A DNA stretch of 38,618 bases from Rickettsiales bacterium (GTDB taxonomy: Bacteria; Bacteroidota; Bacteroidia; Cytophagales; Cyclobacteriaceae): assembly GCA_002729235.1 (NCBI GenBank), contig PBTY01000073.1, forward strand, positions 45,265 to 83,882, written 5' to 3'. Of this stretch, positions 1 through 38,618 are shown in pieces; within the stretch, counting starts at the first letter, position 1; every line of letters begins with the position of its first letter. The notes beneath the pieces were generated by a model that saw only the letters and a program-made list of their open reading frames with translations, was not told where the DNA came from and did not search any database. The position numbers and the translations under genes are program-made.

Positions 1-50
1 GCCTTGTTCTGGAATTTTTCGTTGAGATTAGAGAGTTGTTCAAGTGTCAT
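1..50 (-). CDS. Start of a cell-wall gene, probably murD (partial)
   Basis: Only the first 16 complete codons are inside the window, read leftwards from an ATG at 48-50 (MTLEQLSNLNEKFQNK). The peptide itself is not diagnostic. In Bacteroidota dcw clusters the gene after mraY is usually murD (UDP-N-acetylmuramoyl-L-alanine:D-glutamate ligase), and the start lies only 6 nt past the mraY stop, so it is clearly in the same operon. The murD name rests on synteny alone. Confidence 0.4.
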   Translation of the reverse strand, partial: MTLEQLSNLNEKFQNK

Positions 51-56
51 ATTAGA

Positions 57-1235
57 TCATCTAAGTTTAAGCGTTGCTAATGTGATAATGGCCAACAAAA
101 TGCCTGACGTCCAAAATCTGGTAACGATCTTAGCTTCATGCCAACCTTTCTTTTGGTAATGATGATGAAGTGGTGACATCAGGAATACCCTTCTTCCTTC
201 GCCAAACTTCTTTTTGGTGTACTTGAAATAAGACACCTGAATCATCACTGAAATCGTCTCCACGAAAAACACTCCGCAGAGCACAGGAATCAACAATTCC
301 TTTCTAATAACCAGGGCAAATACGGCGATAATCGCACCAAGAGATAAACTTCCTGTATCTCCCATAAAAACCTGAGCTGGGTATGAGTTGTACCACAAAA
401 AACCTATACAGGCACCTACCAGTGCAGCTCCAAATATTACCAACTCACCAGAGTTAGGGATAAATGCGATGTTCAAATAATCAGCAAAAACTGCGTTACC
501 AGACATGTAAGCAAAAACCACCAATGTCAAACCGATAATCGCTGAAGTACCACCTGCTAGTCCATCTAAACCGTCAGTTAGATTAGCAGCATTAGATACT
601 GACGTAATGATGAAGATCACAGCCAGCACATAAATCACCCAGGTGTATGGCTCCAAAAACTCTGGTAACAACCAGTCGTATTGGAATTCATTGTTCTTTA
701 CAAAAGGAATAGTAGTTACAATGGAAGCACTATCCGAGAATCCAGTACCTCCCAACTCAGGAATGGCTACATCCGGATGGAAAACCATCACTAAACCAAC
801 TAATAATCCGATTCCGACTTGCCCAACAATCTTGAAGTGTCCCGCAAGACCATCCTTATTTTTCTTTTTCTTTTTCAGGTAATCATCGGCAAAACCAATC
901 AGCCCCATCCATAGAGCTGTCACTACCAGGAGAATCACATAGATGTTCCCAATTTGAGCAAACAACAATGTCGGGATCACGATGGCCGCAATGATGATGA
1001 TACCACCCATGGTAGGGGTACCTGCCTTTTCCATCTGACCTTCCAAGCCCAGATCCCGAATGGACTCTCCCATTTGGAAGCGTCTGAGCATATTGATCAA
1101 TTGCTTCCCAAATACGATACTGATTACTAAAGAAATCAACGCAGCCATACCTGCCCTGAATGAGATAAAGCGGAATACACTCGCTCCCATCAAGTCAAAT
1201 TGTTTTTCCAAAAAGTCAAACAAGTAGTATAGCAT
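57..1235 (-). CDS. mraY: Phospho-N-acetylmuramoyl-pentapeptide-transferase MraY
   Basis: Integral membrane enzyme that transfers phospho-MurNAc-pentapeptide from UDP to undecaprenyl phosphate, giving lipid I. The 392-aa product shows the family signatures: an Asp pair near residues 117-118 followed by a lysine run, NLTDGLDG near 218-225, GDTGS near 292-296, and a triple-His motif before [10 protein letters not shown] near 359. Around ten hydrophobic segments are visible. The length fits Bacteroidota MraY, slightly longer than the roughly 360 aa of proteobacteria because of a periplasmic insertion around 150-195. It follows murE after a 98-bp AT-rich gap and is nearly joined to the next cell-wall gene. 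Confidence 0.97.
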
Positions 1236-1333
1236 CTCTTCTTTTAGTTGAAAATGGATAATTGTGAATTGAAAATGTTAACACATTTAAGCTGATACAT
1301 CTTCACTATCAATTTTTCATTTTTCATTGTCAA
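1236..1333. repeat. AT-rich imperfect stem-loop between murE and mraY
   Basis: The 98-bp gap holds two arms, about 1255-1277 and 1313-1338, that are imperfect reverse complements (ATAATTG..AATTGAAAATG against CATTTTTCATTG..CAATTATTC). A similar AT-rich string lies at 5283-5325 in the ftsL/rsmH gap. It may be a small interspersed repeat or an mRNA processing or attenuation element inside the operon. No function can be assigned from sequence. Confidence 0.4.
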
Positions 1334-2788
1334 TTATTCATTGAGCATTTTGCTCAGTTCTTCTTTATCATCAAAGTGCGTTCGCACCCCTTTAATCTCC
1401 TGATAAGTTTCATGTCCCTTACCCGCAACCAAAATGATATCCATCGACCCTGCCAGATTACAAGCAGTTCTGATCGCTTCTCTTCGATCTTCGATCACCA
1501 TGGTTTTTCTCTGATCAACTTTAGAAATCCCCGCCATCATATCCGTTAGGATTTGTTTTGGGTCCTCGTCTCTAGGATTGTCAGAAGTTAATATCACTTT
1601 GTTGCTGTACTGAGCTGCCAATCTTGCCATCTCAGGACGCTTTCCTTTATCTCTATTTCCTCCACATCCCACCACAGTAATCACTGTTTCCTGACGTGTT
1701 CTTAAATTGTCGATAGTCTTCAACACATTCTCCAATGCATCTGGTGTATGTGCATAGTCTACAATTGCTAGAATGTCATTAGCATTCACTACCTGCTCGA
1801 ATCGACCTCTTGCTCCATCCATTTGAGATAGAGTTGTCAACACCTCTTCTTTCTCCTCTTCCAGCAATACTGCTGTCGCATATACTGCCAAAAGATTGTA
1901 GGCATTAAAGTCTCCTATCAATTTGAACCAGGCGCTGATTCCGTCCACATCAAGTTCCAAACCCTGAAGCGTGTTGTGCAAAATCTTTGCTTTGAAATCA
2001 GCCATAGACTTCAAAGAATAAGTATTCTTATCAGCCTTCGTATTTTGCATCATCACATGACCTCTCTTATCATCCACGTTAACCAATGCAAATGACTCTC
2101 TAGATAAGCCATCGAACAGCAGCTTTTTGGCCTTGATGTACTCGTCAAAAGTCTCATGAAAATCGAGGTGATCATGTGAGATATTGGTGAACACACCACC
2201 AGCAAACTCCAACCCTTTGGTTCTGTGCTGAACCAAAGCATGAGAACTCACTTCCATGAACGCATGTGTACATCCTTCCTTCACCATTTTCGCCATCAAT
2301 TCATTGATAGTGATCGCATCAGGTGTGGTGTACTTGGTCTCCAATACTTTGTCGTTGATCTTGTTTTCAACAGTAGAAAGCAAACCAACCTTGTATCCAA
2401 GTTGCTGGAATAATTGGAACAGCAAAGTAGCCGTGGTAGTCTTGCCATTGGTACCTGTGATCCCAACTAATCTTAACTTTTTGGAAGGATTGTTGAAGAA
2501 ATTGGCTGCTACAATCCCCATCGCAGCAGCACTATTCTCCACCTGTATATAAGTCGTGTTTTTTCTTAAGTCTTGTGGAATTTCCTCACACACAATCGCT
2601 ACGGCACCTAGCTCGATAGCTTTGTCCATGAAGTCATGTCCATCCACGGTCAATCCAGGCACTGCGAAAAACAGCCCACCCTTTTCGACTTTCCTTGAGT
2701 CCATAGCCAATGAAGTGATCTCCTGATCACGATCTCCATGGATCTCAATCAGCGACGCTCCAAACAATATGTCTTTCAATAATGGCAT
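1334..2788 (-). CDS. murE: UDP-N-acetylmuramoyl-tripeptide synthetase MurE
   Basis: Cytoplasmic ATP-dependent ligase that adds the third amino acid to UDP-MurNAc-L-Ala-D-Glu. The 484-aa protein has the three Mur-ligase domains: an N-terminal UDP-binding domain, the central ATPase with GTNGKT near 112-117, and the C-terminal domain with the DNPR motif in TSDNPRDEDP. In characterised MurE enzymes DNPR marks meso-diaminopimelate specificity, so mDAP is the inferred substrate. Its ATG overlaps the stop of the upstream PBP gene by one base, indicating translational coupling. Confidence 0.97.
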   Translation of the reverse strand: MPLLKDILFGASLIEIHGDRDQEITSLAMDSRKVEKGGLFFAVPGLTVDGHDFMDKAIELGAVAIVCEEIPQDLRKNTTYIQVENSAAAMGIVAANFFNNPSKKLRLVGITGTNGKTTTATLLFQLFQQLGYKVGLLSTVENKINDKVLETKYTTPDAITINELMAKMVKEGCTHAFMEVSSHALVQHRTKGLEFAGGVFTNISHDHLDFHETFDEYIKAKKLLFDGLSRESFALVNVDDKRGHVMMQNTKADKNTYSLKSMADFKAKILHNTLQGLELDVDGISAWFKLIGDFNAYNLLAVYATAVLLEEEKEEVLTTLSQMDGARGRFEQVVNANDILAIVDYAHTPDALENVLKTIDNLRTRQETVITVVGCGGNRDKGKRPEMARLAAQYSNKVILTSDNPRDEDPKQILTDMMAGISKVDQRKTMVIEDRREAIRTACNLAGSMDIILVAGKGHETYQEIKGVRTHFDDKEELSKMLNE

Positions 2789-4887
2789 TAACTCAATTCA
2801 ATTTTAATATTGGTACCCTTTGAAAACTTGGTTCCCGGCAAGAGAGACTGAGTATCCACACGTCCCCTACCTCTTACATCTACCTTTAATCCCATGTTTT
2901 CCAACACATAAATGGCATCTCGAAGTGTCATACCACGAACATCTGGAATGTGGTCCGGCTTAGGTTGATTGTCTTCCCAGAACACTGAATGATTAACCAC
3001 ATCTGTAGTAACCCACTCCGACTCTGTTTCAGAATGATTCGAGATTCCTAACTGATTAGAAATCATCTGTAATTCATCTTGCTTACCTGATCTGATCACC
3101 GGAAATACTCCGGCATACTGATCTCTTTGCTCAGGAAGTTCCTGATGTAAACCTGTTTCTAAGGCATAGATCTTATCCGCAATCTCTTTGAACACTGGCG
3201 CTGCTACATCACTACCGTAGATGTGATACCCTTTCGGCTCGTCAATAACGATGATGCAGCTGTACTGAGGCTTATCCGCCGGGAAGTACCCAGCAAAAGA
3301 CGTGTAGTAATTGGAGGTATATCTACCATTCACCACTTTCTTAGCAGTCCCTGTCTTACCAGCTATTTTGTACTTATCATTCTTAATATTTTGTGCCGTT
3401 CCTCTTTCTACCACTCCTTCCAACATGATTTTCACCTGTCTCAAGGTCTCTTTTGAACAGATCTTGTCATTCAAAACCTTTGCCTTATAGGTCTCCATGC
3501 TTCTGTTAGCCTTCTTCACGGATTTCACGATCAAAGGCTGAATCATTTTTCCATTATTGGCCACTGCATTGTACAATGTCAATGTCTGTAGAGGGGTCAT
3601 TTTCAATTCATAACCATGTGAAATCCATGGCAATGAAATACCACTCCAGGTACTATCCGTTGGATCTTTGATGTAAGGAACACCTTCTCCTACCATCTGA
3701 AAACCAAGCGGTTTATCCAAACCTATCTTCTTGATATAATCCGTATATCTTGATGGTTTAGCTCCAAATTGTTTAGTGATCAACTTCGCTGTACCAATGT
3801 TGGAACTCTTCTCGAATACCTCCTGAACAGTCAGAACACCATACCCACCTGGCTTATGATCACGCATGGTTTCATTGAAGAATTTCATGGCGCCATTACC
3901 AGTATCTACTGTATCTGTCAATTCTATATCAGAGTCTTCCAATAAAGCAATCATCGATGCTAACTTGAACGTTGACCCTGGCTCGCGTGCACCCTGACTT
4001 CCAACTGCATAGTTGTATCGCTCGTAGTATTTGCCTTCACTATTTCTACTCAAGTTGGAGATCGCTTTGATTTCTCCAGTATTTACTTCCATCAAAACTG
4101 CCACACCGTAATCTGCCTGATGCTTTTGTAAATGCTTTAACAAGGCAGATTCAGTCACGTCCTGAAGGTTTACATTGATAGTTGTTTGTATATCATAACC
4201 ATCAACCGGACGAATCTCCGTCCCATCATAAACAGGTTTCCATCCTCCTCCTGCCATTTTTTGGAACAATGCCTCACCATCCTGTCCTGCAAGCTGGCGA
4301 TTGAAAGAATACTCCAATCCAGCCACACCTCTATTGTCAGAATTAACCGTACCGATGGTTCGATAACCTAAATGCGAAAAAGGCAGAAATCTTTTTTCCA
4401 CCTTCTCGAAGATAATTCCACCAGTATACTGCCCTTCTCTAAAGATTGGCCAGCGCTCAATGCGCTTTTTGTCCTGGTAATCGATCTCCTGTCGGTTGAC
4501 TATCATGTAGCGTCTCCGCTCCTTTCTTGCCTGCGCAATCTTTCGCTTGTATTGCATCTGCGACATGTCCTTATAGAAATGTGACAGGTAGTAACAGAGC
4601 GAATCGATGTGCGAATTAAACAACTCATCACTAGGCAAGTAGGGATCAAATGCTACCTGGTAAAATGGCAAAGAAGTAGCCAACAAGCTTCCATCATCCG
4701 CATAAATATTACCACGTGTTGCATTGACCTTACGAACATCCAGCCCAATGCTCTCCGCATAACTTCTCCACTTATCACCTTCTACATGCTGAATGGTGAA
4801 CACGCGAAAAAGTATCCCTGCAGAAAACAAGAATACCAGGAGGAATGCAATCCTTACTCTTAATAATATGGACCTGCGAATACTCAT
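2788..4887 (-). CDS. ftsI: Septal penicillin-binding protein (FtsI/PBP3-type) with PASTA tail
   Basis: Class B PBP, the transpeptidase of septal peptidoglycan synthesis. Reading the 699 aa: a short cytoplasmic N-terminus and one membrane anchor near 13-33; a PBP dimerisation domain to about 235; and a transpeptidase domain with catalytic STFK near 305-308, SSN near 361-363 and KTGT near 511-514. A single PASTA-type domain (PDVRGMTLRDAI...) occupies about 643-699. The PASTA tail is usual in Bacteroidota FtsI and absent from the E. coli protein. It sits between the ftsL-like gene (4-nt ATGA overlap) and murE (1-nt overlap). Confidence 0.95.
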   Translation of the reverse strand: MSIRRSILLRVRIAFLLVFLFSAGILFRVFTIQHVEGDKWRSYAESIGLDVRKVNATRGNIYADDGSLLATSLPFYQVAFDPYLPSDELFNSHIDSLCYYLSHFYKDMSQMQYKRKIAQARKERRRYMIVNRQEIDYQDKKRIERWPIFREGQYTGGIIFEKVEKRFLPFSHLGYRTIGTVNSDNRGVAGLEYSFNRQLAGQDGEALFQKMAGGGWKPVYDGTEIRPVDGYDIQTTINVNLQDVTESALLKHLQKHQADYGVAVLMEVNTGEIKAISNLSRNSEGKYYERYNYAVGSQGAREPGSTFKLASMIALLEDSDIELTDTVDTGNGAMKFFNETMRDHKPGGYGVLTVQEVFEKSSNIGTAKLITKQFGAKPSRYTDYIKKIGLDKPLGFQMVGEGVPYIKDPTDSTWSGISLPWISHGYELKMTPLQTLTLYNAVANNGKMIQPLIVKSVKKANRSMETYKAKVLNDKICSKETLRQVKIMLEGVVERGTAQNIKNDKYKIAGKTGTAKKVVNGRYTSNYYTSFAGYFPADKPQYSCIIVIDEPKGYHIYGSDVAAPVFKEIADKIYALETGLHQELPEQRDQYAGVFPVIRSGKQDELQMISNQLGISNHSETESEWVTTDVVNHSVFWEDNQPKPDHIPDVRGMTLRDAIYVLENMGLKVDVRGRGRVDTQSLLPGTKFSKGTNIKIELS

Positions 4888-5255
4888 TCTTCCGGTATCA
4901 CAATTTTATAAGGTGAAACATCACTTTCTGACAAACCGATTCTAGCAGCTTTTTTCGCCACTTCGGATTGTTTGCTATCGTACATATAGTCCGCTTGAAG
5001 TGTATGAAAGTCTGCTCTCAGATCTTCCACTGCTGTCTCCAACGTACCAATAGTTCTAATCTTCTTTTCAGCATAGTGTCTGCTACCGATGTAGATCACA
5101 CACAAAACCGCTACAAACAAAATCTGTGGTAAGAATCTCAAGTGAATCACTTCACCAATAGACTCATCCATAGGAAGCACCTTGTCCAACAGGGAAAAGA
5201 AGCCCTTTCCTCTTGCTGTTGATTTACCCGGTATTTTGTATGTATTAGTTGCCAC
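4884..5255 (-). CDS. FtsL-like divisome protein
   Basis: A 123-aa protein with a basic cytoplasmic N-terminus, one transmembrane helix around residues 45-60 (PQILFVAVLCVIYIG) and a C-terminal stretch around 62-105 with coiled-coil character. This topology and its place between rsmH and the septal PBP are those of FtsL, which pairs with FtsB/DivIC and recruits FtsW-FtsI. Sequence conservation in this family is low, so the assignment depends mainly on topology and synteny. The stop overlaps the PBP start by 4 nt. Confidence 0.8.
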   Translation of the reverse strand: MATNTYKIPGKSTARGKGFFSLLDKVLPMDESIGEVIHLRFLPQILFVAVLCVIYIGSRHYAEKKIRTIGTLETAVEDLRADFHTLQADYMYDSKQSEVAKKAARIGLSESDVSPYKIVIPEE

Positions 5256-5316
5256 TTTTCTAATTCTTAGTTGTGATTTCTGAATCCTTGAATTATCAAT
5301 TCTTCATTTTCAATTT

Positions 5317-6231
5317 TTAATTCGAATTGCGTTCAGCAATTCGGAGTTTCGCACTTCGTGCTCTATTGTTTCGTTCCAACTCTTCTTCTCCAGCGATAAT
5401 CGGCTTTCTGGTCACAGACTCAAATGGTCTGATGATGTTTCCATAAAAGTCTTTCTCCTGCTTCCCTCTGATATTTCCAGCGTTGATGAAGTTTTTCACC
5501 GGGCGATCTTCTAAAGAGTGATAGCTCATCACTACCAATCGACCTCCTGGCTTAATGACTTCTGGCGTTTGCTCTAAAAACTCGTGCAAGGCACCCATCT
5601 CGTCATTTACCTCAATTCGTATAGCTTGAAAAAGCTGAGCGAGGTACTTCATCTCTTTTCCTCTGGGAGCACAGGTCAATGCGATTTCTCTTAGCTGCTC
5701 GTTTCGATGAATTGTCTTCATTCCTCTTGCCCGGATGATCGCGGCTGCCAACGTTTTGGCATTTTTGACCTCTCCATAAGCGCTGAGAACATGAATCAAA
5801 TCCTTCTGATCGTATTCGTTTACCACATGTTTTGCGGTAACAGCAGCTCCCTGATCCATTCGCATGTCAAGCTCTCCATCAAATCGGGTGGAGAAACCTC
5901 TACTCCCCTCATCTAATTGATGAGAAGAAACGCCTAAATCAGCAAGAATCCCATCTACCTGCTTCACTCCATGAAAACGCAATTGCCTTTTCAGGAATCG
6001 GAAGTTGGATTCAACAAAAGTGAAAGAACGATGTTGCTGAAATTCTTCAGCATTGGCCTTCGCATCAGCATCCTGATCAAAAGCATATAGCATTCCGCCA
6101 TCAAGCTTCTCGAGTATTGCTCGAGTATGTCCCCCTCCGCCGAAGGTGACGTCTACATAGATTCCGTTTGGTTGGATGTTGAGTGCGTCGAGGCACTCTT
6201 TAAGCATCACCGGTACATGGTAAGTACTCAT
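5317..6231 (-). CDS. rsmH: 16S rRNA (cytosine1402-N4)-methyltransferase RsmH (MraW)
   Basis: SAM-dependent enzyme that methylates N4 of C1402 in the 16S rRNA decoding centre. The 304-aa sequence carries the SAM-binding motif VDVTFGGGGHT near 27-37, the acidic DQDADA near 53-58, the LGVSSHQLDEGSRGFS block near 98-113 and the C-terminal SYHSLEDRPVKNF block. Length is normal for the family. The start codon shares one base with the stop of mraZ (TAATG), so the two are translationally coupled. Confidence 0.97.
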   Translation of the reverse strand: MSTYHVPVMLKECLDALNIQPNGIYVDVTFGGGGHTRAILEKLDGGMLYAFDQDADAKANAEEFQQHRSFTFVESNFRFLKRQLRFHGVKQVDGILADLGVSSHQLDEGSRGFSTRFDGELDMRMDQGAAVTAKHVVNEYDQKDLIHVLSAYGEVKNAKTLAAAIIRARGMKTIHRNEQLREIALTCAPRGKEMKYLAQLFQAIRIEVNDEMGALHEFLEQTPEVIKPGGRLVVMSYHSLEDRPVKNFINAGNIRGKQEKDFYGNIIRPFESVTRKPIIAGEEELERNNRARSAKLRIAERNSN

Positions 6232-6674
6232 TATTCGTCCAGGTATTTCTGGGCCAGAGCTGAGTACTCTTCGGAATCGTCTATTTGATGCTCCTCAAAC
6301 ATTTGAGGATTCCACATTTCAATGTAATTGCCCATCCCTATCAATATGGCCTCTTTATCGAGGTTGGCATGAGCGAGCATTGGCTTAGGTAACAATATCC
6401 GACCCGCATTATCCAGCTCTACCTGTGCGATACTCCTGAAGAAATTTCGTTTCAATTTTCTCTGCTCGGCGTTGAACTCACTAAGCGCAGCAATCTTGGC
6501 ATGTATCTTTTTGTATTCTAACATCGGATACAGGATCAAGTTTGGCTCGAATCCTTTTCGGATTACCAGCTCGTGCGTGGATACTTCGGGAAGATTAGCC
6601 TTAATCTTAGCAGGTAAGACTAACCTACCCTTAGCGTCCAACTTACACTCATACTCGCTTGTGAAAAAAGCCAT
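6231..6674 (-). CDS. mraZ: Transcriptional regulator MraZ
   Basis: DNA-binding regulator of the dcw operon, made of two SpoVT/AbrB-like halves. Both halves are visible: YECKLDAKGRLVLPAK near residues 8-23 and ELDNAGRILLPKPM near 83-97. I chose the ATG at 6674 (MAFFTSEYE, 147 aa) over the longer frame opening at 6698, because MraZ proteins start a few residues before the first EY..LDAKGR block and the eight extra residues look like leader. It is the first gene of the operon, and its own predicted operator (three 10-bp-spaced boxes) lies 83-109 nt upstream. Confidence 0.95.
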   Translation of the reverse strand: MAFFTSEYECKLDAKGRLVLPAKIKANLPEVSTHELVIRKGFEPNLILYPMLEYKKIHAKIAALSEFNAEQRKLKRNFFRSIAQVELDNAGRILLPKPMLAHANLDKEAILIGMGNYIEMWNPQMFEEHQIDDSEEYSALAQKYLDE

Positions 6675-6726
6675 AGTTGAGCTGCGATACTCTCGCATCG
6701 CATTAGAAAAATATAAACCACCAGTA

Positions 6727-6783
6727 CAAATGTATGAAAAAGATCAACAAAATCAACCACATCCTCCCACTTTACTCCACTTT
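6727..6783 (-). promoter_or_regulatory. mraZ promoter with triple MraZ box
   Basis: On the minus strand a TACATTTG element (complement of 6727-6734) matches the Bacteroidota -7 consensus TAnnTTTG. A TTGA (complement of 6753-6756) lies 18 nt upstream as a -33 element. Directly above it are three heptamers, AAAGTGG (6777-6783), AAAGTGG (6767-6773) and GATGTGG (6757-6763), spaced exactly 10 bp. Known MraZ operators are 10-bp-period repeats (TGGGN5 in E. coli, AAAGTG-type in mollicutes), so this is very probably the autoregulatory operator. The predicted transcript start is about 45 nt before the mraZ ATG. Confidence 0.75.
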
Positions 6784-6924
6784 TTTAAAAAAGTTCATTT
6801 CAAGCGTATAAAAGCCTCTTTTTCGAGCAATTTGAAGGGTTTTACGGTTAACTCACTGATTGCTAGGACGAAGAATTGACCTACTTGGAGTATCAATTGG
6901 ACAAAATTAGGTCAAAAATGCCAG

Positions 6925-6981
6925 TTGGTGGGGCAAAGTGGTGGGATTGGAAAAATTTTACTTTTTGGTGGGGGAAAGTGG
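6925..6981 (+). promoter_or_regulatory. Second cluster of GTGG boxes, opposite orientation
   Basis: GTGG cores occur at 6928, 6938, 6968 and 6978, so pairs are 10 bp apart and the two pairs are 40 bp apart. AAAGTGG is intact at 6935-6941 and 6975-6981, and a weaker GATTGG lies in register at 6945. The boxes face the RAYT-A gene, away from mraZ. They could be extra MraZ sites in the intergenic region or a sequence carried by the RAYT-A element, since a related set recurs at 7728-7763. Confidence 0.45.
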
Positions 6982-6984
6982 GCT

Positions 6985-7701
6985 AATTCGGATTTGCAAT
7001 CCGAATTGCAGAGTTCATGGATTTGTAATCCACTTTTATTTCTTAATTTGATCTAATGGGAATCAAGAACAAAATAACTGATGGCTATCTGTACTTTGTG
7101 ACCATGACTGTGGTAGACTGGGTGGATGTTTTCACCAGACCACCTTACAAGCATGAGATAGTCAATTCTCTGAAACATTGCCAACAAAATAAAGGATTGG
7201 AACTGTACGCATGGTGTCTGATGACCAATCACCTGCATCTCATCGTCTCTGCCGCAGAAGGCCACAACCTATCAGACATCCTTCGCGACTTCAAAAAGCA
7301 CACCAATAAATCAATTATAAGAATCATCAAGGAAGAACCAGAAAGCAGAAGAGAATGGTTGCTGGATCGGCTGGAATTTAGTGGTAGATACAATCCTAAA
7401 ATCAAGAACTACAAATTTTGGCAAGATGGGAATGACGCCAAAGAAATCTACTCCAACGAGTACCTGGATCAGAAAATAGATTATATCCACAGGAATCCTG
7501 TAGTAGCAGAAATTGTATCAGAACCAGAACATTACTGGTATAGCTCAGCAAGAAATTATGCAGGGGAAAAAGGACTGATTGATGTTCTTTTAGCTGATTA
7601 AATACCTTATTCAGATTTGTAGTCCAATGAGCAACATTATTATTAAAACCGGATTACAAATCCTCTTTCTCTTTGCATCGGGATTTCAAATCCCGAAGAG
7701 C
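6985..7701 (+). mobile_element. RAYT-A/REP element
   Basis: A unit made of palindromes flanking a REP-associated tyrosine transposase gene. Left side: a perfect 10-bp inverted repeat AATTCGGATT-TGC-AATCCGAATT (6985-7007) and GGATTTGTAATCC (7019-7031). Right side: a degenerate copy near 7613-7625, GGATTACAAATCC (7651-7663) and GGGATTTCAAATCCC (7680-7694), then gaagagc. The same motifs in the same order recur without the gene at 10896-11015. This is the architecture of REP/RAYT domesticated elements; the boundaries are inferred from the outermost palindromes. Confidence 0.75.
7056..7601 (+). CDS. REP-associated tyrosine transposase (RAYT-A, Y1/HUH family)
   Basis: Single-strand DNA transposase of the IS200/IS605-related Y1 superfamily, which cuts at REP palindromes through a catalytic tyrosine. 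The 181-aa sequence shows the HUH motif in TNHLHLIV near residues 58-64. It also has the RAYT signature DYIHRNPV followed by YWYSSARNYAG near the C-terminus. The ATG is the one matched by the truncated copy at 7809, which shares almost every residue of the first 23. It lies between GGATTTGTAATCC palindromes. No frame damage is seen, so it could be active. Confidence 0.9.
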   Translation: MGIKNKITDGYLYFVTMTVVDWVDVFTRPPYKHEIVNSLKHCQQNKGLELYAWCLMTNHLHLIVSAAEGHNLSDILRDFKKHTNKSIIRIIKEEPESRREWLLDRLEFSGRYNPKIKNYKFWQDGNDAKEIYSNEYLDQKIDYIHRNPVVAEIVSEPEHYWYSSARNYAGEKGLIDVLLAD

Positions 7702-7727
7702 TGGGATTGATAGGAGTCTTTATACCA

Positions 7728-7889
7728 TTGGTGGGGAAATGTGGTAGCTGTGGGGGAAAGTGGGCTCATTCGGATTTGTAATCCACTTTTATTTCTTAAT
7801 TTGATATGATGGGAATCAAGAACAAAATATCTGATGGCTATCTGTACTTTGTGACCATGACCGTGGTGGACTGGGTTCATTTGGTCTAA
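7728..7889 (+). pseudogene. Truncated 5' copy of the RAYT-A element
   Basis: This stretch repeats the GTGG boxes, one GGATTTGTAATCC palindrome (around 7772-7784), the leader and the first codons of RAYT-A. An ATG at 7809 gives a 26-codon peptide (MGIKNKISDGYLYFVTMTVV...) nearly identical to the N-terminus of the intact gene, ending at TAA 7887-7889 where similarity stops. It is a non-functional remnant of a second insertion or of a tandem duplication. It also accounts for most of the 358-bp gap between the transposase and the next gene. Confidence 0.85.
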
Positions 7890-7959
7890 TATCCTTCTTG
7901 AAAATCACTAAGACACTAAAGACAATTTTGGATTTGATATATTAAATGCACTTTTACTT

Positions 7960-8577
7960 ATGCAGAAGATTCACCAGATAACAGATTCTCACCAAATCGG
8001 GCAGTACTTCGATGTATTCTTCAATTATGTAAGACGCCTCACCAATATTCCAGAAAGTGATCAAGAACTATGCAAAACGTTATTTAAGCCCGTATTTGTT
8101 AAGAGAAATACCATTATCGAATCTGAGGGCACTGTTCACAATTATCATAATTTTATTGTCTCTGGATTCATGCGCAATTTTCACCACAATGACGAGCATG
8201 AAGAAGTCACTACAGACCTGAACGATGGTCCTCGGTTCTTCACTTCCTACAGCAGTTTTATACATAGTACGGTATCCAAAGACAATCTTCATTGCATCAC
8301 AGACTGCCAACTACTCCGCATTAGCAGAGAAGATGTAGACATAGCTGCTCAAGAAGGGATTACTCAACAGGAATACAGTCAAAAAATTCTGGAGCAACTA
8401 CTAGAGAAAAATAGACAGAGGGCAATCGAATTAACAACGCTAACCGCAAAAGAACGCTACCTCAAGCTTATGACTGTACATCCTGCAATTATTCAAAATG
8501 TACCGCTGACCTATATAGCCTCTTATCTAGGCATTAAGGCTGGCAGTCTTAGCAGAATAAGAAATGAATTGGACTAG
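7960..8577 (+). CDS. Crp/Fnr-family transcriptional regulator
   Basis: A 205-aa protein with a cyclic-nucleotide-binding-like beta-barrel in the N-terminal two thirds (VKRNTIIESEGTVHNYHNFIVSGFMRNF...) and a C-terminal helix-turn-helix ending in PLTYIASYLGIKAGSLSRIRNEL. This is the typical layout of the many Bacteroidota Crp-like one-component regulators. No Cys cluster for an Fe-S centre is present, so it is not an oxygen-sensing Fnr. The ligand is unknown. It may control the membrane protein gene 89 nt downstream; that is inference from position. Confidence 0.85.
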   Translation: MQKIHQITDSHQIGQYFDVFFNYVRRLTNIPESDQELCKTLFKPVFVKRNTIIESEGTVHNYHNFIVSGFMRNFHHNDEHEEVTTDLNDGPRFFTSYSSFIHSTVSKDNLHCITDCQLLRISREDVDIAAQEGITQQEYSQKILEQLLEKNRQRAIELTTLTAKERYLKLMTVHPAIIQNVPLTYIASYLGIKAGSLSRIRNELD

Positions 8578-8666
8578 CATTAATTCACAAATGTGAAGTG
8601 ACCAATCAGGGTGCTACCACTAATTTTAAGAATCCTTATATGAACTTAAACTAAACGTTCAGCTAC

Positions 8667-9113
8667 ATGATTCTTAAATCTCTTTTTGCAATTAATCCTG
8701 CCACAGGCCTACCTCCGTTTCGAATCTATTTACTTCGACTATACTACATCCTAATGATCGTTGTATTAGGAAAAGATGTATGGACTACCATCCTGACACA
8801 CCAGGAGGCCTGGGAACCTATGAGAGCTGTTGGATATAGTTTATGGGGAACCTTTGCTGTGCTTTCCATTATTGGGTTGTTGCATCCAGTAAAAATGTTG
8901 CCAATTATTCTTTTGAATATTACCTACAAGATCATATGGTTAGCCATCGTGGCCTATCCGCTATGGTCGAGCGGTGAGTTGGAGGGATCAGGAGCGGAAG
9001 GATTAACCAAATCCAATTTCACTGGTTTTATGATCGACTTGGTTTTTATTCCATGGGTATATGTTTTTAAAAACTTTCTTTTCAGCGTTAGCCGAACAAG
9101 CCCCGAATCATGA
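8667..9113 (+). CDS. Small integral membrane protein
   Basis: A 148-aa hydrophobic protein with about four predicted membrane segments (roughly residues 20-38, 57-75, 80-98 and 122-140). The sequence contains an LLHPVKMLPIILLNITYKIIW stretch seen in uncharacterised Bacteroidota membrane proteins. No catalytic motif is recognised. It is placed between two Crp-type regulators on the same strand and may be a target of either. Confidence 0.7.
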   Translation: MILKSLFAINPATGLPPFRIYLLRLYYILMIVVLGKDVWTTILTHQEAWEPMRAVGYSLWGTFAVLSIIGLLHPVKMLPIILLNITYKIIWLAIVAYPLWSSGELEGSGAEGLTKSNFTGFMIDLVFIPWVYVFKNFLFSVSRTSPES

Positions 9114-9163
9114 AACTACAACACGCTTAGTTTTTACACTGACCAAGTGATTGACATTTAGTT

Positions 9164-9179
9164 TTTGTCAAATGACAAA
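9164..9179. promoter_or_regulatory. Crp/Fnr-type palindrome upstream of the second regulator
   Basis: TTTGTCA-AA-TGACAAA, a 7-bp perfect inverted repeat with a 2-nt centre, 33 nt before the regulator ATG at 9213. It has the same pattern (TTTGYCA-N2-TGRCAAA) as the palindrome before the reductase gene at 9790-9805. Size and symmetry fit a Crp/Fnr dimer site. A weaker half-matching copy, TTTGTCA-GA-TGAAA, overlaps the start codon at 9205-9218. Confidence 0.65.
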
Positions 9180-9212
9180 TTCCAGCCAAAAAGCAATCGC
9201 TAGTTTTGTCAG

Positions 9213-9782
9213 ATGAAAGAGTTTATCGAATTCATCCTGCAGTTCGGAAATCTGAATGAACAGCAAATTGGACTTATCTCTAAAAAGAGTCAGGTAGTTG
9301 AACTTGAAAAAGGTGACTTCTTTTGGGAAGCCGGGAAAAGCATCAAATATGTTGGATTTACTATAAAAGGCATTTTGAGGGTGTATTACTATAACAATCA
9401 AAGTGAGGAGATTACCCGATACTTTATCGATGAAAATCTTTTAATACTGTATGGACCACATATCGAATCCAACTATATACCGTCAGAATATTTACAAGCT
9501 ATTGAGAAATCTGAGCTTGTGGTTTTTTCAAAAAAAGACTGGAAAGAAATATCAGACACCATCATTGGATGGGATAGCATTATTCAAAAGATAGAAGCCA
9601 AACAGCATCGGGAAAAACTAGACCGAAGAAGCCAACTCGTTTCGCAGGATGCATCTACTCGCTATCTCGACTTTATGCAAAAATTCCCTAACCTGATCAA
9701 TCGAATCCCTCTATCATATATCGCATCTTATTTGGGAATTACTCAATCTTCATTAAGCAGAATTAGAAAAAACATCCAGTAA
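9213..9782 (+). CDS. Crp/Fnr-family transcriptional regulator
   Basis: A 189-aa one-component regulator: a cNMP-binding-like barrel (KGDFFWEAGKSIKYVGFTIKGILRVYYYN...) followed by a C-terminal helix-turn-helix ending in PLSYIASYLGITQSSLSRIRKNI. It is paralogous to the regulator at 7960-8577, which ends in an almost identical recognition helix. A 16-bp palindrome upstream and an equivalent one just past its stop, before the aldo/keto reductase, suggest autoregulation and control of the reductase. The effector is unknown. Confidence 0.87.
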   Translation: MKEFIEFILQFGNLNEQQIGLISKKSQVVELEKGDFFWEAGKSIKYVGFTIKGILRVYYYNNQSEEITRYFIDENLLILYGPHIESNYIPSEYLQAIEKSELVVFSKKDWKEISDTIIGWDSIIQKIEAKQHREKLDRRSQLVSQDASTRYLDFMQKFPNLINRIPLSYIASYLGITQSSLSRIRKNIQ

Positions 9783-9789
9783 GCCGCTT

Positions 9790-9805
9790 TTTGCCATATG
9801 GCAAA
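9790..9805. promoter_or_regulatory. Crp/Fnr-type palindrome upstream of the aldo/keto reductase
   Basis: TTTGCCATATGGCAAA is a perfect 16-bp palindrome located 8 nt after the regulator stop and 57 nt before the reductase ATG. It matches the pattern of the site at 9164-9179 in 12 of 16 positions, including both TTTG/CAAA ends. It is likely the operator of the regulator encoded immediately upstream. Confidence 0.65.
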
Positions 9806-9855
9806 GGATTCCATATTTCCATGATTGAGCTTTGTTTCATAATCATTTAAAATAG

Positions 9856-10830
<975 letters not shown>

Positions 10831-10842
10831 CGGATTTAATGA

Positions 10843-10866
10843 CAAAGCGGTTTTTGAACCGCTTTG
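10843..10866 (+). terminator. Terminator hairpin after the aldo/keto reductase
   Basis: CAAAGCGGTT-TTTG-AACCGCTTTG is a perfect 10-bp stem with a 4-nt loop starting 13 nt after the stop codon. The following T tract is poor, so it may act as a 3'-end stabiliser as well as a terminator. Confidence 0.7.
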
Positions 10867-10895
10867 CTTCAAAAATGGCAGCACAATTTCCAGCT

Positions 10896-11015
10896 CATTC
10901 GGATTTGCAATCCGAATGGAAGAGGCTATGGATTTGTATTCCAGCTACTGTAGCAAATAAATACGGATTACAAATCCTCCTACTCTATGCCCAGGGATTA
11001 CAAATCCCGAAGAGC
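10896..11015 (+). mobile_element. Transposase-free derivative of RAYT-A (REPIN/MITE-like)
   Basis: Four palindromes in the same order and orientation as the ends of the RAYT-A element: CATTCGGATT-TGC-AATCCGAATG (10896-10918, perfect 10-bp arms), GGATTTGTATTCC (10930-10942), GGATTACAAATCC (10965-10977) and GGGATTACAAATCCC (10994-11008) followed by gaagagc. The coding part is missing. It is best read as an internally deleted, non-autonomous copy mobilised in trans. Small open frames across it have no coding character. Confidence 0.75.
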
Positions 11016-11036
11016 ACAGGAATTAATTAAAAATGG

Positions 11037-11459
11037 TCACTGACACTTACAGAACAACTCCTGCATCATGGACTTTTTACTCATGCGTTCCAGTGAGGCA
11101 GTTTTGGATAGTTCATCAGCAATGTCCAGCAATTCCATGGCTTTTCGCACACGCAATACCGCCTCTGTATCACAGTCAGCCAGCTGATCTCGCGCAGACT
11201 CTAACAGGTAAGCAGACAAATCCTCCAGATGATCAGCAGTCAGACGTAAGCTTTGTAAGTAATCAACCAAGTCACGGCCTTCAAGTTGCAACAACTTAGG
11301 TACGTCCAGATCCAGATAGGATTGTAGCTGTTGCTCAGCTTCTTCAATACCCTCCTGCACTTTGCCCTGGGATTTCAACCCTAAAAATGTGGCAAGAATT
11401 TTACCGAGCACACGCCCCAATCGCTCTATCTCGTCCTGAATAAGATCTCTTCTTTCCAT
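11037..11459 (-). CDS. DUF6483-like helical protein
   Basis: A 140-aa, almost wholly alpha-helical soluble protein opening with MERRDLIQDEIERLGRVLGKILATFLGLKSQG. This resembles the family I know as DUF6483, common in Bacteroidota and of unknown function; the family number is from memory. There is no signal peptide or membrane segment. It sits alone between two RAYT-A-derived repeats (10896-11015 and 11518-11577), which may have moved in around it. Confidence 0.7.
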   Translation of the reverse strand: MERRDLIQDEIERLGRVLGKILATFLGLKSQGKVQEGIEEAEQQLQSYLDLDVPKLLQLEGRDLVDYLQSLRLTADHLEDLSAYLLESARDQLADCDTEAVLRVRKAMELLDIADELSKTASLERMSKKSMMQELFCKCQ

Positions 11460-11517
11460 TGATGGCTAATTTAATTTGTGTCAACAAGTTGTAACAATAT
11501 ATCAGGTTCAACATAGT

Positions 11518-11577
11518 CCATTCAGATTGAAAATCCTTCTATCACTTTGCACCGGGATTGCTAAATCCCGAAGAGTG
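11518..11577. repeat. Right-end fragment of a RAYT-A REP element
   Basis: About 60 bp similar to the right end of the RAYT-A element: a degenerate palindrome near 11521-11536, then GGGATT...AATCCC (11554-11569) and the trailing gaagagtgg. The left palindromes are absent, so this is a solo end. Confidence 0.65.
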
Positions 11578-11637
11578 GTGAGAAGCAAACATGAAACTAC
11601 AGTTTGTTTTTGTGAATTCCAGACCAAACGGACATTG

Positions 11638-12486
11638 CTAATCTAACCCAAATGGTATTCGCACTCTTCTATCGATGCTTTTATTCATGTAATTTTTATA
11701 CTTGGCCAGGCCTATGACTCTTTTCGCTTCTTCATCACAGCCATAACCAATACCTTCCACCACAAAGATGTTTTCCGTATTACCCTCCGGAGTAATGGTA
11801 AATTCTACCAGTACTTTTCCTGAGATATGATTTTCGGAGGCTTCTGCCGGATATTCTACTTTCGCCACCAATTCCTCAAAAGTACCAATGAGATCTACTC
11901 TAATCCTGGGTTCATGAGCTTTGAGGAGCGAGTCTGATGGTACATAGTCCAGTAGATTGGTCTTATTTTTTTGATGCTTTCTATTGAAATAGTCAAGCAG
12001 CTTTTGGATGCTATGTACGCCTAAAGCCTTTCTTTCAGCATCAGTTACCGCCAGTGTATCAATGGGCCGTAAATACTCCAATGTGCCCAAAAGGGTTCTC
12101 TGAGTACCATAAACCTGGGGTTTACCGATACTAAGTAAGTATCTATCCATGGACTGAGCGATCATCACGTTTGCTTCCTGGTTTTCAGGGTCTATTTCTA
12201 CCGCTTTTTGAGCCAATTCATTGGCGGTTTGGAAATCCTCTGAACTATTGCCGTGCTGGTAGATAAGGGCAGCGTTATAATAGTCCTGAGAAGTGTAAAG
12301 TTTGTCAGATTCGACGATTTCTCTCACTTCAGTGAGCCGATCTACATCGTTTTTCGAAATCATAGGATTGTCTTGTTTCCTGTCCAATTGATCGGCAGCT
12401 GCAAGCTCTGTTAGTCGGGCATTTTCTTTAGGCGTACAGCCTATTAAAACAAGTAATAAAAGTAGTCCACTTACTATTTTTTCCAT
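11638..12486 (-). CDS. Lipoprotein with TPR-like middle and TonB-C-type domain
   Basis: The open frame reaches 12666, but I place the start at 12486 because MEKIVSGLLLLLVLIGCTPKENA is a clear lipoprotein signal peptide with a lipobox (LIGC). The longer version would run through an implausible leader and into the neighbouring AraC gene. The 282-aa product has an alpha-helical repeat region (QTANELAQKAVEIDPENQEANVMIAQ) and a C-terminal TonB-C-like segment, YPAEASENHISGKVLVEFTITPEGNTENIFVVEGIGYGCDEEAKRVI. TonB-C domains occur in many non-TonB envelope proteins of this phylum. Role unknown. Confidence 0.8.
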   Translation of the reverse strand: MEKIVSGLLLLLVLIGCTPKENARLTELAAADQLDRKQDNPMISKNDVDRLTEVREIVESDKLYTSQDYYNAALIYQHGNSSEDFQTANELAQKAVEIDPENQEANVMIAQSMDRYLLSIGKPQVYGTQRTLLGTLEYLRPIDTLAVTDAERKALGVHSIQKLLDYFNRKHQKNKTNLLDYVPSDSLLKAHEPRIRVDLIGTFEELVAKVEYPAEASENHISGKVLVEFTITPEGNTENIFVVEGIGYGCDEEAKRVIGLAKYKNYMNKSIDRRVRIPFGLD

Positions 12487-12550
12487 TGACACAGTATAAT
12501 TGCTTTTAGGCAAAGTGAAATGAAAGCGGCAATGCAAAATTGTACAAATG

Positions 12551-13372
12551 TCAACCAGGCAGAAACCTCCAGATATTTTTACGTGTGAGATCCACCTGAT
12601 GTAGAAAATGGCCCGGCTTAGCACTAGTAAGTGACTTGAAATCTCTGATAAAATGAGATTGATCATAAAATCCGTTCATGTATCCCAACTGTGTGAGATT
12701 TCCTGTCTGTTTTGCTGAGTCTATAACCTGTCTGAAACGATGTATTTTTCTGTAGTCCGAGGGAGATTTTCCGGTCACGTTATAGATCAGCGTATTGATA
12801 TGCTGTCGTGAATAATTGTATTTCTCGCAAATGGTTCGAATGGATATTCCACTCTCCAAATCAGTCAATATTTTCCTTTCCAAATCAAGATCCTGATATT
12901 CGAGCTTTGAAAGCCAGTAGTTTTCCACTAGGGTGACTTTCTCCTGATCATTTTCTTCATCAAATATCTTTTGCATCTCTGTATCAAAATCAGGAAAAAG
13001 ACAAAGCTCCTTGATAAATCCTCCATTAAAATAGGCTTGAAAATTTTGGATGAAGTGATTGATCGCTAATGGCTTAAAGTAAATCGTCAGTTGATCTACT
13101 GGATGAGAAAATTCAATCTCGATTGGCGACGTATAATGGTAAGTAATATTGGTATTAATGCCTTCTTCACTATTGTACTTAATGGCAATCTTTTCTTTAG
13201 ATATTCTCTTTTTACAGTTTCTACTTACTGTCAGTATACAGTAATTATTGGGAAAGGTGAAGTATTTGATAGCATCACCAGATAAGTCTTTTTTGATGAG
13301 ATAAAAACCCTCGATTAGTGCAGACAACTCCTTACTACGTGGCTGATGAAAAGGGATATTAAGTGAATTCAA
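12551..13372 (-). CDS. AraC-family transcriptional regulator
   Basis: A 273-aa regulator with an uncharacterised N-terminal sensing region (residues 1-165) and a C-terminal AraC-type double helix-turn-helix: SIRTICEKYNYSRQHINTLIYNVTGKSPSDYRKIHRFRQV, then LTQLGYMNGFYDQSHFIRDFKSLTSAKPGHF. The Q/DQSHFIRDFK block is the family hallmark. It lies 64 nt upstream of, and on the same strand as, the TonB-C lipoprotein gene, so the two may be co-expressed. No target site could be identified. Confidence 0.9.
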   Translation of the reverse strand: MNSLNIPFHQPRSKELSALIEGFYLIKKDLSGDAIKYFTFPNNYCILTVSRNCKKRISKEKIAIKYNSEEGINTNITYHYTSPIEIEFSHPVDQLTIYFKPLAINHFIQNFQAYFNGGFIKELCLFPDFDTEMQKIFDEENDQEKVTLVENYWLSKLEYQDLDLERKILTDLESGISIRTICEKYNYSRQHINTLIYNVTGKSPSDYRKIHRFRQVIDSAKQTGNLTQLGYMNGFYDQSHFIRDFKSLTSAKPGHFLHQVDLTRKNIWRFLPG

Positions 13373-13602
13373 TTCTTAGTCTTGAAAAAGATAAATCGTT
13401 CTCTAAAGTAGATTATTTCTTCATTGTTTCAAATTCTATGTCTGTTTCTGAATCCCTGTGTTGCTTAAGTTATTTCGAATTCATCCTCAGTATTATAGCT
13501 GAATAACAGATGAAAACTTGTAAACCAACCCTACCTAGCTCGTGAAAAATCCAAAAGTACCATACCGATCCTTTGCGAATCATATCTGTTTTAGAAGATA
13601 AC

Positions 13603-14391
13603 TTACCATACGATTTGACTCAACTGCTCTTTTGGCATTTGAATAAATAATGGATTCTTGCTGAAATCAAGCCATTGCATCACCTCAAGAAGATCTGCCT
13701 TTTGCATGGAGGTACATCCCAAAGTAGGTAAGCCTGGAGCTCGTTCTACATGTAGAAATATAGCACTTCCCATCCCTTTTACAATCGGATCTTCATTGTG
13801 CTTTACCACTATTCCTAATTCATACAGATGATCATTTCGCTTCATCCGCTCAAATGAACCCCACTTTGATTTTGGATCATTGGCTTCATCCATTGAGATC
13901 GTTTGCCAGGTATTATAGTCCTTAGAATTAATATCATCCACAAAATAATCTCTATCTGTAAGCTGTTGATATGGCCAACTGACTCCTGCTGGTTGCTCAT
14001 TGTACCCAAAAGCCAAACCCAACTCAAATACACCTACAGGTGCACACCCATCTCCTTCTTGTTTCTCATTGGCTTCCTGATTTGCATGAAGCCCTCTACC
14101 CCACTTCAGCCCATTCTTTCCGAAGTTAACAGTGGTGGCTGTACTGACCGTATCCCATTGATTCTTCTTTTTCTCTAAGAGTAAAAGCGAACCAGTGGTA
14201 CTGGACCAGTCATCAGCAGACACTAAGATGATTTGCTCACATGAATCCGGTAGATCAAACCCCGATTGGAAGGTGAATGCCGTAAATACTAGCAGAAGGC
14301 ACAGCAACCCTCCAGTAAGTTGGTATTTTCTATCTTTCAAAATCATTGGTGGGCTCAATTTACTCAGTACTTGTCGGAATTCTTTCACCAT
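13603..14391 (-). CDS. L,D-transpeptidase (YkuD)-like envelope protein
   Basis: A 262-aa protein with a hydrophobic segment at 25-41 acting as a signal or anchor. The catalytic region contains His214 in IFLHVERAPG and Cys226 in LPTLGCTSM, the H...GC arrangement of the YkuD L,D-transpeptidase fold, which crosslinks peptidoglycan or attaches lipoproteins to it. The residue before Gly-Cys is Leu rather than the usual Ser/Gly context, as in the divergent branch of the family common in Bacteroidota. The start could also be the internal ATG at 14346 (MILKDRKYQ), which puts the hydrophobic segment nearer the N-terminus. Confidence 0.75.
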   Translation of the reverse strand: MVKEFRQVLSKLSPPMILKDRKYQLTGGLLCLLLVFTAFTFQSGFDLPDSCEQIILVSADDWSSTTGSLLLLEKKKNQWDTVSTATTVNFGKNGLKWGRGLHANQEANEKQEGDGCAPVGVFELGLAFGYNEQPAGVSWPYQQLTDRDYFVDDINSKDYNTWQTISMDEANDPKSKWGSFERMKRNDHLYELGIVVKHNEDPIVKGMGSAIFLHVERAPGLPTLGCTSMQKADLLEVMQWLDFSKNPLFIQMPKEQLSQIVW

Positions 14392-14461
14392 TTGCCGGAA
14401 ACGTCACATGAAATAAAACTACCATCAGCAAGATTTGCAGCTCAATCAATCAGCTCAAATC

Positions 14462-15127
14462 ATGCATCGTTTTTATTCATTCATTTTTCTCTCATTGTTC
14501 AGTCTTGCTTTCTTCAGTTGCAAAGAGGATGAACCTACTACTGACTCACAGGAAGAAGCCAACGAAGACCGAACCTTTGAAGAAGCAATGGTCTATTACA
14601 ATGAGTTACGAGATGTACTCATAGGACTTACCAGCACAGAGGGACTTACCAGAGAAGCTAACTTCCCTACCAGCGGAACGACCACCTACTCTGGAGTATA
14701 CATGGGTAAACGAACGAATACCAACACCAATACTTCTGAATACGAACTGCTGTTTGTAGCAGATATGACCTTGACTCTGGACTTTTCTACAGGAAGTTAT
14801 ACCGGAACCATCTCCAACTTCACTACAGACCTTTCGGGATATGATCACCCGCACGGAACTGCAGAAATCAGTGGCGCCGTTCGTGGGACAGATGAACTTG
14901 GCAATGATGAATTCGGCTTGAGTTTGCGAATCCAGGAAACGCCGCTAACTGAGAGTGATCTTTCGGCTAATTTCGATGGCGTAACTTCCGATAAAGGACG
15001 CTTTTATGGTAAGGCCGCTCAGTTCATTGCTATCGGAGTACAAAGCACATTCGTTTGGACTGCAGGACCTGAAACGGACAATACGACAGGCACCAGTGGG
15101 TTTGTTTATATCATGGCAGAAGAGTAA
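14462..15127 (+). CDS. Lipoprotein of unknown function
   Basis: The ATG at 14462 gives MHRFYSFIFLSLFSLAFFSCKEDEP, a textbook signal peptide with lipobox (FFSC); the frame opens 27 nt earlier but the extra residues spoil the signal. The mature part (about 200 aa) has an acidic linker, one helix, then a beta-rich region with repeated Thr/Ser/Gly strands (TTTYSGVYMGKRTN..., FSTGSYTGTISNF...), consistent with a small beta-barrel or sandwich on the periplasmic face. The family was not recognised. It is divergent from the L,D-transpeptidase-like gene, with about 70 nt between them. Confidence 0.75.
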   Translation: MHRFYSFIFLSLFSLAFFSCKEDEPTTDSQEEANEDRTFEEAMVYYNELRDVLIGLTSTEGLTREANFPTSGTTTYSGVYMGKRTNTNTNTSEYELLFVADMTLTLDFSTGSYTGTISNFTTDLSGYDHPHGTAEISGAVRGTDELGNDEFGLSLRIQETPLTESDLSANFDGVTSDKGRFYGKAAQFIAIGVQSTFVWTAGPETDNTTGTSGFVYIMAEE

Positions 15128-15278
15128 TCGCGGATTACAAAAAGATTACCTTAAAATAAGTGATTAGGTCTGCACTTTATGGGTGAGGCATAAGCAATGC
15201 ATGCTTGAGGGACTGACTAGCTTGCTCAGTCGAATATGGGATCTCATTAGCCACACAAAATTTGGTTGAATCCAAAAT

Positions 15279-16289
15279 TCACCAATCACTTGTACCGGTA
15301 CCTTTAAATATGAGTGAAAAAGTAAGCTGATTTCTAATTAACCTGTCAACCGAACTTGAGTAAGCAATTGGTTTGAAATCAGCCCAATTGGTTAATTGTC
15401 TAGAATATCTCAATTCCGGCACAATTGTAAAAAGAGGTAAGTCAAAATTATAGGAAACTCCAACGTCTGCACTCAGGTCAAAGCTCTTAGTAGAAAATAT
15501 AATGGGATCAGCAGATGCTCCATCGCTTATTGAATGATTGAAACTTGGTCCTATAATAAAGTTGAAATTTTTATAGATGGAGAGTATTCCAGAAACTGGT
15601 AATTTGAGAATGGTATAGCCTTTAGTAATACTTTCTCTATTGACAGCTGTTTGAACATCAATTTGAAATAGGTGAAAGGAGGTAGTTGGTAAAACCCTTA
15701 AGGTCAACCAATCTTTAAACTTATAGTCTATCAGAAAACCAATCGCCCAACCAAAACCTTGTGCACTCATTATAGTATCTTTTCCTGACTCAATACTCAT
15801 ATTCGAAACTGAGCCAGATATATGAAAACCAAAGTCATGATTTTGAGGGTAGAATTTCTTTTTAAGAACATTTCCCTGATCGTCGAGCTTTAAATACTCT
15901 CCATATCTTTTTCCTTTCCGAAACTCTACGTGTTCCTTCAACCGATTATTGGTGTGATAAACTTCCCAAACACCAGTCTTAGGAACTAATTTATCTCTAC
16001 TAGCAAGAAATTTGGTGCCTTTTATTAAAACCTCTCCGTTAGGGAATAGGACTTTAAGACTGTCTTTGTCTCCATCCATTTTATAAATAACAAATGGTCT
16101 TCCTGTAAAATAAAAAGCATTAACCAGCCTGACAGGATGCTTATATACATGCTCCCAATCTCGCACGTCGGTTTCGTTGTTAGCATATCCTTGCTCATAA
16201 ATGTATTGCGACTTTGCTTCATTTAAGCAGAAGCAAATAATGAGTGCAACAAAAACATTTTTAAACGTACTAATTAACGGCGACATCAT
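15279..16289 (-). CDS. Secreted protein with MORN-like repeat and outer-membrane barrel
   Basis: A 336-aa protein with a signal peptide ending near residue 27 (ICFCLNEAKSQ). An N-terminal region contains short MORN/YwqK-like strands (KTGVWEVYHTNNRLKEHVEFRKGKRYGEYLKLDDQGNVLKKKFY). From about residue 150 the sequence alternates like an outer-membrane beta-barrel with a terminal aromatic/hydrophobic strand. Similar fusions are frequent in Bacteroidota but uncharacterised. The second codon is also ATG, so the start may be 3 nt later. Confidence 0.7.
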   Translation of the reverse strand: MMSPLISTFKNVFVALIICFCLNEAKSQYIYEQGYANNETDVRDWEHVYKHPVRLVNAFYFTGRPFVIYKMDGDKDSLKVLFPNGEVLIKGTKFLASRDKLVPKTGVWEVYHTNNRLKEHVEFRKGKRYGEYLKLDDQGNVLKKKFYPQNHDFGFHISGSVSNMSIESGKDTIMSAQGFGWAIGFLIDYKFKDWLTLRVLPTTSFHLFQIDVQTAVNRESITKGYTILKLPVSGILSIYKNFNFIIGPSFNHSISDGASADPIIFSTKSFDLSADVGVSYNFDLPLFTIVPELRYSRQLTNWADFKPIAYSSSVDRLIRNQLTFSLIFKGTGTSDW

Positions 16290-16395
16290 TTATTAAAGTA
16301 AGCCTCACAAAGGTATTCGGACTTTTCAATTAGAACGGGATTAATTCTACATTATGGCAACAACCCACGAATAAGTATCATTTATTCATGAAAAC

Positions 16396-17109
16396 TCACT
16401 TTTCAAACAACCAGGTAACCAGTTCTTTCTCTTTCGCCACATTTTCCCAGCTATTGTGTTTTACTCCCGGATAGGTAGTGAATTTCACTTTATCTCCACC
16501 TAACCTCACAATACTCTCTACTACCTGTCTGGCGTAGCGAATGCTCACTACATCATCCTCTTCTCCATGAAACACCCAAAGAGGTGTATTGAGCATATTG
16601 GAAACTTCCCCTTCTTTTCCACCTCCACATACGACATAAGCTGCAGCGAACTTGCCTGGTTCTTTTTGCAGTACCGAGAACACCCCAAATCCCCCCATGG
16701 AGATTCCATAGATATACAATCGATTCTTATCTATTGGATAAACCTCCAACAAGGAATCAATTAGCTGAAGAGTATTCTTCGTATCAATAGTATGTCCATT
16801 ATTCCAGGTATTCCCCCAGCCCTGATCGGGGTTTAAGCATTTTGGTGTTAGCACAAAACAAGGATTCTCAGACTGCACCGACTTTTGATACCATCGTATA
16901 TCACGAGATATCGTGTCATTTGCTCCGTGCAGATAAGCGATTAAAGGGTATGGTTCTTGACTTGAGTAATTTTCTGGAACAAACAACCCATATCGAGTGG
17001 ATTGGTAAACATTTTCCAGGTATCCTGGATATTTGGAACTGAGCTGTGCACTTAGATCACAAGTCACAATAACCAACATGGCAAAAACCCAAAACGATTT
17101 AGTTTTCAT
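16396..17109 (-). CDS. Secreted alpha/beta hydrolase (esterase/phospholipase type)
   Basis: A 237-aa exported serine hydrolase with a signal peptide (MKTKSFWVFAMLVIVTCDLSAQ). The nucleophile elbow is GISMGG with Ser137; Asp185 or 186 in FHGEEDDVVS and His218 in PGVKHNSW complete the triad. The oxyanion-hole HG follows AYL at 61-62. The layout is that of the carboxylesterase/PHB-depolymerase-like group. It ends 106 nt before the start of the barrel protein gene on the same strand and begins 3 nt after the ExbB-like gene stop, so it is probably co-transcribed with it. Confidence 0.87.
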   Translation of the reverse strand: MKTKSFWVFAMLVIVTCDLSAQLSSKYPGYLENVYQSTRYGLFVPENYSSQEPYPLIAYLHGANDTISRDIRWYQKSVQSENPCFVLTPKCLNPDQGWGNTWNNGHTIDTKNTLQLIDSLLEVYPIDKNRLYIYGISMGGFGVFSVLQKEPGKFAAAYVVCGGGKEGEVSNMLNTPLWVFHGEEDDVVSIRYARQVVESIVRLGGDKVKFTTYPGVKHNSWENVAKEKELVTWLFEK

Positions 17110-17112
17110 GAG

Positions 17113-17445
17113 TCACTGATTCAAATGCTTGAAAAGAAATGATACTCCTAAAATGACTAACCCTAAAATAGGATAAGTGATGGCTCCGGAAATAGCACCG
17201 GCTACTAAAGCAGGACTTATATCACCAGCTTCCTCTATCATAGACATGGCTTGTCTATACTTATTCAAAAAGGCAATAATGCCTAACACCATACCAAAAG
17301 CTCCAAGCCAAACCAGTGTATTCCTGACAGAACGTTGCTGAAAATGAACGTAATAATATTGCCTGACCCCTACATAAATTATGTAGAGTAGTAAACCGTA
17401 CATGGCGGTGGCAAAACCTAACTCATAGATCGGTGGTAGTGGCAT
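17113..17445 (-). CDS. Minimal ExbB/TolQ/MotA-like membrane protein
   Basis: A 110-aa protein with three membrane helices (about 10-28, 44-61 and 85-104). Residues 49-98 follow the conserved core of ExbB/TolQ proton channels: GAFGMVLGIIAF, then EEAGDISPALVAGAISGAITYPILGLVI. The large cytoplasmic domain of true ExbB is missing and no exbD is adjacent. It may be a stand-alone ExbB-like relic or a component with a remote partner. It directly precedes the esterase gene (3-nt gap). Confidence 0.7.
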   Translation of the reverse strand: MPLPPIYELGFATAMYGLLLYIIYVGVRQYYYVHFQQRSVRNTLVWLGAFGMVLGIIAFLNKYRQAMSMIEEAGDISPALVAGAISGAITYPILGLVILGVSFLFKHLNQ

Positions 17446-17585
17446 CCGTTTTGATTAAAATCACTACTAATGTAATGAGGAATCAAATATCTTCCCCAAA
17501 ACTAGATTTTATTGGGTCTTAAGTTTGAATGCAAATTGATTTAGGATGTATCGTTCATCAATGAACAGCACATGAGCGATAGTGG

Positions 17586-17608
17586 GCAGGTTTGAAGTCA
17601 AAACCTGC
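17586..17608. repeat. Palindrome between divergent genes
   Basis: GCAGGTTT and AAACCTGC are perfect 8-bp arms around a 7-nt loop, followed by TACTACAG. It resembles a REP unit of a third type but occurs only once in the window. The rest of the 218-bp gap shows nothing else recognisable except the start region of the permease gene. Confidence 0.45.
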
Positions 17609-17663
17609 TACTACAGCTAATTTTCGGTAATGGCACCAAATTTGAAATATTGGCTTTTACAAC

Positions 17664-20060
17664 ATGTTTAGAAGCTTCCTACTTATAGTCCTTCGTAAAT
17701 TCCGAAACCGGACGAGTTCCTCCTTTGTCAATTTCGTTTGTTTCACACTGGGCCTGACTGCCTGCATTGCCCTCTTTAATTATGTGCATTACGAACTATC
17801 ATATGATCAATATAAAGGCAGTGAAGACGTCTATCGACTAGAAACTCATTATCTCAAGGAAGGTAAATCCACCCAGAAGGATGCATTTACAGATTACTTA
17901 TTAGGCCAACAACTTGCAGATAAGCTTGACCAGATTGAGACTATTGGCCAACTAATACCATACTCCAGAGATCGAAAGGGTTTCTTCAAAAATGAACGTA
18001 ATCATAACCACTTAATACAGGAAATTTACTATGCCAACAAGTCCACTTTAAAAATACTCAGTCTAGAACTGGTTCATGGAGAATTCGAAACAGCGCTAAG
18101 TCAACCCCACTCTATGCTAATTACCGAATCAGTAGCACAAAAACTGTTTAATAAAGAGTGGGTTAATGGTACATCAATCATAGGCAAAGAATTGACATCA
18201 GGTGAAAGAGGACTCATTAACAATCGATTCAAAATCACAGGAATTCTTAAGGAAACTGCTGAAAATTCTCACTTGCATATAAATGCTTTAATTACCCTTC
18301 CTGGATATGACCTGGCTAACCTTAAGAGCTCAGTCTATACCTATGTAAAAGTGGAACCTGAGGCTAACCTCGACTCACTCAACAAGTTAGCCAACATCGT
18401 CTATCAACCACAAGAACCTGAACAAAGGATTTTTTTCCAACCGATACAAGCAATCCATACCACCACAGGCACCTCTAATGAACCTGGAGCAATCGTCAGT
18501 ATTATTCTGCTACTTTTTTTATCAGGAATCGGTGTATTGATATTAGGCCTGGCTTCAAGCAACTATGTCAACAACGCAATCATAACGGCAGGAGACAGAG
18601 CAAAAGAGATTGGAATCAGAAAACTTTTAGGAATCAAACCTACGCGACTGGCCGCCACATTTTTTGCTGAGGCGCTTTTACTAAACATCCTTTCCAGTGT
18701 GGTCGCAGTAATTTTCTTTCTACTCATTTCGCACTTTGTCTCCACCTATTCCGATATAAATTTTCCAGGACCTAAATGGCAATATGCCAATGATTACCTC
18801 ACAATCATCACACTCCTAATAATTGTCAGCACCACATTATCTAGCGCATATCCTGCATACTATCTTTCGAGACTCAATCCATTGCAAGCTCTTAATACTA
18901 AAAACACAATCTCTTTCACTGAAGATTCACAAGCTAGCAATGTCGTGAAGTACCTATTAATAGGACAAATCTCAATTTCCATTTTTTTCCTATCCGCGGT
19001 GTACATCATTTATGAACAACTCAATTACATGAACAATTCTTACACTGATGCCTTTGAAATAAATGTGAGTGGGTATTTTCCAGGTAAAGCCGGTGCTGAT
19101 CAAAAGTATTTGATGGAAGCCTTGCATTACTTTGACACCTTCAAAAATAACGGCACATGTTCTGAAATAACAGTCACCAACCTCTCCAATGGAAAAATGA
19201 TAACAAGCATGAAAATTGATTCCCTGTTCCAATTGGAGACCAATTTTTCTGTCGGATTTAATATTATCGATCACGACTATTGGAAGGATTCTTTAGATAT
19301 CTTTCTCAAAGGGAGAAACTTCAAAAGAATGTTTGGAAGCGATCCAGATAAAATGATTGTCAACGAAAGTGCATACCATCTACTGGAAGAGCTCACTCTT
19401 GACTCGGCTTTACTTTCAAAGAGATTTAAGGTTAAAGCCGGCTATTTGGAGTTGATTGGTGTGGTTAAAAATCAATCAACTAATGCACCCCCTCAGATAT
19501 ACGTTTCTGGTTTTCGATATCCCACTTTCTTTAATGCTACCTTGAAATATCCCGGGAAGCCAAATCAAAGTCTAGAAGAATTTATTCGGGAATGTGAATA
19601 TTTTCTTCAACTCAAATTTCCCCATTTTCATTTCATAGATCAAGAGCTGCGAGCCTCTGGAAATATGGAAAAAGAAGTATTCGGTCTGTTTATTTTCTTT
19701 TCTCTAATTGCGGCAATTATTTCTAATCTTGGAATGTACTCACTCGCTGAGTTTGTATCCTCCAGGCGCATAAAGGAAATGGCAATCCGTAAGGTATTAG
19801 GAGCACGAACTATTCACATCCTTAACATCCTCACCATAGATTTTCTAAAAATAATGGCTCTGGGTTGTATCATTGCAATCCCCCTAATTCTTTACTCGGG
19901 AAGGCTATGGCTTGACAACTACGCAAGGAGAATCTCTTTTGAATTAACGCTTATTGCATTGCCAATTTTAGTCTCATTGCTTATTCCTTTAGTTATTGTA
20001 CTACTGAAATCCTGGCTGACTGCAGGTAAAAGACCACTGGACTCGATTCACTCAAATTAA
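17664..20060 (+). CDS. ABC transporter permease, FtsX/MacB type (two FtsX domains)
   Basis: A 798-aa inner-membrane protein with the ADOP-like double architecture: an N-terminal helix (about 20-42), a periplasmic MacB-type core domain, three helices around 275-400, a fourth near 435 starting the second half, a second periplasmic domain, and three C-terminal helices (about 675-790). Both FtsX domains carry the conserved coupling motif (ITAGDRAKEIGIRKLLGIKPTR; SSRRIKEMAIRKVLGARTIH). These permeases work with a MacB/LolD-like ATPase in lipoprotein or peptide export; none is adjacent, as is common in Bacteroidota. The substrate is unknown. Confidence 0.9.
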   Translation: MFRSFLLIVLRKFRNRTSSSFVNFVCFTLGLTACIALFNYVHYELSYDQYKGSEDVYRLETHYLKEGKSTQKDAFTDYLLGQQLADKLDQIETIGQLIPYSRDRKGFFKNERNHNHLIQEIYYANKSTLKILSLELVHGEFETALSQPHSMLITESVAQKLFNKEWVNGTSIIGKELTSGERGLINNRFKITGILKETAENSHLHINALITLPGYDLANLKSSVYTYVKVEPEANLDSLNKLANIVYQPQEPEQRIFFQPIQAIHTTTGTSNEPGAIVSIILLLFLSGIGVLILGLASSNYVNNAIITAGDRAKEIGIRKLLGIKPTRLAATFFAEALLLNILSSVVAVIFFLLISHFVSTYSDINFPGPKWQYANDYLTIITLLIIVSTTLSSAYPAYYLSRLNPLQALNTKNTISFTEDSQASNVVKYLLIGQISISIFFLSAVYIIYEQLNYMNNSYTDAFEINVSGYFPGKAGADQKYLMEALHYFDTFKNNGTCSEITVTNLSNGKMITSMKIDSLFQLETNFSVGFNIIDHDYWKDSLDIFLKGRNFKRMFGSDPDKMIVNESAYHLLEELTLDSALLSKRFKVKAGYLELIGVVKNQSTNAPPQIYVSGFRYPTFFNATLKYPGKPNQSLEEFIRECEYFLQLKFPHFHFIDQELRASGNMEKEVFGLFIFFSLIAAIISNLGMYSLAEFVSSRRIKEMAIRKVLGARTIHILNILTIDFLKIMALGCIIAIPLILYSGRLWLDNYARRISFELTLIALPILVSLLIPLVIVLLKSWLTAGKRPLDSIHSN

Positions 20061-20131
20061 ATTTTCTAAAAATGATTTAATCAAGAGTAATAATTATACT
20101 CTGTTTTTCAAAGTACTTTTAATCTATTCTT

Positions 20132-20139
20132 TATATTTG
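20132..20139 (+). promoter_or_regulatory. -7 promoter element for the MpaB-type gene
   Basis: TATATTTG matches the Bacteroidota -7 consensus TAnnTTTG. Transcription would begin around 20144-20146, which rules out the TTG start inside the element at 20137 and supports the ATG at 20158. No clear -33 TTTG is seen at the ideal distance. Confidence 0.5.
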
Positions 20140-20157
20140 CTGCGTATAATAAGTGTA

Positions 20158-20928
20158 ATGAAAGATTTCGTTGATAAAGACTCAATTGTTAGAACAATCT
20201 GGGGAAATCCAGATACTATTCTGCTCATCTTTGCTGGTGCGTCTGCGGAGTTTGCACTCAATAAATCTGTGGACTGGCTATATTTTACTGGTAAACTCCC
20301 TTCTGACCCACTTGGCCGGTTATTTTCCACAGTGACCTATGCACAGAAAATTGTCTTCGCATCGGAGAAAGATGCTTTTCAAGTTATTCACTCTATGAAT
20401 TCCATCCATAACTCGGTGTCCAAAGCCAGAGGTTTTCAAATACCCAATCATGCTTTTCATGACGTCTTAAACATGCTGATTGACTACTCAATCATTTCAT
20501 TCCAGGTACTGGAGCGACCTCTTACCTATGCAGAAAAAGAAGAAGTATTTAATGTCTTTATCAGATTAGGTAACAGAATGGGTATACAGAACCTCCCCAA
20601 CAGCTTCAATGAATGGTGCATACTTCGTCAATCCTATCTGATGAAGCACCTGGAGAACAGTACCAATTCTAAGGACTTGTTCCAGCAATACCGGAATCAT
20701 CTTGGTCTGATCCGTTATTTCATATTGACAGAAACATATCGACTATTAACACCGCCACAGGTCAAGAAACTAATGAACCTTAAGCGATCATCATTGCTAA
20801 AATGGTTAATTGTACCCTATAAACTAAGTAGAGCAATCAAGTTGGATCTGCTGTTTAAATCACTGCTTTTTCCAAAGGCATTTCAAAAAGATATTGCCAA
20901 TCTTAATAATCAAACTTCGTTGAATTAA
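20158..20928 (+). CDS. MpaB-family (DUF2236) oxygenase-like protein
   Basis: A 256-aa protein from the ATG at 20158. It shows the pattern of the MpaB/latex-clearing-protein (DUF2236) family: an early VDWLYFTGKLPSDPLGRLFSTVTY block, the conserved His in IHSMNSIHNSV and a central all-helical core. Characterised relatives are haem oxygenases; here the haem ligands cannot be confirmed by eye. An upstream TTG-initiated version would start inside the promoter and is rejected. It is convergent with the desaturase gene (30 nt between stops), with no obvious shared terminator. Confidence 0.75.
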   Translation: MKDFVDKDSIVRTIWGNPDTILLIFAGASAEFALNKSVDWLYFTGKLPSDPLGRLFSTVTYAQKIVFASEKDAFQVIHSMNSIHNSVSKARGFQIPNHAFHDVLNMLIDYSIISFQVLERPLTYAEKEEVFNVFIRLGNRMGIQNLPNSFNEWCILRQSYLMKHLENSTNSKDLFQQYRNHLGLIRYFILTETYRLLTPPQVKKLMNLKRSSLLKWLIVPYKLSRAIKLDLLFKSLLFPKAFQKDIANLNNQTSLN

Positions 20929-20958
20929 AACAAGATATTCAAATAGTAATCAGAGGTA

Positions 20959-22041
20959 TTACAACCTACCCGTTCCAAGGGCTCTTAACATTCTTAAATG
21001 CTCAAGAATCGCCGAACCCAACGACGGCTGTATATGATAAGGGAGGTCATATTCCATGGCTGTTTGCTGGACAATACCTGAAATCTTTCGGTAGTGAATA
21101 TGGCAGATGTGTGGAAACAAATGATGCTCAATCTGATGATTGAGGCCACCTGTAAACCAAAACAACAAACTGCTTTTGACGCCAAAATTAGCCGTAGTTT
21201 TTAGCTGATGAGCCAAACGATTTTCATCAATATTCCCATCCTCAGCCACTGTGAATTCAGACGTCTCCATCACATGAGCGCATTGGAAGGTGAAGGTTAA
21301 AATAAAGCCTGCTACGAAATGCATGCTTAAGAACATCATTAATGTCATCCAAAATGGAACGGATAATACCATGGCAGGCAGCACCAATAACAAACTCCAG
21401 TAAGCTGCTTTTCGAATAATTATTTGTGCAATATGAATATTGAAGGTTGCACCGGCTGGAATCAACCCCTTTCGTTTATATCCATAAGCCTTCGCAAAAT
21501 CCTTAACAGTCACCCAAATAAGTGTAGACAATCCATAAAAAAACATGGCATATAGATGCTGGAATTTTTGAATTGGAACTCTTGGCTGATTGGGAGAAAA
21601 TCTAAAAATGAATCGAGGCTCAATGTCCTCATCCGCATCCTCCACGTTTGTATAGGTATGGTGAAGCACGTTGTGTTGTATCTTCCAGTTTTTTGGATCC
21701 ACACCAATCACCCAGCAACACAATGCTACGAACTGATTAATCCACTTGCTTTTTGAATAGGAACCATGCAAACTATCGTGCATTACAGCCATTCCAATGA
21801 AAGCGACGCCAAAGCCCATGATTGACCAAAGCAAAAACAATAGTGGGATACTGCTTATATCTAAAAGAAGCATTGCTGCAAATGGACCTAAATAAATAGA
21901 CATTGCCATGATGGATTTTAATACCATCTCGGTATTGGCATTCTTTGTTATGCTGTTATCCTTAAAATAGGCGTTTACCCGTGTTTGTAAGGTTGATGCA
22001 AATTCAGAATTGCATTTGTTGGAAAAGGTGTACGTCTTCAA
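20959..22041 (-). CDS. Membrane fatty acid desaturase (front-end/acyl-lipid type)
   Basis: Non-haem di-iron enzyme that introduces a double bond into membrane acyl chains. The 360-aa sequence has the three histidine boxes: HDSLH (88-92), HNVLHH (123-128) and QIEHH (303-307), with further His at 311 and 314. A Q-x-x-HH third box is characteristic of front-end (delta-5/6-like) desaturases, so position specificity of that kind is plausible. Four membrane helices are grouped around 45-82 and 205-255. There is no N-terminal cytochrome b5 domain. Confidence 0.93.
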   Translation of the reverse strand: MKTYTFSNKCNSEFASTLQTRVNAYFKDNSITKNANTEMVLKSIMAMSIYLGPFAAMLLLDISSIPLLFLLWSIMGFGVAFIGMAVMHDSLHGSYSKSKWINQFVALCCWVIGVDPKNWKIQHNVLHHTYTNVEDADEDIEPRFIFRFSPNQPRVPIQKFQHLYAMFFYGLSTLIWVTVKDFAKAYGYKRKGLIPAGATFNIHIAQIIIRKAAYWSLLLVLPAMVLSVPFWMTLMMFLSMHFVAGFILTFTFQCAHVMETSEFTVAEDGNIDENRLAHQLKTTANFGVKSSLLFWFTGGLNHQIEHHLFPHICHIHYRKISGIVQQTAMEYDLPYHIQPSLGSAILEHLRMLRALGTGRL

Positions 22042-22289
22042 GTTGGTCTTTGGTTTGTTTAATTTCAGTCCTTGTAGGAAGAAATCTATCGTTCCAGCTG
22101 ATCCAATTCTACGGCAGTAAAATTCGGAGCTATTCTTAATTTGATTTTAAAAACAGAAAAGTAATCTAGAAGACCGGGCGATATTCCGCTTGAAAAACTT
22201 TTTTGTTTTAGGTTCTCAAAGAAGGGTATTTTTTTTGGTAATCGCTACTTTTTTTGCTGTTAATCTCCCGTTTACACATATGACTTCTG

Positions 22290-25022
22290 TCACCCAAACT
22301 TCCTCAATTGGTAGGTAAACTTCACCATAAAGTATTGCTGAAGCACTTGAGTGCGGGTTTCTTCCACATAGGCGGCCCCTACAGTTTGACTGACACTTTG
22401 ATTCTGCTTGAGTAAATCAAATACAAGCAGCTCAAGCTCACCCGCATTGTTTTTCAGGAACTTCTTGGCAATGCTCATATTCCAAAGCGTATAACTAAGG
22501 TCCGATGAATCGTTGATTCCATTGTATTGCTGGTATGAGATATCGCTTCTGAACACCATTCCCTTCCAGAAAATATAATTAAGCTCTCCACCTATTGATT
22601 GCAGCAGGTAACTATTGTTAGTGCCCGATTGAATGGTACTCTTCACCAGGTTGCCACTAGCACTGTAGTAAACATTAAAATCTATGTTCTCGTTGATGTG
22701 GCTCACCACAGCAAACTTACCATTAGCTCCATAAGTATTTGAATAACTTTCTATTCCATTGGTCCGCCCTGGTAAACGCCTAAATGACAATCCTAATGAA
22801 GTATTTAGGTTAGATTCTATTGCCGAAATGGACGCAGAATGAGTGGTATTATTACTCACACTCCAATACCCATTCAGATTGACGGGTACTGACAACTGAC
22901 TGCCTCTTTGTGCAACAATATTTAGTGCGAGCACCGAGTCAGTAGACATCACATAAGTTGCATTGGTGATGTAATTACTGGCCGTCTCTATCCTGGTAAA
23001 ATTGGATATAGACCGATTTTTCTCTGTATTGGCTTTCGCAATTCTAACCATCAAACTATTGGAGTAGCTCTGATTTAACTGAGGATTACCCACTGTCAAA
23101 AACAGTGGATTGCTGTTGTCAATTACGTTTTGCAATTGACTAACTGATGGTTCATCGGTGGAACCAGAATACCTGAGAAACATATCTCCACCACCAGGTA
23201 AATCGATTCTCCCCATAATCGTAGGCAACACGCTATGAAAGCTTTTACTATACTGTCCTTCAATTGGAAACTGCTGATCGTTGCTTAGGGTGGCATATTG
23301 GTAAGCCAAACCAATATCGAACATTCTATTAAATGACCGATTGGCAAAGTTGATGGAAGGTGAATGTGTTGTGTACCCACTCTCAAATTCATTGGACAAT
23401 GCTCTAACGAAGATATTATTACCAGTATTTAGGTCCACATAGGTCCGTTTGTTAGATGCGCGATTCTGATGTCGCACTTGATAGCTGGTAGACAATTGGC
23501 CAGTGCTGCCAACGGGCTCCGTATAGGTTACATTCGACTGCCAGTCCACAACATTTTCAGACGTCTGGTATTCAATCACAGAATCCATCTCCAGATCCTG
23601 ATAATAGTTCGCACGGCTGACATCATTTAATTTGGTACTTGTTTGTACTGAAATCGACCTGCCGATTTTATCAAATTTGTGTTGATAGACCACCTCGTTT
23701 TCCAGGTTGAATGCTGTATTATCACTTTGGTAGTCATTGTTCGTTCTATTTAACTCCTCACTTTCCAGGTTGGAAGTAACTCCCAATGTTTGAGTTAGGC
23801 TCCTATTACCCTGGTAACTAAAGGAAGGACGAATGATGAGTTTGTTTCGATCATTGATCGAATAGGTAATTCTGGAATTGATACGATGATTGGCATTGTC
23901 AGTCGCTGCCTCCACTTCTTCATTGTAGTATTGGCTCTGTGTGCTTAAGAATGTCTCACGGTCAGATTGCTGATTGTTGTTGTTTTTGGTCTGATTAAAG
24001 AAATAGCTTCCTTCAAACGTTACTTTTTTACCCCAGTTGTCCGTAAAATTAGTTCCAATTGAATTGGTGGTACTAATCCCACTTTGCACCCCTGTAAAAA
24101 AACCTGAACTTCCCTGTCCGGGTCTTCCTCTAAATCCACCGCGACCACCGCCTCCACTAACTCCTGCCAGGTCCTCGCTGCTAAAATTTTGTTGATTGAC
24201 ATTGTTCGACATCCCGATGATGGTCAAACGTGAGTCATTCTTAAATGAATTGATATTTCCACCAACCGTGTAGAGTTCATTGGTTCCATATCCGGCATAA
24301 AGCTTTCCAAATATGCCATTTTTCTTTTCATCCCGGGTTACTACATTGAGTGTTTTGGTCGTGTTGCCATCATTAAACCCAGTCAACTGTGACTGCTCGC
24401 TCATCTGATCAAATACTTCTACTCGCTTGACTACCTCTGCTGGGATGGTATTCAGAGAAAGCAACGGATCCTGTCCAAAAAATCTTTTCCCATCTAACAA
24501 CACTTGCTGTACTGTTTCACCATTGGCAGACACACCATCATCATCCACTACTATTCCAGGCATCTTCATCACTAGATCTTTGGTGCTTGCATCAGGGTTT
24601 ACCTTAAAAGCGTCGGCATTGTAAAGAATCGTATCTCCCTTTTGCTCTATGGGAACAACATCTCCTTTAACTTCTATTTCGCCGAGCATTTTTGAATCTC
24701 TCTCTAAAGAAATAATCCCCATGTTAACACCAGACACTCCTACCCTCACTATTTGGGTATAGTCCTTATAACCCAGGCTATGGATAGACATCTTATAAAA
24801 TGCTTGTTCCAGCTGCTTAACTTCAAAAGATCCATCAAATTGACTCACAGAATACCGTGACCTGGTGGAATCTTTTACATTCTTGAAAAAAACGGTGGCC
24901 CCAACCAATTCAGATTTATCTTGTGAATCCCTGATGGTTCCGATAGCCGATATTCCTTCATTTGATTGACCAGTGGTCACAATTGAAAGCAGGACAAAAC
25001 CTATGCTGATGATACTTCTCAC
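22290..25022 (-). CDS. TonB-dependent-receptor-like outer-membrane barrel protein
   Basis: A 910-aa outer-membrane protein: signal peptide (about 1-18), a CarboxypepD_reg-like domain (about 25-105, GTIRDSQDKSELVGATVFFKN), a plug-like domain (about 120-220, with VVPIEQKGDTILYNADAF and QQVLLDGKRFFGQDP) and a large OMP_b-brl_3-type barrel to the C-terminus. A Gly/Arg-rich patch lies near residue 290. It lacks the C-terminal TBDR Phe-rich signature seen in SusC, and no SusD or sigma/anti-sigma pair is adjacent, so transport is not proven. It follows the Spy-like gene by 33 nt, presumably one operon. Confidence 0.88.
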   Translation of the reverse strand: MRSIISIGFVLLSIVTTGQSNEGISAIGTIRDSQDKSELVGATVFFKNVKDSTRSRYSVSQFDGSFEVKQLEQAFYKMSIHSLGYKDYTQIVRVGVSGVNMGIISLERDSKMLGEIEVKGDVVPIEQKGDTILYNADAFKVNPDASTKDLVMKMPGIVVDDDGVSANGETVQQVLLDGKRFFGQDPLLSLNTIPAEVVKRVEVFDQMSEQSQLTGFNDGNTTKTLNVVTRDEKKNGIFGKLYAGYGTNELYTVGGNINSFKNDSRLTIIGMSNNVNQQNFSSEDLAGVSGGGGRGGFRGRPGQGSSGFFTGVQSGISTTNSIGTNFTDNWGKKVTFEGSYFFNQTKNNNNQQSDRETFLSTQSQYYNEEVEAATDNANHRINSRITYSINDRNKLIIRPSFSYQGNRSLTQTLGVTSNLESEELNRTNNDYQSDNTAFNLENEVVYQHKFDKIGRSISVQTSTKLNDVSRANYYQDLEMDSVIEYQTSENVVDWQSNVTYTEPVGSTGQLSTSYQVRHQNRASNKRTYVDLNTGNNIFVRALSNEFESGYTTHSPSINFANRSFNRMFDIGLAYQYATLSNDQQFPIEGQYSKSFHSVLPTIMGRIDLPGGGDMFLRYSGSTDEPSVSQLQNVIDNSNPLFLTVGNPQLNQSYSNSLMVRIAKANTEKNRSISNFTRIETASNYITNATYVMSTDSVLALNIVAQRGSQLSVPVNLNGYWSVSNNTTHSASISAIESNLNTSLGLSFRRLPGRTNGIESYSNTYGANGKFAVVSHINENIDFNVYYSASGNLVKSTIQSGTNNSYLLQSIGGELNYIFWKGMVFRSDISYQQYNGINDSSDLSYTLWNMSIAKKFLKNNAGELELLVFDLLKQNQSVSQTVGAAYVEETRTQVLQQYFMVKFTYQLRKFG

Positions 25023-25055
25023 TTGTTGCGTAGAATAGTCTAAATGGTAATTCCC

Positions 25056-25505
25056 TTAATTTTTGGATGTTGATGTGGTATCGGCAGTATCTAGTGGTGG
25101 CCGATTCTGTTCTCTCCTTCTACGAAAACCTTCGATTTGTTTGAGATAGATGGCGTATTGATCTTGATTCAAAACATCTTTAATTAACCCATTTTTCTCC
25201 TCCTGAAGAGCCTGCATCTTGGCACGCATTGTTTCCCGATCCATAGACTCCCGATTGTTGCGCATCTCTTCCATGTTTTGTTTCAATGTGGCCGCAAACT
25301 CTTCGTAGATTCCATCAAGAAGCATTTTCTGATCATCCGATAGATCCTCAATATTCTTATAAAGTGTTTGCTTTTCGCGAATAACCATATCGGTCATCCC
25401 CATGCCTCCTGGAGGTGGACCTGGAGGTTGCGAATGAGCAAGATGCACTCCAACTAATGTGAGAAATATAATAAGTAAAAGATGGGTTTTATTTGGTGAA
25501 TTCAT
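25056..25505 (-). CDS. Spy/CpxP-like periplasmic protein
   Basis: A 149-aa exported helical protein: signal peptide (LLLIIFLTLVGVHLAHSQ), a Pro/Gly linker, then a four-helix region with LSDDQKMLLDGIYEEFAATL, which resembles the LTxxQ motif of Spy/CpxP chaperone-like proteins, and Met/Glu/Arg-rich helices (MRNNRESMDRETMRAKMQALQEEKNG). It is upstream of the barrel gene in the same direction. The pairing suggests a periplasmic partner for barrel folding or metal sensing, which is inference. Confidence 0.7.
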   Translation of the reverse strand: MNSPNKTHLLLIIFLTLVGVHLAHSQPPGPPPGGMGMTDMVIREKQTLYKNIEDLSDDQKMLLDGIYEEFAATLKQNMEEMRNNRESMDRETMRAKMQALQEEKNGLIKDVLNQDQYAIYLKQIEGFRRRREQNRPPLDTADTTSTSKN

Positions 25506-25803
25506 CTTCGGGAACGGTTGTTTTCATTAATTATTCCATGAATTTACGCACCAAATTAGATATCTACACAAGTTTTCAACCAAGCTATCTTAATAGTCAA
25601 CCAAAGATCACAAGCCATCAATTTCAGGGATAACGAATCGACCACTTTCTTTTAATTAATTCAAGTAGCAAAAGAAGAGATTTTGCAATTCCCATAAGAA
25701 CCAATAATCCAACTGATCAATCTCATTGGTATCACCAACTAAATACAGATTTTCCTGATAGATGTCCAGTTAAATTAGCCCACAAATCTTCCAGGGAAGC
25801 TAT

Positions 25804-27627
25804 ATGTCCAGTTCGTCACAAAAACGCTATGAGGAAGCGATTCAACAAGTTGATGTAATCATTGCTAACTGCATCGATATGGAGCTGCATTACCAGGATC
25901 TTATCAATAAGGTACATCCTTCTCATCGTGCCAGTGCTTGCAACCTGATCCACTACATCACTTATAGAAATCATATAAGCACCAGCCTCAAACGGTTCTT
26001 ATTCGGAAAAGGACTGAGTGGCTTGAAAAATGCCGAGGCACACATCATGGCCAGTTTACAACTCACCAGAAAACGACTTCATCAACTTGCTCACGATGAA
26101 GTACCCCCGCCAATTGAGACCGCCGTAACATTCAAAAAAGCAGAAAAAATCGCCAAAAGAAATAGCAGGCAATTACTAGGAAACAAAAGTAAAAAACGTA
26201 ACGTCCGCATCATGGTGACACAACCAAGTGAAGCCGCTAACAACTCTCATCTTGCCGCCCAAATGATGCGATCTGGAATGAATACGGTTCGAATCAATTG
26301 TGCACATGATACAGAGACAGAATGGCTGCAAATGATTCGGCATGTTCGAGCTGGAATGGATACCATGCAGAAGCATGTGAAAATAACGATGGATCTGGGC
26401 GGTCCAAAAGTAAGAACTGGAGCTATCCAACATGGCCCCAAAGTGGCCCATCTAAGACCAGAACGAGATGACTTTGGTCGTGTAATTGATCCCGGAAAGG
26501 CGGCTCTGATTGCTGAAGGTCAATTATTTCCTGACGAAGACAACATCTACATCCCTATTCCATCAACAGCTCTGAGAAATCTGCTACTAGGTGAAGATCT
26601 ATCCTTCCAGGATACTCGTGGTAAAAAACGACTATTGAGAATCACAGAAATAGAGGGTAAAGTGATTTGGGTGCATGGATATGAGTCTGCATACATTCAG
26701 ACTGGAACCGAGATGACCTCCTCACAATCCAACCAAACGTTTGCCGTAGGGGAAATCCCTCCACTGGAGCAATATCTGCTGCTCAAAAAAGGTGATCATC
26801 TGACGCTTCACAAGGAACAAACTCCGGGTGAACCTGCCAAGTATGATCGTGATGGCAACCTGCTCCAAAAGGCTCACATTTCCTGCACGGCAGCAGAAGT
26901 ATTCGAAGATGTAAAAGCAGGCGAGCGCATCATTTTTGATGATGGAAAAATCATTGGATACATCCTCGAAAACACAGGAGATGAGCTGGAAATCAAAATC
27001 ACTCATGCAAAAGATCTGGGCACCAAACTAAAAATGGATAAAGGGATCAACTTCCCAGTCTCCAGGCTTCACATCTCCGGGCTTACCGATAAAGACAAAG
27101 AAGATTTGAAGTTTGTGACTCAACATGCAGATGTCATCAATATGTCGTTTGTGAATACCACGGCAGACGTAGAGCAGCTGATTTCTGAATTAGATCTCCT
27201 TGGAGCAAAAAGCCATATTGGGGTTGTATTGAAAATTGAAACCATGACCGCTGTGAAGAATATCGTCAAACTGTTGTTGTCTGCCATGCAATTGGAAAAG
27301 GTTGGAGTCATGATAGCTAGAGGTGATCTAGCCATCGAATGTGGGTGGCAAAATGTGGGATTGGTACAGGAAGAGTTATTAAAGATCTGTCGTTCTGCTC
27401 ACATACCCACCATTTGGGCAACTCAGGTCATGGAAAACCTGGCCAAAAAAGGTGTTCCGTCCAGAGCCGAAATCACCGATGCCGTGATGGCACAAAAAGC
27501 AGATTGCATCATGCTCAACAAGGGTATGTACATTTTGGAAGCCATCCAATTACTAGATACCATTTTGATCAACACGGAGAAGGCACACTGGGATAAGAAA
27601 CAGTTCTTTAAAGAGATGGCTTATTGA
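25804..27627 (+). CDS. Pyruvate-kinase-like protein lacking the C-terminal domain
   Basis: A 607-aa protein. Residues 1-125 are a helical extension absent from ordinary pyruvate kinase. The PK barrel starts around 132 (RNVRIMVTQ, MRSGMNTVRINCAHD, MDLGGPKVRTG) and is split by a long B-domain region (about 205-410). It resumes with NMSFV near 447, catalytic Lys477 in KIE, ARGDLAIE near 505-512, ATQVMENLAKKGVPSRAEITDA near 539-560, then MLNKG (570-574) where pyruvate kinases have MLSGE. The allosteric C-terminal domain is missing. Kinase activity is uncertain given that change; it is a known but uncharacterised variant class. Confidence 0.85.
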   Translation: MSSSSQKRYEEAIQQVDVIIANCIDMELHYQDLINKVHPSHRASACNLIHYITYRNHISTSLKRFLFGKGLSGLKNAEAHIMASLQLTRKRLHQLAHDEVPPPIETAVTFKKAEKIAKRNSRQLLGNKSKKRNVRIMVTQPSEAANNSHLAAQMMRSGMNTVRINCAHDTETEWLQMIRHVRAGMDTMQKHVKITMDLGGPKVRTGAIQHGPKVAHLRPERDDFGRVIDPGKAALIAEGQLFPDEDNIYIPIPSTALRNLLLGEDLSFQDTRGKKRLLRITEIEGKVIWVHGYESAYIQTGTEMTSSQSNQTFAVGEIPPLEQYLLLKKGDHLTLHKEQTPGEPAKYDRDGNLLQKAHISCTAAEVFEDVKAGERIIFDDGKIIGYILENTGDELEIKITHAKDLGTKLKMDKGINFPVSRLHISGLTDKDKEDLKFVTQHADVINMSFVNTTADVEQLISELDLLGAKSHIGVVLKIETMTAVKNIVKLLLSAMQLEKVGVMIARGDLAIECGWQNVGLVQEELLKICRSAHIPTIWATQVMENLAKKGVPSRAEITDAVMAQKADCIMLNKGMYILEAIQLLDTILINTEKAHWDKKQFFKEMAY

Positions 27628-27693
27628 AAATGTTCAGCCCTTAATTGCCAATGCAGGTATTTTCTCCTACATCTTAAATTCATGGATTAAATC

Positions 27694-27715
27694 TTGTTGG
27701 TCATAAGACCAACAA
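27694..27715. repeat. REP-type palindrome (TTGTTGGTC type)
   Basis: TTGTTGGTC-ATAA-GACCAACAA, perfect 9-bp arms with a 4-nt loop, between convergent genes. The same fold with GTG in place of GTC recurs around RAYT-B (29409-29432 and 30154-30175), so it belongs to that repeat family. It may also serve as a bidirectional terminator here. Confidence 0.65.
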
Positions 27716-27725
27716 AACTCAAGTC

Positions 27726-27908
27726 CTAAACAGATTGCCAGATGTATAAAACACCACCTATAATCGCAAAAAGAGCTCCTGCGGTAATTCTGATATCCCC
27801 AAGTCGAGATTTGTAGCCACCACTTTCGCTTTGTTTAACCTGTATAAGTATAATTATAACTCCAATTAGTATTAAAGATAATCCAAGACTTAAATCATAT
27901 AAATCCAT
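27726..27908 (-). CDS. Small two-helix membrane protein
   Basis: A 60-aa peptide with two hydrophobic segments (about 6-23 and 39-57) joined by a polar loop containing GGYKSRLGDIRI. Charge distribution and the well-formed start MDLYDLSLGL argue for a genuine small gene, but there is no family match I can name. It is convergent with the pyruvate-kinase-like gene, separated by the palindrome at 27694-27715. Confidence 0.55.
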   Translation of the reverse strand: MDLYDLSLGLSLILIGVIIILIQVKQSESGGYKSRLGDIRITAGALFAIIGGVLYIWQSV

Positions 27909-27983
27909 CCTCTAATTCTTAATATATGATCATTCCTTATCATCTGTCGATTCATTGTAAATGAGAGCTGTAACAATATAAAG

Positions 27984-28012
27984 GTGACTATGCGTCCCAG
28001 TAGCAAATGCTA
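27984..28012. repeat. 29-bp direct repeat, copy 1
   Basis: An exact 29-bp match (starting GTGACTATGCG and ending AAATGCTA) to 29321-29349, followed here by CACCTAG. The copies bracket the gene 28068-29231. The second copy is the left flank of the RAYT-B palindromes, so this one is probably a displaced end of the same repeat family. Confidence 0.7.
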
Positions 28013-28067
28013 CACCTAGTGGGTTCTTTAAGGAGATGGGAATCTAGTCTATTTCATTCTGTTTTTA

Positions 28068-29231
28068 ATGCTCCTCAGTCAATCAAATTCGCTATTTTTG
28101 GTTGTGCGATTAACTAATGCATTTATACTACTCCTTCTGCTCGGATGGTCACTAACTACTATTGGTCAAATACGAGTCAACGTGAACTCACCAATAACTC
28201 CCGGACTCAATCTCAATGGTAAAAAGAAAGAGCTCAAAAAGAAGTTTAAGCAAATCAAGCGGGATAGTCTGGCTCGTATCAATCGGCGAATTGAGGAGAT
28301 AGAGCAAGAACTGGAAACTCTTGAGCAAACAGAAAATCAACTTCCCGATAGCTCTGTACTTGCAGATACCTCCAAACTTCATTTTGATTCACTGTATCAA
28401 ACCCTGTCTAAAAATGAATACATCCAGCAGCAGCTTGCTGACGAACTAGATTCGGTGGAGAAACTAAAACACCTCATCCAGTGGGATAGTCTTGGGGAAT
28501 CGTACGCGGCACAGCAAATGCAGCAATATTTCCAACAAAAAGGCCTACTACCTCCGCCTCCGTCTTCACCTGACCCGGTGGGTGATTTCAAAAAATCGCT
28601 ATATGAGCAAAATAAATTAACCTCTATGCCCTTTGACCCTGAGAGCTTCAAGGACAAAGAGGCGCTCTCCAAAGAAGCCATGAAACAACTGGCCAAACTC
28701 AAATCCAAGTATGTAAAGATTGATGATATGCGACATCCAGAGAACGGGGTACAGAAACCATCTCCGTTCAATAAATTTTCTGATCGTTTAGTCTTTGGTG
28801 GACAGATAGACTTCAATGTTCGTAAAAATCCCACAGTGGATGTCAAACCCAACATGGGGGTTTTTCTGGCCAAACGCATTCGCTTGATGTTTGACTATTC
28901 AGCCACCTACTACTTAAAACCACGAATCACCTTTCTGGAGCGTGACGACAAACTCTCTCAAAAGCTAGGCTCCTTCCTGGATGTGGACATTACCCGTGGA
29001 TTCTTTGCTCGCGCAAAAACGCAGCAAGACCTCAATAAACCACTTGAAAAACTATCCGACCTTAACTACTCACTTGGTATTGGTAAGACCCTCACTCTCT
29101 ATAAAGGCCTCAAAGCCCAGCTTGTACTTAACCACTCCTTCCAACCGAATGATCACGGCAAGCGCTGGTATGTGGAATACGGCATCCAGCAACAGGGCAT
29201 AAGCAACCTGTTTAAGAAAAAGGATAAGTAG
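28068..29231 (+). CDS. Exported coiled-coil protein with C-terminal barrel
   Basis: A 387-aa protein of unrecognised family. It has an N-terminal hydrophobic signal (about 15-35), a highly charged coiled-coil region (about 50-150, LARINRRIEEIEQELETLEQ...), a proline-rich linker (LLPPPPSSPDP near 165) and a C-terminal third (from about 240, SDRLVFGGQIDFNVRKN) patterned like outer-membrane beta-strands. It probably spans the periplasm from an outer-membrane barrel. It lies between two exact 29-bp repeats of the RAYT-B family. Confidence 0.75.
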   Translation: MLLSQSNSLFLVVRLTNAFILLLLLGWSLTTIGQIRVNVNSPITPGLNLNGKKKELKKKFKQIKRDSLARINRRIEEIEQELETLEQTENQLPDSSVLADTSKLHFDSLYQTLSKNEYIQQQLADELDSVEKLKHLIQWDSLGESYAAQQMQQYFQQKGLLPPPPSSPDPVGDFKKSLYEQNKLTSMPFDPESFKDKEALSKEAMKQLAKLKSKYVKIDDMRHPENGVQKPSPFNKFSDRLVFGGQIDFNVRKNPTVDVKPNMGVFLAKRIRLMFDYSATYYLKPRITFLERDDKLSQKLGSFLDVDITRGFFARAKTQQDLNKPLEKLSDLNYSLGIGKTLTLYKGLKAQLVLNHSFQPNDHGKRWYVEYGIQQQGISNLFKKKDK

Positions 29232-29320
29232 TTAAGGGGTTGAACTATGTTTTCTTATGATGTCCATTTGTTATGAACATTAATTTTACAACAGCTAAGA
29301 AAGCTGTAAAAAATGTGTAA

Positions 29321-29432
29321 GTGACTATGCGTCCCAGTAGCAAATGCTAAGTGTAGTAAACTACACTTTGTATATGCTATTCATTTCATATGAACATTAA
29401 TCCTATCCATGGTTGGTGTTATCACCAACCAT
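29321..29432. repeat. RAYT-B left flank: repeat copy 2 and two palindromes
   Basis: Contains the second copy of the 29-bp repeat (29321-29349), then AAGTGTAG-TAAA-CTACACTT (29349-29368, perfect 8-bp arms) and ATGGTTGGTG-TTAT-CACCAACCAT (29409-29432, perfect 10-bp arms). A separate imperfect direct repeat (CATTT..TATGAACATTAAT) occurs near 29264-29285 and 29385-29402. These are the 3'-side REP units of the RAYT-B gene. Confidence 0.7.
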
Positions 29433-29448
29433 CATTTATACAACTTCA

Positions 29449-29967
29449 CTAACCATCATAATGACTCAGAAATGAAAATGAATCATCCTGATGCTCATAA
29501 TACCTAGCCGAAGAATAGCAATAAGTAGCCGCGAATTGACATAAACCAGCTTTTACGGGATTGTTATGGATGTATACAAGCTTCTGTAATAAAACTGAAT
29601 GACTCGACAGTGGAACATTTAACGAATTTCTTTGCCAAATTTGATACTTGCGGTCCTTCCTATTGACTTCTAACTTTTTGAGTAGGTCATCATGACCATT
29701 ATTCTGCAAGAAAAACTTAAGCTGTTGACCAGTAAATTTTAGAAAGTCACGCTGAACCTCTTGCATTTGAAAACCGGATCTTATTTGCCAAATCAAATGA
29801 ATGTGGTTGTTCATAATGACAAATGCATAGATGTAAGCTCTTTTATTTTCTACAAGAAATTGTAAACTATCTAATATGATCTTTTTGGTCTCTGGAAATT
29901 CTAAGACGGGTACCCAATCCGTGATAGTAGCTGTAAAGAACTGAGCATAATCATCTATGATTTCCAT
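29449..29967 (-). CDS. REP-associated tyrosine transposase (RAYT-B)
   Basis: Y1/HUH transposase of the REP-associated type, 172 aa from the ATG at 29967 (MEIIDDYAQFFTATITDWVPV). The open frame reaches 30132, but the added residues come from repeat-like DNA and are not family-like. The HUH motif is MNNHIHLIW with His55 and His57; the C-terminal signature is YIHNNPVKAG followed by YCYSSARYY. It is only distantly related to RAYT-A (7056-7601) and has entirely different flanking palindromes, so two separate REP systems coexist here. Confidence 0.87.
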   Translation of the reverse strand: MEIIDDYAQFFTATITDWVPVLEFPETKKIILDSLQFLVENKRAYIYAFVIMNNHIHLIWQIRSGFQMQEVQRDFLKFTGQQLKFFLQNNGHDDLLKKLEVNRKDRKYQIWQRNSLNVPLSSHSVLLQKLVYIHNNPVKAGLCQFAATYCYSSARYYEHQDDSFSFLSHYDG

Positions 29968-30245
29968 CCATGGAAGATAACTGATATTACTGAAATGAAT
30001 ACTCAGTAAAGTCGGGAGACTTTCTATACTTTTCTTGGACACGAGCGACACGCTCGCGCCAGCTAGGCTATGAAAGCCTGAGCCTATGCAGGTGTTCATG
30101 ACGCTTACGATCATGACAGGTATCACCTTCATTTATTATGTGCGAAACATTTCTTGTTGGTGATAACACCAACAAAGGCGAGGGACATTCAAACTACACC
30201 TAGCCTGGGTGTAGATACAATATACACCTAGAACCTGATTTTTTT
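29968..30245. repeat. RAYT-B right flank: REP palindromes
   Basis: Non-coding side of RAYT-B. Near 30046-30058 is GAGCGACACGCTC and near 30066-30079 AGGCT..AGCCT, both small palindromes. TTGTTGGTG-ATAA-CACCAACAA (30154-30175, perfect 9-bp arms) matches the family of 29409-29432 and 27694-27715. CTACACC...GGTGTAG (30194-30214) matches the CTACACTT type, with another half copy near 30223-30230. No gene is seen. Confidence 0.6.
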
Positions 30246-30452
30246 TTAAACTACACTTAGATGGGGGTAATAAGTAAATGTATGATACACGTCATTAATC
30301 ATTATACTATATGTGTGTTCAATGGTTATAAAATTACCATAATCAGTGCTTAAACCAACTTTTTTCACCGTTCCATCCATCACGGAATTAACTCTAGAAC
30401 CTACAGGCGCATATAAATCATGGCCTGCGTGCCATTGAGTAGTACCTTCAAC
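30246..30452 (-). pseudogene. Broken M23 (LytM) peptidase fragment, probable displaced RHS tip
   Basis: Reading leftwards from about 30452, 68 codons translate to an M23 endopeptidase segment: TQWHAGHDLYAPVGSRVNSVMDGTV, then STDYGNFITIEH and YHTFTYYPHLS, ending at a TAA at 30246-30248 inside a REP-like sequence. The HxxxD zinc motif is recognisable, but the second zinc HxH strand region is missing and there is no start codon. It follows the immunity gene without a gap. This is typical of silent remnants of displaced toxin tips in RHS loci, here apparently cut by a RAYT-B repeat. Confidence 0.7.
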
Positions 30453-30769
30453 TAAGCATCTTTAATCCTGTAGTTAATGATCCTTTCTGCAATTTCTCGG
30501 TCTGTGCCTAAAGGTTTTGAGTAATCTCCATATACTTCTAATAAATGCTCTAAAGTAAAAAGGTTGTAATACTTCTCATTATCAACCTCCATTTCAATCA
30601 TCCCTTCGATCACCTCTCCATCAAAAATCACCATCTCTGATTCGATACTTAAAGAACCTTTCAAATAGACTTCTGCGTCATAATAGTCAACATCAGGATA
30701 ATGCTCATTCATATATTGAATAGCTTCTTCTTCATCCTTAAGATATTTAGTAAACTCTATCAAGTTCAT
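30452..30769 (-). CDS. Candidate immunity protein for RHS tip 1
   Basis: From the ATG at 30769 (MNLIEFTKYLKDEEEAIQYMNEHYPDV) this gives 105 aa; a longer frame to 30814 would overlap the toxin end and is not needed. The protein is small, soluble, without signal peptide and strongly acidic, as expected for an inhibitor of a basic nuclease. It starts 10 nt after the stop of the RHS WHH-type tip. I do not recognise a named immunity family; the role is inferred from position and composition. Confidence 0.65.
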   Translation of the reverse strand: MNLIEFTKYLKDEEEAIQYMNEHYPDVDYYDAEVYLKGSLSIESEMVIFDGEVIEGMIEMEVDNEKYYNLFTLEHLLEVYGDYSKPLGTDREIAERIINYRIKDA

Positions 30770-30779
30770 AATCTCATAA

Positions 30780-31847
30780 TTAATATCCACCACCCCAAAT
30801 AGACATTCCACCACGTCCTCCTGGGTGTAAAGTGTTCCAAAAAATACTTCCTGGTGTATGCTGTGTTTTAGGCACTAATTGCATTACGCCTTGACCAATA
30901 TCATGATGCCAAACCCAATTGTGCGGGGAACTATTCATTACAATACCTCCATTAGATCTTGTTTTCATCACAATATTTAATTCAGATAACATAGCCTCAT
31001 CAAAGGTAGCTAACATTGCTCTATTAGCTGCTGTTATATGGCGACTTGAATTAACCCCCGGAAATAGATTTTTCGCTAAAGTATACTCAAAAGCAACTGA
31101 ATAAAAAGAACCATCTGCTACAGCAGTGGCTGTAGATAAAGCAGAACCTCTAAATAAAGGACTAGTTAAATAAGAAGTATATTGAGCCCCACCCGTAAAA
31201 AAACTCAAAGGTGCAGTAGTCACTAGAAATCCAAAAGTAAAAAATGCCTCCCCAGATTCAGCCCGCATATTATTCAAAATCACTGAATATGCAAGACCCG
31301 GCTGAATAGAATTTAGAATATCTATGGACTGCTTATGACCTCTCACAGCATTGTATTGGAGTGCTCCCATCATGGTCATGTTATTCCAATGAGCAGGATT
31401 ACTCGCTGTAGCATCTGATGGTGTTGGATCAACATCACCTGGTAATGTTCCCCACTGCTTTCCGGTTACAGTGACATCATCTAAAAGAACTGATTCGCTA
31501 CCTCCAATAGTAGTTGTTGGAGGATCTCCGTTTTGCAATTCAGAATCATCATACATTGACCCATAATAATTTCCATGCGTTGCTCGGGCCAAATCCCCAT
31601 TAGGACTCATTCCTAAATAATCAATAAAACGGATGGGGTTATTCGCTGCGTAAGTATATGGGGATTGAAAAGAATAATCCTCACTCATTAAATCAATTCC
31701 CATAAACCTACCAAGAGCAGGATCATGCATCCTCGTATCAAAATCAAGGACTCCCCACTCCTGTTGTTCTTCCTTACCATTGTACTTATACAGGTTTTCT
31801 TGGCCACTCGAATACGAGTTAAAGGTTAACCCGAAAGGATAGTAATT
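30780..31847 (-). pseudogene. RHS C-terminal fragment with WHH-type nuclease toxin (tip 1)
   Basis: A 355-codon open segment that begins inside an RHS protein (NYYPFGLTFNSY...NGKEEQQEWGVLDFDTRMHDPALGRFMGIDLMSEDYSFQSPYTYAANNPIRFIDYLGMSPNG) and so lacks the large RHS shell. The first ATG in frame is at 31730. A variable region follows, and the C-terminus holds SPHNWVWHHDIGQGVMQLVPKTQH, the signature of the WHH branch of HNH/EndoVII nucleases found in polymorphic toxins. The segment stops being RHS-like at the 68-bp repeat 31836-31903. It is an orphan tip: silent unless recombined onto a shell or restarted internally. Confidence 0.8.
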
Positions 31848-31903
31848 TATGCGATTTTTCTGCTGTCCCCGTTTTTGAACCAGTATCTCCCAGAAAAAAA
31901 TCC
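31836..31903. repeat. 68-bp RHS-junction repeat, copy 1
   Basis: Exactly identical over 68 bp to 38426-38493 and in the same orientation. It begins within the codons for YYP of the RHS core and extends upstream of each tip. Within it GATTTTTCTG (31853-31862) and CAGAAAAAAATC (31891-31902) form an imperfect stem around a 28-nt loop. No other copy occurs in the window. It marks a common breakpoint or recombination site of the two tips. Confidence 0.85.
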
Positions 31904-32775
31904 GGTTGAACCCAAAGCCCTGTCCATCAAAATGTCAACAAAATTTTTAAGGCCGTCCGCCTCGGTTCGAAGATAATTATTTCCTGTGCGGGAAGGAAGG
32001 AAAGACGTTTTTTTGATCGAAGTGCGCCCTTGTAAAATCTCTGTTGATGAACGTAATCGCTATGGGCGTGCTTCGGGCAAAAAAATGATCCAAACGGGGC
32101 TGCAAAGCTTGATCGGGGCAGTTGGGTTCTCCCGTGCGGAAGGCTGCACTGATCTTTCCCATTTTGCGCCTTTGTGCGCTTTTAAATAAGCCCCGGTTGA
32201 TCCCGGGGTTTGGGGTTAGATTCTTTGGCGGCTGGCTTTTTTGTGGGTTGGGATTGGCTCGCCGCCTGCGAGTGCCCTGACAGCCCGGCCGGGGAAAGCG
32301 ACCAACGGGAGTGACCGGGCGCCAATGCCCATACCTACCTGCCGGAGGCTTTATTAAATCAAGTATGGGCATGGCTGGCAGGGCCGCAGGCGAGCATAAA
32401 CACGGGCTGTGGAGCTACCCCCAGATTAATCAACTGTGGCTTTGCCACACCTATTTTTGGGGTCTGGGGGGAGTGGGAACAGCCGTGACGAGGAGCGGAT
32501 GGGCAGCAAGTGGAGTAAAATGCAAGTGAGCCTTGAGGGGGGCTAAATATGCGCTGTACTCTGATACCGCTCTCATGCTGTGGAGCTTGCCGGAACAGGA
32601 TAATCATTTCAACTAATCATCAGTGTACAGCGCATGTTTTAAGGCGTGAAGACTTGCAGTTTTACGGAGCGAAGCCTGACCAACGCACCACAGGAACACC
32701 GCTTTACCAAGTGCATGCCGAAGGATGCACAGCCTTGTGCGGTGGGTTTCCTGGGTTGGTTTGTGCTGTTGGGAT
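31904..32775. other. 872-bp non-coding region with long hairpins
   Basis: No frame here has coding character. Structures seen: CCCCGG..CCGGGG near 32191-32207; a long imperfect hairpin from about 32257 to 32397, with GCTCGCC/GGCGAGC-type arms outside and perfect TGCCCATAC (32326-32334)/GTATGGGCA (32363-32371) inside; and perfect 11-bp arms ATGCGCTGTAC (32549-32559)/GTACAGCGCAT (32625-32635) enclosing 65 nt. It lies downstream of the recombinase genes and could hold the element end, recombination sites or a structured RNA. Confidence 0.55.
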
Positions 32776-33696
32776 TTAGAGCGGATGGTATTGGTTGAGT
32801 TCTTCTTGCAAGCCTTCCAGATCGTTTTGTAAGTAGCTTTCTGTCGTGCTGATGTAGCGGTGGCCAGCCAGGTATTGTGCCTTTCTCAGGTTGTACATTT
32901 TCACCCATTTTGTGATCACACTTGCCCTGATCTGTTTGGCATTCTGAACGCTTGGATTGATTTTTCGAACCTTGATCATGAGCTGGGTCATGAAGTTGCT
33001 CAGGCTGTAACAGTTTCCCCCTTCCCCGATAAATAGTTGTTCCGTTTCCTGTTGCTGCTGGCTTTTTCTCTTGGGCTTCATCTTGAGGATTTCCGGCCGT
33101 ACCTGCAAGATGTAATCGTACATATCCATGACCTGATGGGATTCCAGCTGCATCAATCGCCCGTTGTTCTTTCTGCTGCCTATCACGTCTATTTTCCCTT
33201 CTCTGAGCTTCACTTCTTTGGTGGTCATCCTGTCCAGTTCTTCGGTTCTGATTCCCTGATAAACGAGTAGTCCAAGCATCACTTTGTTTCGCCTGTCTCG
33301 GTGGGTTTCACTTGGATATTGATTGTAAAGTTTGTGCAGTTCGTGAGGTTCTAAAATGTGGTAAAGCACTTGTCTTTTGATGCCTTTCACTTCGATTCCT
33401 AAAGTTGGATTAACAGTTACCTTGCCCTCTTCTTCCAGATGGTTGTAATAGTGCTTTACTGTGTTCAGATAGTGCTGGATTGTCTTTTGGGATATGCCTT
33501 GTTTGGTGCAGCTTCTCATAAATCCCAGCAAGTCCTGATAACTGACCTGTTCTGCTTCCATCCGTTCTTTTGCCACCCAGTCCAGGTAAAGTTTGATCAC
33601 TCGTTTGCTGGTGGCCAATGTGCCGTGACTGAACTGCCGTGCCTTTAAGTAGCTGATAAATCTTTCTGTCTCATTCATCCTCATGGAGTTGGGCAA
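32776..33696 (-). CDS. Tyrosine recombinase/integrase with altered HxxR box
   Basis: A 306-aa phage-integrase-family protein: an N-terminal SAM-like core-binding domain (about 8-95) and a catalytic domain. Arg150 (YQGIRTEEL), Lys near 176, Arg257, His279 (AGHRYIS) and the nucleophile Tyr288 (TESYLQN) are in place, but the HxxR box reads KQIR (254-257), with Lys for His. Variation at this position is tolerated in some recombinases. Its start overlaps the end of the companion recombinase by 26 nt, so the two are coupled and may act as a heterodimer like XerC/XerD. Confidence 0.88.
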   Translation of the reverse strand: MPNSMRMNETERFISYLKARQFSHGTLATSKRVIKLYLDWVAKERMEAEQVSYQDLLGFMRSCTKQGISQKTIQHYLNTVKHYYNHLEEEGKVTVNPTLGIEVKGIKRQVLYHILEPHELHKLYNQYPSETHRDRRNKVMLGLLVYQGIRTEELDRMTTKEVKLREGKIDVIGSRKNNGRLMQLESHQVMDMYDYILQVRPEILKMKPKRKSQQQQETEQLFIGEGGNCYSLSNFMTQLMIKVRKINPSVQNAKQIRASVITKWVKMYNLRKAQYLAGHRYISTTESYLQNDLEGLQEELNQYHPL

Positions 33697-34681
33697 TTTC
33701 GTATTTCGGGATGTTGGGATAGTCCTGTTCTTCGGTGTTTTCCAGCCCAGCCAGATGCGTGTAAATCTGGGTACTCTCTAAACTTCCATGACCTAAAAAC
33801 CTACTGATACTTTCGATCCGCATTCCTGCTATCATCAAGTGTGTTGCAATGCTGTGTCTGAGTGTATGGAGTCCAATTTCCTTTTCTAGCAGGTTCAGGT
33901 TTCCCGATCGCTGCTGCAATAATTTCAACCGGATAAACAAGCTCTGTCCCTGCATCCTGAACCCTCGCTGACTTAAAAACAGAGCATCAATGGTGCTGCT
34001 CTTTACTAATTGGTTTCTGTGATCGTAGATGTATTCTGTCAGGTATTTCAGGCTGGTTTTACTGATCGGAACGAACCTTTCTTTGTAGTTCTTTCCCTTC
34101 CTCACATACAGGATTGATTTGTCGAAGTTGATGTCTGATAAGTCCAGGTGTACTCCTTCATTTCTCCTCAACCCACAACCATAATAAATCGCTAACATCG
34201 CCCTGTCTCTGGCTTGGATCGCTGCCAGTACTGCCTCTGGTACATTGGGTTTTCTTTCTCCTGTCTGGTGGCTAGCCTCAAAGAGCAGTTTGATTTCTTC
34301 CTCTGTCAAAAAGGTGATTCGGTGGTTTTCTTCTTCATTGTCCAGTTTGAGGGCTGGCAGTTGGATCCTGCCTACTTTTCTCAGGTAATCGGTGAACTTT
34401 CTGAGTGCCTGGATATGCTTGTTTAGATGTCCATTGCTCAGCCCACCACCACGTCTTTGTCTTGTCCTTTCTTTGAGCTTTTCATAATGGGCGTTGATGT
34501 GCTTTATTTCCAGTTCTTTGATGTGATTGATCCCCTGGCCTTCAAGGTAATGGAGCAACTCCCTGACGTGGTTGGGAAGGTTATAAACGGTCGTATCCGC
34601 AAAGCCTTGTATATCGAGCCACTCTTTGAAGCTCTGCTCAATAAACCGGAACGAAGGGTTTTTGATGGGTAGTCTTTTCAT
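33671..34681 (-). CDS. Tyrosine recombinase/integrase (XerD-like)
   Basis: A 336-aa recombinase with a full canonical active site: Arg172 (CGLRRNEG), Lys near 195-197, HTLRH (272-275 box), His298 (GHGS) and the nucleophile Tyr307 (QIYTH). The N-terminal core-binding domain spans about 10-105. It is encoded between the ATPase gene (4-nt ATGA overlap) and the second recombinase (26-nt overlap). It is the better conserved of the pair and probably the main catalytic partner. It is too far from the chromosomal dif machinery in context to be the housekeeping XerD. Confidence 0.92.
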   Translation of the reverse strand: MKRLPIKNPSFRFIEQSFKEWLDIQGFADTTVYNLPNHVRELLHYLEGQGINHIKELEIKHINAHYEKLKERTRQRRGGGLSNGHLNKHIQALRKFTDYLRKVGRIQLPALKLDNEEENHRITFLTEEEIKLLFEASHQTGERKPNVPEAVLAAIQARDRAMLAIYYGCGLRRNEGVHLDLSDINFDKSILYVRKGKNYKERFVPISKTSLKYLTEYIYDHRNQLVKSSTIDALFLSQRGFRMQGQSLFIRLKLLQQRSGNLNLLEKEIGLHTLRHSIATHLMIAGMRIESISRFLGHGSLESTQIYTHLAGLENTEEQDYPNIPKYEIAQLHEDE

Positions 34682-36321
34682 TCCGGTGTACCTTTCTGAT
34701 TCTGCTGGCTCGCTCCGTTTAACTTACTGGTTTTCTTCCCTTTAGGTGAGCCATTTGACGAGTGGCTTACGCCTGGTGCACTAGCTTGCTTACACTGTCC
34801 CAAAACTTCATCCAGGACGCTTGCAATGCTCTGTTTGAGCTTTTCGTATTCATCAGGACTAATGATCTCGTATTGATAACCTGTTGCTTTCTTTCCGCTC
34901 TTGACCCTGATCAACCCAACATCCAAAAGCTGGTGGTGGTATCTTCTGAGTGTAGTCCCTTTGATCCGCAGGTTTGCCCTGATTTCACGGTTCATAAAGA
35001 TGTCTTTGCCTTCTTTCCTGATCCATGCTTTCAACCCTTCAAAGTAGTCCCTGCAAGCTCCATTTAGTTGATCAGACTTTCGGATCAGCACTTCTTTCAT
35101 CAGTTTATTCGCTTCTGCAATGTCCTCTAAAGTCGTCTCGATGTATTCTTCCCCTGTTTGCTTGTCGTATTGCTTTTCCCTCTGGTACTGGTGGTAAAAG
35201 GTCACCACCTCGATAAAGGCCAGGTAATGGGCGTTTGTCCTTCTGGGTTTAAAAACTTCACTGGGGATTTTCAGGTATTCGGCAAAGGGGTTCCGGATCG
35301 TCACAGGCTGCAAGACTCTCTGCATGTTCCGGAAGGCTTCTTTTACTTTCGTTTCTTCTGTCAGGTCGATCTTTCCGGCTGCCAGCTTCCTTTGATAGTC
35401 CATGATCCGTTCGTCCTGTTCCGGTGATTCGTCCACATAGATCAGGAAGCTCCTGTTTGCATTATCCTCATAAATGGATTCTTTGGTAGTACATCCTGCT
35501 ACACAGACCGGGCCTTCTACGATCAGGTTTACCGTTCTGGTTTCTCCTTTGGTGTTTTTGATCACTACCCGTTTGGTGATCCGCTTTTTGCTCTTGATCT
35601 CCCTGAGAGGGTACAACACTTCTTCCGCTCCGTCCAGGTCTTCTATCAATATCAGCTTATGCCTTAGTTCTTGCTGGCCAAAATAATAGAGTGCGTTTCC
35701 TGACAGGGTGGTGATTTCCAGTTTGTCTTCTGCTGGGATCAGGTCGGCTACTTTCTCTTGCAGGTGGGTCTTTCCATTTCCTGAACTTCCAAGACTGATC
35801 ACATGGAGGGGGTTTTCTCTTTTCCGTGTAGTGAAGATCAAGTATTCAAGCAATCTGTTCATTTCCTCACCGATCACACCCGCTTTGCCGATATCCTCTT
35901 TCGTTCGCTCCATCAGGTTCGGACTGGACAGGTAGAGTTTGGCTTCCTGGATTTCTTCGGGTGTGAGCATTTTCCTTTTGTCCTTGGTGGTGATTTCCTT
36001 TTCCTTCTCTTCCAGCCGGTAGGCTTCCAGTAGATCAATCAAGTCCATCAGTGCAGCAGCTATGATACTCGTCCCGATCTCTAATCTTTCTGCAACCATT
36101 CTCACCAGCTTGTCCACCTGTAGGCTGTTGTATAAGTCCAGGTTGTGGCGCAAGCTCAGATGCTCCACTTTGATTTTCAGTGTTACTCGCATCCGATCCA
36201 GTATGTCTGTCCTGATTCCGCCCAGGATCGCTATCTCTATCATATCATGTTGATAAAGGATGTGATCGGGATTGCTGGTGTCTAAATGTCTGGTGGTGGG
36301 TAAATTTTCTTCACTTTTCAT
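34678..36321 (-). CDS. AAA-type ATPase with C-terminal winged helix (element accessory protein)
   Basis: A 547-aa cytoplasmic protein. Residues 1-165 are helical. A P-loop ATPase follows with Walker A GSSGNGKT (178-185) and Walker B LILIEDLDG (223-231), and the hydrolysis region includes VCVAGCTTKESIYEDNANRSFLIYVDES. A winged-helix-like region near 455-490 (MNREIRANLRIKGTTLRRYHHQLLDVGLIRV) could bind DNA, and the tail is low-complexity and basic. It resembles the helicase-like half of primase-type mobile-element proteins without the zinc finger or Toprim parts. First gene of the recombinase operon. Confidence 0.75.
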   Translation of the reverse strand: MKSEENLPTTRHLDTSNPDHILYQHDMIEIAILGGIRTDILDRMRVTLKIKVEHLSLRHNLDLYNSLQVDKLVRMVAERLEIGTSIIAAALMDLIDLLEAYRLEEKEKEITTKDKRKMLTPEEIQEAKLYLSSPNLMERTKEDIGKAGVIGEEMNRLLEYLIFTTRKRENPLHVISLGSSGNGKTHLQEKVADLIPAEDKLEITTLSGNALYYFGQQELRHKLILIEDLDGAEEVLYPLREIKSKKRITKRVVIKNTKGETRTVNLIVEGPVCVAGCTTKESIYEDNANRSFLIYVDESPEQDERIMDYQRKLAAGKIDLTEETKVKEAFRNMQRVLQPVTIRNPFAEYLKIPSEVFKPRRTNAHYLAFIEVVTFYHQYQREKQYDKQTGEEYIETTLEDIAEANKLMKEVLIRKSDQLNGACRDYFEGLKAWIRKEGKDIFMNREIRANLRIKGTTLRRYHHQLLDVGLIRVKSGKKATGYQYEIISPDEYEKLKQSIASVLDEVLGQCKQASAPGVSHSSNGSPKGKKTSKLNGASQQNQKGTPE

Positions 36322-36336
36322 GATGTAGCCATATTT

Positions 36337-36372
36337 GACTACAATAATACAAGATATGATTATATCACCAAA
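36337..36372 (-). promoter_or_regulatory. Promoter and operator of the recombinase operon
   Basis: On the minus strand TTTG (complement of 36369-36372) is followed after exactly 19 nt by TATTATTG (complement of 36342-36349), close to TAnnTTTG. The operator half TATTGTAGTC (complement of 36337-36346) overlaps the -7 element. Its exact mirror lies in the divergent XRE promoter, so the XRE protein probably blocks this promoter. The leader to the ATPase ATG would be about 15 nt. Confidence 0.65.
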
Positions 36373-36425
36373 GCATTTTATGGTTTATTAACCCATCCTA
36401 GAAGTCATTTATGTCTATGATTACA

Positions 36426-36455
36426 TTGATATTGTAGTCTTTTCTGATACTTTTG
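36426..36455 (+). promoter_or_regulatory. Promoter and operator of the XRE repressor gene
   Basis: TTG (36426-36428), a 19-nt spacer and TACTTTTG (36448-36455) match the Bacteroidota promoter consensus. The operator half TATTGTAGTC (36430-36439) lies in the spacer and is the perfect inverted partner of GACTACAATA at 36337-36346, 83 bp away. This arrangement suits negative autoregulation. The leader to the ATG at 36475 is about 15 nt. Confidence 0.65.
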
Positions 36456-36474
36456 ATGACACAAGAGCTTATTT

Positions 36475-36828
36475 ATGGACACTTTTGGCGATAATCTTAA
36501 GACGGCACGGACACAAAAAGGTATCTCGCAAGGGCAGCTTGCAGAACTGATGGGGATTCATCCTACACATATTTCAAGGTATGAGCGTAACCAGACGATC
36601 CCGTCTGTGGATGTGGTCAAGAAGTTTGCGGACTTATTGGAAGTGTCTGCCGATATGCTGATCTACGGCTCGGAGGATGAGAAGGCCAAAAGCAAAATCA
36701 AGGATACCGAACTCTTGAATATGTTCACCAAAGCTCAGTCTTTAAGCGATGAGGATCGCAACTCTATCAAAGCCATGCTAAAGGCTTTTATCTTTCAGAA
36801 GGATATGCAAAAACACTTGGCACAATGA
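36475..36828 (+). CDS. XRE-family repressor
   Basis: A 117-aa lambda-repressor-like regulator: HTH_3 domain in residues 5-60 (LKTARTQKGISQGQLAELMGIHPTHISRYERNQTIPSVDVVKKFADLLEVSADML) and a short helical C-terminal dimerisation region. It is divergent from the recombinase operon, with a 153-bp intergenic region holding both promoters and paired 10-bp operators. The likely role is to keep the element quiet. Its stop overlaps the start of the small lipoprotein gene (ATGA). Confidence 0.9.
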   Translation: MDTFGDNLKTARTQKGISQGQLAELMGIHPTHISRYERNQTIPSVDVVKKFADLLEVSADMLIYGSEDEKAKSKIKDTELLNMFTKAQSLSDEDRNSIKAMLKAFIFQKDMQKHLAQ

Positions 36829-37109
36829 GATACATCTACATTTTACTATTCTGTTTATGCCTTACATGTTGTTCAACCCCTTACAGCGAACTTCAAGAAC
36901 ATTTAAAATCGGCTAAAGAAAAGCCTAGTGAGTATCTTTTTGTATTGAACGGAGTAGTCCTAAACGATTCCACAAAAAGCCAACTGAATGATCTAAATAA
37001 ATCTGATGTTTCTGTAGTCGAAAAAGTAAGTGAATCAGCTGCTAAAACCATCTATGGTGAGGATGCCAGACCAAACACCATCATTGTAAATACAACAAAT
37101 CTTAATTGA
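36825..37109 (+). CDS. Small lipoprotein with TonB-plug-like motif
   Basis: A 94-aa protein overlapping the XRE stop by 4 nt. The signal peptide MRYIYILLFCLCLTCC carries a lipobox (LTCC). The mature part reads FVLNGVVL...VVEKVSESAAKTIYGEDARPNTIIVNTTN, similar to the strand-helix-strand found at the end of TonB-receptor plugs (...V LK..sA.aiYG..A.nGvIlItT) and in BlaR1-like tails. Why such a protein rides with a repressor is unclear; it is either element cargo or a host gene captured in the operon. Confidence 0.75.
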   Translation: MRYIYILLFCLCLTCCSTPYSELQEHLKSAKEKPSEYLFVLNGVVLNDSTKSQLNDLNKSDVSVVEKVSESAAKTIYGEDARPNTIIVNTTNLN

Positions 37110-37110
37110 A

Positions 37111-37132
37111 AAAGCCCCTAAAAAGGGGCTCA
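37111..37132. terminator. Bidirectional terminator between lipoprotein and immunity genes
   Basis: AGCCCCT (37113-37119), a four-A loop and AGGGGCT (37124-37130), preceded by an A tract. It is located exactly between two convergent genes and would terminate transcription from the plus strand poorly and from the minus strand (T-rich side) well. Confidence 0.8.
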
Positions 37133-37142
37133 TTAGATATTT

Positions 37143-37529
37143 TCAAGATATATTCGGGAACATCTGAGAGACACGTTTTTGTTCTAATTCCCCCAATTTC
37201 TCTTTTGTCCTATTGTAACTTTCAGTATCAAACAATGCTTCTACCTGTTCTAAGTTTTCGCTTAAAAAGCTTACTAGTATGGACATGTCTGCTTTCTCAT
37301 TCAGTTTACTTTCTTGATCATCTATCAGTGACTTAATCAAAGCCACATCATACCAGTTATTAGTTTCTTTAACACTGCAAACATCTAACATCTCAAAAGA
37401 CTTGGAACTGCTAAACCTAATGGTCAACACTGATGATGAAAATTGCTCAACAAAGTCGCCAAATGAGTTTGACTTCTCACTAAGAACCTGTCGATATCCT
37501 TTAGACTTTAAATGCTCAATCAATTCCAT
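37143..37529 (-). CDS. Candidate immunity protein for RHS tip 2
   Basis: A 128-aa soluble protein starting 2 nt after the toxin-tip stop (MELIEHLKSKGYRQVLSEKSNSFGDFVEQFSSS...). It has no signal peptide or membrane segment and is mixed alpha/beta in pattern. I know no family name for it. The immediate downstream position on the same strand, mirrored by the other tip/immunity pair, is the basis for the call. Confidence 0.65.
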   Translation of the reverse strand: MELIEHLKSKGYRQVLSEKSNSFGDFVEQFSSSVLTIRFSSSKSFEMLDVCSVKETNNWYDVALIKSLIDDQESKLNEKADMSILVSFLSENLEQVEALFDTESYNRTKEKLGELEQKRVSQMFPNIS

Positions 37530-37531
37530 TT

Positions 37532-38437
37532 CTAAGGTTTTAAGAGTTTCATCCCGTCAGAGCTAAGTTTATACCCTTTGCTCAGCAGGTATTCTATTTC
37601 CTTTGCATAATAGCTCCCTGGCTTAATCTTATTCATTGGGGTGGCTAGTATTATATCATCACCTCTCCTTATCATCCTATCCAAAAACTTAGAGTTAGCT
37701 GCCCATCTTTCCGCATTAGTCATGGTATCCCAAATTTTGGTAGGTATACTAAACCGATTCGCGCCAATCTTATTGGCAAGATCCATGTATTCAGGAAAAT
37801 GTCCTAAGACAGTTGTTCCTCTTGTCGCAGCCTGCTTAGTAACTTGCTCGGCAACATCATCACCAAAATGTTTGGCCCACCAAGTCAACCCTTTCGAAAA
37901 AGCTTGTCTAAGCCCACCTAATCCAGTTATTAAATCTGCAAGATCATTGAATTGATTTTTTGCTTGCATCGAGTTATACAGGCCTACACTTTTTCTTAGC
38001 TGCCCTGCTTGTTCACTGTCTCCCAGATCATCCAGTGAAAAACCATTCTGACTTGCTTTATCCAAAGAACTTGCAACTGTTGCCCAATCTTGTCCAAATG
38101 GATCAATATCTTTCCCTGTCTCATTATCAACAAAGCGATGATCCCCTTCCTCTTTTTTGGCTAATATGGATTCACCGTTTATGATGACATAAACATCCAT
38201 TCCATCAGGATCAGCATAATTCACAGGATTATTTGCTACCCAGCTATAAGGAGATAAGTCATAGTAGTTTTCGGCATGGGGATCAGGAACTGGAGTCCTA
38301 ATTAAATAAGGATCATAAAAACGAGCATGGTTGTCGTACCACTGAATCTCTTGCTGATACTCTTTCCCTTGGTACTTATATTGATTTTCAACCCCCGAAA
38401 CATAGCTATTAAAAGTAGCCCCGCCAGGATAGTAATT
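37532..38437 (-). pseudogene. RHS C-terminal fragment with uncharacterised toxin domain (tip 2)
   Basis: A 301-codon open segment starting at the RHS motif NYYPGGATFNSY and continuing KYQGKEYQQEIQWYDNHARFYDP...YSWVANNPVNYADPDG, the normal RHS core end. A 150-residue linker follows, then a C-terminal toxin domain: GTTVLGHFPEYMDLANKIGANRFSIPTKIW, AERWAANSKFLDRMIRRGDDIILATPMNKIKPGSYYAKEIEYLLSKGYK. I recall similar tails in many RHS and contact-dependent toxins but cannot name an activity. The shell is missing upstream; at 38426 the sequence runs into the 68-bp repeat. Confidence 0.78.
38335..38422. repeat. 88-bp inverted repeat, left arm (within RHS tip 2)
   Basis: Perfect reverse complement of 38531-38618, with the two arms separated by 108 bp. 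Both arms encode the RHS core from GATFNSY to QEIQWY in opposite directions. The right arm reaches the window edge and may continue. Confidence 0.9.
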
Positions 38438-38493
38438 TATGCGATTTTTCTGCTGTCCCCGTTTTTGAACCAGTATCTCCCAGAAAAAAATCC
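38426..38493. repeat. 68-bp RHS-junction repeat, copy 2
   Basis: Exact 68-bp copy of 31836-31903 in the same orientation, again starting within the YYP codons of the RHS fragment. The imperfect stem arms are at 38443-38452 and 38481-38492. Beyond it (38494 onwards) the sequence differs from that beyond copy 1, so only these 68 bp are shared. Confidence 0.85.
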
Positions 38494-38512
38494 CGCAAGC
38501 TCAAATTTTTGC

Positions 38513-38618
38513 AATGATTATACTCCCGGAGGGGCTACTTTTAATAGCTATGTTTCGGGGGTTGAAAATCAATATAAGTACCAAGGGAAAGAGTATCAGC
38601 AAGAGATTCAGTGGTACG
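38513..38618 (+). CDS. RHS core fragment, opposite orientation (partial)
   Basis: Reads rightwards out of the window: NDYTPGGATFNSYVSGVENQYKYQGKEYQQEIQWY. From 38531 it is base-for-base the mirror of tip 2, while the preceding codons differ (CCC GGA here, CCT GGC in tip 2), so it is a separate copy and not a simple fold-back artefact. No shell sequence precedes it; upstream is the 68-bp repeat and tip 2 pointing the other way. The frame is open upstream through the repeat. Its tip lies beyond the window. Confidence 0.7.

Follow-up and report, generated by a model that had tools for sequence, protein, structure and literature searches.

A mobile element with two tyrosine recombinases that probably replaces Rhs toxin tips in frame at conserved core codons

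The 68-bp repeat studied here forms the terminal part of a 6,590-bp mobile element (31836-38425, minus strand) in our window, a stretch of 38,618 nucleotides that ends together with contig C74. From the sequence comparisons, we consider it very probable (about 0.88) that this is a site-specific integrative element, which uses conserved Rhs core codons as its attachment site and replaces Rhs tips in frame. Insertion at one exact Rhs codon apparently provides a new toxin end together with a likely immunity gene, and pushes the old end aside. The movement of Rhs and CDI toxin tips between genes has been an open question since tip displacement was described, and the recombinase pair within the moving unit, together with a crossover resolved to the base, makes this question directly testable. 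If true, our reading would explain the clean-bordered shell-less tips in Rhs arrays, the arrays that repeat one tip, and the gain of a new weapon and its likely immunity by a strain in one step.

Results

Structure of the element

The element comprises, in this order, an Rhs toxin tip, a putative immunity gene, a lipoprotein-like gene, a repressor, an ATPase, two tyrosine recombinases and the end (Table 1). It carries the hallmarks of Rhs polymorphic toxins (i.e. Rhs_assc_core and a variable C-terminus), and TIGR03696 scored above its cut-off at 6 places of the genome. No Pfam match was detected at 37532-38224 of tip 2, and no Pfam or NCBIfam family matched the gene that follows it; the genes after the tips are named by their position, and their immunity function is putative.

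Table 1. Features of the element and its surroundings, in positions of the window.
Feature	Position	Strand	Basis
Whole element 2 (6,590 bp), first base of tip (38425) to right end (31836)	31836..38425	-	Unit spacing 6,590; unit also in contig C96; junctions base-resolved after Pro codon of YYP
Rhs tip 2 (core remnant and unknown C-terminal toxin-like domain), element-borne	37532..38425	-	Rhs core HMM match 38201-38434
Putative immunity gene of tip 2, 128 aa	37143..37529	-	Position directly after tip
Small lipoprotein-like gene, 94 aa (lipoprotein judged by eye)	36825..37109	+	ORF; no family match above cut-off
HTH repressor, divergent from ATPase/recombinase genes	36475..36828	+	HTH_3; NCBIfam RstR 91.7 bits (cut-off 80)
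ATPase, 547 aa, related to ATPase half of CHC2/toprim primases	34678..36321	-	SGxGK motif; tblastn to toprim/CHC2 proteins
Tyrosine recombinase A, full catalytic set	33671..34681	-	PF00589 4e-36
Tyrosine recombinase B, first catalytic Arg present here	32776..33696	-	PF00589 1.6e-11
Stretch between recombinase B and right end, no gene assigned	31904..32775	-	31970-32318 84.9% identical to matching region of module 1
Right end of element (terminal bases TACTATCCT), adjoining displaced tip 3	31836..31903	-	
Displaced Rhs tip 3, shell-less (YYP|FGLTFNSY..., WHH nuclease)	30783..31835	-	PF14414 WHH 27.8 bits (cut-off 25.1); Rhs core
Putative immunity gene of tip 3	30452..30814	-	Position after tip
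Right end, second copy, joined to tip 2 (circle or tandem junction)	38426..38493	-	Matching end-to-own-tip junction in C96:1-159
Inverted piece of tip 2 and end of module 1, at contig end	38494..38618	+	Join is a 12-nt inverted match AGAAAAAAATCC

Sequence comparison confirmed several points of an earlier sequence-only reading: the 68-bp copies at 31836-31903 and 38426-38493 match exactly as direct repeats, each adjoins the YYP codons of a minus-strand Rhs fragment, and the two fragments bear different tips (a WHH nuclease domain at 31 kb, and a tip without Pfam match at 38 kb). Between the copies we likewise recovered the two tyrosine recombinases, the RstR-like HTH protein and the 547-aa Walker A-like (SGxGK) protein, the last of these without a Pfam name. 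The left edge of the repeat directly follows the YYP Pro codon, and its right edge is an inverted junction, possibly chimeric, that lies 125 bp before contig C74 ends; this join may represent a rearranged molecule or an artefact.

A search of the window's own genome for the exact 68-bp string recovered a third copy, in contig C96. There, the whole module comes after the same end, which shows that the unit actually repeated measures 6,590 bp; the suggestion that the 68 bp are a discrete exchange cassette was thus abandoned. The imperfect stem proposed for these 68 bp (-4.4 kcal/mol, z = -0.65) was equalled or bettered by 49 out of 200 shuffles, and we rejected a stem-loop or attC-like reading because the 68-nt strand, folded alone, folds no better than shuffles. 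The broader idea that the tip and its immunity gene form a movable unit linked to the recombinases gained strong support from related genomes, where the corresponding ends sit at Rhs tips in many genera; the outcomes that the sequence-only reading had named as fatal to the idea were thus not seen. However, exchange maps to the YYP|FG codon boundary beside the repeat, which is itself the end of the element, and the recombinases travel within the moving unit; hence we regard it as an integrative element.

Recombinases, ATPase and repressor

The catalytic residues R, H, R, H and Y of recombinase A were conserved in all 67 aligned sequences. The recombinase B family is often catalytically degenerate, with the first Arg in 15 and the Tyr in 63 out of 67 sequences. 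In the 48-row ATPase alignment, S180, G183 and K184 of the SGxGK motif were invariant. Sequence search against solved structures gave best ATPase matches of only E = 0.058 and 0.08, the scan of viral contigs with the same alignment recovered no relative, and phage records gave weak matches only, in archaeal spindle viruses. In PADLOC, the HTH protein alone was matched, to generic HTH models.

Junctions, target codons and displaced tips

We resolved crossovers to the base at conserved Rhs codons (YYP|FG, DHLGN, YNGKE and DYGAR), and from these base-level junctions, both the ends of the element and its target sequence are fixed. In L071, L076 and contig C11 of the window's genome, the final mismatch between shell and element end falls on the third base of the Pro/Ala codon. 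On a recombinase tree limited to modules with two clean recombinase frames, the target codon class changed 6 times, compared to a mean of 13.5 after shuffling (0 out of 200 shuffles as low); DHLGN, one of the five target classes, was unclustered (2 rows, 2 changes).

Counting shell homology above 20 bits, 40 out of the 43 tips behind a recombinase pair had no shell sequence, and the other 3 begin at the DHLGN codons. The 162 tips that we compared formed 135 clusters, and Pfam named a toxin family for 2 of the 10 tips tested (Peptidase_M91 and Tox-HNH-EHHH). A GTTCTTTGA-like end motif was considered as a boxA-like antiterminator and rejected, since it was present in 13 of 40 end flanks but also in 6 of 22 shell flanks; it was also missing from three of four rRNA loci (L143, L145 and L146).

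Distribution and gene neighbourhood

Related modules were widespread, with the ATPase present in 34 out of 396 genomes of the same class, and the gene order was the same wherever these parts were found: tip, HTH gene (opposite strand), ATPase, recombinase A, recombinase B, next tip. Our first set contained 84 modules in 76 loci, with L081 (split ATPase frame) excluded from the neighbourhood count. The second set, drawn from other contigs, contained 38 modules at 34 loci, after 6 of 40 regions already in the first set were dropped and 5 of the 49 ATPase places outside the window's own genome were left out.

Among first-set modules with enough DNA, a same-strand Rhs core lay within 4 kb upstream in 35 out of 39, within 4 kb downstream in 24 out of 28, and on both sides in 16 out of 19; no opposite-strand core was found within 12 kb. 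The upstream misses with 4 kb of DNA were L013, L032, L044 (core 6.8 kb away) and L078, and the downstream ones were L007 (core 5.3 kb away), L009 (partial core 3.3 kb away), L014 and L047. In the second set, 36 out of 38 modules had a same-strand core on at least one side and 21 on both, and L120 had one opposite-strand core, 9 kb from the ATPase. Most modules with enough flank were located between two same-strand Rhs tips, the rear one mostly shell-less. Fourteen first-set loci out of 76, many of which are on short contigs, had no Rhs core at all, and none was found in the DNA read for two of the 38 second-set modules (L127 and L105, the latter with 29 kb upstream and 7 kb downstream). Six out of 23 upstream cores with more than 1.5 kb of DNA before them lacked a long shell ORF; some of these six are displaced tips themselves or split matches.

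In the window's own genome, an Rhs core precedes all four module places (two distinct modules, each assembled twice), and 13 others of the 21 tyrosine recombinase matches were on contigs that carry none of the six Rhs cores. Contig C116 was considered as an empty site, but it holds an Rhs paralogue that has a different tip and no element; it thus represents an intact Rhs gene from the same shell family and not a pre-insertion allele. Nine of the 76 loci were labelled Chlorobiota, Peptococcaceae, Spirochaeta or Saccharibacteria and may be misbinned; the Peptococcaceae recombinases were nearly identical to those of Geofilum, so we draw no conclusion about hosts from these labels.

Circles, tandem copies and cassettes

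End-to-own-tip junctions, as expected from a circle or a tandem, were present in contigs C11 and C96 of the window's genome. Three contigs of relatives (L007, L025 and L041) were self-closing, though tandem copies could give such closure too, and circular records of relatives had 8,758 bp and 11,289 bp, which tandem arrays could mimic. Two complete plasmids (L147 and L148) carried units in tandem. We also found cassettes that lack recombinases and keep the tip and a short downstream ORF (L064 and L080).

Discussion

We propose that recombinases A and B, with the ATPase helping and the divergent repressor in control, would excise the unit as a circle, in which the right end (...TACTATCCT) is joined to the element's own tip (GGC...). 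This circle, a presumed intermediate, would then recombine with an Rhs gene, the crossover falling between the YYP Pro codon and the one after it. The shell would thereby be fused in frame to the tip of the element, followed by its putative immunity gene, and the old tip and old immunity gene would be left shell-less behind the element's end. Repeated insertion would build arrays, and excision would restore the old tip; presumably, only the shell-attached tip is delivered. The parts assigned here to the ATPase, the repressor and recombinase B are likewise putative.

Integron gene cassettes form arrays of modules behind a platform. Our element resembles them in its module arrays and recombinase-less cassettes, but its recombinases lie inside the mobile unit, the fusion takes place within an open reading frame, the recombinases scored 22 and 89.8 bits for the integron-type integrase (TIGR02249), far under the cut-off of 265, and the 68 bp have no attC-like fold signal. 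Some integrative elements, among them phage 21 and e14 in icd, restore the 3' end of the host gene that they enter. They share with our element a tyrosine-recombinase insertion within an ORF and the supply of a 3' end; here, however, this end does not copy the host sequence but consists of a different toxin domain, accompanied by a putative immunity gene.

Zhang et al. 2012 (PMC3482391) reported XerC/D next to polyimmunity loci, suspected the recombinase of gathering immunity genes, and predicted that cassettes of tip plus immunity gene recombine at the 3' tip. Both the linkage and the cassette agree with our findings, though the accessible part of that work describes no element, ends, target codon or circle. 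The rAID of Bacteroidales, an array of orphan immunity genes, also has a tyrosine recombinase beside toxin-immunity genes in Bacteroidota, but the accessible part of its description includes no Rhs fusion or tips (PMC12247911), and our units consist of an Rhs tip and the following gene instead of short orphan immunity genes behind a recombinase. Full-text searches of one open-access library yielded no description of recombinase elements that replace Rhs tips.

Displacement of Rhs C-termini has been explained by homologous recombination with circles, in a model whose authors noted the lack of any known integrase alongside Rhs (Jackson et al. 2009, PMC2935791). As in that model, the incoming tip of our element would push the old one to a silent downstream place and a circle is the proposed intermediate; unlike it, there is a dedicated recombinase pair in the moving unit, the junctions are at fixed codons and the displaced tips mostly lack a core fragment (PMC2935791). 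Following this proposal for Enterobacteriaceae, recombination between core fragments could have displaced the tips here too, the recombinase module being a bystander transposon inserted between them. This would suit some other tips of these arrays, which are preceded by core/shell fragments (L009, L012 16476 and 17963, L034, L053 16984, L079 17519), and homologous recombination, the simpler source of the duplication in the sequence-only reading, could amplify or contribute to tandem copies. Nevertheless, tips behind the module start abruptly at fixed codons with the shell sequence absent (all but the three DHLGN tips, where core/shell fragments of variable length would be expected throughout), the junction positions recur across unrelated genera and are base-exact in three loci, and the target codon tracks the recombinase phylogeny; we therefore consider this explanation very improbable.

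An ordinary transposon that prefers Rhs genes, with tips acquired by chance and replaced without benefit, would accommodate the larger members that carry other cargo, such as the ORFs of L118 and L121 that resemble DNA methylases by eye. It is harder to reconcile with the same-strand tip before 30 out of 38 second-set modules (7 of the remaining 8 run out of contig) and with the retention of tip and short downstream ORF by recombinase-less units, and seems even less probable. The least probable reading is a resident invertase or shufflon-like system, reshuffling local silent tips within one genome without transfer between genomes: silent-tip arrays beside the shell and the inverted junction at the contig end would suit it, but cores near modules are on the strand of the module (with the single exception of L120), every full unit carries recombinases, the tips are as diverse as their clusters indicate, and related modules occur in 55 out of 5,426 E. 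coli genomes and are absent from K-12 rhsE.

Starting from the integrative element that we favour, a wider reading can be drawn, for which we see the odds as evenly balanced. Its type would belong to a broad class of mobile elements (HTH, primase-type ATPase and tyrosine recombinase) with a niche at the conserved junction of polymorphic toxin genes, whose members in Bacteroidota and Proteobacteria would hit different Rhs core codons and the region before CdiA tips, move as circles with a toxin tip and immunity gene, leave behind cassettes without recombinases in arrays that resemble integrons, and constitute a main route of warhead change in contact-dependent weapons. Distant relatives with a primase-type ATPase and XerC were found in E. 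coli rhs loci, including an element at an rhsE locus, and behind a CdiA-like gene of Paraburkholderia.

Repeated unit in the window

The window covers C74:45265-83882, its last base being the end of that contig. Both 68-bp copies in it are identical and in direct orientation, as the sequence-only reading had reported, and a third copy was found in contig C96 (68/68 bases matching) when the whole own genome (G000; 6.55 Mb, 116 contigs) was searched. The 68 bp are not the unit of repetition: C96 contains all of window 31819-38429 again, differing at 7 bases that lie without exception at the two borders, and the repeated unit is therefore 6,590 bp long (element 2). The apparent limit of 68 bp was set by an inverted junction at the contig end, where the right ends of elements 2 and 1 (end 2 and end 1) meet through a 12-nt inverted match, AGAAAAAAATCC; this junction may reflect a genuine inversion, or it may be an artefact (chimera). 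Throughout, RecA and RecB denote the two tyrosine recombinases of the element, a module comprises HTH, ATPase, RecA and RecB, and a tip is an Rhs core remnant with a C-terminal toxin-like domain. The immunity genes are putative, their role being read from position.

Features of the window, in unit order for element 2, and of related contigs
Feature	Location	Strand or remark
Element 2	window 31836-38425	minus; order as in the next eight rows
Rhs tip 2		
128-aa gene		putative immunity gene, by position after tip 2
Lipoprotein-like gene		opposite to rest of unit
HTH gene, RstR family		opposite to rest of unit
ATPase		547 aa
RecA		
RecB	window 32776-33696	
No assigned gene, then end		about 0.9 kb between RecB and end
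Second occurrence of window 31819-38429	C96:75-6685	
Third 68-bp copy	C96:93-159	
Right end joined to inverted tip 2 copy	window 38482-38618	at contig end
Recombinase-less cassette	L064 6060-7838	
Recombinase-less cassette	L080 14235-15834	
Repeat families (35-105 bp)	window 6968-11015	CGGATTTGCAATCCG-like cores
181-aa gene	window 7056-7601	resembles a REP-associated transposase by eye
Similar-looking gene	window 29449-30132	
41-bp repeat	window 27972, 29309	

Arrangement and junctions in the own genome

In contig C11 (locus L087), a 2,791-aa Rhs ORF, six of whose bases are undetermined, terminates in tip 1; behind it come a gene of 87 aa, HTH, ATPase, the recombinase pair, the end and then the start of tip 1 again. 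On C96 (L005) the order is the 3' portion of that Rhs gene, tip 1, module 1 and end 1, followed by tip 2, module 2, end 2 and once more the start of tip 2. In the window, tip 3 stands behind the end of module 2. Contig C116 carries an element-free Rhs gene of the same shell family (the shell being the upstream part of the gene) with an unbroken reading frame from shell to tip. The contig ends of C11, C96 and C116 share exact overlaps of 91 nt, and that of C74, the contig of the window, is 88 nt with a mismatch beyond; from these overlaps we infer that graph assembly probably broke at element forks.

Five junction types were seen among these contigs and the window: shell TACTATCCT / TTTGGTGGG tip 1, end 1 TATACTCCC / TTTGGTGGG tip 1, end 1 TATACTCCC / GGCGGGGC tip 2, end 2 TACTATCCT / GGCGGGGC tip 2, and end 2 TACTATCCT / TTCGGGTTA tip 3. 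Each of them leaves the third Pro base with the left partner and the following codon with the tip, which places the crossover exactly after YYP. As a control, we recovered 21 tyrosine recombinase matches in the own genome: 8 lie in the four module places and the remaining 13 on contigs without Rhs cores.

Modules in related genomes

An alignment of the two own ATPases was scanned against one genome per species (84,980 species) and gave 121 relatives, from which 76 loci were kept, 67 of them labelled Bacteroidota. Rhs cores were detected in 62 of the 76 with an iterated home-made HMM that started from the three local tips. Loci that have the parts show them in a constant order: tip, HTH (on the opposite strand), ATPase, RecA, RecB, next tip. 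This first set counts 84 modules, excluding L081 because of its split ATPase frame. Of the 39 modules with 4 kb of upstream DNA, 35 have a same-strand core within that distance; downstream the count is 24 of the 28 with enough DNA, and on both sides it is 16/19; no opposite-strand core was found within 12 kb of any of the 84.

Cores directly behind the recombinase pair lacked preceding shell homology above 20 bits in 40 of 43 cases, and the three exceptions start earlier in the shell, at the DHLGN codons. Among upstream cores with more than 1.5 kb of DNA before them, 17/23 lie in frames reaching at least 1 kb upstream; behind the module the longest such extension is 276 nt.

In the class of the window, taken as Bacteroidia, 396 genomes were searched and 34 have the ATPase, the own genome counted. 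A second set of 40 fetched regions covers 44 of the 49 ATPase places outside the own genome and, after dropping six first-set contigs, comprises 34 loci with 38 modules. A same-strand core flanks 36 of the 38 on at least one side and 21 on both; in the one-sided cases the contig or fetched stretch runs out, and in L105 and L127 neither side has a core. L120 has an additional opposite-strand core 9 kb from the ATPase. When nine loci apparently empty upstream were read further out, an upstream core appeared in six (genomes G195, G377, G074 and G175, all four in long ORFs, and G042 and G051), with core-to-core spans of 18.9 to 39.2 kb, and was still absent in three. In larger relatives (L112, L114, L117, L118, L120 and L121, with L130, L133-L135, L139 and L140) the Rhs tip and the recombinases are separated by other cargo, and L118 and L121 have ORFs resembling DNA methylases by eye. 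Within the open-access full texts searched, no description of such Rhs tip elements was found.

Target codons and recombinases

Where a tip was found behind both a shell and an element end, the shared sequence begins within the same codons or immediately next to them: YYP/FG (L069, L071, L076, L087, L102, L108, L011), YGFNGKE (L022, plasmid L148), YNGKE (L062), WYDYGAR (L058) or NHLGN (plasmid L147). In L071, L076 and L087 the sequences last differ at the third position of the Pro or Ala codon. On a quick RecA + RecB tree with some long branches, built from 67 modules of which 39 could be given a target class, the class changes 6 times, versus a mean of 13.5 with shuffled labels (0/200 shuffles as low); the two modules of the DHLGN class do not cluster together. 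Such clustering would be expected if the recombinases choose the codon. A GTTCTTTGA-like motif, perhaps a recombinase arm site, occurs 33-91 nt before the junction in 13/40 element ends (e.g. L055, L057, L062, L069-L071, L079, L080) and also in 6/22 shells.

All five catalytic residues tested are intact in the RecA of 67/67 modules, and its hairpin Lys in 55. In the RecB family the second Arg, His and Tyr are kept in 66, 65 and 63 of 67, and the first catalytic Arg is present in 15/67 and missing in 52/67. Since RecB mostly lacks the first Arg and keeps the Tyr, it may be an asymmetric partner in an asymmetric strand exchange. The ATPase aligns to part of plasmid-borne CHC2/toprim primases, and in the divergent modules L118, L119 and L121 a gene or domain ahead of it looks toprim-primase-like by eye.

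Tandem, recombinase-less and possibly circular forms

Among 57 whole contigs, the ends match each other over 79, 59 and 141 nt in L007, L025 and L041, which hold one element each, and over 23 nt in L044. One contig end recurs internally in L037, L076, L109 and the own C96, and also in C11. Complete plasmids of Aureispira and Aureibacter carry the unit in tandem with identical proteins. Tandem and circular forms are both compatible with these data. Two cassettes (L064, L080) lack a recombinase and consist of a tip, an ORF of 135 or 155 aa and an end; they are possibly mobilised in trans. The 162 collected tips fall into 135 clusters.

Relatives beyond Bacteroidota

Distant ATPase relatives occur in 27 plasmid records, of which five were opened, two being the Aureispira and Aureibacter plasmids. 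A Paraburkholderia plasmid (L149) has, in order, a haemagglutinin/CdiA-like gene, small genes, HTH, a toprim protein and XerC, followed by a truncated second pretoxin region with an ADP-ribosyltransferase tip; this is a putative module of the element kind that follows a CdiA-like gene and has a displaced tip behind XerC. An 8,758-bp circular record of Shigella flexneri contains an Rhs core and tip, HTH, SymE, a primase-ATPase frame, XerC and an ISEc1 transposase, and one of Lonsdalea populi (11,289 bp) contains nuclease and immunity genes, HTH, SymE, primase, XerC and a RelE-type pair; both could be collapsed tandem arrays.

The Shigella primase-XerC stretch has matches of at least 80% identity in 55 of 5,426 E. 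coli genomes, and the four opened regions (L151-L154) are rhs loci with primase-XerC modules and SymE beside displaced tips. One flank (6.7 kb) in E. coli R12 aligns to the K-12 rhsE locus, whose annotation has no comparable element; the displaced tip of R12 begins at DPIGL with no shell ahead of it.

Other repeats in the window

Apart from element 2, repeat families surround the 181-aa gene, and the similar-looking gene lies near the 41-bp repeat.
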